From: Mytilus galloprovincialis
Lineage: Eukaryota; Mollusca; Bivalvia; Mytilida; Mytilidae
Assembly (NCBI RefSeq): GCF_965363235.1
Contig: NC_134844.1
Coordinates: forward strand, 19,450,646 to 19,514,645
Direction of reading: 5' to 3'
Length of the DNA: 64,000 bases
Shown: piece after piece, positions 1 to 64,000 of the stretch
How the letters are laid out: each line of letters opens with the position of its first letter
Numbering within the stretch: the first letter of the stretch is position 1
The notes under the pieces: model-generated
Told to the model about the DNA's origin: nothing
Seen by the model: the letters and a program-made list of their open reading frames with translations, nothing else
The model's database searches: none
Made by a program: the position numbers and the translations under genes

Positions 1-925
1 TTTGGGGGCTTCTATCTAAATAGTGTTAATAATTATTTTTTTAATGCCACACAAACAACTCTCGAATTTAGTTTAAAGGCTATATGTATCCACTCAATGG
101 ACCCTCGCATCCCGAAAATTACCAAAGATTTCATTTAAGAAGTTTCTGAATATTTGTCTTCGGAAAAGTTTTAACTGTGCGTACTTAATTATATGTTTAC
201 GTTTAAATAACAACTTTATGAATGCAACCCTACTGGATTTTCATGGAAAGAAAAAAGCAGCCATGTCACATAAAATAATGGCAATGCAACACGTATACTT
301 ATAAACGACTTTTACTTTTTATAAAAGCTCTGCAAAAAACAATTCAAGACGGTACTCAGAATAAAAATGTGTGCGACTGCAGATTGAATGATACAGTGTT
401 GCAATTATTTTTAATGAAAAGATAATTCATTTAGATTAAAACATTCTAGACATGAAATTCATTTTCAACAAAGTACTGAAAATAAATGATTTTTTTTTTA
501 TAGAAAGCCTTTCTATGAAGTGCAAACAAATTAACTGCATTTTTAAAATCAAATTTTAATCGGGTATCACTTATCTACTTTTTGATTAATAAATACAATT
601 ACGAATATGTTATATACATTTCTTCCATTGAAAAACAAGTTATGAGAAATAGCTTTTATTGCATGATTTTAAGGATTTTAACGTTTGTATCCTTTTGTGC
701 CATGCATAACTTTCATAAAAGTCAATGACACGAGAAACACAATAAGATATAATATTAAATGTTTTTTTTTATTTGTACACTGTTTTGTTCTGAGGGATTT
801 GTCTTTGTAAAAACAATATATCAAATGTAACTACTATAAATTATCAGCTGCGACAATATGCAGTTTGTTGAGAGAGAAAAAAAATACATGATAGTTAATT
901 TATAACATTTACAGTATATTCCCAT
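1..925. other. AT-rich non-coding sequence
   Basis: No exon with both a convincing splice border and an open frame could be supported here, and no known repeat was recognised. If the plus-strand receptor gene whose membrane exon begins at 3616 has its ectodomain upstream, this stretch is probably one of its introns. Confidence 0.4.
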
Positions 926-1300
926 ATAAATATAGGAAGATGTGGTATGAGTGCCACTGAGATAACTCTCCATCTAAGTAACAATTTATCAAAGTAAACC
1001 ATAATAGGTTACAGCTATAAAGGGCCAAAATATTACTAGTGTAAAACCATTCAAACGGGAAAACCACGGTTTCATCTATATAGAAACGAGAAATCCGTAC
1101 ATGTATGAACTACATAAACAGACTACAACTATTGTACATCAGATTCCGAACTTAGGACAGATGTAAACATTTGCAGCGTGATTAAACGTTTTAATGGTAC
1201 CAAACCTTCTCCATTTTCTGAAACAAATTATAGTATAACATCACAACATAGAAATACACACTATTAAATATCAATTGGAAGGCTTAACTCAATAAAAAAA
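926..1300 (+). repeat. Dispersed mussel repeat, family R4 (GATGTGGTATGAGTGCC type)
   Basis: The copy opens with GATGTGGTATGAGTGCC and continues through the family landmarks GTGTAAAACCATTCAAACGG and CTTAGGACAG. The same landmarks recur at 52513-52850 in the same orientation. Its propagation mechanism is not visible, and it has no coding capacity. Confidence 0.75.
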
Positions 1301-1589
1301 AACGCAAATTAATAATATATAATATGTATTTGCTAATTTACTATATTAGTGAATTCTGTATTTTTTTTTTTTGGTAATTTTATTGATAAGAGGATCTGAA
1401 TTACTACTGTATATCAAATCTTTATCTTTATTACATTGATGTATAATAGATCAATTATTAACCACATTTGCCAATTTTCAATTCGTATTTAAGAATTTGT
1501 AATTTAATGTCTAAATGCTGAAATATTGTCAAATATTTTGTAACGCCCAATTCCTCTTTTAACTGATAACTGTCATTTTAAAGAATGTT

Positions 1590-1850
1590 ACAAAAGGCCT
1601 CGACATGAAAGATAGTTCAAAAACTCCCAATAGTATGGCTGTATCATAGCAAACGACCACTACTGAATTACATGCTCCGGGCTATGAACTTCTAATAAAA
1701 CGTGTGCCTATATTAACAGTTTTGTCAGCGTTCAATTCTCTCCTAAACTGATACAGTGATATCATGGTGTAACAGCACGATATTAGAACAAATTATACAA
1801 ATCAGTTGGGAAAAATCTGACTCTTTAGATCGTCATGAAGCACACAATCA
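1590..1850 (+). repeat. Degraded R4-related repeat fragment
   Basis: The segment keeps weakened R4 landmarks (an ACGACCACTACTGAATTACA segment and a GGTGTAACAGCACGATATTA segment) also seen near 25400-25660. It is heavily diverged and has no open frame. Confidence 0.45.
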
Positions 1851-2505
1851 ACTAACAAAAAGAAAGAAAAATCTTAAAACTACGTCTTTTTTGGGAGATA
1901 GAATTTATTCATAGATACTTTGTTTTGTTTATGTACTGGTTCCCAGATATGATCTCTATGTTTCATCTCATTTAACTTGAGCATTTTACCAGTATATAAA
2001 TGCGCATGCTAAGAGGTGAAATTGAATTCCGAAGAAGACCCAAAGTGAAGAGAAGGGTAGTGCAGAATTTTACTCTTAGAAGTTCGGGGCATATAAATGC
2101 CTCACAACCCTATGTTTTGACATTTGGATACAAAAGAAAAGGAGTGCATGTCAACTTTCCACTGTTGGATATGTTTTACGAAAATTCAAAGTAAAGTTGC
2201 ACAGTTTTAGCCGTAAAGTAAGTTCATATTGGACATTGCATAGTCTATATTTACAGAAGTCAACCTAAAACTATAGAAGGAATTGATTTGGATTTTTTTG
2301 TAAAGCTGCATGTATTATCATAATTTATAATCATTTGACTAACTTATGGATATTTTCTAAAATAAAGTGACAAATAAATAATACTTGCGTTCTCACTTCG
2401 TTTTTTCTATAAACTTGAACTGCAAGATATTCGGTTGTATTGTTTGTTATTTTCTATACTACGTAACAATCAATCAAATGTTGATTGAATAATAAAATCT
2501 AACAA

Positions 2506-2585
2506 TGTAATCTTGTTGTCTGCTCTATGGTCGGGTTGTTGTCGCTTTGACACATTCCCTATTTCCTTTCTCAATTTTATTGTTC
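2506..2585 (-). repeat. Short fragment of repeat family R4c
   Basis: On the minus strand this reads GGAATGTGTCAAAGCGACAA and then CAACCCGACCATAGAGCAGA, the same words found on the plus strand at 37880-37960 and 43511-43560. It is a truncated copy. Confidence 0.6.
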
Positions 2586-3169
2586 TTCATGAAGCGTTAC
2601 TAAACGAAATTGTAAAGAATATATTAACTAACAAAAGTAAATAATAGTCAATCATCAGTCCAGTGGTTATGTTTGGAAGTCTTTCTATACGGCTGTTAGA
2701 ATTACATCCCCAGCTCATCGTTGTGAAAATATTTTGATATTTAAGTTAAATTTGATTGGTTTAATATTTTTCCGAGGGTATCAACAGCTTAGCAGTAAGA
2801 ACTTCGGTACTGACATGATTTAAAGTAAAACTTTTCGAAAATATATTGTACGTTTATAAATTTTTAAATTATAAAGATATTAAGGTTTCAACCCTCTCCT
2901 GCAAAGTTGACCTTATATTTGTACATTTTCGTGTCCTTTTGTTACATAGAGCCAATATTGTTTCGATTCTTATACATCCTCGGCTTTCAAATATTGAACA
3001 TTTAGGATTTCCGATGAAGGTTAATCCAGAAAAGCGCTTTGGACCCATGCAATTCATAACGTGTTGTTTCATTAATTGGCACCCACTTTATACAATGTTT
3101 TATTTGTATTTTGTATTTTTATCCATCTGATGAGTTAATTCTTTTTTTAACTGATTTATTAGTTTGTTC

Positions 3170-3525
3170 TTATGTTGAACTGTTACACCACTAATCACCA
3201 GTTTAGGGAAAGGATGGGATCCCGCTAATATGTTTAACCCCGCAATATTCTCTCTGTATTCGCATGTCCCAAGTCAGGCGCCTGTAATTTAATGGTTGTC
3301 GTCTGTTTATGTGTTAAATATTTGTTTTTGTACATAAGTTAGACCGTTAGTTTTATCGTTTGAATTGTTTCACATTGTTATTTCGAAGCCTTTTATAGCT
3401 GACTATGCGGTATGTGCTTTGCTCATTTTTGAAGGCCGTACGCTGACCTTAAGTTGTTAATTTCTGTGTCATTTTGATCTCTCGTGGAGAGTTGTCTCAT
3501 TGGCAATCATACCACATCTTCTTTT
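3170..3525 (-). repeat. R4 repeat, minus orientation
   Basis: The minus strand starts with the R4 head (GATGTGGTATGATTGCCAAT, then GAGACAAC) and ends near GCGGGATCCCATCC. The copy ends only about 90 bases before the membrane exon at 3616, so it sits in that gene's preceding intron. Confidence 0.7.
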
Positions 3526-3615
3526 TTTATACTAAGTAAGAAAAACTAAAAGGAGCCATAACAAAAACAAATATACTTTAGTTTTAATGTGTATGCATTA
3601 TCAATATAAATACAG

Positions 3616-3726
3616 GTCGAAGATATTTTTCTCCAATAGTCATCTTCATGTTTGCCTGTGGAGCAGCCATAACCGTGGTACTCGTCATGAATGTAATACA
3701 ACACTTTGTCAATAGCAGAAAAATAG
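3616..3726 (+). CDS. Membrane-spanning exon of a plus-strand receptor-like gene (gene A)
   Basis: The exon follows an acceptor ending TAAATACAG and ends at a donor ATAG|GTAAGA. With two bases completing a codon in front and one base left over, it is a phase 1-1 exon of 111 bases. Its 36 whole codons contain one long hydrophobic run beginning YFSPIVIFMFACGAAITVVL, followed by a polar HFVNSRK stretch, which fits a single-pass helix with a basic inner flank. The leftover G joins in frame to the exon at 5279. The ectodomain is not recognised in this window and probably lies upstream. The membrane-exon design matches the minus-strand Ig receptor at 36381-36512, so a shared family is inferred. No homologue was searched for, and the ligand is unknown. 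Confidence 0.68.
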
Positions 3727-5278
3727 GTAAGAAGTTTGTACAAAATTAAAGACTAGTTTACCGAAATTTAATTGATTCACCGGGTGTGAATAAGAAATAT
3801 TGCTAATAATTTTTAAAACTACCGGTTACGTATATTTCGACTGAGATTTCCCATGCTACAAAATGAGAAAAAGAAACTAGAAAGGCTCTAAAGAATTTGT
3901 ATGTCATTCATCTGTTCGCCATTCAAATTTTGAAATCTCACATTAGTAGATCCCTAGTGATATGCGGAATATGAAATTAATTTGACTCGAAGGAGAAGGT
4001 ACGATATCAGGACAACCTTTTAGGCCTTATGAATTCGAAAATTTTGTAAACAATTATTCAATTAACATTCAGCAGGTGTTCATAAAATTCACTGCCAATC
4101 ACCAGTGTGTATATTTCTAATAAGTATAAGTTAAAGTAATATATATGTGTGTGCAATGGAGCGATAAAGTTTGACATCCAGTTCTACCAAAAACTTCCCA
4201 ACTATCCTCATATAAAGACCCTATCATATATATTAAAAGAGTCACATTTTTCACTATTTTTTTTTCATATTTCTTGATCTAGAACAGGGATGTAGCTTAT
4301 TTTAGACTGTATAGACAGTGGACCCTAATGAACAAACGAACCACATTTTAAGCGCTGAATTCTATAAAATTATTTTATGGTGTTATATTAAAGAAGCCCA
4401 TTTCAACCAAACATTCGGACTTTTCCGATTTTCTTCAATGTTTACGATCCACCTCGGCTTGCAATCGAACGTACCCGTTCATGTACAACGTTCGCCATTT
4501 AGAGAAGAGAAGCCTTCTTACTCTAGATTTAAAATGTTCCCCAATTTCAAACTTCACAGTTTAGATTCAGAAATCATGCATAAATGAAGAAATCATTATC
4601 AAACAGCTTACTTGGACCTAAAAAGCACATTTCTGTAAAGTAGAAGTCGTAATATCCCATCATGGTAATAATTAAATTTATTAAGCAGTTTACCTAGAAT
4701 TGGTAACTAAGAAGAATATGAATAATGCTCTACTTTCTCTATTCACAGCAGCAAAATCATAGGATACACATTAACCACACCTTTTGATGATACATAAAGA
4801 GATGTACATGAAGTGAAATAGATCAATAATTTGTGCACGTTGAGTGCGAAAGATTGTTCTATCTTGATAGTTGTTGAAAATTGACACTTTTAATTGTTAA
4901 CCATTCAAGGAAAGTAATTAAATGTTTAGCTGCATCACTGTACCGTATGAAAATACAGTCAACCAGTTTACTATCTTAATCATTATTTTGTTTTATTTTA
5001 GATAATTTAAAAGTAGATACAGATATGAAGTTCGACAAACTTCTATTTTTACACTATGCCTTATTTTATTTAAATTCTTATGTACCTGAACACGTTATAT
5101 ACAATTAAATGAATTAAAAATAAAAGGCCGGCACGGTGCATTTTTCTGGATTACATTTTTATATAGATAAATATTAAAACTGTATTACACATGTCGATAT
5201 AATAAAACAAATATAGGAAATTCATTGTTATATCTTACATTCTTTTACCAATTGTAATGTTAAAACTATTTTTTTTAG
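3727..5278 (+). other. Gene A intron
   Basis: This stretch lies between the membrane exon and the first tail exon. It is AT-rich and shows no recognised repeat or supported exon. Confidence 0.5.
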
Positions 5279-5340
5279 CACGGCAAAATATAATGAGAAA
5301 ACCTTCCAACACTGACGATCAATCTACTGTGTTATATAGG
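5279..5340 (+). CDS. Cytoplasmic-tail exon of gene A
   Basis: The acceptor is a run of eight T residues followed by AG, and the donor is TATAGG|GTGAGT. Two leading bases (CA) complete the codon begun by the G at the end of the membrane exon, giving Ala; 20 codons follow, and the exon ends in phase 0. The peptide is polar (RQNIMRKPSNTDDQSTVLYR) and has a single tyrosine near its end. The phase match on the upstream side and the phase 0 start of the terminal exon at 11249 are the main support. No signalling motif of a named class is clear. Confidence 0.65.
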
Positions 5341-8000
5341 GTGAGTATTTGTGAAATGATTACACAAGATTGTTTGATGATTCAGTTGTCTGGTTTGCCA
5401 AATGTCACGGGTTGTATACCATTTAAGACCGTGATTCTTAAAATGCATATGACAATGAATAGTTTAATAGAATAAATAATTCTTGACTGCTTACCCGATC
5501 CTGGGGCCAGTAACAAGAAACATCACTTAAAGTTCTCGTAAGTCATAGTTTACAATAGCAAAAAGAGTGCGCTAATAACCTTTTAAGAGTGTAATTAGAA
5601 CCACCATTCTTTCTTCGCCCTTTTCTTTCTCTTAACATCGTTTAAGAATACCCTTAAGACGGTCTTATTCTAAGTACACTTACTAACTTTCAGTCCTGCC
5701 CGTTAACGTTTTCTTTCTTTGGTTTAGTCATTGCCAAATAAAAAAACTCTCGTGCGCTTTGAAGTAACAGGATTTGTTCTTACATATTCTGCTTAAATAT
5801 TGATCCTGATTAAGTTAACAACGTGGGAATATTAAAAAGGAAAAATAATACAGTGGCTTAGTGCAAGACTACGAAACCCGGATTTTAAACAAGAGGAAAT
5901 ATCCCTCGTCCCCATAACGGGAAAATTTTTACATGACAGGGATATTATCGATCCATTTTATTGATTATCTATCTATGAATAAAGGAACGATTTCATTCAT
6001 TTTCGTAACCCAGAACGGCGATGTTTTATAGTTTTGGTGAAAATTTGAGGATCATTGAAAAAGAAATAGATTTGGTATGATGGCCAATTAGACAACTTTC
6101 TACCAGAGACAACATGACGTAGAATTTAATAAATATATGTCACAGTACGACCTTCAACAATTAGCAAAACCCATACCATATAGTCAGCGGTATTAGGCCC
6201 CGAATTGAAAAATGTAAAACAATTCAAACGAGAAAACGTACGGCCTGGTTAATGAACAAAAAATCAATGGAAAAAAAATATGACATACAGCAACAATCGA
6301 CAACCACTGAATTATGGGCACCTGCCTTGGGGCAGTATTATAAGACAGTGTTTTATTTTTTTTTTTAATTTGAGGATAAGTATATATTATTGAGTGTTTT
6401 GGATTATGCTGTATAATAACATTGAATTAATGGTTATGTTTAGTTTTCTCTCGCTTATTAAGATGATATTTCCGTTTGTTTTTATCAGCAAAAAATTTTG
6501 TATTGGGCCTCATTTCAGCAACAAATCATGAATACACTACATCTTTGCTTGAATATTATAATTATGTACCCGTGGGAACAAAACTTATCAAGAAAAAATG
6601 AAGTAACAATTGTTTTGAGATATTCCCGATGCCTAAATTATCATTACAGTCATTAACGTTTTGAAAATATAAAAGTCTATTCGGGATTCCACACAAAATG
6701 CCTGTACGTTATTAGTTTAACACATGTTATCACTTATATTAGTGCTAGTCCATGTTGTTGTTTACTATTTATTGGACCATAAGTAAGACGTTTAATGATC
6801 AGGTTATGATACATATAACACCCCATACGTAGATCATGAGCATCGTTTGTGTAGTTTATGAAGTGATCTTTGTCATACCTATCAGTAACTATTGAAACAT
6901 GGCCGTGTCCGAACCAATAGAAGGATCTCCCATTTAACAACCAGTTTAGCGAGGTTTAAAATATTTTATTTCGGTTGCAATCGTTGGTTTTTCATACTTT
7001 TGTGCCACTTGTTTCCTTACTAAAGTCCATATTCTTTGATAAAAAAAACTCTAGCCTTCTAGTGTGAGCGTTTATATTTCAAGTTCTTTGTGAATTGGGA
7101 CTTTTCTGTACCTTTTTATTCTATTAGTATATTACATTTATAACTCCTGATTGGCTGATTTCGTTCTATCCTTTTAAAATTTGCTTTTGGGCATCCCAAA
7201 CCAACAGCTACCATCTACAATTGTGCATGCTATCCAACTAGTGAAGATGTTACCACTTTATTTCGACTGACAATGAGACCAAACAAGTACACTACATGTA
7301 TCTCAGTTTTAAGGACTGGTCAATTTACTGACATAGTAAGTGTCTCAACCTTCTATGATGGATTTTTCCTTCATCATTTACACCACGGTTCATCAAATTT
7401 TCAAGTATACTAAGTTCACTTTATGCTATTGGATGTACTACATGTTGGACATGACTTTTCGTTGCTCTTATTACATGGGGAGAAGAACAGAATTGTAATT
7501 TTCGGAGGTACCGAAGTGAATTTAATAGAGTTTCTAACAGTTTTGTTTTAAAATACATATGTTCTCTTAGTTCATTGCAAATTGTATAAGTATTGTATAT
7601 GACCATCAGTCTGTAATTTGAGTTCAACATTAATGACAAGATTAACTCCTCTACCAATCGGTGCACTGCATTTCATATCTCTAAACAAATCGGACTATGC
7701 AATCTGACTACTTCAATATTTTGTATAATTGTAACATAAGCCTTTTTTTAAATAATAGAAAGTCACGAGTTGAAAATTGCCTTCTACGCATATTAAAAAT
7801 ATACAATATTCTTGACACATGTCTACATGTAAAAGTCTAATTTTCTGCTTCATCAAATACTAATAAGTCATCTGAGTCATAGGGTACTTTATTCATCAAT
7901 TGTACATCACATGCAATCATCTTACAATTGCATACACTAACTCTGGAATAACAAATAAACAATGGTAAAGATAATACAATAAACGATACAATTCATTATC
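5341..8000 (+). other. Gene A intron, first part
   Basis: This is AT-rich intron sequence. Only the weak R4 copy at 6066-6345 was recognised. The remainder shows no supported exon on either strand. Confidence 0.4.
6066..6345 (+). repeat. Degraded R4 repeat
   Basis: The R4 head is recognisable (GATTTGGTATGATGGCCAAT), followed later by the words AAACAATTCAAACGAGAAAA and ACAACCACTGAATTA. Divergence is high. Confidence 0.6.
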
Positions 8001-8003
8001 TAA

Positions 8004-9042
8004 GGCCGTGTTCACATTGACCTAAACTCGGTGTTGTGTAAGTGTAACTCACACGTAAACTAAACAAAATTACGTTCCCATTGATAAAATGTTTACATGT
8101 AGTGTAAAACATGTTTTGTCTACATGCAGTCGATACTTGATGTAGGCCTTGTGTAGATTAAGTGTACACAAAACTAGGCATTTAAAACATTTTTGAATAA
8201 AATTGATATTTTTAACAATTATAAATAAAGTTCTTTACAGAAATATTTGTCTAAACTTGATATTTTTATTTGTTTTTTTTTTTTAACTTAACGTAGCTTT
8301 ATTAAGCCCTTATCAAGACTCAAAGCAGCATCATTGCCGAACACATATTTCATTTGAAAATTAAGGTCTTTCCGAATCGACTTGACTTGCAAAGAAATGT
8401 TTGCACTGGTCTTTACTCAAACAACGATTCACTCATAAATGCATTACTTAAAAAGTGTGAGGTAAATGTATAATAATTGTTTGTCTAGTACATGTATCTC
8501 ACATCCGTTAAATTACCCTTAAAACTAAAAAAAAACATTACCCCCTCCTTTTGCCAAATACTCCTTGGAGAAGAAATACCATTTGAAACAAACAGACAAG
8601 ATAGGAATATAGTGATCCCTAATATATGATTCCTTCTTCTCCTTCAATCTCTGTTCCGATGTAATGCATTGGCTTTATGAGAATAAAAATATATATTCTT
8701 TGCCTGTAAGCACGCTGCTGCAGCCTACGTTTTCTAATGCTTAATCGAGACATCTTTATTATATTTAAACTACTGCACATCAGCAAAATGGCTTTCATAA
8801 AGAAGCAACCACTTAAATTTTAAAAAATTGGGGGGGGGGGGAGTATTTTGTTAATTTATCTGAGCCAGAAATTTTTCCGCTCATTTAAATGTCATAAAGT
8901 TTACAAGTGTGAACAAATCTTATGTACAGGTAATTAAACAAGGTGTATAGATGTGAACAAATTTAATGTGACACCAATGTCCAGTACATTAAACTAATTG
9001 TAAACAAGTTTACTGTACATGGCGTTTGGTGTGAACACGGCC
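8004..9042. mobile_element. Non-autonomous DNA transposon, PIF/Harbinger-like
   Basis: The ends are inverted: GGCCGTGTTCACA at the left and its complement TGTGAACACGGCC at the right. A TAA triplet directly abuts each end (8001-8003 and 9043-9045), as expected for a 3-bp TAA target duplication. A 3-bp TAA or TTA duplication is typical of PIF/Harbinger elements. The roughly 1-kb interior has no long open frame and includes a G run near 8831, so the copy depends on a transposase from elsewhere. The superfamily call rests on the end structure alone. Confidence 0.65.
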
Positions 9043-9914
9043 TAAAAGTACTAGTCTATTACACTTTTATTATCATTTAAGTTCCCATGGTCTTATATAG
9101 TTAAAACATTTTATATTTTAACCTTTAAACTTCATAACAGTTCATGTCAATCGATCCGACTGAATACATATAAACATCTTTTAAAATTTCTGTACAAACG
9201 GTATACGGTTGGAAATCAAAATGTGAATTTACAAACAATAAACAATAACTACATTACAGATAATTTGAGCTTCGTATATAATGTCTTTTAATATAATATA
9301 AATGAATTATCATTTATCATCAATATAAATATAAATATTTAACTTCATGTGAATCTAGCTTTAATGTTCATAATCAGGGAAAATAATCCCAGTGTAATAT
9401 TTTCAAAGTGACAATGAAATATCTGTCATAGTCAAGTTATACAGGTAAACATAAATAAAATACAAATGCAATCAATTTACACAGTTAAGTAAACTCACCA
9501 ATTCGTGGAAATGAGTTTGTACAATATATAACATCAACAGCTACACTATTTAACTTATATCCTTATATCCTTATATCATGGATATATGGTCAATGCATAA
9601 TATCATTATCTGAAATCAATATTACAATTATAAGTACAAGATCATAGTAAACAAATAAATCTTTACAAAAAGGTACTATCATTTATAAACAAACATAATA
9701 TTATCTGACTTGTTTACATTTAAATATCTACGTCATTATTGACAATAATACCATACCATAACATAGGTCAAGGTCACTGTTAAAATAAATCAAACTCACC
9801 CGTAAGGCAAATACACAAAAGCTCTCAAAACAATCAACTCATATAATCATCTCTCAAACTAAAATCTCACACTTACTTGGACATTGGGGAAACTTACTTT
9901 TACCTTGCATGTTC

Positions 9915-10657
9915 AAAATTTGGTGACTATGTGGAACGCATCTATCCCATCGAATTGGAGATAAAGGATACTACAGATACAGTTAAGTCGGCTTCATATC
10001 TTGACTTACATCTAGAAATTGACAATGAGGGTCGGTTGAAAACAAAACTTTACGACAAAAGAGATGATTTCAGCTTTCCAATTGTGAACTTTCCATTTCT
10101 AAGAAGCAACATTCCAGCAGCACCTGCATACGGGGTATATATCTCCCAATTGATACGATATTCCCGTGCTTGCATTTCCTATCATGATTTTCTTGATAGA
10201 GGTTTACTGCTCGAAAGGAAGCTATTAAACCAAGAGTTCCAAAAGGTGAAGTTGAAATCATCCCTTCGTAAATTTACGGACGCCATCACGAGTTGGTTGA
10301 CCGTTATGGAATAACCGTTTCACAAATGATATCGGATATGTTCCTTACTTCGTAACTACAATTCCCTTCCCTTTCATGAATGTGACCTACCGAATTAGAC
10401 TATTTACCGGATTTGTAATCACATAAGCAACACGACGGGTGCCACATGTGAAGCAGGATCTGCTTACCCTTCCGGAGCACCTGAGATCACCCCTAGTTTT
10501 TGGTGGGGTTCGTGTTGTTTATTCTTTAGTTTTCTATGTTGTGTCATGTGTACTATTGTTTTTCTGTTTGTCTTTTTCATTTTTAGCCATGGCGTTGTCA
10601 GTTTGTTTTAGATTTATGAGTTTGACTGTCCCTTTCGTATCTTTCGTCCCTCTTTTA
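9915..10657 (+). mobile_element. Penelope-like retroelement, 5'-truncated copy with 3' tail
   Basis: The first part encodes the C-terminal region of a reverse transcriptase I associate with Penelope-like elements of bivalves, recognisable by words such as SYLDLHLEIDNEGRL, YDKRDDFSFPIVNFPFL and YISQLIRYSRAC. It is followed by a distinctive tail ending CTTTCGTCCCTCTTTTA at 10657. That same 3' end recurs at 17520, 23145, 32251 and, diverged, at 49634. The catalytic region is absent, so this is a fossil fragment. The family assignment is from memory of related proteins. Confidence 0.7.
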
Positions 10658-11248
10658 ATAAAATATCATAATCAGGATTCATACTTCATCCATCTGTCAG
10701 AACAAAGGCTCTCAATGTAAATAAATGTAACTTACCAAAATATGCTTTATTAATGGTTCCTGACTGAATATAAGTGTATCCAATATCACTAAATGTTTCA
10801 ATCCTTATACGAAAAGTAACTACAAAGACTGGATACCAAATAATTAAACTATTTAAACTTTTGTAAACAAAGACCAACATTGACCAGCCATTTAACTTGA
10901 ATTCCCTCTATATAATATCACAAGACCAACAATGACCAATAAAATAAGACCTAATCACAAGTAGATTGCAAACGAATCATCTGCAAGAGATATTTAGAAT
11001 TAGTACATATAATATAATCAATGCATCCAATGTAAACGGCAGAAAATCCACTCTACCACATATATTATCTTTGCATATAACATATAAATTGTTCAAGGCC
11101 GTGACCACTTGACATATTATTTGGGCTGCCTTATTGACGCATACCCCTTCTGTATTTTTAAGAAAAGAAAAGGTTACCTTCTATTTTTACATATTGCGCT
11201 CGTTTTATTATTATTTACTTCATAGCTTAATATTGTGTATTATTGTAG

Positions 11249-11329
11249 CACAGAGCTGGTCAGGAGTTTACAGAAATTACGCTGAACGAAACAGACAGGG
11301 ATAGAACACATACTATTGAAGACGATTGA
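11249..11329 (+). CDS. Terminal exon of gene A with stop codon
   Basis: The acceptor is TATTATTGTAG, and the exon opens in phase 0, matching the phase 0 donor at 5340. It encodes 26 residues and then TGA at 11327-11329. The peptide is strongly polar and acidic at the end (GQEFTEITLNETDRDRTHTI, then EDD). With the exon at 5279 it makes a tail of about 47 residues after the membrane helix. No AATAAA was seen in the next 150 bases, so the transcript end is unknown. Another exon between 5340 and 11249 cannot be excluded. Confidence 0.6.
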   Translation, partial: HRAGQEFTEITLNETDRDRTHTIEDD

Positions 11330-12599
11330 TTATCTCCGTTTGGTACATGTATACTCCTCCATGTTTTGTTTTACTATTGTTGATTATTAACAAAATCAAG
11401 TCTATATCCTGTGAGATATTATAATACGTAATTAACGAAAACTATTTAACAATGTGTCCAGAAGGCTGTCACCTGTGATTATGCTAACAAACTCCGAACT
11501 TATGTTGATTTAAGGCAACATTTGGTAAAACTAGGTTCGCATTACTCAGTCCTTCTGTTACTATAGCTTAAAAAGACTGTTTGGTTTTTATCAAGGTCTT
11601 GCATTTGTCATTTGTTTTCAAGAACGACGGGGAATTTGTTCGTTCTCAGTTTTAGTCATTTTGTTTCCATAGGATATACGCATTTGTTTTTTTTAAATAA
11701 TTGCGAAGAATCACCATTATGCTGAAAGGTAACACATGGTTTCAAAGGCTCACGTTTTTCAGCAGCTTTACTTTTAATAACCAGTTTTGGTCTTAAATTA
11801 AATGTTAATTTTAGATTTTCACAAAATCGCATTCTCAATTCCTTTAGAGAGAAAAATAATCGTACTGATAAAAAATACAAACGAGAGTACCACGTTTCCG
11901 CTTATTTTCGAAAGTTGCTATTTTTACTTTACTTTATTTAAATTTAATACGATTGCATAACATGTATTGCTGCTCACTTATATGTCATTTTGTCTCTGGA
12001 GGAGAGTTACATCATTGACAGTTATATCACATCTTCTTATGTTTATACATATAACATTTTCCCGCAATTAACCTGGTAGATTTATATAGAGATGATATGG
12101 TTGTACATGGAGGTTATCTAATTCTATGAGAAAATCATAACATTGTTTGTAGAAAATGACTTGAGATATTTTAGACTATGCTAATTGACCATCGTGAGTA
12201 CCTCTTAAGACTGCAACTAGTCATAACACATACAAAGATAGGAATAGTTGATCATGATTATAATTTTTATGTGTATTTGATTACCCGTCATGGATTTAAC
12301 AATATAAATCATCATTTTTCCTGTATATGAATCATTTTTTGTGGGCCGAGTAAGTCGGGAAGAAAAAGAATCTGTCTGGTGGCTCCATTGTTTCACTTTT
12401 TAATGTTGACATCCTTATTTTTCCTATAACGCGACTATGAGAGGTCAAGTAAGGGTTATATAAATACGAATTAAAATAAGGTTTAATTAAGTTATTGATT
12501 TGCAAGTTAATAATACATTTGCGATAGTTTTTTTTATCTTATTTTGACATTTGACATGCATTTTATTGTACATGTATAAGTATGCATTCTTCAAAATCT

Positions 12600-13140
12600 T
12601 GTTTGTTGGTTATCTTTCGTTTTTGCCACGTACTTTGTCTATATGTTTTTGTATGTGTCTTTGTTAGATATATGACGTGGCTCTGTACTTATATATCCCA
12701 TCATTATGTTCTTTTACTACGGTAAATTTGCGTATTCTTGTCTTTAATTTTTGCTAATATGCTTGGTCTATATGCCATGTTTTGCTTCTTTGTAACATAT
12801 GTGTATGTTTTTTAGTGACTTAGATTAAAACACAAAGTTAACTGCAGTATTTTTGACATTTTTACGTATTATGTCTGTATGTTTTGTTCACGCATCATTG
12901 TAAATATGGAATTTGATGCGACTTTCATACAAGTGAGAGGTTTATCTAGCTTTAAAACAAGCTTCAATCCACCATTTTCTACGTAAGAAAATGCAGGTAC
13001 CAAGTCAGGAATATGATAGTTGTTATCAATTCGTTTGAGGTGTTTGAGCTTTTGATTTTGCCATTTGAGTAAGAACTTTCCGTTTTGATTTTTCCTCGGA
13101 GTTCAGAATTTTGTGATTTTACTTTTTTTGTTGAACAACC
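12600..13140 (+). repeat. Mussel repeat R8, probable retroelement-derived tail
   Basis: Two linked landmarks are present: GACGTGGCTCTGTACTTATA near 12674, and a later block with CCACCATTTTCTACGTAAGA followed by CAAGTCAGGAATATG. The first landmark recurs near 33148, downstream of a reverse-transcriptase fragment. The second recurs in altered form near 14580 and, inverted, near 15280. A retroelement origin is inferred from that association. Confidence 0.5.
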
Positions 13141-13584
13141 GCTTTCATTACATTTTATAGGAACTTTATTTAAAAAAAAAGAAAGAAAGAGTTGCAAATC
13201 ATATGTTTCCGTGTTGATGACTAAGATGTTTTTACAATGGTCGTGCTTGTCAGTATCGAAAATATCGAAATAGTATTTCAATATTCAGCTTTTATATAAC
13301 TGTTTGAAACGAAAACGAAATTGTATCTCATGTTTCACCTTTAATGTAGGCGTAGAGTTCTAAATGCAAGATTTTTTTTGTTAGTTGTTATTGGCTTTAA
13401 ATTAGCTGTCAGTAACTTCGAGTACTCTTCGATCTGTTCTTCGTATATTTTGGTTGTTGGGATCGATGAATAAGTACCAATCCGTTTCCACTCCGTGTTT
13501 TCGTTAGATGTACATTTTACTCCTTCGTTGTATCGATTGATGAGATTTTTAAAGGTTGTTCTGAGATTGTTCTGTAAAACAACT

Positions 13585-13925
13585 GTCCCAGGTTAGGGTA
13601 GACTGGGCACGCCTTCGAACTAGTTTAACCCCGCCTCATAATGTACCTGTCCAAAATCGGAAACCTGTTAATCAAGGATTGCCGTTTGCTGTTGCATATT
13701 GTATGTGTTATTTGTTAATTATTTTGTACATAAATGTAGGCTGTTGTTTTTCTCGTTTGAACTGTTTAGGATTTGTCATTTTGGATTCTTTTAAGACTGA
13801 CTATGCGGTATGGGTTTAAATTACTGTTGAAGGCCACAAAGTCACCTGTAGTGTTAATTTATGTGTCATTTTGTCTTTTAAGGAGACTTGTGTCAGTGGC
13901 AAACATACCACGCCTTCTTTTTTAT
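13585..13925 (-). repeat. R4 repeat, minus orientation
   Basis: The minus strand runs from the R4 head near 13920 to the words CAAACGGCAATCC and ATTATGAGGCGGGGTTAAAC, as in the copy at 25317-25705. Confidence 0.65.
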
Positions 13926-14569
13926 ATAAGCTATATATCATTAATCGTACTAAGGATAAAAAAAAAAACAATTGTTATTAACTACGTTTGAAGTTAGTTG
14001 TGGAAAAAGGCTTTACATTTCTAAAATGCCAATTTTATATATACAGGTATGCATGGTGAACTTGTTTGTGGTAATATTCTATTTGTGTACAGAAATTGAG
14101 AATAAAGTTTTTATTTCAGTTTTGTTAAACAGAACTGTACATGAAGGTTAAGATAATGGGCATGTATAAACTTCTGTATTAAACTGTTCCAATTTGTTTT
14201 TTTATTAAATTTATAAAATGTACTCGTTTTGCTATTTATTTTTTTGATTTTTAGAGTTTACGATCATTGAATTAGTTAGAAAGTTTGTGTGTTTTATTTT
14301 GGATTTTTTTTTAATTTATAAAGAGTGACTCTTTAGAGTCTTAATTAATTCCTTCTTAACATATGAATAATCGGTCGTTATTTTTCGTAGTTGTTTCTAT
14401 AACTGCTCACTGATTTAAGATACACAAATTTCGTGTATATACTGTTTATTATCTATGACTTTTCGTGCATATGTAAATAATAATATTCACGTTCTCTTAA
14501 GTAAAGTTATTCTTTGTTTTACTCTTTGTTTTTGTTCCATGTAAGCGGGAGTTTTTGCTAGCAATAATA

Positions 14570-15350
14570 ACAGATTCAACCCACCAATTTTCTTAAAATG
14601 TCAGGTACTAAGTAATGGACGTGGCAGTTGTAATCAAATAGTTCGTTGTCTATGTATGTTGGTGTTTGTTTTTATTGTACTTCAGTAGTCATGTTGTTCC
14701 GTTGTTTTCGTCTTATTCCGTAGCCGATATGTTTCGAAAGGTTTTAGTTTGTAACCAGGATTTGTTTTCTCTCAGTTGAGTAATGACTTTTGAACACCAG
14801 TATACAACTGTTGTCTTCATTTATAATGTATCTTGTCCTGTATTCAGGTTATAGTAGGCAGACATAACAAAACAAAATAATACAAGAAACCTCACACTGA
14901 AATTTTTCCTGCAAAAAATCTCTGATAACTCATGACCCTCGATACTTTTTTTAAACTAAGTTGACATCAGGAATGTAGTTTTGCAAATCATTATGCATAT
15001 ATCGTGCTGTCATGAAAACATTTTATTTTCATACTTAAAAGTTCTTGAGTAACACAAAATCAAAATGTAATTACTATTCACGTCTCGTGGTCGAACTTTA
15101 TTCTGCATATTATTATCAAGATCATAGTTCGACCAATCAAAAACAAATCTGGATAACAAACTAAAACCGAGAGAAAAACATTAAGTTATAAATCGAAAAA
15201 ATGGAATAACAAATGCTCTAAACTACAACAAAAGCAAACGCAAACATACATAGAAACGTACTGTAGATTACAACTGCCACATTCCTGACTTGTTTCACGA
15301 CCTTTCAAGAAAAATATTAGGTTTAACCTGAATTTCATGACTAGCCTAAC
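14570..15350. repeat. Two R8 repeat arms in inverted orientation
   Basis: The plus strand at 14570-14830 carries a repeat arm with GGCAGTTGTAATC and AGTTTGTAACCAGGATTTG. The minus strand at 15100-15350 carries the related GGCAGTTGTAATC and AGTTTGTTATCCAGATTTG. The pair faces inward across about 270 bases. It may be two independent insertions or one foldback. Confidence 0.45.
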
Positions 15351-15639
15351 ATCTTACATGACAAAGTTCAAAATACCGCTAAATGACAACATTAAGTGAC
15401 AGGAATACTGTACAAATAAATGCAAGAACACTCAGGACACAGAAATACATAGATAAATAATATAATAGTACATAGTACATTACAACATGTAACAACAAAT
15501 ACCTCCGATGAATGTACAACATCACACCAAGACACCCAAAACGAAATATAAAGTGCGCGTCGCATGATTGTATTAACGTTTCATTCGTCCATTGTCCGGC
15601 CTGTATTCGTGTTTGCAACAAACATTCTTTAAAACGCAT

Positions 15640-17206
15640 ACGTCCATTTATAATTTAAAAAATGCCACATCTTATGCTACCAAAGGTATAGTTGTAAACA
15701 TATACTCCATCAGGGTTATTAGAAGAAAGACTGAAATTTTGAATTACAAAATCTAGTCACGATCATGGCGAGTCCACTTTCTCCTTCACTTGATTATTAA
15801 CGTGTGACGAGTAATGCATGAATATCAGGTGTTTTTTACCTTGCGACTTATCTGATTTTACTCATCTTTTGTGAATTGAATCCCAATTTTCGTCTCATTT
15901 ACTTTCCAATATGAAGATGCTACATAAGTGTAAATGGACAGTTATCCAACATTGAACGACAAACGACATTGTAAACAATTGATGAACTATACCCTTACCG
16001 TATAGTTATCTATAAGTCTGTTTTACATAAGAACATTTTCGAGATTAACTGTATATTTGTACAATACTATAGCTCTTGGTTCAAAAGATAACTAAAAAGT
16101 AAATTAGCTCCTTGATACCAAATGATTAAATAGGATGTTTTTAGACACACATTAGTAAGGACGAAACAAAACAATCGTTATTGCAGTGCCTAACAAACTT
16201 TTGTGAAGCATCCGAATCTGGCTTCAAAATGATCAAATTGATTTTGTATATGCCACAAACGGCATATCGATCGTATTTTGACTCCTTCCTTTTATTTTAT
16301 TCAAATTGGTATGATTTCAGCTTTGTAAGTCTTGCATTTCGGTTTTTCTATTAAGTCATACAAGCTTTTCACCTTGCGTTGACGTGGTTTTGTAGTGAAT
16401 AAAGGTAACCTAACAAGTACGGCCTTCAACAATGAAAAAGAACCGTGTCGTATAGTAAGCCTTAAAGGGCTCTATAACAAACCGTGGTTCACTTCGAAAG
16501 GGGAACAATTAAATCTGATGTTAATGACTGGTGATGCATGCATAGCAGAAGACGAGAATGGTTTCGCACTTATTGAATTAATGCGATTCTTTCTTTTTTT
16601 CTCTTTGTTGATAATATATATACACATTAAGACAACAATGCTGTCTCATATTTTTTTATGATGTTTCCAATACACAAGTAAATATTTTTTATTTACTCGA
16701 TTAATTAAAATATTAATATAACGAGGATTACAATAAATACTGTAAATATTCACCGGGTTTGGTTTATTAAATATTTGTTCAAAAATTAAACTATACATAA
16801 GTATATGAACGGCTAATAGTAATAGTGCAAAAATCTGACACCAAGACACACAAAATACAAAGAAATTAATGATAAGAGGGAACTCTAACAAAGGCAGGAA
16901 AAAATTAAATATATTTTTAAAGGCTGATCATAACATAGTCAAATTGTAAACGCTTGGGATGATGAAAGGAGAGGGTCTCCTATCATATCCAATTTTTTTT
17001 AATTAATTCAAAAGCTGTAACAATTTTGTAAAAAAATGTTTCGCGAATCTCTTTCCATTTAAATTTTTTTTGTGATATTTAAATTTATGAAGTAAAATAA
17101 CAAAAATTTAAAACTCCAAGTAAACTTCAAAACGGAACGTTCCTTATCATATGGCAAAAGCAAAAGCTTAAAGACATCATACGAATCGTGTATATGAATA
17201 AGAATA
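15640..17206. other. Non-coding sequence
   Basis: One fragment of the R4 phrase ACGGCCTTCAACAATGA occurs near 16421. I see no supported exon, RNA gene or bounded element. Confidence 0.4.
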
Positions 17207-17417
17207 ACCAGATGCTCTGCAGGGCGCAGCTTTATACGACCGCAGAGGTCGAACCCTGAACAGTTGGGCAAGTATAGACACAACATTTAAGCTTGATATA
17301 GCTCTGAATTTGGATTGTGATTAAATAGTTGACAAAACATAGGTTTCTGACACAGAATGAATGTGGTCTAAGAACTTAAACTTAAAAACTTAAAAAATTT
17401 AAATTGGACATTTACCT

Positions 17418-17520
17418 TTTGTTTTTCTGTTTGTCTTTTTCATTTTTAGCCATGGCGTTGTCAGTTTGTTTTAGATTTATGAGTTTGACTGTCCCTTTGG
17501 TATCTTTCGTCCCTCTTTTA
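17418..17520 (+). mobile_element. Retroelement 3' tail inserted in R1 copy 1
   Basis: About 100 bases match the tail at 31968-32251 closely and end at the same point, CTTTCGTCCCTCTTTTA. TTTACCT occurs at the left junction and TTTTACCT at the right junction, which may be a short target duplication or microhomology. This is a severely 5'-truncated retroelement insertion. Confidence 0.8.
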
Positions 17521-17802
17521 CCTATTATGGCCCAATATCCAAAATCTAAATACATGGTTAGATTCAGCATATCATAGAACCCCAAGAATTCAATTTTTGA
17601 TGAAATCAAATAATGTTCAATTTTAGACCCGTTAGATCTCAATGTGGACCAATTTTATAACCGGGCCCAAATATTAAAAATCTAAATAAATGGTTAGATT
17701 CAAGCATATAAAAGAACCCCATATATTCATTTTTTTGTTGAAATCAAACAAAGTTTAATTTTTTACCCTTTGGACCTTAATGTAGACCAATTTGAAAACG
17801 GG

Positions 17803-18089
17803 ACAATACTGTGCAATTGACTATTTCTTGCTACTGCGCAAACCTGTCCAATTGAAAATTTCTTGCTATTGCGCAATATTATGCAATTAGATATTTCTTG
17901 TTATTGGGCAATACTGTGCAATTGAAGATTTCTTGATAATGCACAATACTGTGCAATTGAAGATTTCTGCTATTGCACAATACTGTGAAATTGAAAATTT
18001 CTTCCTATTGCACAATACTGTGCAATTGAAGATTTCTTGCTATTACGGAATACTGTGCAATTGAAAATTTCTTGCTATTGCACAATACT
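17803..18089 (+). repeat. 35-bp hairpin minisatellite, about eight units
   Basis: The unit reads CAATACTGTGCAATTGAAGA followed by TTTCTTGCTATTGCA. Where one unit meets the next, TTGCACAATACTGTGCAA forms a 7-bp stem with a 4-base loop, so the array is a row of potential hairpins. Units differ by a few substitutions. The array occurs at the corresponding place in R1 copy 2. Confidence 0.85.
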
Positions 18090-19052
18090 TAATATAATAA
18101 TTTTAGACCCCCGATTTGGAACAACTTGAAAACTGGGCCCATAATCAAAAATCTAAGTTCATGTTTAGATTCAGCATATCAAAGAACCCCAAGAATTCAA
18201 CTTATGTTAAAATCAAGCTAAGTTTAATTTTGACCCCTTTGGACCTTAATGTAGACCAATTTGAAAACAGGACCAAAAATTAAGAATCTGAATACACGGT
18301 TAGATTTAGCATATCAAAGAACCCCAATAATATTTTTTTGATATAATCAAACAAAGTTAAATTTTGGACCCTTTTGCCCCTAATTCGTTCGGACCAAAAC
18401 TCCCAAAATCAATCCCAACCTTCTGTTTGTGGTCATAAACCTTGTGTTAAAATTTCATAGATTTCTATTAAATTATACTTAAGTTATGGTGCGAAAACCA
18501 AGAAAAATACTTATTTGGCACCTATTTTGGGCCCCTAATTCCTAAACTGTTCGGACTAAAACTTCCAAAATCAATCCCAACCTTCCCTTTGTGGTTATAT
18601 ACCTTATGTTAAAATTTAATAGATTTCTGTTCACTTATACTAAAGTTATTGTGCAAAAACTAAGAAAAATGCTTATTTGGGCTCTTTTTGACCCCTACTT
18701 CCTAAACTGTTGGAACCAAAACACCCAAAATCAATCCCAACCTTCCTTTTATGGTCATAAACCTTGTGTTTAAATTTCATAGATTTCTATATACTTTTAC
18801 TAAAGTTACAGTGCGAAAACCAAATGTCTTCGGACGACGACGACGACGACGCCAACGTGATACCAATATACGACCAAAAAATTTTCGCGGTCGTATAAAA
18901 ATAAGAATATTTATTGAATTCAATTAAAGGACCCGTTTCCAAGAATATATATATATATATAAAATGGCTGAATAATAGGTAAAGATTAATCTTACGGGGC
19001 GATGGATCATATAATTATGATACAGTGCAATACAAAATATAATATATAACCA

Positions 19053-19380
19053 GTCTAAAAGGATACAACATCACCATAAAAAAACAATGAAATGAACAAC
19101 TGTTAAATATTTCAGATAACAGATATCCCTCATCAGTATGAGCAAGATGAAAAATGAATCAGATCAATCTATTCTGATTATTAAACTATAGCAATCTTGA
19201 ATTCTATACAACAACAAAAGTTAAACAGTATCACTCGAACATCATATACAGAGTCGCTAGTACAATTTTAAAATTTAAAAATTTCCAAAAAAACGACTGA
19301 TGAAGGATATCTGTTATCCGAAATATTTAACAGTTGTTCATTTTATTGTTTTTTTATGGTGATGTTGTATCCTTTATGAC
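19053..19380. repeat. Inverted repeat with hammerhead-like cores in both arms
   Basis: The left arm (19053-19138) and right arm (19297-19380) are near-complements about 85 bases long around a roughly 160-base spacer. Reading outward on each strand, each arm contains CTGATGA, a stem (GGATA with TATCC on the plus strand) and GAAA in hammerhead order. The expected closing helix and cleavage triplet are not obvious, so activity is doubtful. It may be the terminal part of a Penelope-like element. Confidence 0.6.
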
Positions 19381-19483
19381 TTTTCATATAATATATACAT
19401 ATATAAAGTCTCTAAATGATTGTATAATAAAAACTATAACTCAAATTCCCATACTTTTATAAAACAAGAATGTTTTCTAGTAC

Positions 19484-19690
19484 ACGGATGCCCTATCTGC
19501 ACTATCATTTTCTATGATCAGTGGACCGTGAAAATGGGGGGAAATCTCTAATTTGGCATTCGAAGTAGGTAGATCATATTATCGGGAACATGTGTGCTAA
19601 GTTTCAAGTGGATTGGACTTCAACTTCATCAAAAACTACCTCGACCAAAACTTTAACTTGAAGCTGGACAGACGGACGGACAAACGGATG
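19484..19690 (+). repeat. Dispersed repeat R6
   Basis: Shared landmarks are CACTATCATTTTCTATG, TCTAATTTGGCATT and GATTGGACTTCAAC, ending in an ACGGACGGACAAACGGA-type run. A second copy is at 55540-55740 on the same strand. Confidence 0.7.
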
Positions 19691-19824
19691 CACAGACCAG
19701 AAAACATAATGCCCATAAATAGGGCATAAAGAGAAAAAACGCGGCAAATGAAATCAATGTAGTTATTATAACGTAATATATCCAAGCGATGTAATTGTTT
19801 TTTCAATGTTGTAATGTATTCCAA

Positions 19825-19870
19825 TGAAGAAGGCCGTAATGGCCGAAACGTAAGGAAATTTATGTTATAG
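19825..19870 (+). repeat. Retroelement-type GGCCGAAACG motif
   Basis: The motif GAAGAAGGCCGTAATGGCCG followed by AAACGT forms a GGCC/GGCC stem before GAAAC. It resembles a hammerhead stem II and core with the first core base changed. Sequences of this shape are common near Penelope-type and other retroelements. Nothing else of an element could be defined around it. Confidence 0.35.
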
Positions 19871-20844
19871 TTTTTATAACATTGATTATACAGTAATTTT
19901 AAAGCTTTATTACATAAATTATAAATGATTAAATAACTCTACACCATCCTAGAAGGTGTCTCAAAATAAATAGAATAGAATATTTTGTCTCTCTAATACA
20001 TTTTTTTAAACCTACATCACTACTATGTTAATTTAATTTTTGGAATGCAAATTTTCTCTGAGTTCAAAACAGTTACTTATACATCTTGACACTGACATAT
20101 TTACATTTTCAGACTCGCATGACATCAACCAAATAAATTGTTCATACTTTGAAATATAAGGGATTTTTTTTTACATTGAATGCTTATGTATATGAATATG
20201 CAGCATATTTAACAGTGATAGCATACATGAAAAAAGTCTATCTATCAAATTAGATGTATTCAAAACTGTTTGAACTGATTAAAAATCTTACAACAAACTT
20301 AAGTGTCATGAATACAGATTTGAAACTAAAATTATCAACACTTCACTATTTTCGTATTGTCTTAGAGAAAATCAAATACATCACGTTGCTTCGTATGAAA
20401 ATCGACTTTTTGGTGTAAGCAAGTATTATCGGTAATAATTTTAAATAAATGCAAATAATAAATGTTGAAATAAAAAAGTATAATCGGTAATATATAAATG
20501 TTTGAAGATTGCACGTTATTTTTGTAAATTATATAACAAGATGAATTCATCACAAAAAAATAAACATTATAATATCAATTGTAAATATCGAATCTGACTA
20601 AATGATTCAATATTTAATATCACACATCTTTTACCAAACAAATCACAGATATTTTACATACTTCGTAATTATTGACAAAGTAATAAGTTTAAATATTAAA
20701 TAGATCTAAATAACAGATGACCAGTATTAAAAATATTCTGAAGTACCGGTATTTTCCATTAACATTCATTATAAAACATTGATATTAAACAAACACTAGG
20801 CACAAGATACTGTTCTAGTATCAGTCCCGAATATATATATATAT

Positions 20845-21591
20845 GTTCCAGACCGTATGAGTATTTGGACCCTGCGCGTACGGTCTGGACCTTATGCGTA
20901 CGTTTTCAAAATACTCATACGGTCGGACCGTACGCGTACAGTCTGACTAATATTAAGACGTTGGTGAAGTTTGTTAAATACAAATGATCAACATAACGTA
21001 ACTCTCAAATTGTTATAAAAAAGTGCAATTGTAATTGAAATAAAAACTTTATATTTTAACTATTTAACAGATTCACGCTATTTAAATCTGTTAATCTCTT
21101 GTATAAAGTATGTCGATCAGTAATAGTTAACATGAATTGAATAAGATCACTGAAATTGAAGATATCGGAAGTAAACATAATGTGAGAGAACAACTGCTTT
21201 CGAATATTTAGCAACTTTACCAAAAAATGTAAATGCAAAGGAAAATGCATAAACTGCAAACATTTAAATGTAAAAAATATTACGTTACTTGTGGAAGCAA
21301 GCGTCACCTTGAATGAGAGTCCCAAAATATATAGGATTCAGATATACAATTAAAAAACTATTTAATTTCAGTTGTTCGTTTGTTCATTTCATCCATCTAA
21401 TTGTAATAATAACATTTTGTAAAACTAAAAAAAAAAGATTGTGAATAACGTTTGTTTAAATTTAACCCATATGATGACATGTATGGTTAGCTCGTACTGG
21501 ACCATACGCATATACTCATACGGTCCGACCGTACGCGTATGGTCGGACCGTACCGGTATAAGTATATGGTCATACTCATATGGTCTGGAAC
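20845..21591. mobile_element. DNA element with CGTACG-rich palindromic ends
   Basis: GTTCCAGACCGTATGAGTAT at the left is mirrored by ATACTCATATGGTCTGGAAC at the right, each flanked by an AT dinucleotide run. About 90 bases inside each end are packed with short palindromic words such as CCGTACGCGTA. The interior is AT-rich with no recognisable product. The likely target is a TA repeat, so no duplication can be read. The superfamily is unknown. Confidence 0.65.
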
Positions 21592-22804
21592 ATATATATC
21601 ATTAAAAAACACGAAAAAACAATTGTTGAAAGTAATAAAGTATTTTAACACTTTATAAAGTGTATGCGTGAGAGAAAAAAATCTTACGAATACCTTTCCG
21701 AAAAAATACGACATAAGTATTCCTTTTTCATTAAATGGTTATCAGTCTCCCCCTAAGAATGTGTAGGAAATTTAAACACCTTTTCTAGTGCTTTATCAAA
21801 CTGATGTCCTAATTAGCAAATAACATATCCAAATATTGAAGAAGGTTATCCAAAAACATTTTCAAAGAAATGCAAATGATAAATGTTGAAAAAAATATAT
21901 TCTACCTAGTCTTCCTGAAATAAGGTATAGATTACTGAATTTCATTACCACTACTTGTGTTTCCAACTAAATAAATTTAGCGAGTGCAATCTTGAATATA
22001 AAAATAATTCAGAAAATAAAATAAAAGTAAATCAAGAACAACCCCAAATAGTGTTTATCATATTTTTACTAATAGTTAGCTAATATAGGATCTTTCGAGT
22101 AAAAATATAGATACTTTTGGATTTCAAAAAGTATAAATCAAAACTCAAATTTCTACCAGCATATGTAGAAATTGGATTTTTACTTTAGACTAGGTGGATT
22201 CTGGATCATAGTGAATTTCAATTTGAACTGTAACATAGGCAACCAGATGCTCCGCAGGGCGCAGCTTTATACGACCACAGAAGTTGAACCCTGAACGGTT
22301 AGGGCAAGTATGGACACAACATTCAAGCTGGATACAGCTCTAAATTTGGATTGTGATTAAATAGTTGACACAGCATAGGTTTCTGACACAGAATGAAGGT
22401 GGTCTAATGAACTTAAAAATTTTTTTTTGCCTTTGAGCAATTCACTATGCTGTTGAATATTAATCCTCTCAAAAAAATGTTTGAAGACATTTTCTTTTTA
22501 TTTATGAAATCTGAAATGAGAAAAATTTAACCCCCCCCCCCATTTTTTTTTTCACATCCCCCTTTCCCTTTTTCCAAAACTGATCTCAATTCAAATTTCT
22601 AATGGAGTTTGCAACAATAACTACTCATTTAAATACATCATAAAATATTAAAATGTAACAAAAGGTGCTTGTTATCACTGAATGGTAAAGATTGTTTTAA
22701 TTTATCAGTTGGTACTAAAAGTGAATATACATTGTATATTGTATAAAACAATGATTTAAGTTGACTCAACTACTATTCTGGACAAAGAAAGATAACTCCA
22801 ATCA

Positions 22805-23043
22805 CTTGAAAATTTCTTGCTATTGCACAATATTGTGCAATTAGATATTTCTGGCTATTGCACAATACTGTGCAATTACTAAATATTTGCTATTGCACAA
22901 TACTGTGCAATTGAAGATTTCTTGCTCTTGCGCAATACTGAGCAATTAAAATTTCTTGCTATTGCACAATACTGTGCAATTGAAGATTTCTTGCTATTGC
23001 TGAATACTGTTCAATTGAAAATTTCTTGCTATTGCACAATACT
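22805..23043 (+). repeat. 35-bp hairpin minisatellite in R1 copy 2
   Basis: Six to seven units of the same 35-base motif as at 17803-18089, again with TTGCACAATACTGTGCAA hairpins at unit junctions. The unit number and internal variants differ between the two element copies. Confidence 0.85.
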
Positions 23044-23119
23044 TAATATAATAATTTTGGATCCTGATTTGAACCAACTTGAAAACTGGGCCCATAAACA
23101 AAAATCTAAGTACATGTAT

Positions 23120-23145
23120 CTTTGGTATCTTTCGTCCCTCTTTTA
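23120..23145 (+). mobile_element. 26-bp retroelement 3' tail insertion
   Basis: The sequence CTTTGGTATCTTTCGTCCCT followed by CTTTTA interrupts an R1 paragraph that reads straight through in the other copies. It is identical to the last 26 bases of the retroelement tail at 32251. It is the shortest copy in the series and fixes the 3' terminus of that retroelement. Confidence 0.75.
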
Positions 23146-24337
23146 GATTCAGCATATCAAAAAAGCCCAAGAATTCAATTTTTGTTAAAATCAAATTTAG
23201 TTTAATTTTGGACCCTTTGGACTTTAATGTAGACCAATTTGAAAACAGGACCCAAAATTAAGAATCTACATACACAGTTAGATTTGGCATATCAAAGAAC
23301 CCCAATTATTCAATTTTTGATGAAATCAAACAAAGTTTAATTTTGGACCCCGATTTGGACCAACTTGAAAACTGGGCCCATAATCAAAAATCTAAGTACA
23401 TTTTTAGATTTAACATATTAAAGAACCCCAAGGATTCAATTTTTGTTAAAATCAAACTAAGTTTAATTTTGGACCCTTTGGACCTTCATGTAGACCAATT
23501 TGAAAACGGAACCAAAAATTAAGAATCTACTTACACAATTAGATTTAGCATATCAAAGAACCCCAATTATTCAATTTTTGATGAAATCAAACAAAGTTCA
23601 ATTTTGGACCCTTTTGGCCCCTTATTCCTAAACTGTTGGGACCAAAACTCCCAAAATCAAACCCAACCTTCCTTTTATGGTCATAAACCTTGTGTTTAAA
23701 TTTCATATATTTCTATTTACTTATACTTAAGTTATGGTGCGAAAACCAAGAATAATGCTTATTTTGGCCCCTTTTTGGCCCCTAACTCCTAAACTGTTAG
23801 GACTTCAACTCCCAAAATCAATCCCAACCTTCCTTTTGTGGTCATAAACCTAATGTTTAAATTTCACTGATTTCTATTTACTTATACTAAAGTAATTGTG
23901 CGAAAACCAAGAATAATGTTTATTTGGGCCCTTTTTTGGCCCCTAATTCCTAAAATGTTTAAACCAAAACTCCCAAAATCAATCCCAACCTTCCTTTTTT
24001 GGTCATAAACCTTGTGTCAAAATTTCATAGATTTCTATTCACTTAAACTTAAGTTATAGTGCGAAAACCAAGAAAATGCTTATTTGGGCCCTTTTTGGCC
24101 CCTAGTTCCTAAAATGTTGGGACCAAAACTCCCAAAATCAATCCCAACCTTCCTTTTGTGGTCATAAACCTTGTGTCAAAATTTCATTGATTTCTGTTCA
24201 ATTTTACTAAAGTTAGAGTGCGAAAACTAAAAGTATTCGGACGACGACGCAAGACGACGACGACGACGACGCAGACGACGACGCCAACGTGATAGCAATA
24301 TACGACGAAAAATTAAAATTTTTGCGGTCGTATAAAA

Positions 24338-25316
24338 ATATATCTCAATGTAATAAATCAGAACTAAGGAATAAAAATGTTGGTAATATATTAAATACAG
24401 AAATGAAACAAATCATATATTTATACATTCCCAAAATGTAGTTTGTATTGTGCTTTAAAAAAATACAAAATCAAAAGTGTATAGGGCATTATATTAATGT
24501 TCTTCAAGTTTGTGTTAAGATGGCATATGACAACACGTGACCTGAAAAAAAACTTATAAAACAAACAAAATGATAAACATCTTTCACATTAATTTCAAAG
24601 AAGGACTTAATTTGAACGTTCAATTCTGTATTCAAGCTTGTAATACTTTCTACATTGAACTCCAACAGCAAAAAATGACGAACAAGCAAAAAAAATAGCA
24701 ATACACATCACATAATTGACAAAGTACAGGCAATGCACAAACTTGTCGGGATTAAACCAGTTTAACGTGCGGTTAAACATCCACAAAATAAGAAGAAATG
24801 CACTTTAAAGATACGAAAAGGTTGAACTATAGAGGAAAAAAGACGGCATATAATTTGGGTAGCACTAGGTAAAAGTGGGTTCGGAAAAATAGATAAGTTA
24901 GCTAAAGAAGCCACAGCTGCTGATTTAATGATATTGCCCAATAAAACAATTATAATATAACACTCCTAGCACGTTTCGTGAAACCTAAGCCTATACTGTT
25001 AATATGTTATAGAAAATGTAACTCATATCTCCGGAGCCGTTTGTAAGGAGAAAATATCGGTAAACTTGAATGCATATCGACAACTTTAGTTTCTCTAATT
25101 TAAAGCAACAGTTTTAGTATCTTTTATTCATGTGTTGTATTTCACAATGACGAACATGGGTTGTGTATCGTATAACCATCGTTAATAAACATCGAGGTGT
25201 TCTTCTTAAATACAGATGCAGAATCTGGATTAATTTACCTCAATCAAAAACGTGTTATGCCAAAAGGTTTTGAGTATCATGTATGAAAACAAACAGTATA
25301 AATAGACTTATTGTTA
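24338..25316. other. Non-coding sequence
   Basis: AT-rich sequence with no recognised repeat, RNA gene or supported exon. Confidence 0.4.
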
Positions 25317-25705
25317 AGAAAATTAGTTGCTGATGAGACAACTACATGTATCATCAAAGACCAACAGACAAGGATTTAGACATGCAGCCTTTAATAAAGA
25401 ATAAAACGTAATACAGCAACCTATAAAAGACGCCAGGATAACAAAATATGAATCTATTCAAAAGAGAACACCAACAGCCTGATTTATTCTAAAAACAATA
25501 AACACGAAACATTAAGGTTAACGACAAAACGACATCCACTTGATTAAGGTTCCTGGCTTGGGACAGGCACATATAAGATGTGGCGGGGTTAAACATGTGT
25601 ATCAACACGTAAGCCCTCCCCCTTAACTGGAACAGCGGTGTAACAGTACGAAAATAGAACAAACTGTGGAAATGAAATGAGATTAGTCTAGACCAAACAG
25701 ATCGG
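25317..25705 (+). repeat. R4 repeat, fairly complete 3' part
   Basis: Landmarks in order are TTGCTGATGAGACAACTA, AAAGACCAACAGACAAG, GGCTTGGGACAGGCACATA, GATGTGGCGGGGTTAAACAT and GGTGTAACAGTACGAAA. This gives the family order used to orient other copies. Confidence 0.7.
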
Positions 25706-27117
25706 TACTAAGCAAAACAAAAGAAACAAAATAAAAACAAATAATAAATTGACTTACCCTAACAGACGTTTTTAAAAATTGACAAAAAAAATTAATAAGA
25801 AAAAATCGTTAAAGTCAACTGTTTTGAAGGAATTGAAACATTACAATGCGCAAAAAATTGCAGAAAACTAGACAGCTAACAGAGCTGGGATATACCATAG
25901 GACAATAAAAGTTTAGCTGCAGGGTTATTAACGAGTCCAGCAGCTGATTTTTGTACACTAGAGGCAGATACAATATAATGGTCGGATTTGGAATGTTCTT
26001 TTTGGACACTCAGAAATTTAATTTTTAGAACATAAGGAAACTTAAAGAAAAATAAACTGGCAACTCCTAGATATATAAATAAATAGGTTCTGTAGGTATT
26101 TTACAGAAAGAATAATTTCAAATATATCTCTTATTATTGTAAATTTATCACGGAAATTTTTAAAAAAATTGTGGTATCGCCACATTTCATACATTGTGAT
26201 ATTCTTCAAAGTAGTCATGTATTATATCATCATTTTCGATCACAAGACTTTAGATTGAATAAGCGGACTGAAGGAATGCACTTTATGTTTGAGATTTTTC
26301 TTAAAATTATGACATTTGTGTTTTATTTTTACCACAAAATATTCTTAAATAATATGTCAATTTTGCATAAATAGTCATTTGAACATATGCTGGGTATACT
26401 GACCTTTTATTATATTTTGGAAATTGCACGATATAAACTACAAAATGAGGAATGTACAATTTTGTCAATTTTGTTACTTCCCCCGTACATTCTTAAATTG
26501 TACGTTTACAGAAAAGGGAGAATCAAATAATAAAATACATTTAGGAACGTCTTAAGACAGAACAGGACACATAAACAATCACGTAAACATGGTTTCAATA
26601 TTCTTGAAACGATACTGGCACTGCTCAAGTTAATATTTGAAACAACGGCGCAAATTTAAACAAATAACAGTATATATGTGATGACTAGAAACATTGAATG
26701 CCTTTTTAAATCAAATTTCCACACGATGAAATTCATATATCTTATTAAGGGATATTTTGAATCTCTAAATCTTGAAGTATTTAAGCACTTCGTTCATCTT
26801 CAAGCTACTGGTCTCACATATGTTTTAAATGTGAAATTTCCGGCTCTGTTGCTTGACATTCACTTGTTACCTTCAAGACTGTCTTCGTCTATAAAATCAA
26901 ATATGAATATTAGAGGAAAATTGCTTCCCTTGTTCTTAACAAAACTTATCGTTTATCGTTTTAAAATAACTCACTACTATTGAAAAGAAATGTTATGCTT
27001 TATGCTAAAATTAAAAGTTAACATTAGTAAGAAATAAAAGCCGTTTGCTGTTTGAATTGAAATATAACAATTTCAATGATTCGCAATTAAGCATAACTAG
27101 CATAAATCAATTTTTAC
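25706..27117. other. Non-coding sequence
   Basis: No known repeat was recognised. An open frame of about 100 codons near 26678-26983 has no splice context or recognisable motif and was not accepted as a gene. Confidence 0.35.
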
Positions 27118-27235
27118 AGGCAAGCTGGAGTCCGCCTCCGGATGCGGTATTTTCTCTCTGCATAAAAGAACCATCAGTGCCTTTCTCAACTTTTGTCGAG
27201 TTGTTGTCTCTTTGACATATTTCATGTTCTATTCT
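27118..27235 (-). repeat. R4c repeat fragment, minus orientation
   Basis: The minus strand has GAGACAACAACTCGAC near the head and CGCATCCGGAGGCGGACTCC at the end. The latter corresponds to the CACCCGGAGGCG block of the copy at 43511-43840. Confidence 0.6.
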
Positions 27236-27280
27236 ATAAACCATACTACTACTTGACAGTAGACCGTACAATTAACAAGA

Positions 27281-29162
27281 GGCTCTCAAGAGCCTGAATC
27301 GCTCACCTGAATTTTTTTGGTTTAATCTCTCATCAATGATTATTTTGACTTTTCAATTTATTTAAATGTTCTTTGAATCGTCCTATTTTCTTCAAAAGCA
27401 AAAAAAAATCATTTTCTCCTATGTTCCATTTTAGCCATAGGAGCTATGTTTCTTGACATACAAGGAAATGAAATATAAAATTTATACTAGATACTCTGAA
27501 ACTCTGAAACTCATTTAGCCTAAGTTTGGCTGAAATTGATACAGCAGTTTCATAAGAGAAGATTTTTTAAAGTAAGTCAACATGATGAACAAATTGTGAA
27601 AAAAGTCTTTAAAGGGCAATAACTCCTAAAGAGGTCAATTGACAATTTTGGTCAAATTGACTTATTTGTAGATCTTACTTTGCTGATCATATTTGCTGTT
27701 TACAGTTTATCTTTATCTATAATAATATTCAAGATAATGACCAAAAACTGCAAAATTTCCTTGAAATTACCAATTAAGTGGCAGCAACCCAACAATTGGA
27801 TGTTTGATTCATCTGAAAATTACAGGGCTGATAGATATTGACCTAATGAACATTTTTACTCCATGTCAGATTTGCTCTTAATGCTTTCGTTTTTGAGATA
27901 TAAGCCAAAAACTGCATTTGACCCCTATGTTCTATTTTAAGTAACGGCGGCCATGTTTTTTGACGGATCAAAAATCAAAGCACACACTTTGTGCAGGATA
28001 ATCTAAGGAACAACCATGCTAAGTTTTAACCAAATCCATTCAGTAGTTTCAGAGGAGAAGATTTTTTAAAGTTAGCAAATATGATGAACAAATTGTGAAA
28101 AATTGTCATTAAAGGACAATAACCCCTTAAGGGGTCAATTGACAATTTTGGTCATATTAACTTATTTGTAGATCTTACTTTGCTGATCTTTTTTGCTGTT
28201 TACAGTTTATCTTTATCTATAATAATATTCAAGATAATGACCAAAAACTGCAAAATTTCCTTAAAATTACCAATTAAGTGGCAGCAACCCAACAATTGGA
28301 TGTTTGATTCATCTGAAAATTTCAGAGCTGATAGATATTGACCTAATGAACATTTTTACTCCTGTCAGATTTGCTCTTAATGCTTTCGTTTTTGAGATAT
28401 AAGCCAAAAACTGCATTTGACCCCTATGTTCTATTTTAAGTAACGGCGGCCATGTTTTTTGACGGATAAAAAATCAAAGCACACACTTTGTGCAGGATAA
28501 TCTAAGGAACAACCATGCTAAGTTTTAACCAAATCCATTCAGTAGTTTCAGAGGAGAAGATTTTTTAAAGTTAGCAAATATGATGAACAAATTGTGAAAA
28601 ATTGTCATTAAAGGACAATAACCCCTTAAGGGGTCAATTGACAATTTTGGTCATATTAACTTATTTGTAGATCTTACTTTGCTGATCTTTTTTGCTGTTT
28701 ACAGTTTATCTTTATCTATAATAATATTCAAGATAATGACCAAAAACTGCAAAATTTCCTTAAAATTACCAATTAAGTGGCAGCAACCCAACAATGGTTT
28801 GTTTGATTCATCTGAAAATTTCAGGGCTGATAGATCTTGACCTAATGAACATTTTTACCCCATGTCAGATTTGCTCTAAATGCTTTCGTTTTTGAGATAT
28901 AAGCCAAAAACTGCATTTGACCCCTATGTTCTATTTTAAGTAACGGCGGCCATGTTTTGTGACGGATCAAAAATCGAAGCGCACATTTTGTGCAGGATAT
29001 ACTAAGGAACAATCATGTTAAGTTTCATTCAAATCCATTCAGTAGTTTCAGAGGAGAAGATGTTTGAAAAATTGTTAACGACGACAGACGACGACGACGA
29101 CGACGACGGACGCCAAGTGATGAGAAAAGCTCACATGGCCTTTTAGGTCAGGTGAGCTAAAA
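27281..29162 (+). mobile_element. R2 family element with GCTCACCTGA inverted ends
   Basis: The left end begins with a small hairpin (GGCTCTCAAGAGCC) followed by GCTCACCTGA. The right end carries TCAGGTGAGC, its exact complement. Near the right end a GAC run leads into ACGCCAAGTGATG, the same arrangement as in the R1 family. Most of the body is three tandem units of about 499 bases. There is no open frame of note, so the element is non-autonomous. I recognise these ends as widespread in bivalve DNA. Confidence 0.75.
27561..29058 (+). repeat. Three tandem units of about 499 bp
   Basis: The marker GATTTTTTAA starts units at 27561, 28060 and 28559, and a decayed marker lies at 29059. The 499-500 base spacing is constant. 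Adjacent units are nearly identical over long stretches (for example around TAACGGCGGCCATGTTTT), so the expansion is recent relative to the rest of the element. Confidence 0.85.
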
Positions 29163-29814
29163 AGTAACCTCTCTCGCAAGGTTTACTTTGGTGGCATTCT
29201 ATTTTAAGATTTATACAGTGGAAAATAGTAATAGAGGTGCATCATATTTAGTAACAAAATTAAGGCTTTAAAAAACGTGCTTAGCTTTATATCAATGCTT
29301 TTACAGAAAAACAAGGAAAATCAAGAAATTTTACAGATATGAAAATTTTGTCATGGATTTAGTTGCCAGTGTAAACTCGTTCAATGACAAGTTTGTTTTT
29401 ATTTTCTGAATACCTCGTGCCTTTGTTTTGTGTTGACACATTTAAGATTCAAAATTGTAACTTTAAAATTTGCAAGTAATAGTTGGGCCAAATGTATGTT
29501 CAATTGTATTAATATGTCTTTTGATTGAGTTTAGCCATCTCAGTTGATATTTTATAGTGTATCTTTCTATGTTGTGATGTTGACTCAGATAAAGTAACCT
29601 TAAACCCGCTGCATTTGTTTGCTACTGTACTAAGTAAAACATTGATGTACAGTCGTTTGTTGATGTGGTTTATAATTGTTTTTCGTTTCGTGTTTTTTAT
29701 ATAGATTAGACCCATGGTTTTCCCGTTTAAATAGTTTAACACTAGTCGTTTTTGGGCTATATGTACTTGTTGTTCGGTGAGCCAAAATATCCGTGTTGAA
29801 TACCGCACTTTAAT

Positions 29815-30016
29815 AATACTGAGGCTTTTGTACCTCAGGTATAGATTACCGTAGCTGTATCTGGCAAAACTTTTAGGAATTTTGGTCCTCAATGCTCTCC
29901 AACTTATTTGACCTTTTTAACTTTTTTGGATTCGAGCGTCACTGATGAATCTTTTGTAGACGAAACATGTGTCTGTCGTATATACAAAATTTAGTCCTGG
30001 TATCTATGATGAGTTT
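29815..30016 (+). repeat. R5 element (hammerhead-bearing), copy 1
   Basis: The copy runs from GAGGCTTTTGTACCTCAGG to TATCTATGATGAGTTTA and shares its full order of phrases with the copy at 52992-53195 (TTTTAGGAA, TTGGTCCT, TTTTTTGGATTCGAG). Short size and a ribozyme motif fit the retrozyme or Penelope terminal-repeat type of element. It has no protein-coding content. Confidence 0.75.
29936..29979 (+). ncRNA. Hammerhead ribozyme motif, degenerate copy
   Basis: CTGATGA (29942-29948), GAAAC and GTC are present in order. Stem III is a two-pair AC/GT helix with a four-base loop. Stem I pairs GCGTCA with TGTCGT, with one mismatch. The base of stem II is an A opposite C instead of G-C. Activity is therefore likely reduced. 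Confidence 0.6.
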
Positions 30017-30531
30017 AATTAACATATATTAGATTACTTTTACATATTGTATATTGGATGCAGAGTTGTCTCATTGGCACTCGTATACATTAATTCTCGT
30101 ATTTTCATTTTAGATATATATTGTTGGAATAACATTATCTGATTTTAAAGAATTTGATTTCAACAAGAAAGACAGAAGTGGTAAAAAGGATTTCAATTGA
30201 TTTCATCCCTCGTGATAGGGCAAGTATCTATTTATTTACATTTTATGGCACTTCCGGAATTCTGTATAACACGATTGAAATAACAGCTATCGAAAATGAA
30301 GAATTCGTTATTAACCTTTAATGTGTCGCTACAAAAGATGTCGTCAAGAGACTTGATTTGGCTAACCCTTAAGACGTATACAAGGCATAGAAGGAATCAA
30401 TCAAACATCATAAGTTCAATAATTTAAAAAAAAACAGGAAACCCAATTACCAACAAGGAAATGACGAAAAGACAATGTGCGGATTGAATAAACAATATGA
30501 TAACTAGTAAAACACCTAATAACAAACTTAC

Positions 30532-30600
30532 TTTTCAAAAGTTTTTGAGATGAGTTTTCAACATGTTCTCGCAAAACGTATTTTACCTCCTTTCGTATGC
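30532..30600 (-). CDS. Cytoplasmic-tail exon of the two-Ig receptor (gene B, exon 5)
   Basis: On the minus strand the acceptor is TTTTCTTTTTTTAG and the donor is GAAAA|GTAAGT. Two leading bases complete the codon left open by the membrane exon at 36381, and 22 codons plus one base follow, so it is again phase 1-1. The peptide is polar and basic near the membrane (IRKEVKYVLREHVENSSQKL, then LK), residues 273-294 of the assembled protein. The remaining tail is not settled. One candidate is an 11-base end exon at 30318-30328 that would stop after three residues, with an AATAAA about 80 bases downstream on the minus strand. It is too short to be trusted. Confidence 0.65.
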
Positions 30601-31260
30601 CTAAAAAAAGAAAAGTAAAAATGAGTTATTCATATTCTGTATAGCCATTGACTCTAGTTACAAAGGTACTAGGATTATAATTCACACACTGTCGTATAAT
30701 TTAATATTTGTATGCAATGAAAGTTCAATCATGTCTAAAACTTAATAAGAGAGCTGATAGATCTTGTGTGAATGAATATACATGGAAGTATACCTGGAAA
30801 TCAAATGAAAGCAGACCACACCAACCCAACTTGCCATGTGCCATTCTTGTATTTCAACAAAACATTAAGACTTAGTTATAGCTTAACTAGTTTTAAATGT
30901 AAACTCTCTTAATATTATTGATTCAAATTAAATTTTCTATAAATCCATACACTTCACCACAGCATGTTCAATTTGAGGGATGCATATATACCCGAAATTT
31001 ATAAGAATTCACATGAAAATTCGTCTGTCGCTTAATTTTTTTCACTTTAGACAAACATACTTCGTTTGTCAATAAAAACTGACAACCAAGATTTTAGTAA
31101 AGTGGCCTGTAAGTGGAGTTTAACACCAACATCAATCATAAATATTTGAATTGTTGAAGTTGTTTACATATACTTGTTTTTGATTCATTATGGACATATG
31201 TTGAAAAGTTATAAATATACTAAATGTAGATTTTGAAAGTTGTAAGGTATTGATAATATG
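30601..31260. other. Gene B intron sequence
   Basis: Intron between the tail exon and the membrane exon of gene B, read on the minus strand. No repeat was recognised in this part. Confidence 0.4.
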
Positions 31261-31765
31261 AGGCAGGCATTACCTGTGAATGGGGACGAAGTTTGTTTAA
31301 ATCATTTTTTTTGTATTTTAAATATTTGTTAAAAAAAAGATACGGAAATACCGTAACGTTTCCGATTTTGGTTCTGTTGTTAGGGATTTTACTTGTGACG
31401 TTATTTAAGTTATGACGTCATGTTCAATGTAAACAAAGAAACGCAATGCATCAGGTAGGCCTAACGTTTATTCATACCAAAGACAAAGAATGATTAAAAA
31501 TGAAATATTGGTATTGTGTTCCTTGAGTTCCTATATTTTACTAGACTAATCAAAGTCTCACGACAACAAGACCGGAAGAAGGAAGTAGAGTTATGTGTTC
31601 TGCGCAGATCCGGAAATTAAAAAACACGACAAAAAAAATTTGAACGATTTTGAGTTCATTAGTACAATGAAAAATTCGGGAAATTTTCCCGATTTTTTTT
31701 TTTTTTTTTTTTTTATTGAATTTTCTACTGTAATAGGGGACTTCGTCCCCATATTAAGTCTGCCT
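31261..31765. mobile_element. Short inverted-end element with TGGGGACGAAGT blocks
   Basis: AGGCAGGC at the left and GTCTGCCT at the right are near-complements. Further in, TGGGGACGAAGT is mirrored by ACTTCGTCCCCA. The interior contains the palindrome TGACGTCA near 31412, a perfect CREB/ATF-type site, and a long T run. Target duplication is not clear. Confidence 0.5.
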
Positions 31766-31967
31766 GAAACTTAAACTTGACCAACACTAACCAAACACAC
31801 TATCATGAACTGTTATAGTTGTAATCATTTTTGAAAGCGTTTCAAATTTCTTTATCAACAAATTCTTTTATGTTTGTTCTTATGGTTTGCCTTAACACAA
31901 TTGTCCCTCGTTAGGGGAAGGGCTTTGAGCACTTGTTTCACATCTTAATCATAATCATCTTAATCTT

Positions 31968-32251
31968 TCATTAATATGACCTACCGAATTAGACTATTTA
32001 CCGGATTTGTAATCACATAAGCAACACGACGGGTGTCACATGTGGAGCAGGATCTGCTTACCCTTCCGGAGCACCTGAGATCACCCCTAGTTTTTGGTGG
32101 GGTTCGTGTTGTTTATTCTTTAGTTTTCTATGTTGTGTCGTGTGTACTATTGTTTTTCTGTTTGTCTTTTTCATTTTTAGCCATGGCGTTGTCAGTTTGT
32201 TTTAGATTTATGAGTTTGACTGTCCCTTTGGTATCTTTCGTCCCTCTTTTA
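31968..32251 (+). mobile_element. Retroelement 3' tail, second long copy
   Basis: Nearly identical to 10370-10657, including CACGACGGGTGTCACATGTG and the end CTTTCGTCCCTCTTTTA. The reverse-transcriptase part is missing, so the copy is 5'-truncated. The unbroken frame over part of the tail is a by-product of that sequence and not evidence of a host gene. Confidence 0.8.
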
Positions 32252-32639
32252 ATCCCAGTCATTTTCTGTATTTGCTTGTCCCAAATTAGTAATCTAGATC
32301 TGTAACCATTTTATTTAACATGAAAGGAGAATGTGTCAATTAGACCCAGATAATGCCCCGCTTGCATATTATATAAAGTTGTAACGGTACGTTACTGAAA
32401 AGCGATAAAAGTGACGCTACCAAACTGTGTACTTAATCTGAGCGTTATTGCTAATAAGAATTGAGTATAACTTGAGCTTCATGCCATTTGGTTTGGGCAA
32501 TCTAAAGTAAACCAACGCAAACGAACGTTCTATTTTTTTTCTATTTATAAAAAAGACATAACTCTAGAACGGTTAAAGTGACGCCACAAAAGTTCAAACT
32601 TGATCTGTGTTTTGTTGTAATTAGAACTAGAGATTGAGA

Positions 32640-32960
32640 AAACAACAGACACGGCTTCCTCCGCCTCATTTTTAGACTTATATCTCGAATTTGACTTACA
32701 CAGTCATCTCAGTACCAGAATCTATGACAAACGAGACGATTTTAATTTTGAAATTATAAATTTCCCCCACCTTAGCAGCAATATACCAACTTCACCTGCA
32801 TATTGGATATATATTCCCAACTTATTCGATATTCAAGAGCTTGCAGGTCCTACTCAGACTTTGTAAAACGTCATCAGTGTCTGAGTAGAAAGTTGATGAA
32901 CCAGGGGTATGTCAAAGAACGTCTTGTCCTTTTTCTAAAAAAAAGTTCATCGGAAGGTAC
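32640..32960 (+). mobile_element. Penelope-like reverse-transcriptase fragment
   Basis: It encodes words parallel to those at 9915-10300: SFLDLYLEFDLHSHL, YDKRDDFNFEIINFPHL and QLIRYSRACRSYSDF. The sequence is clearly diverged from the 9.9-kb copy, so it is another subfamily. It is a broken remnant. An R8-type landmark (GACGTGGCTCGGTACTTATA) follows near 33148 and may be its 3' region. Confidence 0.7.
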
Positions 32961-33909
32961 CAAGACCTTGTTGATAAATATTCCGTTATCAACTTCACAA
33001 ATAATACAAGATGGTCTTGATGTATAGATTCTGCGTACTGATGTTGTTTATCATCTTAACAACGTGTTTTATAGTTCTTTCATTTTTTTAGTTCTACTAT
33101 TAATATTATTTTTACTGTTGAATGGTTTTATGTGATATCCGTTTGACGTGGCTCGGTACTTATACATCTCGTCAATGTGTTTGTATTGTCTTTCATTTTT
33201 GGTGGTGTGTTTTGTATATGCGACTTTTTGTATTTCTTTGGTTCTTATAACGTGACTGTACTTTAAAAGATCCCGTCAGTATGATATTGTTCTATTTTAT
33301 GTCATTATGTGTTATGTAATCTTTCCTATGATCAATTTAAATATATCTTTTCAAGGCTAAGTGTGTATTATAAGACATCATAAGAAGACAAATTTTTTAG
33401 AGCCATCACAGGTGGGTATGGGGGCGTGCGACCTATAACGCCGCCTGGATTCGTAAAAAAAATGTGATATAACCAAATCGTATACCAACTAAGAATTTTG
33501 TATGAATTAAGAAAACAGCTTCATCCGCGAAATTGGATGTATGTGAGAAGGATTATCAAAATGAATAAATGTAGCTGTGAATGTCACACTGATAAGGGAG
33601 CAATCATTTAACGTCAATGAGGGAGGGCGTGGTTAATTGGTTTTATTTTAGCTAGCAAAAAAATCTACTTTTTTTCAACTCTATCAATCTTTTTTGTTTT
33701 ATATTTAACACTGTCAATTAGGGGATAAATCTACATTTACAATATTTTTTTTTTGTAATCTGCTTGGCCAGAACAATTTTTTTCTTCAAAAGAGGATCAG
33801 CATATTTTTTTTAGAAAAAAAAACATACTCCCTCCTGGAACTCAAATGTGTGTTCCGTAATGGTTAACCATGATCAAGGTTAACATTTCGTTTACAATAT
33901 TAAAAAAAA

Positions 33910-34118
33910 GTAAATGTGGTATGATTTCCAATGAAACAACTCTCCACAACAGACCAAATGGCACAGAAATGTACAGCTACAGGTCACCATACGGCCTTCA
34001 ACAATAAGCAAAGAACATACCGCATATTCAGCTACATAAGGGTCCGAAATCACAAATATAACACAATCCAAACGAGAGAAAAAAAAATATGTAACAAGAG
34101 TCCGTATCTCTAATACCA
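33910..34118 (+). repeat. R4 repeat, head portion
   Basis: Begins AATGTGGTATGATTTCCAAT and continues through CGGCCTTCAACAATAAGCAA. It is cut off at about 34118, just before the inverted-end element that starts at 34134. Confidence 0.7.
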
Positions 34119-34133
34119 TAAGTAATTATAGGT

Positions 34134-35261
34134 CAGAGCTCCAGATAAGCTGCGTATTTGCGTGATCACGCAATACAAATAATAAAAAACCCAATGCAAT
34201 TGCCCATTGCAGGGTTCAATAACCCAATTAATTCAAAGGAAAACCCAATTATATTCCAAAATCATAAGTTTTCAACCCTTTTATTGACTACCATTTGCGT
34301 TATTTACCCTTATCTGTTTACAGTCGTCGCGTCGCGTAAACTATTTTTATAATATTTATAATTGGAAATTTCCTTTCGTTCTAAAAATAGATCCCTGCAT
34401 CAAGTAGCTGAAATGGGTCCCTGTTAGAGTTTTCCGTTGCTCAATAGGTACACGTGTTTTTAAAACATTTCGATCTTCTCGGCGTTTATCCAATTAGCGT
34501 GTGTCATGAAGTCATATTTTTTCGCATTGCTCGGGATTTATCATAACATACATTGAATTAAACCAAAAGTGAATGTCCGGTAAAAATATTGAATAGAAGC
34601 ATGTTTTCTGCTTCTTTTGAAAAGCTTAGGGAAAGTTATGATGATAACAAGACTCGGCCAGTGTTTTTAGGAAGCGTCCATCGAACAAACAGGCGTGTGT
34701 GCGTACTTAACGAGAACATTGCTAATAAAAGCAGGGTTTCCTCAAAAACGAATAAAAGACAACTAAACCCAGATTTATGAAAATTGGAATAAAACAAAAA
34801 CATTCAAGTATAATTAGAGTTTATATACTATTTTTTCATTTTACGGTTAATTAATGAATACACATATATATCCGTTTTTTTACAGTTTATATGAGAAAAT
34901 ACAAAACTGGCAGAAGGTTTGAAACGGAACACAAATTTAAACTACAATTGCTTCTCAGTCAATAAACCAAATAAAACAGCTAGCAAACAACCCTAACCCT
35001 AAACCAAATAAAACAGCTAAACAAAGAAAGAAACATATTTAAGATGGAAAAAAAATCTGGGGTTGATATTGCCTAAATATTCAATATTGTGTTGATGAAA
35101 AAACCCAATTTATTAAGGAGCTTGGTGGTGAAAAACCCAATTTGATATTAACATGAGGGGTGAATTGGAATTGATAATGCAATCAAAAAACTTTATCACC
35201 CAATTATATAAGAAAATGGTGGGTAAAAAACCCAATTTGTGAATTCTTATCTGGAGCTCTG
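34134..35261. mobile_element. DNA element with CAGAGCTCCAGATAAG ends
   Basis: Sixteen-base perfect inverted ends: CAGAGCTCCAGATAAG at the left and CTTATCTGGAGCTCTG at the right. ATAGGT directly flanks both sides (34128-34133 and 35262-35267), a 6-bp target duplication. The interior repeats the word AACCCAATT many times near both ends, with a short CCCTAACCCTAAACC run near 34990. An open frame of 59 codons from ATG at 34601 to TGA (start MFSASFEKLRESYDDNKTRP) lies inside. I do not recognise it as a transposase, and it is too short to be one. Confidence 0.75.
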
Positions 35262-35267
35262 ATAGGT

Positions 35268-36380
35268 CAACTAAATTTGATACACCTTATCGCTTCTTAG
35301 TCCAATCCGGGAAAAACAGTCATTTATACAACTTCCTGTTTGGGTCATGCCGCCGAAAAATTGAGGTCATCAGTAGTGAGCTGAGGGAGGAAAAATTTAA
35401 GAAAGCGATCATCAAGAAACTTTGATAGAGTATGATTCACTTTTTCAAAATTAAATTTGAAGTAAAAAATATTTTGTTATAGGTATTTACGATAGTTTAA
35501 ATAGGTCTCATTAAAAATTATCATGCATGGTGAATTGTTTAAACAGGCTCCCAGATAGCTTCAACTGGACGAAAAAGTTGTGTAATTTTAAAACTTGTCC
35601 GGAATGGAATAAATAGCGATTCTGGGTATTATATGTCCACATGACCATTTTGTGACCTTGCACTTATTTTATTGATTAATTGAATGGTAAAATTTTAATG
35701 TTAAGTTTTTATTTATTTTTTTTGTTTGGTTTTAATGATTGTAATGTGTTCATGCTCGTTTGGCAGGTTTTATTCGACCTTGGCTTTTTATGGTTCCATG
35801 AACAATTTTAAGTGTATGTGATATTTTTGTGTAGATAGTCATATCTATGTTGAATTTCTTTCAATGGACAATGTTAGGCTGTTAGCGTTGCTTTTCATAA
35901 ATTTGTGGTTTCAAAACAAAATAAAACCGGGTGATATACATAGACAAAACCGGGAGATTGTGTAGTAAACTGCAATGACCAAACCGGCCTCTTCCATTCT
36001 GACATGACAAATTTCTTTCATTCCATTTACAAAAATACAGGTATTGATGTGGTCAAAGTTTTGCAATCTCCGTGTCAATATCTGTCTTTTCATTCCCGTA
36101 CACTGTGATCAATTTATCGAGATATTAAACAACTTCGACGCAAAAATCACTCAATTCGTCGTTTTGACATGCATATTAACTTAGTTCTCCGTTAATATAG
36201 AACGGTTATAGAAAAATTACACCTAACAATAGAAAAAAGTAATAAATAAACAGAAATCAACCTTTTCTCTTTCTATTAATGTTCCGTCACCGTGCCAGAT
36301 ATTAGATACCAAATATTCCAAACATTTTTTGCTCGTGTGGTTTAGACACAGTGTATATATTGTTAACATTTCCAACTTAC
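35268..36380. other. Gene B intron sequence
   Basis: Non-coding intron next to the membrane exon. I see no bounded element. A short minus-strand open frame near 35911-36093 lacks splice support. Confidence 0.4.
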
Positions 36381-36512
36381 TTTTATATACTAGTATGTAA
36401 ACCGTATTCCAAATTGCTGCGAATACTATTAAAACTGTTAACAAAACTATAATTATTGCTATAATTGGAATCTCTCCACGAAAGCTGCCTATTCCATCAT
36501 GGGTCTTTGAGT
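36381..36512 (-). CDS. Membrane-spanning exon of the two-Ig receptor (gene B, exon 4)
   Basis: On the minus strand the acceptor is ATTTTTGTTGCAG and the donor is TAAAA|GTAAGT. The exon is 132 bases, phase 1-1, residues 229-271 of the assembled protein. A short extracellular stalk is followed by a clear helix starting IPIIAIIIVLLTVLIVFAA at about residue 242, then aromatic and basic residues at the inner face (residues 268-271, VYK at the end). The frame is set by the one base carried over from exon 3. No stop or alternative phase intrudes. Confidence 0.82.
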
Positions 36513-37244
36513 CTGCAACAAAAATTATTTCTATCAGAATGGTTGGTCAATAAATGGAACTTACTCTTCTTTCTTTTCGGAGATAAATATCATAGTTGTT
36601 ATATGAAAAGTACAAACTATACAATGTGAAATCATTCTACCTGTGAGGGTAACAATGTATTTAATTTCATATATATTTTTTAATAGAACATTCGATATTT
36701 AATCACTTTAAGTACAAGAATTAAATGTAGAATATTTTTTATTTATTATGTCTTGGGGTTTTAGATATATTCGGTTATCTCCTTCTGTATCTAAAACTTA
36801 TATTTTTTATATGACTTCCATATCAACCAATTATAGTTCAGATTTCACATTCATATCATCAATTTATTTTTAATTTTTTTTGCACTTATCATTAATATTT
36901 TACACTCATTCAGATATCTATTTCGGTTTTGCTTGTACTTGTGAAGGTATCATTCGGACTTCACAACTTTATTTTGCACATGCACTATATTGTATGATAG
37001 TAACACTCTCATTTTTATCTCATTTACATATCGATTTTTCACTTAAATGTTCAATTTATTTTGAACAAATTTTGGTTTTTAGATAGCATTCGTGTTTTGT
37101 TTTCAAAACGTCCGAAATTAGTTGTTTTTTTATATTCGATTTAAATTTACAATAGGATCTTCCTTATCTAAATTTCTATGGATTAGTTTCAAACAACCGT
37201 TATACCTCATAGATGTAAGACAAATGCTTTAAGCCCCACCTCGA

Positions 37245-37417
37245 CCCTCTTTAACCCGCACACTTATTGCTGGTCTCTATTTGCCTTTCGTAGTAGTTTG
37301 ATTTTATACGATACCTTGTTTCAGTCGGTATTTTGTATACTCGTGTCGTAACCTTATTTGGTCTCTTGTAGGGAACTTGTCTCATTTGCAATCATGTCAT
37401 GTCTTCTTCTTTTTTAA
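37245..37417 (-). repeat. R4-related repeat, minus orientation
   Basis: On the minus strand it begins with CATGACATGATTGCAAATGA followed by GACAAG and continues to a TAAAGAGGGTCGAGGTGGGG line. Strongly diverged. Confidence 0.5.
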
Positions 37418-37879
37418 ACTAGCGTGATTTCAATTATACACGGGTCTGTCAATTCAGGATAACAAGAACTTTGCGTATTTACATAATGGTTCGATTAAGA
37501 TTTCATTACGTATTGTATGTAGATAACAGACATCGTTTATCAGTATGATTATAATGAAGATGTAAAATTAATCATATTAATTTATTCAGAGTTAACTAAA
37601 ACAATTGTATCATTCAAGAACTTCAAAACATGCATCCATGGGTGACACTAGTATATTTATCTCAACTGAAACTTTGAAGATATACACCCAAAATGAATAA
37701 CAGTGTCCGATGTAAACTGTTATAATTTTTAAAGTAGTAGGCCCAGTAAGACCCCTTTTAGGCCTAAAATATATAAATAGCAGTTTTACAAAATTGTTAA
37801 AATGTAAACTTTAAGCTTTTTATTGGAAAGTAGAACACTTCTGTTACATACATATGTGCTAATTTTGACAATATATTAA

Positions 37880-37960
37880 AATTGAGAATGGAAATGGGGA
37901 ATGTGACAAAAAGACAACAACCCGACCATAGAGCAGACAATGCACATATATCGGGTACTA
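37880..37960 (+). repeat. R4c fragment
   Basis: Reads GAGAATGGAAATGGGGAATG and then CAACAACCCGACCATAGAGC, the head of the R4c family. It is truncated and lies within the 37.7-kb mosaic. Confidence 0.65.
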
Positions 37961-38215
37961 ACATCATTAAGTCGTGCTAAATTACAGAAATGTTCGAATT
38001 GTTTACATTTTGGTTTCCGTAAATGCATTTGTGTTCATACTTTAATGTAAGTTGTATTTGATGATAATACATAACATATATAAAGGTTGAGAATGAACAT
38101 GGATGCGGCCACTTTTACTTTTGACAAAACCATCTAAAAAGTGACATTTTATGGCATATTTGGAAGGTTTTTCATAGCTAAGCTTCAATTTAAGCGTCTT
38201 TAATGACTTATAGTT

Positions 38216-38350
38216 ATCAATGTACCAGGATTATAATTTAGTACGCCAGACGCGCGTGTCGTCTTCATAAGACTCATCAGTGACGCTCATATCAAAATAT
38301 TTAAGGTACCTTATAAAGCCAAACAAGAACATAGTTGAAGACTAAATTAG
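38216..38350 (-). repeat. R5 element (hammerhead-bearing), copy 3
   Basis: On the minus strand the hammerhead core is followed by ACTAAATTATAATCCTGGTA, the same 3' context as copy 4 at 62404. It interrupts the inverted-end unit 37731-38480. Confidence 0.7.
38243..38286 (-). ncRNA. Hammerhead ribozyme motif with altered core
   Basis: Stem I is complete (GCGTCA with TGGCGT) and CTGATGA, stem II and the GTC site are in place. The invariant GAAA reads GACA, so this copy is probably inactive. Confidence 0.65.
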
Positions 38351-39579
38351 TTCATATCTTTCACATTAAATAATTGAATCAACTGAAGTAACCACTTCTG
38401 TGTTTAAAAAGTGACTAAAATCTTTCATCAGATGAACCTGAACTTTGAGCCAAATCGGCCTTTAACGGACCTACTCCTTTCAAGGTTGACGTAGGTTGAA
38501 TAATTAAAAAAGGAGCTGAGTATTTATCCCTAAAAAAATGTTAAAATGTAAACTTTTGGCTAGTTATTGGAAAGAAGAATATTTCTATTACATACTAGTA
38601 AAGTTTTGCTGGTGTTTTTTTTTTACAATAAAATGAACATATGATGGGTACTGGCATCATTAATTCATGCTAAATTACTAAAATCTTCACAATTTCAGCA
38701 TTTGAGTTCAGTTTTTAACAGTTTCCGTCTTAAATGGAAGTGGCCGCATTTGCGTTCATTCTTAGTATTCAAAAGTCAGTTGTACTTGACAATAGAACAT
38801 AACATATATAAATGTTGAGAGTGAACACGGATGCGGCCAATTTCATTTTTGACAAAAACCATCTAAAAAAGTGACATTTTATGGCAAAGGAGTAGGTCCG
38901 GTAAGGACCGATTTTTGCCTCAAATTTCAGGTTCATCTGACGATAGATTTTTACCACTTTTTAAACACTTAAGTGTCTATTTCATTTGAATCAATTAGTG
39001 TATGTGAAAGATTTTAACTGATTTAGTCATTAAACTCGATCTGATTCAAGCTCAAATATCAAAAATCTACCAAATATGCCGAAAAATGTCACTTTTCTGA
39101 TGTCTTTTTGTCAAAAATGAAAGTGGCCGCATCCGTGTTCATCCTTAACCTTTATATATGTTATGTCTTATCATAAAAAACAACTTACATTTCAATATTA
39201 AGGATGAACACGAATGCGGCCACTTTCGTTTAACCCGAAACCCGTCTAAATTTTAACTAAAATGATGGAATTGTGAAGATTTCAGTAATTTAGCACGACC
39301 TAATGGTGCTAGTACCCGATATATGTGCATTGTATTGTCAAAAACAGCCCATATTTATGTAGCAGAAGCATTCTACTGTCCAATAAATAACTTAAAGTTT
39401 ACATTTTAACAATTTTGTAAAACTGTTATATTTTGGGGCCAAAAAGAGTTCTTACCGGACCTACTCCTTTGAGAGATTTTTCCTATTTAAGCATAACTTT
39501 GGGCATTTTTAATTAGTAAATCAGTTCAAATCTTTCATAAACACTAATCGAATCGACTGAAGTAGACATTTGAATGTTT

Positions 39580-41151
39580 AACCAGATGCTCTGCAGTGCG
39601 CAGCTTTATACGACCGCAGAGGTCGAACTCTGGACAGTTAGGGCAAGTATGGACACAACATTCAAGCTTGACACAAGTCGGAATTTGGATTATGATTAAA
39701 TAGTTGACACAGAAAAGTTTTCTGACACATAATGAATGTGGTCTAATGAACTTATAATTTTCTTTTTTGCTTTTGAGCAATACACTATGCTGTTGAATAC
39801 AAATCCCCTCAAAAACAAATATATCAGGAAAAATTCTTATTAATTTCTGAAATCTGAAATGAGAAATATTTTACCCCCTTCCCTCACCCCTCCCCATTTT
39901 TTTCACCTCCCCAATCCCTTATTCCAAAAATAATCTCAATTCACATTTCTAATTAAGTTAGCAAAATAACCACTCATTTAAATATATCATAAAGTATTAA
40001 AATATAAAATAACTTACATTCATGGTTAAAATTAATATTAATAAACAGTAACTTCTAAAAGTACAGCTACACATCTCAAGACAATTATCACTTCCTTTAA
40101 TAACATAATTTTCATGCAGTGTAAGGGAGGTAATCAAGTAATCAAACATATATGTAACAGTATTCTTTCAATTTTAATTGAATTTTGATTACTTCCCTTA
40201 CACTGCTTTTAAATTGTCTAAATTGTCCTTTAGACAGAAAAATCCTTGTTCCCCCTTATTTGTCCCTAATTGCTTAATGCTTTGATCCATTACCCCTATG
40301 ACCGTCCCATTATAGTATGGAAACTTGTGGTATAATTTCAGACAGATTTATACACTTAAACACAAGTTATTGACTGAAAACTACAAAAATGCTTATTTGG
40401 GCCCCTTTTTTGGCCCCTCACTTATTGAAACCTCCTTGTAGCAAGAACCCCAAAACTCTATTCCAGCCTTTTTTTGTAGTAAGAAACCTTGTAGTATAAT
40501 TTCAGAGAGATCCATATACTTAAACACAAGTTATTGTCTGTAACCTAGAAAAATGCTTCTTTTTAGCCCTTTATTTGGCCCCTTATTCCTAAATGTTCAG
40601 GGATATTAACCCCAAAATGACACCAAGCCTTCCCTTCATTATAAGGAACCTTGTGATACAATGTCAGAGAGATCCATACAGTTAATCATCAGTTATTGTC
40701 CCGAAACTTCAAAAATTCTTGGTTTTTTTGTCTCTTTTTGTCTCTCAATTCCTAGACTGTTTCCCCTATAACCCTTAAAATATATCCCAACCTTCTACTT
40801 AATGGTATAAACATTGTGGTACAATTTCAGAGTAATTGAAATACTTATACACAACTTATTGTCCTGAAACTAGATAAATGTATGTGTTGGGCCCCTTTGG
40901 GCCCCTTACTCTTTAGCGTATGGGATCATGACCCCTAAAATCAATCCCAACCTTCCTTTTGTTGTTATAAACATTGTGTTAAAATTTTATCGATTTCTAT
41001 TTACTTATACTAAAGTTATTATACGGAAACCATCTTTCTTAGGACGATGGTGACGACGAAGACGACGACGAAGACGATGACGACGCCGACGACTAAGACG
41101 ACGACATGATACCTATATACGACCACAAAAAATTTTGCGGTCGTATTAAAA
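39580..41151 (+). mobile_element. R1 family element, copy 3
   Basis: TTTATACGACCGC at 39605 and GCGGTCGTATTA at 41137-41148 mark the ends. The start paragraph (GAACTCTGGACAGTTAGGGC) and several CCCCTTTTTTGGCCCCT-type paragraphs are present. The 35-bp minisatellite of copies 1 and 2 is absent and the internal paragraphs are more diverged. A long GAC/GAT-type run lies at 41041-41105. Confidence 0.75.
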
Positions 41152-42031
41152 AGACAGAAGCAGCGTGTTTGTATAGCACTGTGAAATTTGAAATAGGTTT
41201 TTTTACAAAAAATAATGTATAATACATGTACAAAAAACAAATGAACTCCAAGGATAAATCAAAACTGAAAGTTCCTTATCAAATGGCACACCAAACTAGC
41301 GGAAGACAATTATCATATTACTGACGTGGTCAAAGTATTTGGCCTGTCCTAATGTAGAAAAATGGTGGATTAAATATGATTTATGAGCTAGCGAAACATC
41401 TCTTTTATAATAGTCGTCTAGCAATGCATTATCTTGACATGCATGTTTGATTTAAATACAGAGACTGTGTAGCTATAGTTATATAACTCACATGAACAGC
41501 ACTCTCCGATCAGAACTACCTATTTAGTGCCTATTATTTAATCCAAAATCTTTCACGAGTGATCTCTCCTCACTAGAGACAAGCAGTGGTGTGACCTTTA
41601 GTGGTTATAGTCAGTCGATTGAGATACGATTTAATGTGGCAAGTGGATCTCAAATGTCGACTGAGAGGAAGATTTGGCTTATATTCATAGTCGTTACGAG
41701 GACTGTTCAGTCGTTTGTGAAATGACTGATTTTACTCTTCAACAAAATGATTACCAATTTTACAATGTAGGAGAGACCCAGTGTTGTAGTCTTGCAATTA
41801 ACATGGAAAAATAGTGGTTTCCGTGCTAGTGGAGTGATGGTCTGGTTATTCAGTATTTGCTAACCAGTCAGACATCGCTTGTTTCCACTGCCCTTATAAA
41901 AGCCCATCGATAAAGAGGATATATCAGCTTTCACCAGCTAAAAGGCTGGCTCGAGGGTGATCTTGGATATCTTATGATGATTTTCTATTTCTTTTCAATT
42001 TTCTTACATTGTAATATTTATATCGCATGCA

Positions 42032-42800
42032 TCTATAATACTAAAATTACGAGGTCCAATTTGTCAGCTGTCATCACGTAAAAACGATGAATCAAAGAAT
42101 TCAACTTTCTATATAACTAATATAGTACAATGCTGTTGATTAAAAATTACACCACTCCAGACCCTTTTGTTTTCCACATAATTAATATTGCCAATAATTA
42201 AGAAGTTCCGGGTCGAATCCGATACCGATATCAATAGTATATTCACCTGTTACCTATTAACTTATCTGTACGGTCCGCATCTGACAGGCGCACCACCAAA
42301 CGCTGTATTTAAGATTTTGCTATATACACGGGTTGTAATCACAGGGTTGACACAACTAAATTCAATCATTGTCACATTGTTCCCGATTGTAGTATTTTAA
42401 TCAGTATGACTTTCTAAGATGACAATACGAATAATAAAAATCTGGACTTAAAATAAGGCGTATAGGTACAGCATGTACAGTTTTCAATTTGTTAGCCGGA
42501 ATGGCGTCAAACAGCGAATCAAAGACTTCAACTTTATTTATAACTCATAAAGGACAATGCTGTTGATTAAAAAATACTCCTTTCCAGGCCATTTTGTTTT
42601 CCAAATAAATAATAGTACCAATAATTGATAAGTTCCAGGTCGACGGGTTCAAACAGAAAGATGTTGAAAGCAGAGAAAACTATGCATCTTATAATCGGCA
42701 TGACTTTATCAGATGACAGTACCAATACTAAAATAAGGCTTACGCATAGTTATATTCTTTAATTCAGTCACAGACCCGCGATATCACGGGTGCGTTCTAG
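42032..42800 (+). mobile_element. Helitron-like non-autonomous element
   Basis: The left end TCTATAATACTAAAATTACG follows an A. The right end is a hairpin (CCCGCGATATCACGGG, with one internal mismatch), then TGCGTT and the terminal CTAG, followed by T at 42801. A 5' TC, a 3' hairpin a few bases before CTAG, insertion between A and T, and no inverted ends or target duplication are the hallmarks of Helitrons. Two diverged direct repeats of about 130 bases (42090-42217 and 42510-42640, both with CAATGCTGTTGATTAAAAA) fill much of it. No Rep/helicase is encoded. The right end is 50 bases from the splice donor side of a receptor exon. Confidence 0.72.
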
Positions 42801-42850
42801 TAATGATAATTAATGTTTAACGGTCAGCTTATTTATCAAAAAGGACTTAC

Positions 42851-43171
42851 CTTTCTTGTTATCTGTTTCTGTTGATGTGTTTTCTATTCTGACATTTGCC
42901 ATGAATACAATATCACTATAATTCAGTTTGTATATCATATTGACGTCGCCTGTAGAAACATTTTTTATCGTTAGACTTAACCCATCGTCTTCATCTTTTT
43001 CTAGGAACTTGTCTTTATTTGATAGGGGTTCACCTTCGTTACTTTTATCAACTGGATGTCTAGACCAGAAGTATTGACCATATGTATTGTTAACAGGAAC
43101 TGCAGATATATTCGCGAAAATTCTTGTGTTTTCCATTAGTTTCGGCTTCTCCACCTTTAAACTATAAACAG
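42851..43171 (-). CDS. Second Ig-like domain of the two-Ig receptor (gene B, exon 3)
   Basis: On the minus strand the acceptor is GTCTCTTTCAG and the donor is AGAAAG|GTAAGT. The exon is 321 bases, phase 1-1, the usual arrangement for one Ig domain per exon. It encodes residues 122-227. A Trp (156) sits where the core Trp of an Ig domain would be (GQYFWS), followed later by a GLSLTIKNVSTGDVNMIYKL stretch that matches the E-F strand region with its L.I pattern. No cysteine occurs in the whole domain, so the usual intradomain disulphide is absent. Five N-glycosylation sequons (Asn 141, 148, 191, 204, 218) suggest a heavily glycosylated membrane-proximal module. The domain call is from pattern only. 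Confidence 0.78.
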
Positions 43172-43510
43172 CTGAAAGAGACACTTCTGTACAATTTGTT
43201 TTCTTTGTAACATGAAGAATGTGTTAAATATTCATACACCTACGAATCCATATTTACCAAGTGTTAACTTAAAGGCATTTTTGTTCATAATTTCGTAAAG
43301 AATTCTCACATGCGAAAGCATATGAAAAGTTATTGTTTAAGAATATTTTTTTAGTAGCAATTTGTACAACAATATCCCAGTTTGACCAGAATGTGTACTT
43401 GCATCATAAAATTTTAGACAAAAAACATCATGTGTACGTATACATCTACAGAAGAGATTTAAGAATATGAAGTATTCCACATCCTCATAAGGGACAGTGG
43501 TACAATATAA

Positions 43511-43840
43511 AATAAAATTGAGAATGGAAATGGGGAATGTGTCAAAGAGACAACAACCCGACCATAGAAAAAACAACAGCAGAAGGTCACTAACAGGTCT
43601 TCAATGTAGCGAGACATTCCCGCACCCGGAGGCGTCCTTCAGCTGGCCCCTAAACAAATATATACTAGTTCAGTGATAACGCCATACTAATTTCCGAATT
43701 GTACACAAGAAACTAAAATTAAAAAAATACAAGACTAACAAAGGCCAGATGCTCCTGACTTGGGACAGGCGCAAAAATGCGGCGGGGTTAAACACGTTAG
43801 TAAAGCGACATTAGGGGTGAAATCTGACTACTCTTTACAT
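43511..43840 (+). repeat. R4c repeat within gene B intron 2
   Basis: Runs from GAGAATGGAAATGGGGAATG through CATTCCCGCACCCGGAGGCG and GACTTGGGACAGGCGCAAAA to GCGGCGGGGTTAAACAC. It is the fullest R4c copy in the window. Confidence 0.8.
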
Positions 43841-44132
43841 GCATGATATATATGTTTAGTTGCCAGTAACTAACATAAAAAGAAATCATGACACAATTAA
43901 ATGCAACTTAATCACACATTATAAGTTATATGGTTCGCTACTGACCCCCACGGATGATATCATTCTACGGAAAAGCCACGCACTTCATTCTAATTTTGCT
44001 TATTTTTCTATCTAATTTGGTATTTTAGATGGCTACACATGTTTTTGTGCGATATTAAACTATATAAATTTAGGGTTCACATAGAGGATTTGCATAAACA
44101 GTAGTCTTTTAAATATATAGCTACGAACTTAC

Positions 44133-44423
44133 GTCTTTTATCCTTTAAGATTTCACCGTGTTTGCTAAATCTGACATGACACACGAATCGACTGTTTAGA
44201 TGCTCCTTCGTAATACTTAGAATCTTTAGTGTGTATTTACCAGGAGAACTGGATATTTCATACTTTTTGTTATCAAATACAGTGTTACCAATTGATATAA
44301 TCTGGTGTTCAGGTCCACCTTCCCATCTTGGAGTCCCAGGACAGAGATTTTCATCTTTAATATCACATTGCAACTGTACAGCCATGTCCAACTCAATAGG
44401 TTTAGTCAAAATATTCCAATCAA
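44133..44423 (-). CDS. First Ig domain of the two-Ig receptor (gene B, exon 2)
   Basis: On the minus strand the acceptor is ATAAATATTTCAG and the donor is AAAGAC|GTAAGT. The exon is 291 bases, phase 1-1, encoding residues 25-120. The canonical pattern is visible: Cys 43 in AVQLQCDI, Trp 57 in GTPRWEGG, a KYTLKILSI E-strand, and Cys 105 in SRFVCHVRF, with Phe replacing the usual Tyr two residues before the second Cys. An extra Cys (51) lies between them. Joining to the signal-peptide exon and to exon 3 preserves frame at both ends. It is probably the membrane-distal, ligand-facing domain. A named subfamily (V, I or C2) cannot be assigned by eye. Confidence 0.85.
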
Positions 44424-44946
44424 CTGAAATATTTATAAAAGTATTGTATTGAAGGAAAATACATTGAATAGTTAAAGCAAGAGCTCGATCTATTCAAATC
44501 ATATTTTCTTAAATACTGTATTTTTTTCGAAGTTGTACTTTTTGCAAAAGATTGATATTGGGTTTTGTTTATTAGCCAGTAAATCTTTGTATTATCACTG
44601 CTCTTCCAAAAACTTTCATTTGAGTAAAAAAAGATATTTAGAAGATATATAATACTTTTCAATATACCTGTATATACTACAGAAAATGTGCTTTTAACGT
44701 TATTCTTGCTATTGATATTTGCTAGAAGGCATCCAATGAATACTAGAGAGTCTATACCGATACTATAAATATGTGTCTACTTTATGAAAAAAAAATATTT
44801 ACATTTTCAAAATAGATTCCGAAGATTTGAACAAAATCCGGATGTCTTTTGACGTTCGGTATGCTTCTTTTTGTTGTATTTTTATAGACATATGCCTCCA
44901 ATTTCTCTCATAGACGTATGCTCCACAATTTATTTCGTTCAAAGTT

Positions 44947-44947
<1 letters not shown>

Positions 44948-45032
<85 letters not shown>
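44948..45032 (+). repeat. (ATA)n microsatellite, about 28 units
   Basis: An uninterrupted ATA/TAA trinucleotide run of about 85 bases inside intron 1 of gene B. It is likely polymorphic in length. Confidence 0.95.
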
Positions 45033-45035
<3 letters not shown>

Positions 45036-45134
45036 TTTTATTTAAAGAGGGTAACTCAATTAGAAATAGTCTAATTTTGAGAATCTTGCGCTTTTCTTAA
45101 ACACTTAACATTACAATTAATCAGGAATACTTAC

Positions 45135-45204
45135 TTTTACAAGTATCTGCCCTTGTTGAAATACATTGCTCAAGAAGAATCATTGGTATTAATATAATCA
45201 ACAT
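45135..45204 (-). CDS. Signal-peptide exon and start codon of the two-Ig receptor (gene B, exon 1)
   Basis: On the minus strand ATG at 45204-45202 opens 23 codons (start MLIILIPMILLEQCISTRAD) ending at a donor GTAAAA|GTAAGT. The hydrophobic LIILIPMILL core followed by small and polar residues is a typical short secretion signal, with cleavage likely near STRA. One base is left over (phase 1) and is completed by the first two bases of exon 2. This gene continues through 44133-44423, 42851-43171, 36381-36512 and 30532-30600, at least 294 residues in all. The promoter lies above 45204 but shows no clear TATA element that I would defend. Confidence 0.8.
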
Positions 45205-45639
45205 GGTCAGACTGAGATCTTGAGCTTAAAAATATTTATGTATTGTCAATCTAAAACGTTTAAAATTATGATTTCGATAGCCCCTAACTCTAAATAATAA
45301 CAATTATAATATTCCTAAATATATTGATTGTGGGCATATCAGCTTTGTTTTCTTTTCTTAATAAAGTTTACACTATTCAACTACAGTTACTATTCAATTG
45401 AGTTAAAATTTCAATGCAATCACTACATAGTAAGGCAAGAAGGAAGCGTGATTCGGTCTGCATATATAACTCGTCTGTGGCACTAGAATCATAATAGATG
45501 GAATGCCAAATCGAATACTAAGTTGATGAGAATTAATACACAGCTGCGCCATGAGCGCCTAATACGCCTGTCACATTTTCAAAGAATAAAGTTTAATTAC
45601 TTCTCAATTTCATATTTGAAATTTTTGAAAATAAAAAAG

Positions 45640-45920
45640 TAGCTTATATCAATAGATGAACACAATTTACCAAAGTTTCATGAGAACTGCTGAAAGCATT
45701 TTAGAGTATTTGGAAAATCTCCATTTTTTTATGAATAAAACCCTGGAAACGTAAAATTTGAAATTATAAAAAAAACGAAAGGGAGCTTACGTCAATAAAT
45801 ATAAACAATTCACCAATTGAAAGTTTTACTCCAAATGGTTTAAGCTTTTTAATTGAAAGTCCGACATATTTGACAACGGAAGGACAGACGGACGAACGCA
45901 CGGACGAACGGACAAACGGA
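45640..45920. repeat. Dispersed repeat related to R6
   Basis: Contains two near-parallel passages mentioning ATAGATGAACACAATTTACC and ATATAAACAATTCACCAATT, ending in an ACAGACGGACGAACGCACGG run of the kind that ends R6 copies. It lies just upstream of the gene B start codon. Confidence 0.45.
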
Positions 45921-45934
45921 TAACGGTATAGAAT

Positions 45935-46012
45935 AGATAAACTTAGCTGTATTTGGATAACTTTTAAAAATTTGTGGTCCTCAAAGCTCTTTAACTTCGT
46001 ACTTTATTTGGT
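45935..46012 (+). repeat. Partial R5 element without the ribozyme
   Basis: Carries the R5 phrases TAGCTGTATTTGGATAAC and TGTGGTCCTCAAAGCTCTTT, then stops before the hammerhead position. A 3'-truncated copy. Confidence 0.6.
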
Positions 46013-46182
46013 AAACGGGGATATAAAAACCAAAAATTCCGAAAGGCTAATTGCATTAAAGAAAGTGAACCTCATTGGAATAAAAAAGACAGTTTGTAAA
46101 ATTGCTTCTTTTTGTTACATGTAATAAGCATTAGTAAATAGGTCACCATTTAAAATTACCGCAAAAAAAAATGGTGACTTAA

Positions 46183-46581
46183 GGATGTACTTAGGTGAGG
46201 TTTTGGAATTTGTGTCAAATGTTCGGACTCCTTGGTGTTTTTTCATACAATACAATGTAAAATATTTTGCCCCATAACACCCATTTATTTTTTCATATAA
46301 GACTTAGAAGCTCATGAAAGGTCATTTACCAAAATTTTAGAAGATTCTTAATTTTCTTTCTTTTGCTTTGAGAACTAATAGTACCAATGCAAATATAAGG
46401 TAAAAGTCCGAGTCAGCCTTTTCCCGCCATATTTTAAATCTCAAATACCTCGAAAAGAAGGTCCATGACCTATCAATATTTTTAGCTTATTTTTATCCTT
46501 AATGGATGCTCTACCAGCTTATAGTATCAATTTTAACTTCTTAATTCATTAATTTTCACCTACCCTCACCTAAGTACATCC
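46183..46581. mobile_element. 399-bp MITE with TTAA target duplication
   Basis: Perfect 18-base inverted ends, GGATGTACTTAGGTGAGG and its complement, flanked on both sides by TTAA (46179-46182 and 46582-46585). TTAA duplication is known from piggyBac and Kolobok elements. The interior has no coding capacity. Confidence 0.8.
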
Positions 46582-46585
46582 TTAA

Positions 46586-47962
46586 AACATATATGTTTAA
46601 AAAAAAAATAGATTTCAGCATCAAAATGCAAGGTTAATTCTTAAAACTGTAAAATTCAAGTAGAATATTTATTTGCCATTTCAAAATAAAACCGGATGTG
46701 ATGTAGTATGTGTTGGTGGTTTGACATCATGCAAATGCAGTTTGAAAAAAGTATGGCTTTGAACATTGGTAACGATAAAAATATTGACAGGATGTAAAAC
46801 CAAAGGTACAAATAAACCAAATAGTACAACAGTAAATATGCTTTAATTCATGAAAAAAACAATGTTACCTATAAAAACAATATGCAAAGATCTTACTATG
46901 GTGTTAAATAAAGAATATTCAGAATGTATGAGTGACAATAAAGTTGCCTCAGATCACCTTCTCTTTCGAATATAATTAAAGACTATGTTAATTGGATTGA
47001 TTGTAATCGGTATTTCAAACTTAAAGAAAATCTATATCACTTACCCTTTCCGGAATCATTCATTTTTATTTTTCATTTTTATTCGAGAAGTTTAAAAATA
47101 CTCTTGTCCTTGTTGGTCCCCGAAAAAATACGAACATGTAGCATCACATAATGACATTTGATTTTCTTCGTTTGAGCATCATTTGTATGCATGCAGATCA
47201 GCTTCAATAGAATTGTTTTTTTCTTTTCTGGAAATACATATTTTGTATTATGTCTATTTTCATATTACCTACTTTTGACTCCGGGTTCCATATATTTTAG
47301 ACAATACACCTACTCTATGGTAAGACATTATGTTACTGGATCAACTACGAGCAACCAAATGAAGTTAAATCAAATATATAAACAGTGTAATTTGGGAAGA
47401 AGGGGGGAGTTTACTACTTTCTGGTGATTTAGTCATGTATAGTAGAAAGCATTAAACAGTTAAATTTCCCTCAAAATTGTACCCATTAAAATTTTGAATT
47501 TACTTATCTACGTTGCTCTTACTTGACCAAGTACCAGGATGTCAAACCACAGAGAATGTTACCTGTCGAAAAAATATCAATTCCGGAGTTAAAAGTCGGT
47601 TATATGAAAATGATCTATTGAAGTATCTATGCTATTTCTTTATCAACAAGCATTCAGTGCAAGGCAATACGTTACACAATCAAGTCAATGTTTTCAAGCA
47701 TGACAAAACACAGTGTTAAAAAACTTATTAATTGAGTTAGTTGTGTCTTTCCATGGACCATAATTCTGCACAAAATCATCAAGTCGGGAGAAAATTTAAA
47801 CTTGATCTGAAATTTGTCAGGATAAATTCATATGCCAATTTTCAAATAAATATCTTCATGCATGACGAAACAAAAGTGCGGCAAACTTATTATTTGAGTG
47901 AATTTTCTAAGTCAAAAGACAGACAGACATTATCACTGTACTTGTATACATATTTTTTTTAA
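46586..47962. other. Non-coding sequence
   Basis: Several short open frames exist on the plus strand, one beginning with a hydrophobic run near 47191, but none has splice or motif support. No repeat was recognised. Confidence 0.35.
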
Positions 47963-48530
47963 GGGGCCAGCTGCAGGACGCCTACGGGTGCGGAAGTTTC
48001 GTTGTTGCCGCCTTGGCAAATTCCCATTTCCTTTTCAATTTTATATTTATTCTACTTTGGCTAGAAGTATAAGGGGGTGGTTGAGATTTCATAAACCCCG
48101 CCGCATTTAGGGGGTCCAAAGTCAGGAGTCTCTAGTCTTTGTTAATCTTGTACATTTATTTAATTTTGATTCATTTATATGTTTTGGTATTCATAGCGGA
48201 AAGTCCCTAATCAAATGACAACATCAAAAGCTCAAACACATCAACGAATACAGGCATTTTTTTATGTATAAAATGGGAGATTAATCCTGATGTATAGGCA
48301 ACTAAACCTCTAACGTGTATGACACACTCATAAAATTTCATGCATTGGAGTTAAGTGTGGCGTCCATTTTCGCTGAGCTGGTAAACAGCTATGTGCCAGC
48401 TGAACCCCGCTTCCAGGTGCTGGATTTTCTCGACGTGTTTAAGACCCGTTGGTGGCCTTGATTTTGTTTTTGCCTTTTGGTCGTGTTGTTGCTCTTTGAC
48501 ACATTCCTCATTTCTATTTTTCTATTGTTA
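47963..48530 (-). repeat. Two R4c fragments, minus orientation
   Basis: One fragment at 47963-48120 shows CGCACCCGTAGGCGTCCTGC and GCGGCGGGGTTTATG on the minus strand. A second at 48385-48530 shows GAGGAATGTGTCAAAGAGCA and CACCTGGAAGCGGGGTTCAG. Confidence 0.6.
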
Positions 48531-48632
48531 CGGTTTTAATTACAGTACCCATCTCAACAAAAACGGCTATTGCACAGGTTTCTGACGTAGAAAAATTGTT
48601 TTCTAAGAAATGAAAAAAAAAATGAAAAAGCA

Positions 48633-49893
48633 CATTACCTATTATCCAATAACCAAACTCTAAATACATTACTGTAATATTTTCAGCATTTCAAAGAAAC
48701 TCTAATAATTCAATGTTAGATGAATCAAACAAAAGATTAACTTTGAATCTTTTGGATTTAACCGTTGACCAATTTAAAAACAGGGGCAAACAATAAATAC
48801 ACTATTAATTACATGATATCAAAGAACCCCAAGAATTCAAGACTTACAGTTAAACTTAATTGAAATTGGTCAAGAAACAAGTTACGTATACAGAGTATTT
48901 CCAAGGTATTTTTTTTTTTTGCCACTTCCTTTGCACACGGATTTTAAGGGAATTCCACTAATCTGCATCCTGATGAAACTGTTTTTTAAATAAACACTAA
49001 TTAATGGGTTTTGAAGAAATATTTGATCTTAATCTAAGATCGAGTTAAACAGTTACCGGACTGGAAACTAATTACCGGGGTTTTTTTATAGGGTAAATCA
49101 GATTTTATTAAGCTTTTTTGTATTAATTCAACCCGTTTTATCTTTAATCCCAATTATATTAGTTGAATACCAAATCATAAAATCCAACATTTAAATACGC
49201 GGTTAGATTCAGCATATTCAAAGACCTAACAATTCAAGACTTTGAATTAAAACCCATTAAAACGGGTCAAGAAATAAGCAATTTATGCAAAGTATAAGAT
49301 AAATATTGAACCTTTTTTGCCTTAATTCCAAAAGATTCAACCTTCCTTTTTTTGAGGGTATGAACCTTGTGGTTCAATTTCAGAGAGATCCACACACTTA
49401 TATGAGCAAAACGACGGGTGTCACATGTGGAGCATGATCTGCTTACCCTTCCGGAGATCCTGAGATCACCCCCAATTTGTGTTGGTTTCATGTTGCTTGG
49501 TCTTTGATTTTCTCTGTTGTGTTTTCTGTACTATTGTTTGTCTGTTTGTCTTTTTCCTTTTTATCCATTGCGTTGTCAGTTTGTTGTCGACTTATGAATT
49601 TGAATGTCCCTCTGATATCTTTCACCTCTCTTTTGTTTTCAGTTACTATGCAGGCGACGGGAAATTCTTTGGGGGTTTTGTGTCCCTTTTTTGCCCATTA
49701 GTCTTAAACAGTTTGAGCCTTCCTTTTGTGGTATATAGAACCTTGAGGTGCGGTTTGAACTTTCATAAAGGCCAATACACTTTTACTCAAATCATTGTCT
49801 AGAAACCAAATGCCTTCGTACGGAAAAGACGACGACGAAGACGCCGACAAAATGCCATACAATATACAATCACAATATGTTTTGCGGTCGTTT
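48633..49893 (+). mobile_element. Eroded R1 family copy
   Basis: R1 phrases survive (AACCAAACTCTAAATACATT, TTTCAGCATTTCAAAGAA, AAGAACCCCAAGAATTCAA) and the right end decays from GCGGTCGTATAAA to GCGGTCGTTTACAAA. It is interrupted by the retroelement tail at 49402-49634, so it is older than that insertion. Confidence 0.6.
49402..49634 (+). mobile_element. Retroelement 3' tail, diverged copy
   Basis: Begins at ACGACGGGTGTCACATGTGG, includes CCCTTCCGGAGATCCTGAGA, and ends CTTTCACCTCTCTTTT, aligned with the common 3' terminus of the other tails. It is nested inside the eroded R1 copy. Confidence 0.7.
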
Positions 49894-50065
49894 ACAAAGT
49901 TGGTTAATCATACCCTTCCAATTCCAATAAATATTTGAATTGTAACTAAAACAATAAAAGATGATTTTTCGATGGTTAATTAAATTGACGAATTACATTC
50001 TAAGGGACAATTTCAACATTTTATGACAAGGAAGTAAGTAGTTTTTATTTACAGATAATTCTTAC

Positions 50066-50098
50066 TTGGAGTATACTCATTATATGTTTCCGGAGGGT
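50066..50098 (-). CDS. Candidate 33-bp exon (gene D)
   Basis: On the minus strand a pyrimidine-rich acceptor (CCTTTTTTTTATTTATCAAG) and a strong donor (CCAA|GTAAGA) frame 33 bases that read PPETYNEYTP in phase 1-1. The splice borders are good, but the exon is very short and the link to neighbours is unproven. A tail-like proline and tyrosine content is the only functional hint. Confidence 0.3.
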
Positions 50099-50249
50099 CT
50101 TGATAAATAAAAAAAAGGCATAAGGTTGAGCAAGAGAAAGACGTCAATTTCATCCTTCATAAAAAAAATATGGCAAATGAGATATGGCATAGAGAGCAAT
50201 GGAAAAAAATACAAATATTGTATAAACGAGAGAAAATATATTTCAAATA

Positions 50250-50451
50250 TTAATACTTAAATATTTTCAAAAATTCAAATACTCTTTTAAAATAGTTGCA
50301 TTTTATAAAATTGGGGAACGTTTGAAAGCGTGGTCCGATTGACGTTTTCAACCCCAGGTCACACACTCCAGGGCGGTATGGAATATTATAACAAAGAGAA
50401 ATTGTATATTCACCGTCTATTACTACGGTTTTTTTATCACGTGTTTTAAGT
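50250..50451 (-). CDS. Candidate partial Ig-like exon (gene D)
   Basis: On the minus strand, after the acceptor GTTTTATTTTTAG, an open frame reads KTVVIDGEYTISLCYNIPYR and continues to a stop at 50252-50250. The strand-then-Cys pattern resembles the first Ig domain of gene B (AVQLQCDI). It needs a phase 2 entry, which does not match the neighbouring candidate exons, and its donor is unclear. It may be a decayed exon. Confidence 0.25.
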
Positions 50452-50498
50452 CTAAAAATAAAACCAAGTAATGGGAATATGTACGATATGGGTTATTA

Positions 50499-50761
50499 TT
50501 AGACTTGGAAGGAAATCAAATCAGTTGAATGACGTACTTTTATATTAAAATTAAAGACTTGAAATGTTGTGGTGATGTGAATAAAATATGAATAACTGAT
50601 AAATTTTAAATCAAACAGGAAAAATAGTATGGCATTGTTTATACGAAAGTTTCCAGGGAATCCATAGGTTAAGCGGAACAAATATACGTTGTCTGTTTTG
50701 GTTTGGAACCCATTGTATGATTGGAGATAATTCCTCTGTACAGATACTATTACATTTCTTC
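50499..50761 (-). CDS. Candidate beta-rich exon following a signal peptide (gene D)
   Basis: On the minus strand the acceptor is CCCTCAATTTCGCAG, and the exon opens in phase 1, matching the donor at 50967. It reads 86 residues to TAA (50501-50499), with DNVYLFRLTYGFPGN followed by long alternating hydrophobic runs typical of beta strands. There are no cysteines. With the exon at 50967-51022 it would make a secreted protein of about 105 residues, unless an internal donor such as AAAA|GTACGT near its end is used. Confidence 0.35.
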
Positions 50762-50966
50762 CTGCGAAATTGAGGGTAAATCAATTGAACGATAGGGTTG
50801 AGCCAGTGGAAAAAATATTTTGTATTCCATCATGAAAATTGATTGATTGTTATTTGCTTAATAAAGCCCAATGTAAATAATATATGCATTTTCAAAAGAG
50901 TTTCATATAAATAACAAAAGGGTGCAAATTTATATTGAAATATTATAGTAAGTTATGTTTTACCTT

Positions 50967-51022
50967 TACTATTGATGTTAAAAATATCAACAACTAATAA
51001 AATAAATCTTGATAACTTCATT
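50967..51022 (-). CDS. Candidate signal-peptide exon (gene D, exon 1)
   Basis: On the minus strand ATG opens MKLSRFILLVVDIFNINSK and ends at a donor TAAAG|GTAAAA in phase 1, as in exon 1 of gene B. The hydrophobic core is short and interrupted by Asp, so it is a weak signal sequence. Support comes mainly from the phase match to 50499-50761 and the same-strand position upstream of gene B. Confidence 0.35.
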
Positions 51023-52090
51023 TTAGTAATTTTAGTAATACATATCGATTCGCGCATTGGTTCAAGTGGATAATCGGATTCATCCAATCGACTGAGCCAA
51101 TCGAGATAAATAAATTATCCAATTTTAAAGTCAAAGCCTCATCTGATAACACCAATCATGTTAGCACATTCTGATTCATCTAGAGAGCTGTTAAAGGTGA
51201 AAGATTGTTTACTTGCCCATAGATGTAATACCCTATGACTTGCCCAATCATTTAATTTAGCTTAAATCATCGGCAACCACATGTTGAATACATTTTTTTA
51301 ACAATGGGTCAAGAAAGCGTTAAATGGCCAAATAATTAAGGAAAATGATACCAAACTTCATTAACTAATTTAATAATTGTCGAATAATAATATCACAAAC
51401 TCTTTTCCAGAGTGTAACATGAATAAAAGATTTCAGCTTGGATAAAAATTCAATACTTAATTGTACATTTGTGACATGTGTGTTTTGTATTTGCTTGTAA
51501 ACGGTGAGACGTTATTTAAATACCATACTGTACTGTATCAAACAAGCATCAATAGTAAAAACTTTGTTATTTTTGCAATATATCTAAAGATTCTGATATA
51601 TGTTTTCGACGTTGACTGGTTTTTTTTTTAATTTATTTTTTATTTTGATTTCTTATAATATGTTTGGTTTTTAATTTATTTATTTTTTTGGTTGGTGGTT
51701 TTTTTTTGGGGGGGGGGGGGCGGCCGGTGGGGTTTGGGGAGGGTGTTTTCTTGTTTTTCTTTTCCCTTCGTGTGTTTCATGTTTGTCTTTATATTTGCTG
51801 ACCATTCAGTTTGGTTTTCTATCGATTTAAATTATGATTGAAAATGCTCCTTCTGAACCAGAACTGTCTAACCAACTTTGAATTTGCTTTGTGATTGACT
51901 GTGGCATGGAAAATAAGCCTCTTTCTTTTTGTTTATCTAAATAGAGATACTAGTTACTGTATAAAAATGTCAATTCCGGGAAATATACTCCAATTATGAT
52001 GCAGTGTTCATGTAATCTACGTACGATTGGATATATAATTGGCCACTCTAAAATCAAATTTAAGACATAAGATTATAACTATAATACATA
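51023..52090. other. Non-coding sequence with a G run
   Basis: No supported gene. A run of G residues at 51709-51720 follows a T/G-rich tract. Confidence 0.4.
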
Positions 52091-52091
52091 A

Positions 52092-52330
52092 CATTGAGAA
52101 AGGAAAAGGGGAATGTGTCTAAGAGACAACTCTAAAATGAACTTCACACTAGACTGCGAAACATATAAATGAACCAAAATATAAAAAAAAGACTAACAAA
52201 GGCAACAGGATCCTGACATGGGACAAGTGCATACACGCGGCGGGGTTGAACATATTTTGTGAGATCTCAACCCTCCCCTTATACATCTAGGCAATGTAGA
52301 ATTAAAAAGCACACAGCAATATGCACATGC
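52092..52330 (+). repeat. R4c repeat
   Basis: GAGAAAGGAAAAGGGGAATG heads the copy, and GACATGGGACAAGTGCATAC and GCGGCGGGGTTGAACAT follow. A C run at 52337-52352 lies just past it. Confidence 0.7.
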
Positions 52331-52512
52331 AGTAACCCCCCCCCCCCCCCCTATATATACTATATAATACAATCATGAAATATATATAATTTACAATGTG
52401 ATAAACATAGGTATCATTCTGAACTTATAGGAGACTGTTGAGTTATACTGATCCAGCAATTTCAATTTTAAATTTAGACGGTTTCACTTTGAACGTTGTT
52501 TTCAATTTAGTA

Positions 52513-52850
52513 GATATAAAAAGATGTGGTATGAGTGACAATGAGACAACTCTCCATCAAAGTCACATTTTATAAAAGTAACCCATTATAGGTCAAAGTA
52601 CGATCTTCAACACGGAGTCTTGGCTCACACCGAACAGTAAGCTAGATATGAAGGGCCCCAACACTTACTAGTGTAAAACCATTCAAACGGGAAAACCAAC
52701 GGTCCAATCTATTATATAAAAAACGAGAAACGAGAAACACTTATGAACCACATCTACACACGACAACTACTGAACATCGATATCAGATTCCTGACTTAGG
52801 ATAGGTGCAAACAATTGCAGTGGGTTTAAACGTTTTAAGGATGCCTTTTT
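52513..52850 (+). repeat. R4 repeat, same subtype as 926-1300
   Basis: GATGTGGTATGAGTGACAAT, AACACGGAGTCTTGGCTCAC, CTAGTGTAAAACCATTCAAA and CCTGACTTAGGATAGGTGCA occur in family order. Confidence 0.8.
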
Positions 52851-52991
52851 TGTCTGCTTATCATGTTTTTGAATTTTGTCAGATTTTTTGAATCCTCTAG
52901 TTTTATCCATTTGAATGCCTTAAAAAAATTCCCCATGAACACCCATTCTTCTTTTTATAAATCTTTACAAATTTTTGAATTTTTGAAAAAC

Positions 52992-53195
52992 TAAGGCTTT
53001 TCTTCCTCAGGCATAGATTACCTTAGCTGTATTTGGCATAACTTTTAGGAAATTTGGTCCTTAATGCTCTTCAACTTCGTACTTTATTTGGCCTTTTTAA
53101 CTTTTTTGGATTCGAGGGTCACTGATGAGTCTTTTGTAGACGAAACGCGCGTCTGGCGTATATTCAAAATTTAGTCCTGGTATTTATGATGAGTT
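52992..53195 (+). repeat. R5 element (hammerhead-bearing), copy 2
   Basis: Runs from TAAGGCTTTTCTTCCTCAGG to TATTTATGATGAGTTTATT. It is the best-preserved copy, about 200 bases, with the same order of phrases as copy 1. Confidence 0.8.
53116..53159 (+). ncRNA. Hammerhead ribozyme motif, intact core
   Basis: CTGATGA at 53122-53128, stem II GTC with GAC around a TTTTGTA-type loop, GAAA, a two-pair stem III (AC with GT closing a GCGC loop), then the cleavage triplet GTC. Stem I pairs GGGTCA with TGGCGT through four pairs before a G opposite G. Very short stem III helices are known in ribozymes of Penelope-like elements and animal retrozymes, where dimers are thought to be active. Confidence 0.75.
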
Positions 53196-53199
53196 TATT

Positions 53200-54237
53200 T
53201 ACAAGTATATTTATAAGTAATTTGTAAAAGTCTTATAATTTTTTTTTTTTTTAATAGTATTTGAGAACTTTAACTGGTCAATGATAAAGCTATGAAAAAT
53301 CAAAAGAGAACATTTTCCCGCCATAATTCCAATGGCTAATATCTCGAAAACAAGCACATTGACCCCTATATATTATTTTTGCTTGTTTGATTCCTCAATT
53401 TATTCCCTATCAATGCATACTAGTTTTATGAAAAGTTATTTATTTTGAAACTGAGCAGCGAACACCCTTAAATTATGCTACAGAACATTGAATTTCATCC
53501 TCATCTGAAACAATAGTGCAACATTGTACTTATAATACCCCGTTCTAGATAGTTAAATCTGACCCCTTCCCATTTCAGACAATTTAGCTGATAATGCAAC
53601 CCCGTTTGTCAGAACATACCCGGTATCATATATGTATATAGTGAATCTCCTCCGGGTAGATGTAGAATGGTTGAAGTGTCACACAAAACAACCATTTCCA
53701 TGCATTTACTTACCGTTTTGTTTGTTTAAAAAAGGTCACCCATCGGATGGGGGAATCAGTATAAAAAGGAATCAGAGTATGTCTTTAATTAATGAATGTG
53801 ATAAATTGCCATATTCAATACAATATTAGCAAATAACGATAGTTTTTTTATTTTGTTTTTTTAAATACGCCCATTACGCCGGCCCTTATCTGGACCCGAC
53901 CTTGAAATGTAATCTACTGCAATAAATGTTCATTATATATTTTATATTCTCATGATTATTTGCATTTTACTATTATTTTTATCCATTCGGTCCTTACAAT
54001 TTATTGTATATCAACGCGTTTGTACCAATATAATATTGTCTATTGTCTACACGTAGGTCTGTCTATGTATCCAATTTCATAATAAAACTTGAGAAAACCA
54101 ATAATTAACAGATTAAAAGCCTTTCCTCAATGTTACAATAAAACACATTAATCAACCGTCTGAAGTTCAAAGACAATATTCGTTTTAATCTAAGCATAGA
54201 ATTGTTTCATTGTGTTTCACATTTTTATTTTACTTAA
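53200..54237. other. Non-coding sequence
   Basis: No supported exon or recognised repeat. On the minus strand a donor-like AAACG|GTAAGT lies near 53710 without a credible exon. Confidence 0.4.
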
Positions 54238-54832
54238 GGTTCATCATATTAACCTTTTGGCTAAAATGGCCGTATTTACACCCCAAATTTTACTCTGAGT
54301 ACAGACTAACCTATACACCTGCAACAGTTTTAAGGGATGGCAGGAACTAGATATATAAATTTTAAATGCATTTTATGTTTCAGAAAATTATAAACTTTTC
54401 TAGATTTTGCTATCCATTTTTTTTCGTTCCTGCAGAAGGTGCAAAAATTAACTAAGTCGTGAAAACGATTGAGAAGCTCCCCTCATATAATCAATGTTGT
54501 GAGTAGTATTGATTTAAATGGACAATAGATGGACAATAGACACCTGTAAACAATTATTATGTGATTTAACAGGTTTAAACTGTGTAACTGAGTGGACCGT
54601 ATCAAATGAAACTCGGTGTTTGTTTATTTTGCTATCTTCTGCAGACTGGAAAAAAATGGACATCAAAATCCAGGTAAGTTTTTAATTTTCTGAAACGTAG
54701 ACTTCATATAACTTTTATATATCTAGTTCCTGCCATGCCTTAAAACTTTCCTGGATGTACCAGTTTGTCTGTACTCGTAGTAATTTTTGAGGTGTAAACA
54801 CGGCCATATTTTTCAATTCCTTATGATGAACC
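54238..54832. mobile_element. 595-bp foldback element with TTAA target duplication
   Basis: GGTTCATCATA at the left is mirrored at the right, and both ends abut TTAA (54234-54237 and 54833-54836). Complementarity extends inward for roughly 200 bases per arm with interruptions, including TGGCAGGAACTAGATATATA on the left arm and its complement on the right. It is non-coding. TTAA suggests piggyBac or Kolobok mobilisation. Confidence 0.8.
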
Positions 54833-55539
54833 TTAATAAAACAAGCCGGGCTAAATTTTGTGAAATTTCACATGTCACGTGAGGAAACAGAATTAAATTT
54901 TATAGTAGCCCATAATGCTTTGTTCTTCATTCATTCGATTAGTCAAATCATTGTTTACGTGTCAGACAGATGTAATCAATATGCAGGAAGATTTTCTGAA
55001 CGACCGAAAGGATATTTGTATTTATTCCTTAAATATGTGTAACTTACTGTTCAAAGGAATGAAAATAAAGTCCCAATCGTCACAAACGGTTCGCCATGAA
55101 ACTATACCGTTCAAAATTATTCCGTGACAGGAAAGAAAATGCGCCATATTTCTTTTTTTTTTGTACTGTTAGTTCTAATACTAACTAAAATTTGTAATTC
55201 AAAACAATGAAAAGAAAAGAAAAGAAAAGAAATTTTTAAAAGTTGATATTATCATTGATTGATTGGTCAATCAGAAACAAAAACTATAAATTCGGTATAT
55301 GTAATGAATCGTTTATTCTAAAGCGTGCAACATTTTTCTGCAATCTTCAGTATAACTGTATATATATAGTTATTTATCTTATTTTTTTTTACCTTACTTG
55401 AAGATGGAAAACCAACAAGGTTCACGTCTTACTTCAAAATTTCTTATACAAATGAAATTTAATACGAGACTTTTGAAAGGAAAATGTCTTATCAATTTGA
55501 AAACAAAATGTAATTAACATCTTAACAATAATGTGTCTA

Positions 55540-55740
55540 TAGTACACGGTTGCCCCACTCGCACTATCATTTTCTATGTTAAGTGGACCGAGAAATTATG
55601 GTCAGAACTCTAATTTGGCATTAATTCAAATTAGAAAGATCATTTAATAGGGAGCATGTGTACTACGTTTCAAGTTGATTGGACTTCAACGTCAAAAACT
55701 ATCTTTGACCAAAAAACCTTAACCCAACGAACGACAGACA
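55540..55740 (+). repeat. Dispersed repeat R6, second copy
   Basis: CACTATCATTTTCTATG, TCTAATTTGGCATTA and GATTGGACTTCAACG occur as at 19484-19690. Confidence 0.7.
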
Positions 55741-55862
55741 GATTTTTGTATTCACATTACATGTGCATGGAAAGCAAATTCTTTATAGAGAGGTTTAACA
55801 ACATTTTCAAAGAAGACCAAAAAAGTCAAAAAACATATTTTTGTATTTCTATGTCACCCAAC

Positions 55863-56230
55863 AGTGTTAGATCTGTAAATTTGCGGAAGCAAATGTAGCC
55901 GGGAATCGATCTCATGCAACTGAGATAAAGTGGCACATAAATGATCGCTTGAAATATGCCCGACGCGCTAGACCACTCGACCACCTAGGATCTACAATAA
56001 TGACTTTCGTTGGCCGGGTGTTATCTTTCCTCGTATATAATAATGTACTGTGTTACGACACTAGATAAAAAAAAAATTGACGAGGAAAGGTAACACGAGC
56101 CTAGGTGGTCGAGTGGTCCAGCATCAGGGATAGTGCTAGCGACTTGGTGCCTCGATATTTCAATATATCAGTTCGAATCCCGACTCGGACGGAAGATAAA
56201 ATTTGCTTCCACAAATTTAGAAATCTAACA
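55863..56230. mobile_element. tRNA-box foldback element, arrangement I
   Basis: The outer ends are TGTTAGATCTGTAAATTTGC at the left and a diverged complement at the right. The arms face each other, and the centre carries the TTACCTTTCCTCG and CGAGGAAAGGTAA words. The plus-strand arm has an A-box-like TGGTCGAGTGGTC and a B-box-like GTTCGAATCCC about 70 bases apart, as in a tRNA-derived sequence; the other arm has the same in inverse orientation. Compared with 63334-63836, inside and outside are exchanged. Confidence 0.7.
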
Positions 56231-57290
56231 TTTTTCGGCTGATATTTAGACGAATTATATATACAGAATGTGTTGTCATAAAATCAGTAGTAATGAAGTA
56301 AACAATTAAGTTAACCATATATTTGTTGTAAGAACATCAACTACGATGGGTATTTTTGAAGTTGAGCTCAAAGTTGAGATTAATATAGTAATTATATTAT
56401 TTTATTACGGTTAAGGAATCAATCTGTACTATCAGTGCCACGGGTAGTCCACCTATGGATATCAATCAATCGAGGATAAATTATCTTTTATCTCCAAAAC
56501 CAAGGAAAAATACAATGCTTTGCAAAAACGAAGAAAGAGACAGACATCGTAGAATTAAAACCTGACCTCTATAATTATTTCAACATATTTCCATTTTGCG
56601 GAAGTTTTTGTTTATTTTTTTGGTTTTTGGACGTTTTATCACATGTGGAATAAAAACGATGACAAATTATATTTATCGAAATACCATATTATAAAATAAG
56701 AAAGATTCTACTTTGACAACATAAAGCCCCAGTCTCATTGTCACGTTTCTTCTATCCCGTTTTGCTACAAATTCAAGATTTTTCATACTAATCCCCATTC
56801 CATGCTTTTGTATATATGACATATTGTGGTTAAAAATTTCAGAGCTTGTTATAAAATCCATTATTCTGTCTTGAGATGATGGAAACAAAGATATTAGACA
56901 CTTTAAAACATTAAATCTGCAAAATACTCAGCTGTAAAGTTGCCTTTGTTACCTGTATTAATTTATGATAAAGCTGACTTATGTCCCTTGGATGTATTAG
57001 TTTCCAACTAAAGTCCTTTCAAACAGTAGGAAATAAAAAAATTATTTATGTCTGATATAATAACAGAAAGAAACTACAAAATGAAGCAGTATTGAAATAT
57101 TTGCAGCATGAATTATCAAAAATGTGAACCAATCTTTACACAGGAGAGTATTAATTCTATGTAAATTTAGCCTCAAGTGGGCCTCTTTTTTCTTAGATGA
57201 ACAATTCTAACACTGAAAATGCTTCTAGTGTGACCAAATATTGTCTAATGACATAAACAGTACAAACTTAACCAGACAATTTCCCATTTT
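56231..57290. other. Non-coding or unidentified sequence
   Basis: A minus-strand open frame at 56673-56888 (includes NLEFVAKRDRRNVTMRLGLY) has non-random-looking content, but I do not recognise it and it lacks splice support. Confidence 0.3.
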
Positions 57291-57296
57291 AATAGA

Positions 57297-57578
57297 TTAT
57301 GTTTACAGAAATACCCAAGTGATACATTAAGTGAATTACGCAGCAAAAAAGGCAAACATTTCAGTAAAAAATATTTGTCGCGTCATGAATTCTGGGTTTT
57401 CCAATTGAAAAAAATCATTGGGAAAGGTGAAATCAAATACAAAAGAACTATAATATTGTGCATTTCATACAATATAATAGATATTGAAATCCTAGAAAAA
57501 AGTTTTATATCATTACCTATCAATTTGACTTATCATGATGACTCAGCACTTTTCTCAACACAGTATTGTTCTCAGTGA
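57297..57578 (+). other. Unidentified long open frame, possible exon
   Basis: From an acceptor-like TTATGTTTACAG the frame reads KYPSDTLSELRSKKGKHFSK and stays open to TGA at 57576-57578, about 90 codons in AT-rich sequence. Basic and then hydrophobic segments alternate and it ends DDSALFSTQYCSQ. No motif is recognised. It could be a terminal exon of an unseen gene, a transposon remnant or chance. Confidence 0.25.
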
Positions 57579-58048
57579 AAAATTTCTATTCTTTGTGATC
57601 AAAATCAACTGTACTAATCAAAAGCTTAAAAAAATAGTATTTATATAAAAGACTTGAAGTCTGATTGACTTTGAATTCCCTTGCTATCTGCAGTATAGGG
57701 ATTACGGTACTATTTATTCCGCCATAGGCAAAAATATTAACATTTTCTAAATTTACCACTTTTTATGATAAAAACATGGGTAAAACAGTTATATATGGTG
57801 TTAGTACTTAATTCTGTTTTAAAAATTAAAGCCAAATAGTATCATGACCAACTTCCAACGGAGCACGTTTATTTGATCCATGCCCACCGCCGTTTTGCAC
57901 CAAATTTATAATTTTTGAAGTCTTGTCAAAAATTTCTCTTGAAAATATTTAAATAGGTTGCTAAATTTATATTGTAAATATACGCACTGCAGTTATTCAT
58001 AGATAAATAAAAAATATATTGTACCCTTACATCAAATCACAACGCTCA

Positions 58049-58207
58049 TAGGCGGATCCAGGGGGGCCTGGGGGCCCGGGCCCCCCGCTTTCGTGGAAAA
58101 AATTTGGTTGATTATATAGGGAATCATTGAAGCATGACTGGAGCGGGGCCCCCTTAGGTCAGTCAGCGCCCCCCCCCCTTTTAGGAAAAGTTCTGAATCC
58201 GCCACTG
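58049..58207. mobile_element. Short GGCGGATCC-ended MITE, hAT-like
   Basis: TAGGCGGATCCAG at the left and CTGAATCCGCCACTG at the right are near-complements enclosing C/G runs. The flanks ACGCTCA (58042-58048) and GCGCTCA (58208-58214) resemble an imperfect duplication. Elements with these ends are common in invertebrate DNA. The superfamily is inferred. Confidence 0.55.
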
Positions 58208-58292
58208 GCGCTCAAAATTTGACTTCCTTCATCTGCCTTGGGTACACAAAAGGCCAACCTAATGCTGGGAAAATGTAATAGTACCTTTTCCC

Positions 58293-58560
58293 CTATATAT
58301 ATCTGCCTTGATAGAATATTTTGTCTTTATATTGAAATGTAGAAATAATTTGAATCATTATTTCGAAAATAAGTTTGTCACAGATGTCCGGTGAAGAAAC
58401 TGCACCAATTGCCGTACCTATCTTTTGTTTATAATTTTTTCCATCAAATTCAAATACATTGTTTTCTAAAATGATTCTCAACAAATGTATTGACTGGCGG
58501 AGCATTGAATGACTTTTTATATCGAAAGATATTAAAAAGGTAACGACTGTCTTGATATCA
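58293..58560 (-). mobile_element. Penelope-like reverse-transcriptase fragment
   Basis: The minus strand encodes a reverse-transcriptase palm segment: NNVFEFDGKNYKQKIGTAIG followed by AVSSPDICDKLIFEI. The G-T-A-x-G-A-x-x-S-P core is characteristic of Penelope-like enzymes. It is a truncated remnant, and the 3' half of the enzyme is missing here. Confidence 0.72.
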
Positions 58561-58844
58561 TAATACGTAACACTTACTTTCTTAACCAATATACATGTGT
58601 ACGATCCTCTATAACATAATAGTTCCTTACAACATTTCATAAGAATAAGAATAGAATAAGAATTTTATTAGTCTAAAATCCAAACAATTTCATAAGCGAA
58701 TCTGTGAATTTCTTTTGCAATGAAACTAAAACTCTGATACATGAGATTAATATCCTTTATACTTAAGATGTAAACTGAAAACTATTAACAAAGGAAACTA
58801 TTACTGTACTTCCCGACCCTTTCTGTATTATAAATAGAACTGGA

Positions 58845-59200
58845 AATGTCAACTGGGGAATATGTCTAAGCGACATCAAAAACAAATCAAGGCTGCCAAT
58901 GGCTCTATAACACATCGAGAAAATCCCACAACCGGAGGCGGGCTTAAGTTGTCCCCTAATCAAAAACATGTATGGCCGTCACACTAAACCCCAAAACATA
59001 TAAATTAAACAAATATACAAGAAAATAGATGTAATACCCATACATCTATAACAAGACGAACAAATACAGAGTCTCCTGACTTTGAACAGGCACAAAACTG
59101 CAAGGAGGGAAGGTCGGTGTTAAACATAATTTGTGAGATCTCAACCCTCCCTCTAAATCTTTAGGCAATGTACAACAAACAAACACACAGCAATAAGCAC
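58845..59200 (+). repeat. R4c repeat
   Basis: CAACTGGGGAATATGTCTAA, CCCACAACCGGAGGCGGGCT, CCTGACTTTGAACAGGCACA and a GATCTCAACCCTCCCTCT segment occur in family order. Confidence 0.7.
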
Positions 59201-60675
59201 ACATAAAACATATTAAGGTAATTTAAAAACTTTGATGCACTGGGGACAATAAATTTGCTATTGCAATGATTGACAGTAAATACATGTTTGTTTTATTTTT
59301 ATCAAATACTTTATGGTGCTAGTAGGAGTAGTATTGTTATAATTTTTTTTTTTTTGAAGAATTGATTCTCTCGGATTTAATAAATTATAAACATTTTGGT
59401 GATGTCACTAACACCAGTCAATAGCTATCCATACGCAATTCATTTAGTATTCTAGAAAAATAAACTAGGAATCATTTGTTGTCGTCTCAATGTGATTTTT
59501 CTAGTACGAGTGACCGTTATTACTTCCCAGCTGTGTATTTGTAAGGGTTTCATCATATTCTAAGTGTGAGAACAATAGTAGTTCATAGAACCACTTACGA
59601 CATAACTTAAAACAAGGAATAAATAAATTATTGGACCGATTTTTTCAAGTTATTTTGAGAATAACGGAAACTCGGATTTTTTAATTTGTTTAAATGATAA
59701 AGATTAGTTTCATTTAATTGTTTAACTGTTTCCTTGTTATACTTATATCGTATTATATATTTGATGTTTGATTTATAAAATCAGTCACAGTGAAACAGTA
59801 AGTATATTTATAACACAATGTTGACTAACAAATCTCTATTTTTGTAATTTTTACCTATTATATCTGTTTGGTTTATTCACACATCTTTGTTGATATAATT
59901 GAACTTTAAGGAAGATGACAGTTGCTATCCATTTGCTTGATGTGTTTTGTCGTTTGATTTTGTCATTTAATTTTCATTAGGACTTTCCGTTTTGAATTTT
60001 CAACAGATCTCATTATTTTAGTTATTTTATTTGTTTTCAAGTAATTTCTTCCATGCATGTACAAATATCGAATGAATAATTTCCAATTTGTAATAAAATT
60101 TGGATGGTAAAAATTAGAGCATCAGCACAGTTGTACAGTTTAATTATATAAAGTGTAGCCCTTCGTGATTCAGGAATACACAGAATCTGCATATGAATGA
60201 GTTTCTGAACATAGTACTTCGTGGAGGGCACTTCCTATTTACAAGTTTACAGGATGTGCTGCCGGAATAGGTAACATTTTCCAGTTTGAATATTTACGAA
60301 TAGGTCAGGTGAATCAGAAATATATGATTATGTCAATAGAGTTTCCATTACGTATTAGATGAAAAGCCCTGTAATTTTCTTGTTGTTATGGCTGTCTTTT
60401 TATCCACACATTTTCCCTGTTTTGACACACCACACACGAAATCCAACCAATATGATAAAAGGTTACATTTTACCTACGCAGCATAAGAAATGGTATACAT
60501 GTTTGAAATCTTAATTATATGAAAAGGGTGGGATAATAAAACCCCAGCGACACCCCTATCAATTAAGTATAAACGTGGCCCCGTATATATATAGTACCAA
60601 TGGATGGCACAGTCGAAACATGTTCATCTGCAAAACTGCGCAAGAAAGTATAGTTGTCGTGAACATATATTGCAA
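59201..60675. other. Non-coding sequence
   Basis: An R8-like phrase (GGACTTTCCGTTTTGAATTT) is near 59980. Otherwise no gene or bounded element was recognised. Confidence 0.4.
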
Positions 60676-62167
60676 TTGTGTACATGTTTTATAACTAGTA
60701 CAAAAGAATTGTACATGATATAACTTGTACAAAAGTACCTCGTTACAAATTGTACAAAATATTGCTAAAAAATGTTTTAACTTAAACAAAATTTATAAAT
60801 AAATCTATATAAAGCAGAAAACATTTGAAATTTATTGGTTAATAAAGAACAATAATCAAAAGCCCATAAAGGTTGTTTTTAGGTTGCAGTCTTGTAATTG
60901 ACTGCTACATAGGCTTACAGGCAAAACAGCTGATCTTTGAAAATAAAAAAAATAAAAAATGCTAAAGAGGAAAAAAAAATCATGTTCATATCATGTATGT
61001 TCTAATGTGAAATTGTGATTCAATCGAGAAAAAAAGTGGGTCATGCCACGAAGAATAAAAAGTTTTTTTATTTTAAATCTATATACATGTTTCAATTCAG
61101 CATAAACCTATAATCAAACAGAAAAAAATTAAGTTCAGAAAAACATGGACTAATTTGTTTCCTTCCGTGTTTTGACATGTACCGGAAACTGGAGTTGTAA
61201 GACAATACTGGTACATTTAGTAGACATAGATCATAAATCTTCAGAAATGTGTGTATTGCTTCATGACTTATGTTGGCATACTGTATTGTCAAGTAATTGT
61301 ATGTTTAATGCGCAGTCCATCATGGCCTACAGCAGTGTGACACTTGTTAATAAAAGCCTACATTTCCTCGAGGACTATAAAGTAGATAACCGTTTCCTCA
61401 TATATTTAAGAACAATGCCTTAGAAGTTTGGATAATACTCCTCCCCCTCTTTTATTGGCATGAAGAAATTATGGCTATGTCTCATATGCTTACTCTATAA
61501 AAGCCAGAGAGAGGAAATTGTTTTCATTTTTTTTCCAATGTAGCAATATCTTTATTGCATATTTGCTGTAACAATTTACTAATTTAACTTTTAACTTAGT
61601 ATCCCTGATTGTAGCATATATATCTCTTTTCATTAGATCACCATTAATCATAAATATCTTTGAGGTAATTGAATCTGCACTTCAACATTTTTTGCCTTGA
61701 ACATAACTGTAGTAAATATTATACTTAAAAAAATATTTTTTGTAACTAATAAGATCATTGAATGAGGCAAATGCCATTTTGATGTTGTAAATATATATCC
61801 TTGTGTTTGATAACAGGGAATTGTTTCAATGGGTTTGTAGAGAATTTTTCTATCCTGCTCTCCATTGACTTCAGATTGGAAACTCACAATTATAATTCAT
61901 CAAATAGTGTTTGATGACTGCATATGTGTTTAAAAAGGTTTCAGAAAATTGTAAGAACTATTCATCTGGTCATTAACTGTATTGAGGTTGATAACATCTG
62001 TTGCAAAATTAGGAACATATCTTTATTTTCAAAATTTGAACAAGTTCAAACCTTTTATAAGCAATATTTTGTACATGTTATATTTTATATGATTAAATTG
62101 TACTATTTTTAAGGTGTACAATATTTTTGTACATGTTATAACATGGAAAAAATCAACTTGTACACAA
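60676..62167. mobile_element. Element with GTACAA-rich inverted ends
   Basis: TTGTGTACATG at the left is mirrored by the complement of TTGTGTACAAG at the right. About 100 bases inside each end carry repeated TTGTACA or GTACAA words and both finish with a TTGTACAAAATATTGC-type line. The interior has short open frames only (one at 61172-61423). Target duplication is not readable. The superfamily is unknown. Confidence 0.55.
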
Positions 62168-62403
62168 CATATATACATATATATAATTAAAGAAGTAACA
62201 CAGAACTAAGTAGATACAGATATTAATATAGTTTTGATATGAAAAGTAAACGAGTGGCGAAAAATACCAAAGGAGCAGTCAAGTTCATAGATCAAAAACA
62301 AACTGAAACGCCATTGCTAAATAAGAAAAAGACAAACAGACAAATAATAGTACACCAGACACATCATAGAAAAACCAAAGATTAAGCAACAGGAACTTAT
62401 TAA

Positions 62404-62560
62404 AGGTACCAGGGTTATAATTTAATACACCAGACGCGCGTTTCGTCTACATAAGACTCATCAGTAACGCTCCGATCTGAATAGTCAGAAAGCCAAACAG
62501 GTACAAAGTTGAAGAGCATTCCAACAAGTTGTGCCAAATACGGCTAAGGTAATCAATTCC
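62404..62560 (-). repeat. R5 element (hammerhead-bearing), copy 4
   Basis: On the minus strand it begins with GATTACCTTAGCCGTATTTG, continues TGGAATGCTCTTCAACTTTG, and ends TAAATTATAACCCTGGTACC. It follows directly, on the same strand, the reverse-transcriptase fragment at 62575-62796, as a terminal repeat of a Penelope-like element would. Confidence 0.75.
62427..62470 (-). ncRNA. Hammerhead ribozyme motif, intact core
   Basis: CTGATGA, stem II (GTC with GAC), GAAA, the two-pair stem III with GCGC loop and the GTC site are all present. Stem I pairs GCGTTA with TGGTGT throughout if G-U wobbles are allowed. Confidence 0.72.
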
Positions 62561-62574
62561 TGGGATTAGCAAAT

Positions 62575-62796
62575 CCTTAGTTTTACGAAAAATTCAAAGT
62601 TTTGTAAACTGTATCTGTAGTATCCTCTATCTCTAGTTCGATGGGATATATTCGTTACATAGTCACCAAATTTTGAATTATTTAGTGAGAGAACATCATC
62701 TATATAGCGGAATGTAAAGTTAAGGGATATTGCTAACTTCAAACCTATGATTGCGTAAGGTAAAAAACGCACAAACAACATTTTCCAAAAGAACAA
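62575..62796 (-). mobile_element. Penelope-like reverse-transcriptase fragment with YIDD site
   Basis: The minus strand encodes FTFRYIDDVLSLNNSKFGDY, the catalytic YxDD box of a reverse transcriptase followed by the NNSKFGDYV word that also begins the 9.9-kb copy. It is a broken fragment, joined on its 3' side to a hammerhead-bearing R5 copy. Confidence 0.75.
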
Positions 62797-62828
62797 AAAA
62801 GTTAATTATATATATATATATATATATA

Positions 62829-62995
62829 CTACTCGTCTAAACATCAACCCAACAATGTTAGATCTGTAAATTTGCTTTCGCAATTTTTTTGTTCTTCCCT
62901 CGCCAGGATTCGAACCCATGCTACTGAGATATCGTGACACCTAATCGCCTGCACTGTAGCCGTCCCGCTAGACCACACGACCACCTGGCCTCGCG
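62829..62995 (-). mobile_element. Single arm of the tRNA-box foldback family
   Basis: The minus strand has TGGTCGTGTGGTCTAGCGGG, then CAGGCGATTAGGTGTCACGA and GGGTTCGAATCCTGGCGAGG, ending TTTACAGATCTAACATTG. One arm is present without an inverted partner next to it. The next copy begins about 340 bases on. Confidence 0.7.
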
Positions 62996-63153
62996 GTCAT
63001 AAAACTTTCGAGCATGATTTTTGTACTCAGACTCGAAAATCAACCAATCAAATTGCTGGATTTCATGTTTCGAGCATGATTTTTGTGCTCCGAGCACTGA
63101 GCAAAGTTTTATGCCTTCAAGGCCGGGGCTTCAAATAAATATGTATATATATA

Positions 63154-63246
63154 TAAGTACGTCTGAGTCAGTGACAACTCTACAACAGATTTATTCATCG
63201 GAAGGATAAATCTGTTGTAGAGTTGTCACTGACTTAGACGTACTTA
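63154..63246. repeat. Perfect-looking hairpin of about 38-bp arms
   Basis: GTCTGAGTCAGTGACAACTC on the left arm is mirrored by GAGTTGTCACTGACTTAGAC on the right around a short CATCGGAAGG-type loop. One mismatch is visible. It is not part of the tRNA-box arms and may be a small transposon relic. Confidence 0.75.
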
Positions 63247-63333
63247 TAAATATAATTATTTTCTGTGATTGTATCTTGCATTAATTTGTAGGATCCTTTA
63301 CTATAGATAATTGAGCTGTTCTGTAACAATAAC

Positions 63334-63836
63334 ATCTCCATGCCTTATATATCATATACTGTAGTACGACGCTAGATTAAAACTGACGAGGAAAGGTAAC
63401 ACACGGCCACTGAAAGCTTTATTATTGTGAAGCCCAGGTGGTCGTGTGGTCTAGCGGGACGGCTACAGTGCAGGCGGTTAGGTGTCACGATATCTCAATA
63501 GCATGGGTTCGAATTCCGGCGAGGGAAGAACGAAAAATTTGCGAAAGCAAATTTACAGATCTAACATCATATATATACAACTCGTCTAAACATCAACCCA
63601 ACAATGTTAGATCTGTAAATTTGCTTTCGCAAATTTTTTGTTCTTCCCTCGACGGGATTCGAACCCATGCTACTGAGATATCGTGACACCAAATCTCCTG
63701 CACTGTAGCCGTCCCGCTAGACCACACGACCACCTAGGCTTCAAAAAATAAAGCTTTCGGTGGCCGTGTGTTACCTTTCCTCGTCAGTTTTAATCTAGCA
63801 GCGTACTACAGTACATGATATATAAGGCATGGAGAT
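63334..63836. mobile_element. tRNA-box foldback element, arrangement II
   Basis: Two arms of about 233 bases (63334-63567 and 63604-63836) are near-perfect complements around a 36-base spacer. The left arm reads outward to inward: CATGCCTTATATATCAT, CTGACGAGGAAAGGTAACAC, then a tRNA-like segment with A box TGGTCGTGTGGTC and B box GGGTTCGAATTCC about 70 bases apart, then TTTGCGAAAGCAAATTTACA. The right arm repeats this inverted. The B box is a good internal Pol III promoter match and the A box is fair. No protein is encoded. No target duplication is readable. Confidence 0.78.
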
Positions 63837-64000
63837 ATATATATATATATATTCTTACTGCATATTCCATCATGCATTTTCAATTTTATTTTAAGAAATT
63901 AAGATCTTCTACTATCAAAATTATCAAAACAGAACATCACATTTCAAATTTAGAAACCTACATTAATCAAGAAATTATTCCGAAAGGACTCATTTTAAAG

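Follow-up and report, generated by a model that had tools for sequence, protein, structure and literature searches.

The palindrome and its surroundings

The window analyzed here is a 64-kb stretch of DNA (G000:C7:19450646–19514645 of a 1.385-Gb assembly). At positions 63334–63836 it carries the 503-bp palindrome reported in the initial annotation, which was recovered as two inverted repeats with arms 94–95% complementary: an inner one (63425–63567 and 63604–63746; 143 nt, 94%, spacer of 36 nt) and an outer one (63334–63426 and 63744–63836; 93 nt, 95%). Each arm corresponds to part of a 443-bp unit with a GC content of 40% and no evident coding capacity. The unit (positions designated u1 to u443, numbered from GGTGGTCGTGTGG) has an A box at u11–21, a B box at u70–80 and a TATATA tail at u159–164, followed by a 276-bp body (u168–443).

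Alignment to the unit resolves the palindrome into two copies of opposite orientation. The left copy (63197–63567, + strand) runs from u204 to u443 and then from u1 to u132; its segment 63334–63567 is the left arm, so that the copy extends past the palindrome. The right copy (63564–63836, − strand) comprises u341–441 (63737–63836) followed by u1–172 (63564–63734). Its 5′ end at u341 abuts a TA repeat (63837–63852) and its 3′ end is TATATATA at 63570–63577. The palindrome is only part of a larger structure, which continues just upstream with a second inverted junction, an insertion with terminal inverted repeats (TIRs) and a third copy. A u205–275 piece (63131–63202, − strand by unit alignment) is placed head-to-head with the left copy near 63200. 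The resulting hairpin (63146–63199/63201–63254; 54 nt, 93% complementary) joins u205 to u204. The third copy (62820–62985, − strand) consists of head and tail (u1–167), as found by unit alignment and box search, and its TATATA end is overlapped by a TA repeat at 62807–62828. The inverted-repeat search identified at 62984–63127 an insertion of ~140 bp with 25-nt TIRs (80% complementary), which, as read from sequence and alignment, lies between the third copy and the few bases that precede its head. TA repeats flank the whole cluster at both outer ends. Old pieces of the same family, 65–78% identical and arranged head-to-head, are also found at 55856–56271 of the window.

A and B boxes of opposite orientation were annotated in both arms, and a search with the consensus sequences of these boxes found them there, facing each other. 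The A box TGGTCTAGCGG is exact in the left (63447–63457, + strand) and in the right arm (63714–63724, − strand). The B box is exact only in the right arm (GGTTCGAATC; 63656–63665, − strand); the left one (63506–63515, + strand) has the core GGTTCGA intact and a single mismatch to GGTTCRANNC. Two strict A..B pairs occur in the 64-kb window, both on the − strand (63656–63724 in the right arm and 62907–62975 in the third copy). Sixty Markov-shuffled windows had a mean of 0.05 such pairs (maximum 1), and an occurrence of the boxes by chance was rejected. As to the description as tRNA-like, ARAGORN reported no tRNA, and the tRNA model is absent among the cmscan matches listed for 62500–64000 at E up to 1. 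The boxes are therefore the whole basis of that label.

When the palindrome is folded as RNA 88% of its 503 nt are paired, as expected of any near-perfect palindrome. Convergent Pol III transcripts and double-stranded RNA (dsRNA) might be produced from the palindrome. A microRNA assignment was rejected because all 25 Rfam matches listed score below the gathering threshold; those over the palindrome and over the 63146–63254 hairpin are what any long hairpin yields. No Rfam family reaches its gathering score within the 64-kb window. Segment u366–418 (~63359–63411 in the left copy) is an inverted near-copy of the head (u1–34), i.e., of the unit's own box region, and therefore places a strong long hairpin just upstream from the A box.

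Relationship between the two arms

The initial annotation interpreted the palindrome as a foldback element, a hybrid of SINE and MITE, and called for a genome-wide count of its copies. When up to 3 mismatches are allowed, the 32 nt of its center match the genome once forward and not at all in reverse, versus 5,293 matches of the unit head word (see below). In a genome search with the palindrome, the best 40 of 2,802 candidates included tandem arrays and many matches to one arm only. Other palindromes of the family have different breakpoints. The palindrome is not, in other words, a repeated sequence with constant termini and center.

The relationship of the arms was assessed on a 235-nt segment in 101 copies from 51 loci, with 16 duplicate or unrelated loci excluded. 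The arms are 0.944 identical, which compares to a mean of 0.937 (sd 0.023; 4,855 pairs) for copies from different loci and of 0.965 (177 pairs) for same-strand copies of one locus. Each arm has nearer relatives at other loci (0.979), the opposite arm ranking only 50th and 58th among 100 relatives. Fourteen columns show a departure from the commonest base in either arm and none of these departures is common to both, unlike what arms derived from one sequence would show. The arms also differ at the common polymorphisms u376, u418, u431, u434 and u44. Divergence alone is not decisive, because same-strand neighbors can be equally unlike (locus means range from 0.935 in L040 to 0.989 in L006). The arms are, however, no closer to each other than copies of separate loci and have no shared derived state, and are best read as two unrelated copies. 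According to the sequence comparisons, the palindrome is thus a unique junction at which two different copies of the 443-bp unit meet tail to tail, and the SINE-MITE hybrid was abandoned. An artefact of reads folding back is unlikely, because nearly identical arms would be expected of it while those of the palindrome differ at 14 aligned columns.

The 443-bp family, its ends and its inverted junctions

Unit words were searched genome-wide with up to 2 mismatches. The head word has 5,293 matches (2,559 + 2,734) and the two body words 4,325 (2,103 + 2,222) and 4,686 (2,259 + 2,427), with none for the reversed control of each. Head and body are therefore about equally common. The matches listed are distributed over contig C1 and over a portion of C2. 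Several loci contain head-to-tail arrays: L021 has 6.4 copies with a period of 443 bp, and further arrays are found in L020 and L071. The last one (2382–9582 of L071; C1:27.75 Mb) has 16 full units and a partial one, each third unit being of a 91% type, which suggests a three-unit higher-order repeat.

Averaged over 20-nt stretches, the consensus columns built from 124 fragments reach 0.92–0.98, with 0.85 for the final 3 columns, and we regard the copies as young on the basis of this sequence comparison. The box columns are 94–100% conserved among ~100–113 covering fragments, barely above the rest of the unit. Conservation of the boxes among copies, on which their annotation had been made to depend, was thus found, and the SINE-like nature proposed in the initial annotation is retained for the 443-bp family.

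The 3′ ends of the inserts are recurrent: 37 of the 71 free ones map to u158–178 (about u164–173), 13 to u182–186, 11 to u250–268 (near u260) and 10 elsewhere. The second site is TA-rich, being TTATAAATATAA in the consensus and not TATATA. A strict (TA)4 test was positive for 13 of the 37 ends at u158–178 and 8 of the 11 at u250–268, and 12 of the 13 ends at u182–186 continue in TA. On the 5′ side, (TA)4 is found within 14 nt in 19 of 72 flanks as compared to 0.36% of 9,129 window positions; the 53 flanks without it make TA flanks an excess and not a rule. The 5′ ends themselves, counted from an unbroken unit query, are scattered over the unit. The fullest 20-nt bin (u421–440) holds 13 of 86, with a mean of 3.9 per bin. 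Pol III transcription starts are expected 10–20 nt upstream from the A box. The u421–440 peak is compatible with such a start, which is only suggestive since the peak is modest (9 of 86 free 5′ ends at u428–441).

Target site duplications were searched as strings common to both flanks. Strings of at least 12 letters, other than TA only, were found in 2 of 52 simple loci versus 2.0% of mismatched pairs (~1 expected), and strings of at least 8 letters in 7 of 52 versus 6.9%. Target duplications are thus not shown in general across the family, as judged from these flanks. The clear case is L015, with a 19-bp flank on both sides that partly overlaps the TATA end of the unit; L033, the other locus with 12 letters or more, has a string of TA with a single C. 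Several insertions adjoin a recurring flank, CAAACCTATGATTG..GTTGGATAAAAACCGC or the complement of it (window 62738–62775; L031, L045, L056, L060, L067, L070, L074; also L012 and L013). L012, L013, L031 and L067 have 0.7–0.9 kb of flank in common, and the recurring flank is probably another repeat with a TA tract.

Inverted junctions were identified in 21 of 83 loci. They amount to 31 (17 tail-tail and 14 head-head) with 30 distinct breakpoint pairs, the repeated pair resulting from a local duplication in L006. A recount, made without a control, gave an overlap or insert of 7 nt or less at 25 of the 31. The loci were the window and 44 others chosen by similarity to it (11 of these 45 with an inverted junction), together with a non-random sample from contig C1, for which the exact head matches at the top of the list were taken. 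In this sample the junctions were found in 10 of 18 loci read over at least 3 kb and in 0 of 20 read over 0.9 kb. With such differences among the subsets, the true junction rate is uncertain. Sixteen rows were left out of this count and of those on arm identity, insert ends, target duplications and outer ends of head-head pairs: L001–L004, L025, L026, L037 and L042–L044 (coinciding with other loci or with the window, or duplicates of these), L069 and L074 (whose layouts match those of L066 and L070, marking them as near-duplicates), and L075–L078 (hammerhead loci). The near-duplicates L068 and L073 (95.5% over 2.0 kb), neither of which has an inverted junction, were both retained. The pairs L068/L073, L066/L069 and L070/L074 all lie on C1 at 26–31 Mb, which suggests segmental duplication.

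Some junctions fold back at a near-identical unit position (205/204 in the window, 146/147 in L006, 86/75 in L072) and may be snap-backs. Judged by unit position, both outer ends of head-head pairs lie at one of the two 3′ sites in 5 of 14 cases, and at least one in 13 of 14, the two zones spanning 57 of the 443 unit positions. One of the five both-end pairs (L065) is without an adjoining TA run.

Known relatives and mode of spread

The closest kinds of known elements are tRNA-derived SINEs and metazoan retrozymes. The 443-bp family resembles the former in its internal A and B boxes, which are conserved from copy to copy, the absence of evident coding, the thousands of dispersed copies, the 5′ truncation with variable 5′ ends, and the recurrent 3′ end with a simple-repeat tail. 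It differs in the 443-bp head-to-tail unit, the 276-bp body upstream from the box region, inserts that often include part of the previous unit and the lack of a detected tRNA fold. It has in common with the metazoan retrozymes described in the available part of PMC7229834 the short tandem repeats, dimer to multimer, and a genome that also harbors hammerhead repeats; unlike them, it has Pol III-type boxes and a unit in which no hammerhead was detected. SINE-derived satellites, as far as the accessible text of PMC10702118 describes them, also form tandem arrays with parts of SINE promoters, whereas many 443-bp arrays retain retroposon-like ends next to TA repeats. Foldback elements and MITEs share the palindromic look, without the unique center, arms of different sources and differing breakpoints found here. 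The 5′ inversions of LINE-1 attributed to twin priming (PMC4245944, accessible part) are similar in their head-to-head junctions with little overlap or insert; tail-tail joins are here as frequent as head-head ones (17 vs. 14), and the two copies can differ in source. A further candidate was Helenus, a group of TRIMs with a tRNA-like promoter found in bivalves, including mussels, and characterized by a PBS and a PPT between LTRs and a 4-bp TSD according to the available text of PMC10886601. It is likewise a short non-coding retroelement with a tRNA-like sequence. A Helenus-type LTR structure was dropped because the 5′ ends of the 443-bp family vary, being scattered over the unit, with no LTR pair of fixed outer ends. 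In the accessible part of PMC10294476, on bivalve transposons, the mollusc V-SINE RUDI is named in the reference list only. No description of the 443-bp family was recognized in the literature searched; it may be catalogued in Repbase or Dfam. An exact search of IMG/VR with the 25-nt head word had no match, records of this genome possibly being left out of that collection. We thus consider the family, from its sequence features, as SINE-like, tandem like retrozymes, and new as far as the literature searched goes.

A mussel is known to have tandem repeats of 350–390 bp that contain type I hammerheads (PMC7229834). The hammerhead family RF00163 has at least 37 matches with E ≤ 0.001 in the present genome, 29 of them over the cut-off (with 74 of 224,653 candidates scored), and none in 14 control genomes. 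Four hammerhead loci were confirmed at 38–42 bits. The window contains four relics of this type I hammerhead repeat (29815–30010, 38212–38341, 52953–53190 and 62397–62609; ~72–89% identical by piece), none of which reaches the Rfam gathering score, nor does any other hammerhead in the 64 kb. Hammerheads were absent from the cmscan results for 62500–64000 (E ≤ 1) and for roughly three units of the array in L021 (E ≤ 10). Comparison of the 443-bp unit to the four hammerhead loci gave no significant similarity (best E 0.085). A CTGAYGAG...CGAAA string in the unit was rejected as a hammerhead; as read from the sequence, it lacks a proper cleavage site.

The best explanation, to which we give a probability of about 0.7, is that the family is a non-autonomous retroposon whose RNA often comprises several units and serves as template at TA-repeat targets, with copying that begins at TA-rich sites inside the RNA and insertion in both orientations. 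Its RNA, enzyme and priming steps are those that we infer from the organization of the copies. Transcription by Pol III (or read-through) would produce an RNA spanning one or more 443-bp units, and a reverse transcriptase supplied in trans would open a (TA)n target. The exposed TA strand would pair with the RNA at UAUAUA (u159–164) or at UUAUAAAUAUAA (u251–262) and prime cDNA synthesis; priming at these internal sites would leave recurrent 3′ ends, TA flanks and 5′-truncated inserts of one or several units. As (TA)n is its own complement, both strands could serve as the starting point of an insertion. Opposed copies with joined ends, of which the window palindrome would be one pair, would result when a single TA tract undergoes repeated or two-strand (twin-priming-like) events; the joining might proceed as at the LINE 5′ junctions described in PMC4245944. 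Because twin priming explains head-head joins only, tail-tail joins would need repeated insertion in the same tract or later rearrangement. The observations behind this mechanism are the TA-rich recurrent 3′ ends, the variable 5′ ends, the excess of TA flanks, the tandem units and the opposed copies. Against it stand the left copy of the window, which ends at u132, outside the 3′ sites, the second 3′ site that is not TATATA, the TA flanks that are an excess only, and the junctions folding back at a near-identical unit position, which resemble snap-back more than independent insertion. DNA duplication also contributes to the growth of some arrays, as the higher within-locus identity and the long patterned arrays (L020, L071) show.

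These same arrays and identities would fit a satellite with a captured SINE that spreads via DNA recombination and not RNA. A SINE-derived satellite is reportedly present in a limpet, which also speaks for such an origin, and others are known in reptiles according to the available text of PMC10702118. The thousands of matches, spread among those listed along C1 and part of C2, and the recurrent 3′ ends, variable 5′ ends and TA flanks that are signs of retroposition make it improbable nevertheless. A single copy could otherwise have snapped back, or been duplicated in inverted orientation, during one insertion by cDNA template switch or fold-back repair, and diverged later. Junctions of the family that fold back within ~10–15 nt would be accounted for in this way, as would the 54-nt hairpin at 63146–63254 that joins u205 to u204. 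The palindrome arms, however, meet at u132/u172, share no derived state, carry different common variants and have their nearer relatives (0.979) elsewhere, so that such an origin is unlikely for the palindrome. The mobile foldback element, a SINE-MITE hybrid moving as a palindrome, could call on the boxes in each arm and on the few other loci with nearly full-length two-arm matches (one on C6, two on C12). With a center found once, other centers in the L005 and L006 palindromes, 62 of 83 loci without an inverted junction and arms from different source copies, its probability is very close to nil.

An animal non-LTR retrozyme, in which a unit RNA circularized by a hammerhead is reverse-transcribed from circles into tandem copies, would account for the tandem form, size and 40% GC content, which resemble those of the metazoan retrozymes in the accessible text of PMC7229834. 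Type I hammerheads are present in the genome, relics of a hammerhead repeat occur in the window, and the unit contains the CTGAYGAG...CGAAA string. However, the cmscan searches yielded no hammerhead in the unit, the four hammerhead loci are not significantly similar to it, its expected helix III has no cleavage triplet after it, and the old copy near 56 kb has T in place of the motif's first C. This origin is accordingly quite improbable. Somewhat doubtful, though worth stating, is a bolder form of the TA-targeted retroposon: a Pol III-promoted, hammerhead-free counterpart of retrozymes, with multi-unit or circular RNA, two TA-rich priming sites and both target strands able to prime, whose palindromes would be a regular by-product of targeting.

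With the TA-targeted retroposon, a supposed new class of elements (the SINE-MITE hybrid) is removed and a testable rule takes its place: a retroposon targeting a self-complementary microsatellite would generate opposed copies, palindromes and possibly dsRNA without any foldback element. The family is worth naming. It combines Pol III boxes and tandem inserts with a unit in which no hammerhead is detectable, although hammerhead repeats are present in its host genome, and would thus allow asking whether a ribozyme is needed for tandem retroposition of this kind. A sister repeat was observed in L017 (~514–899), 61% identical to the unit over ~400 bp (E 2.5e-13). It aligns to u204–443 and continues to u161, with a similar tail, CTAACATTGTT. 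Pieces of it are also found in L060 and L074, and the sister repeat suggests an older group of such repeats.
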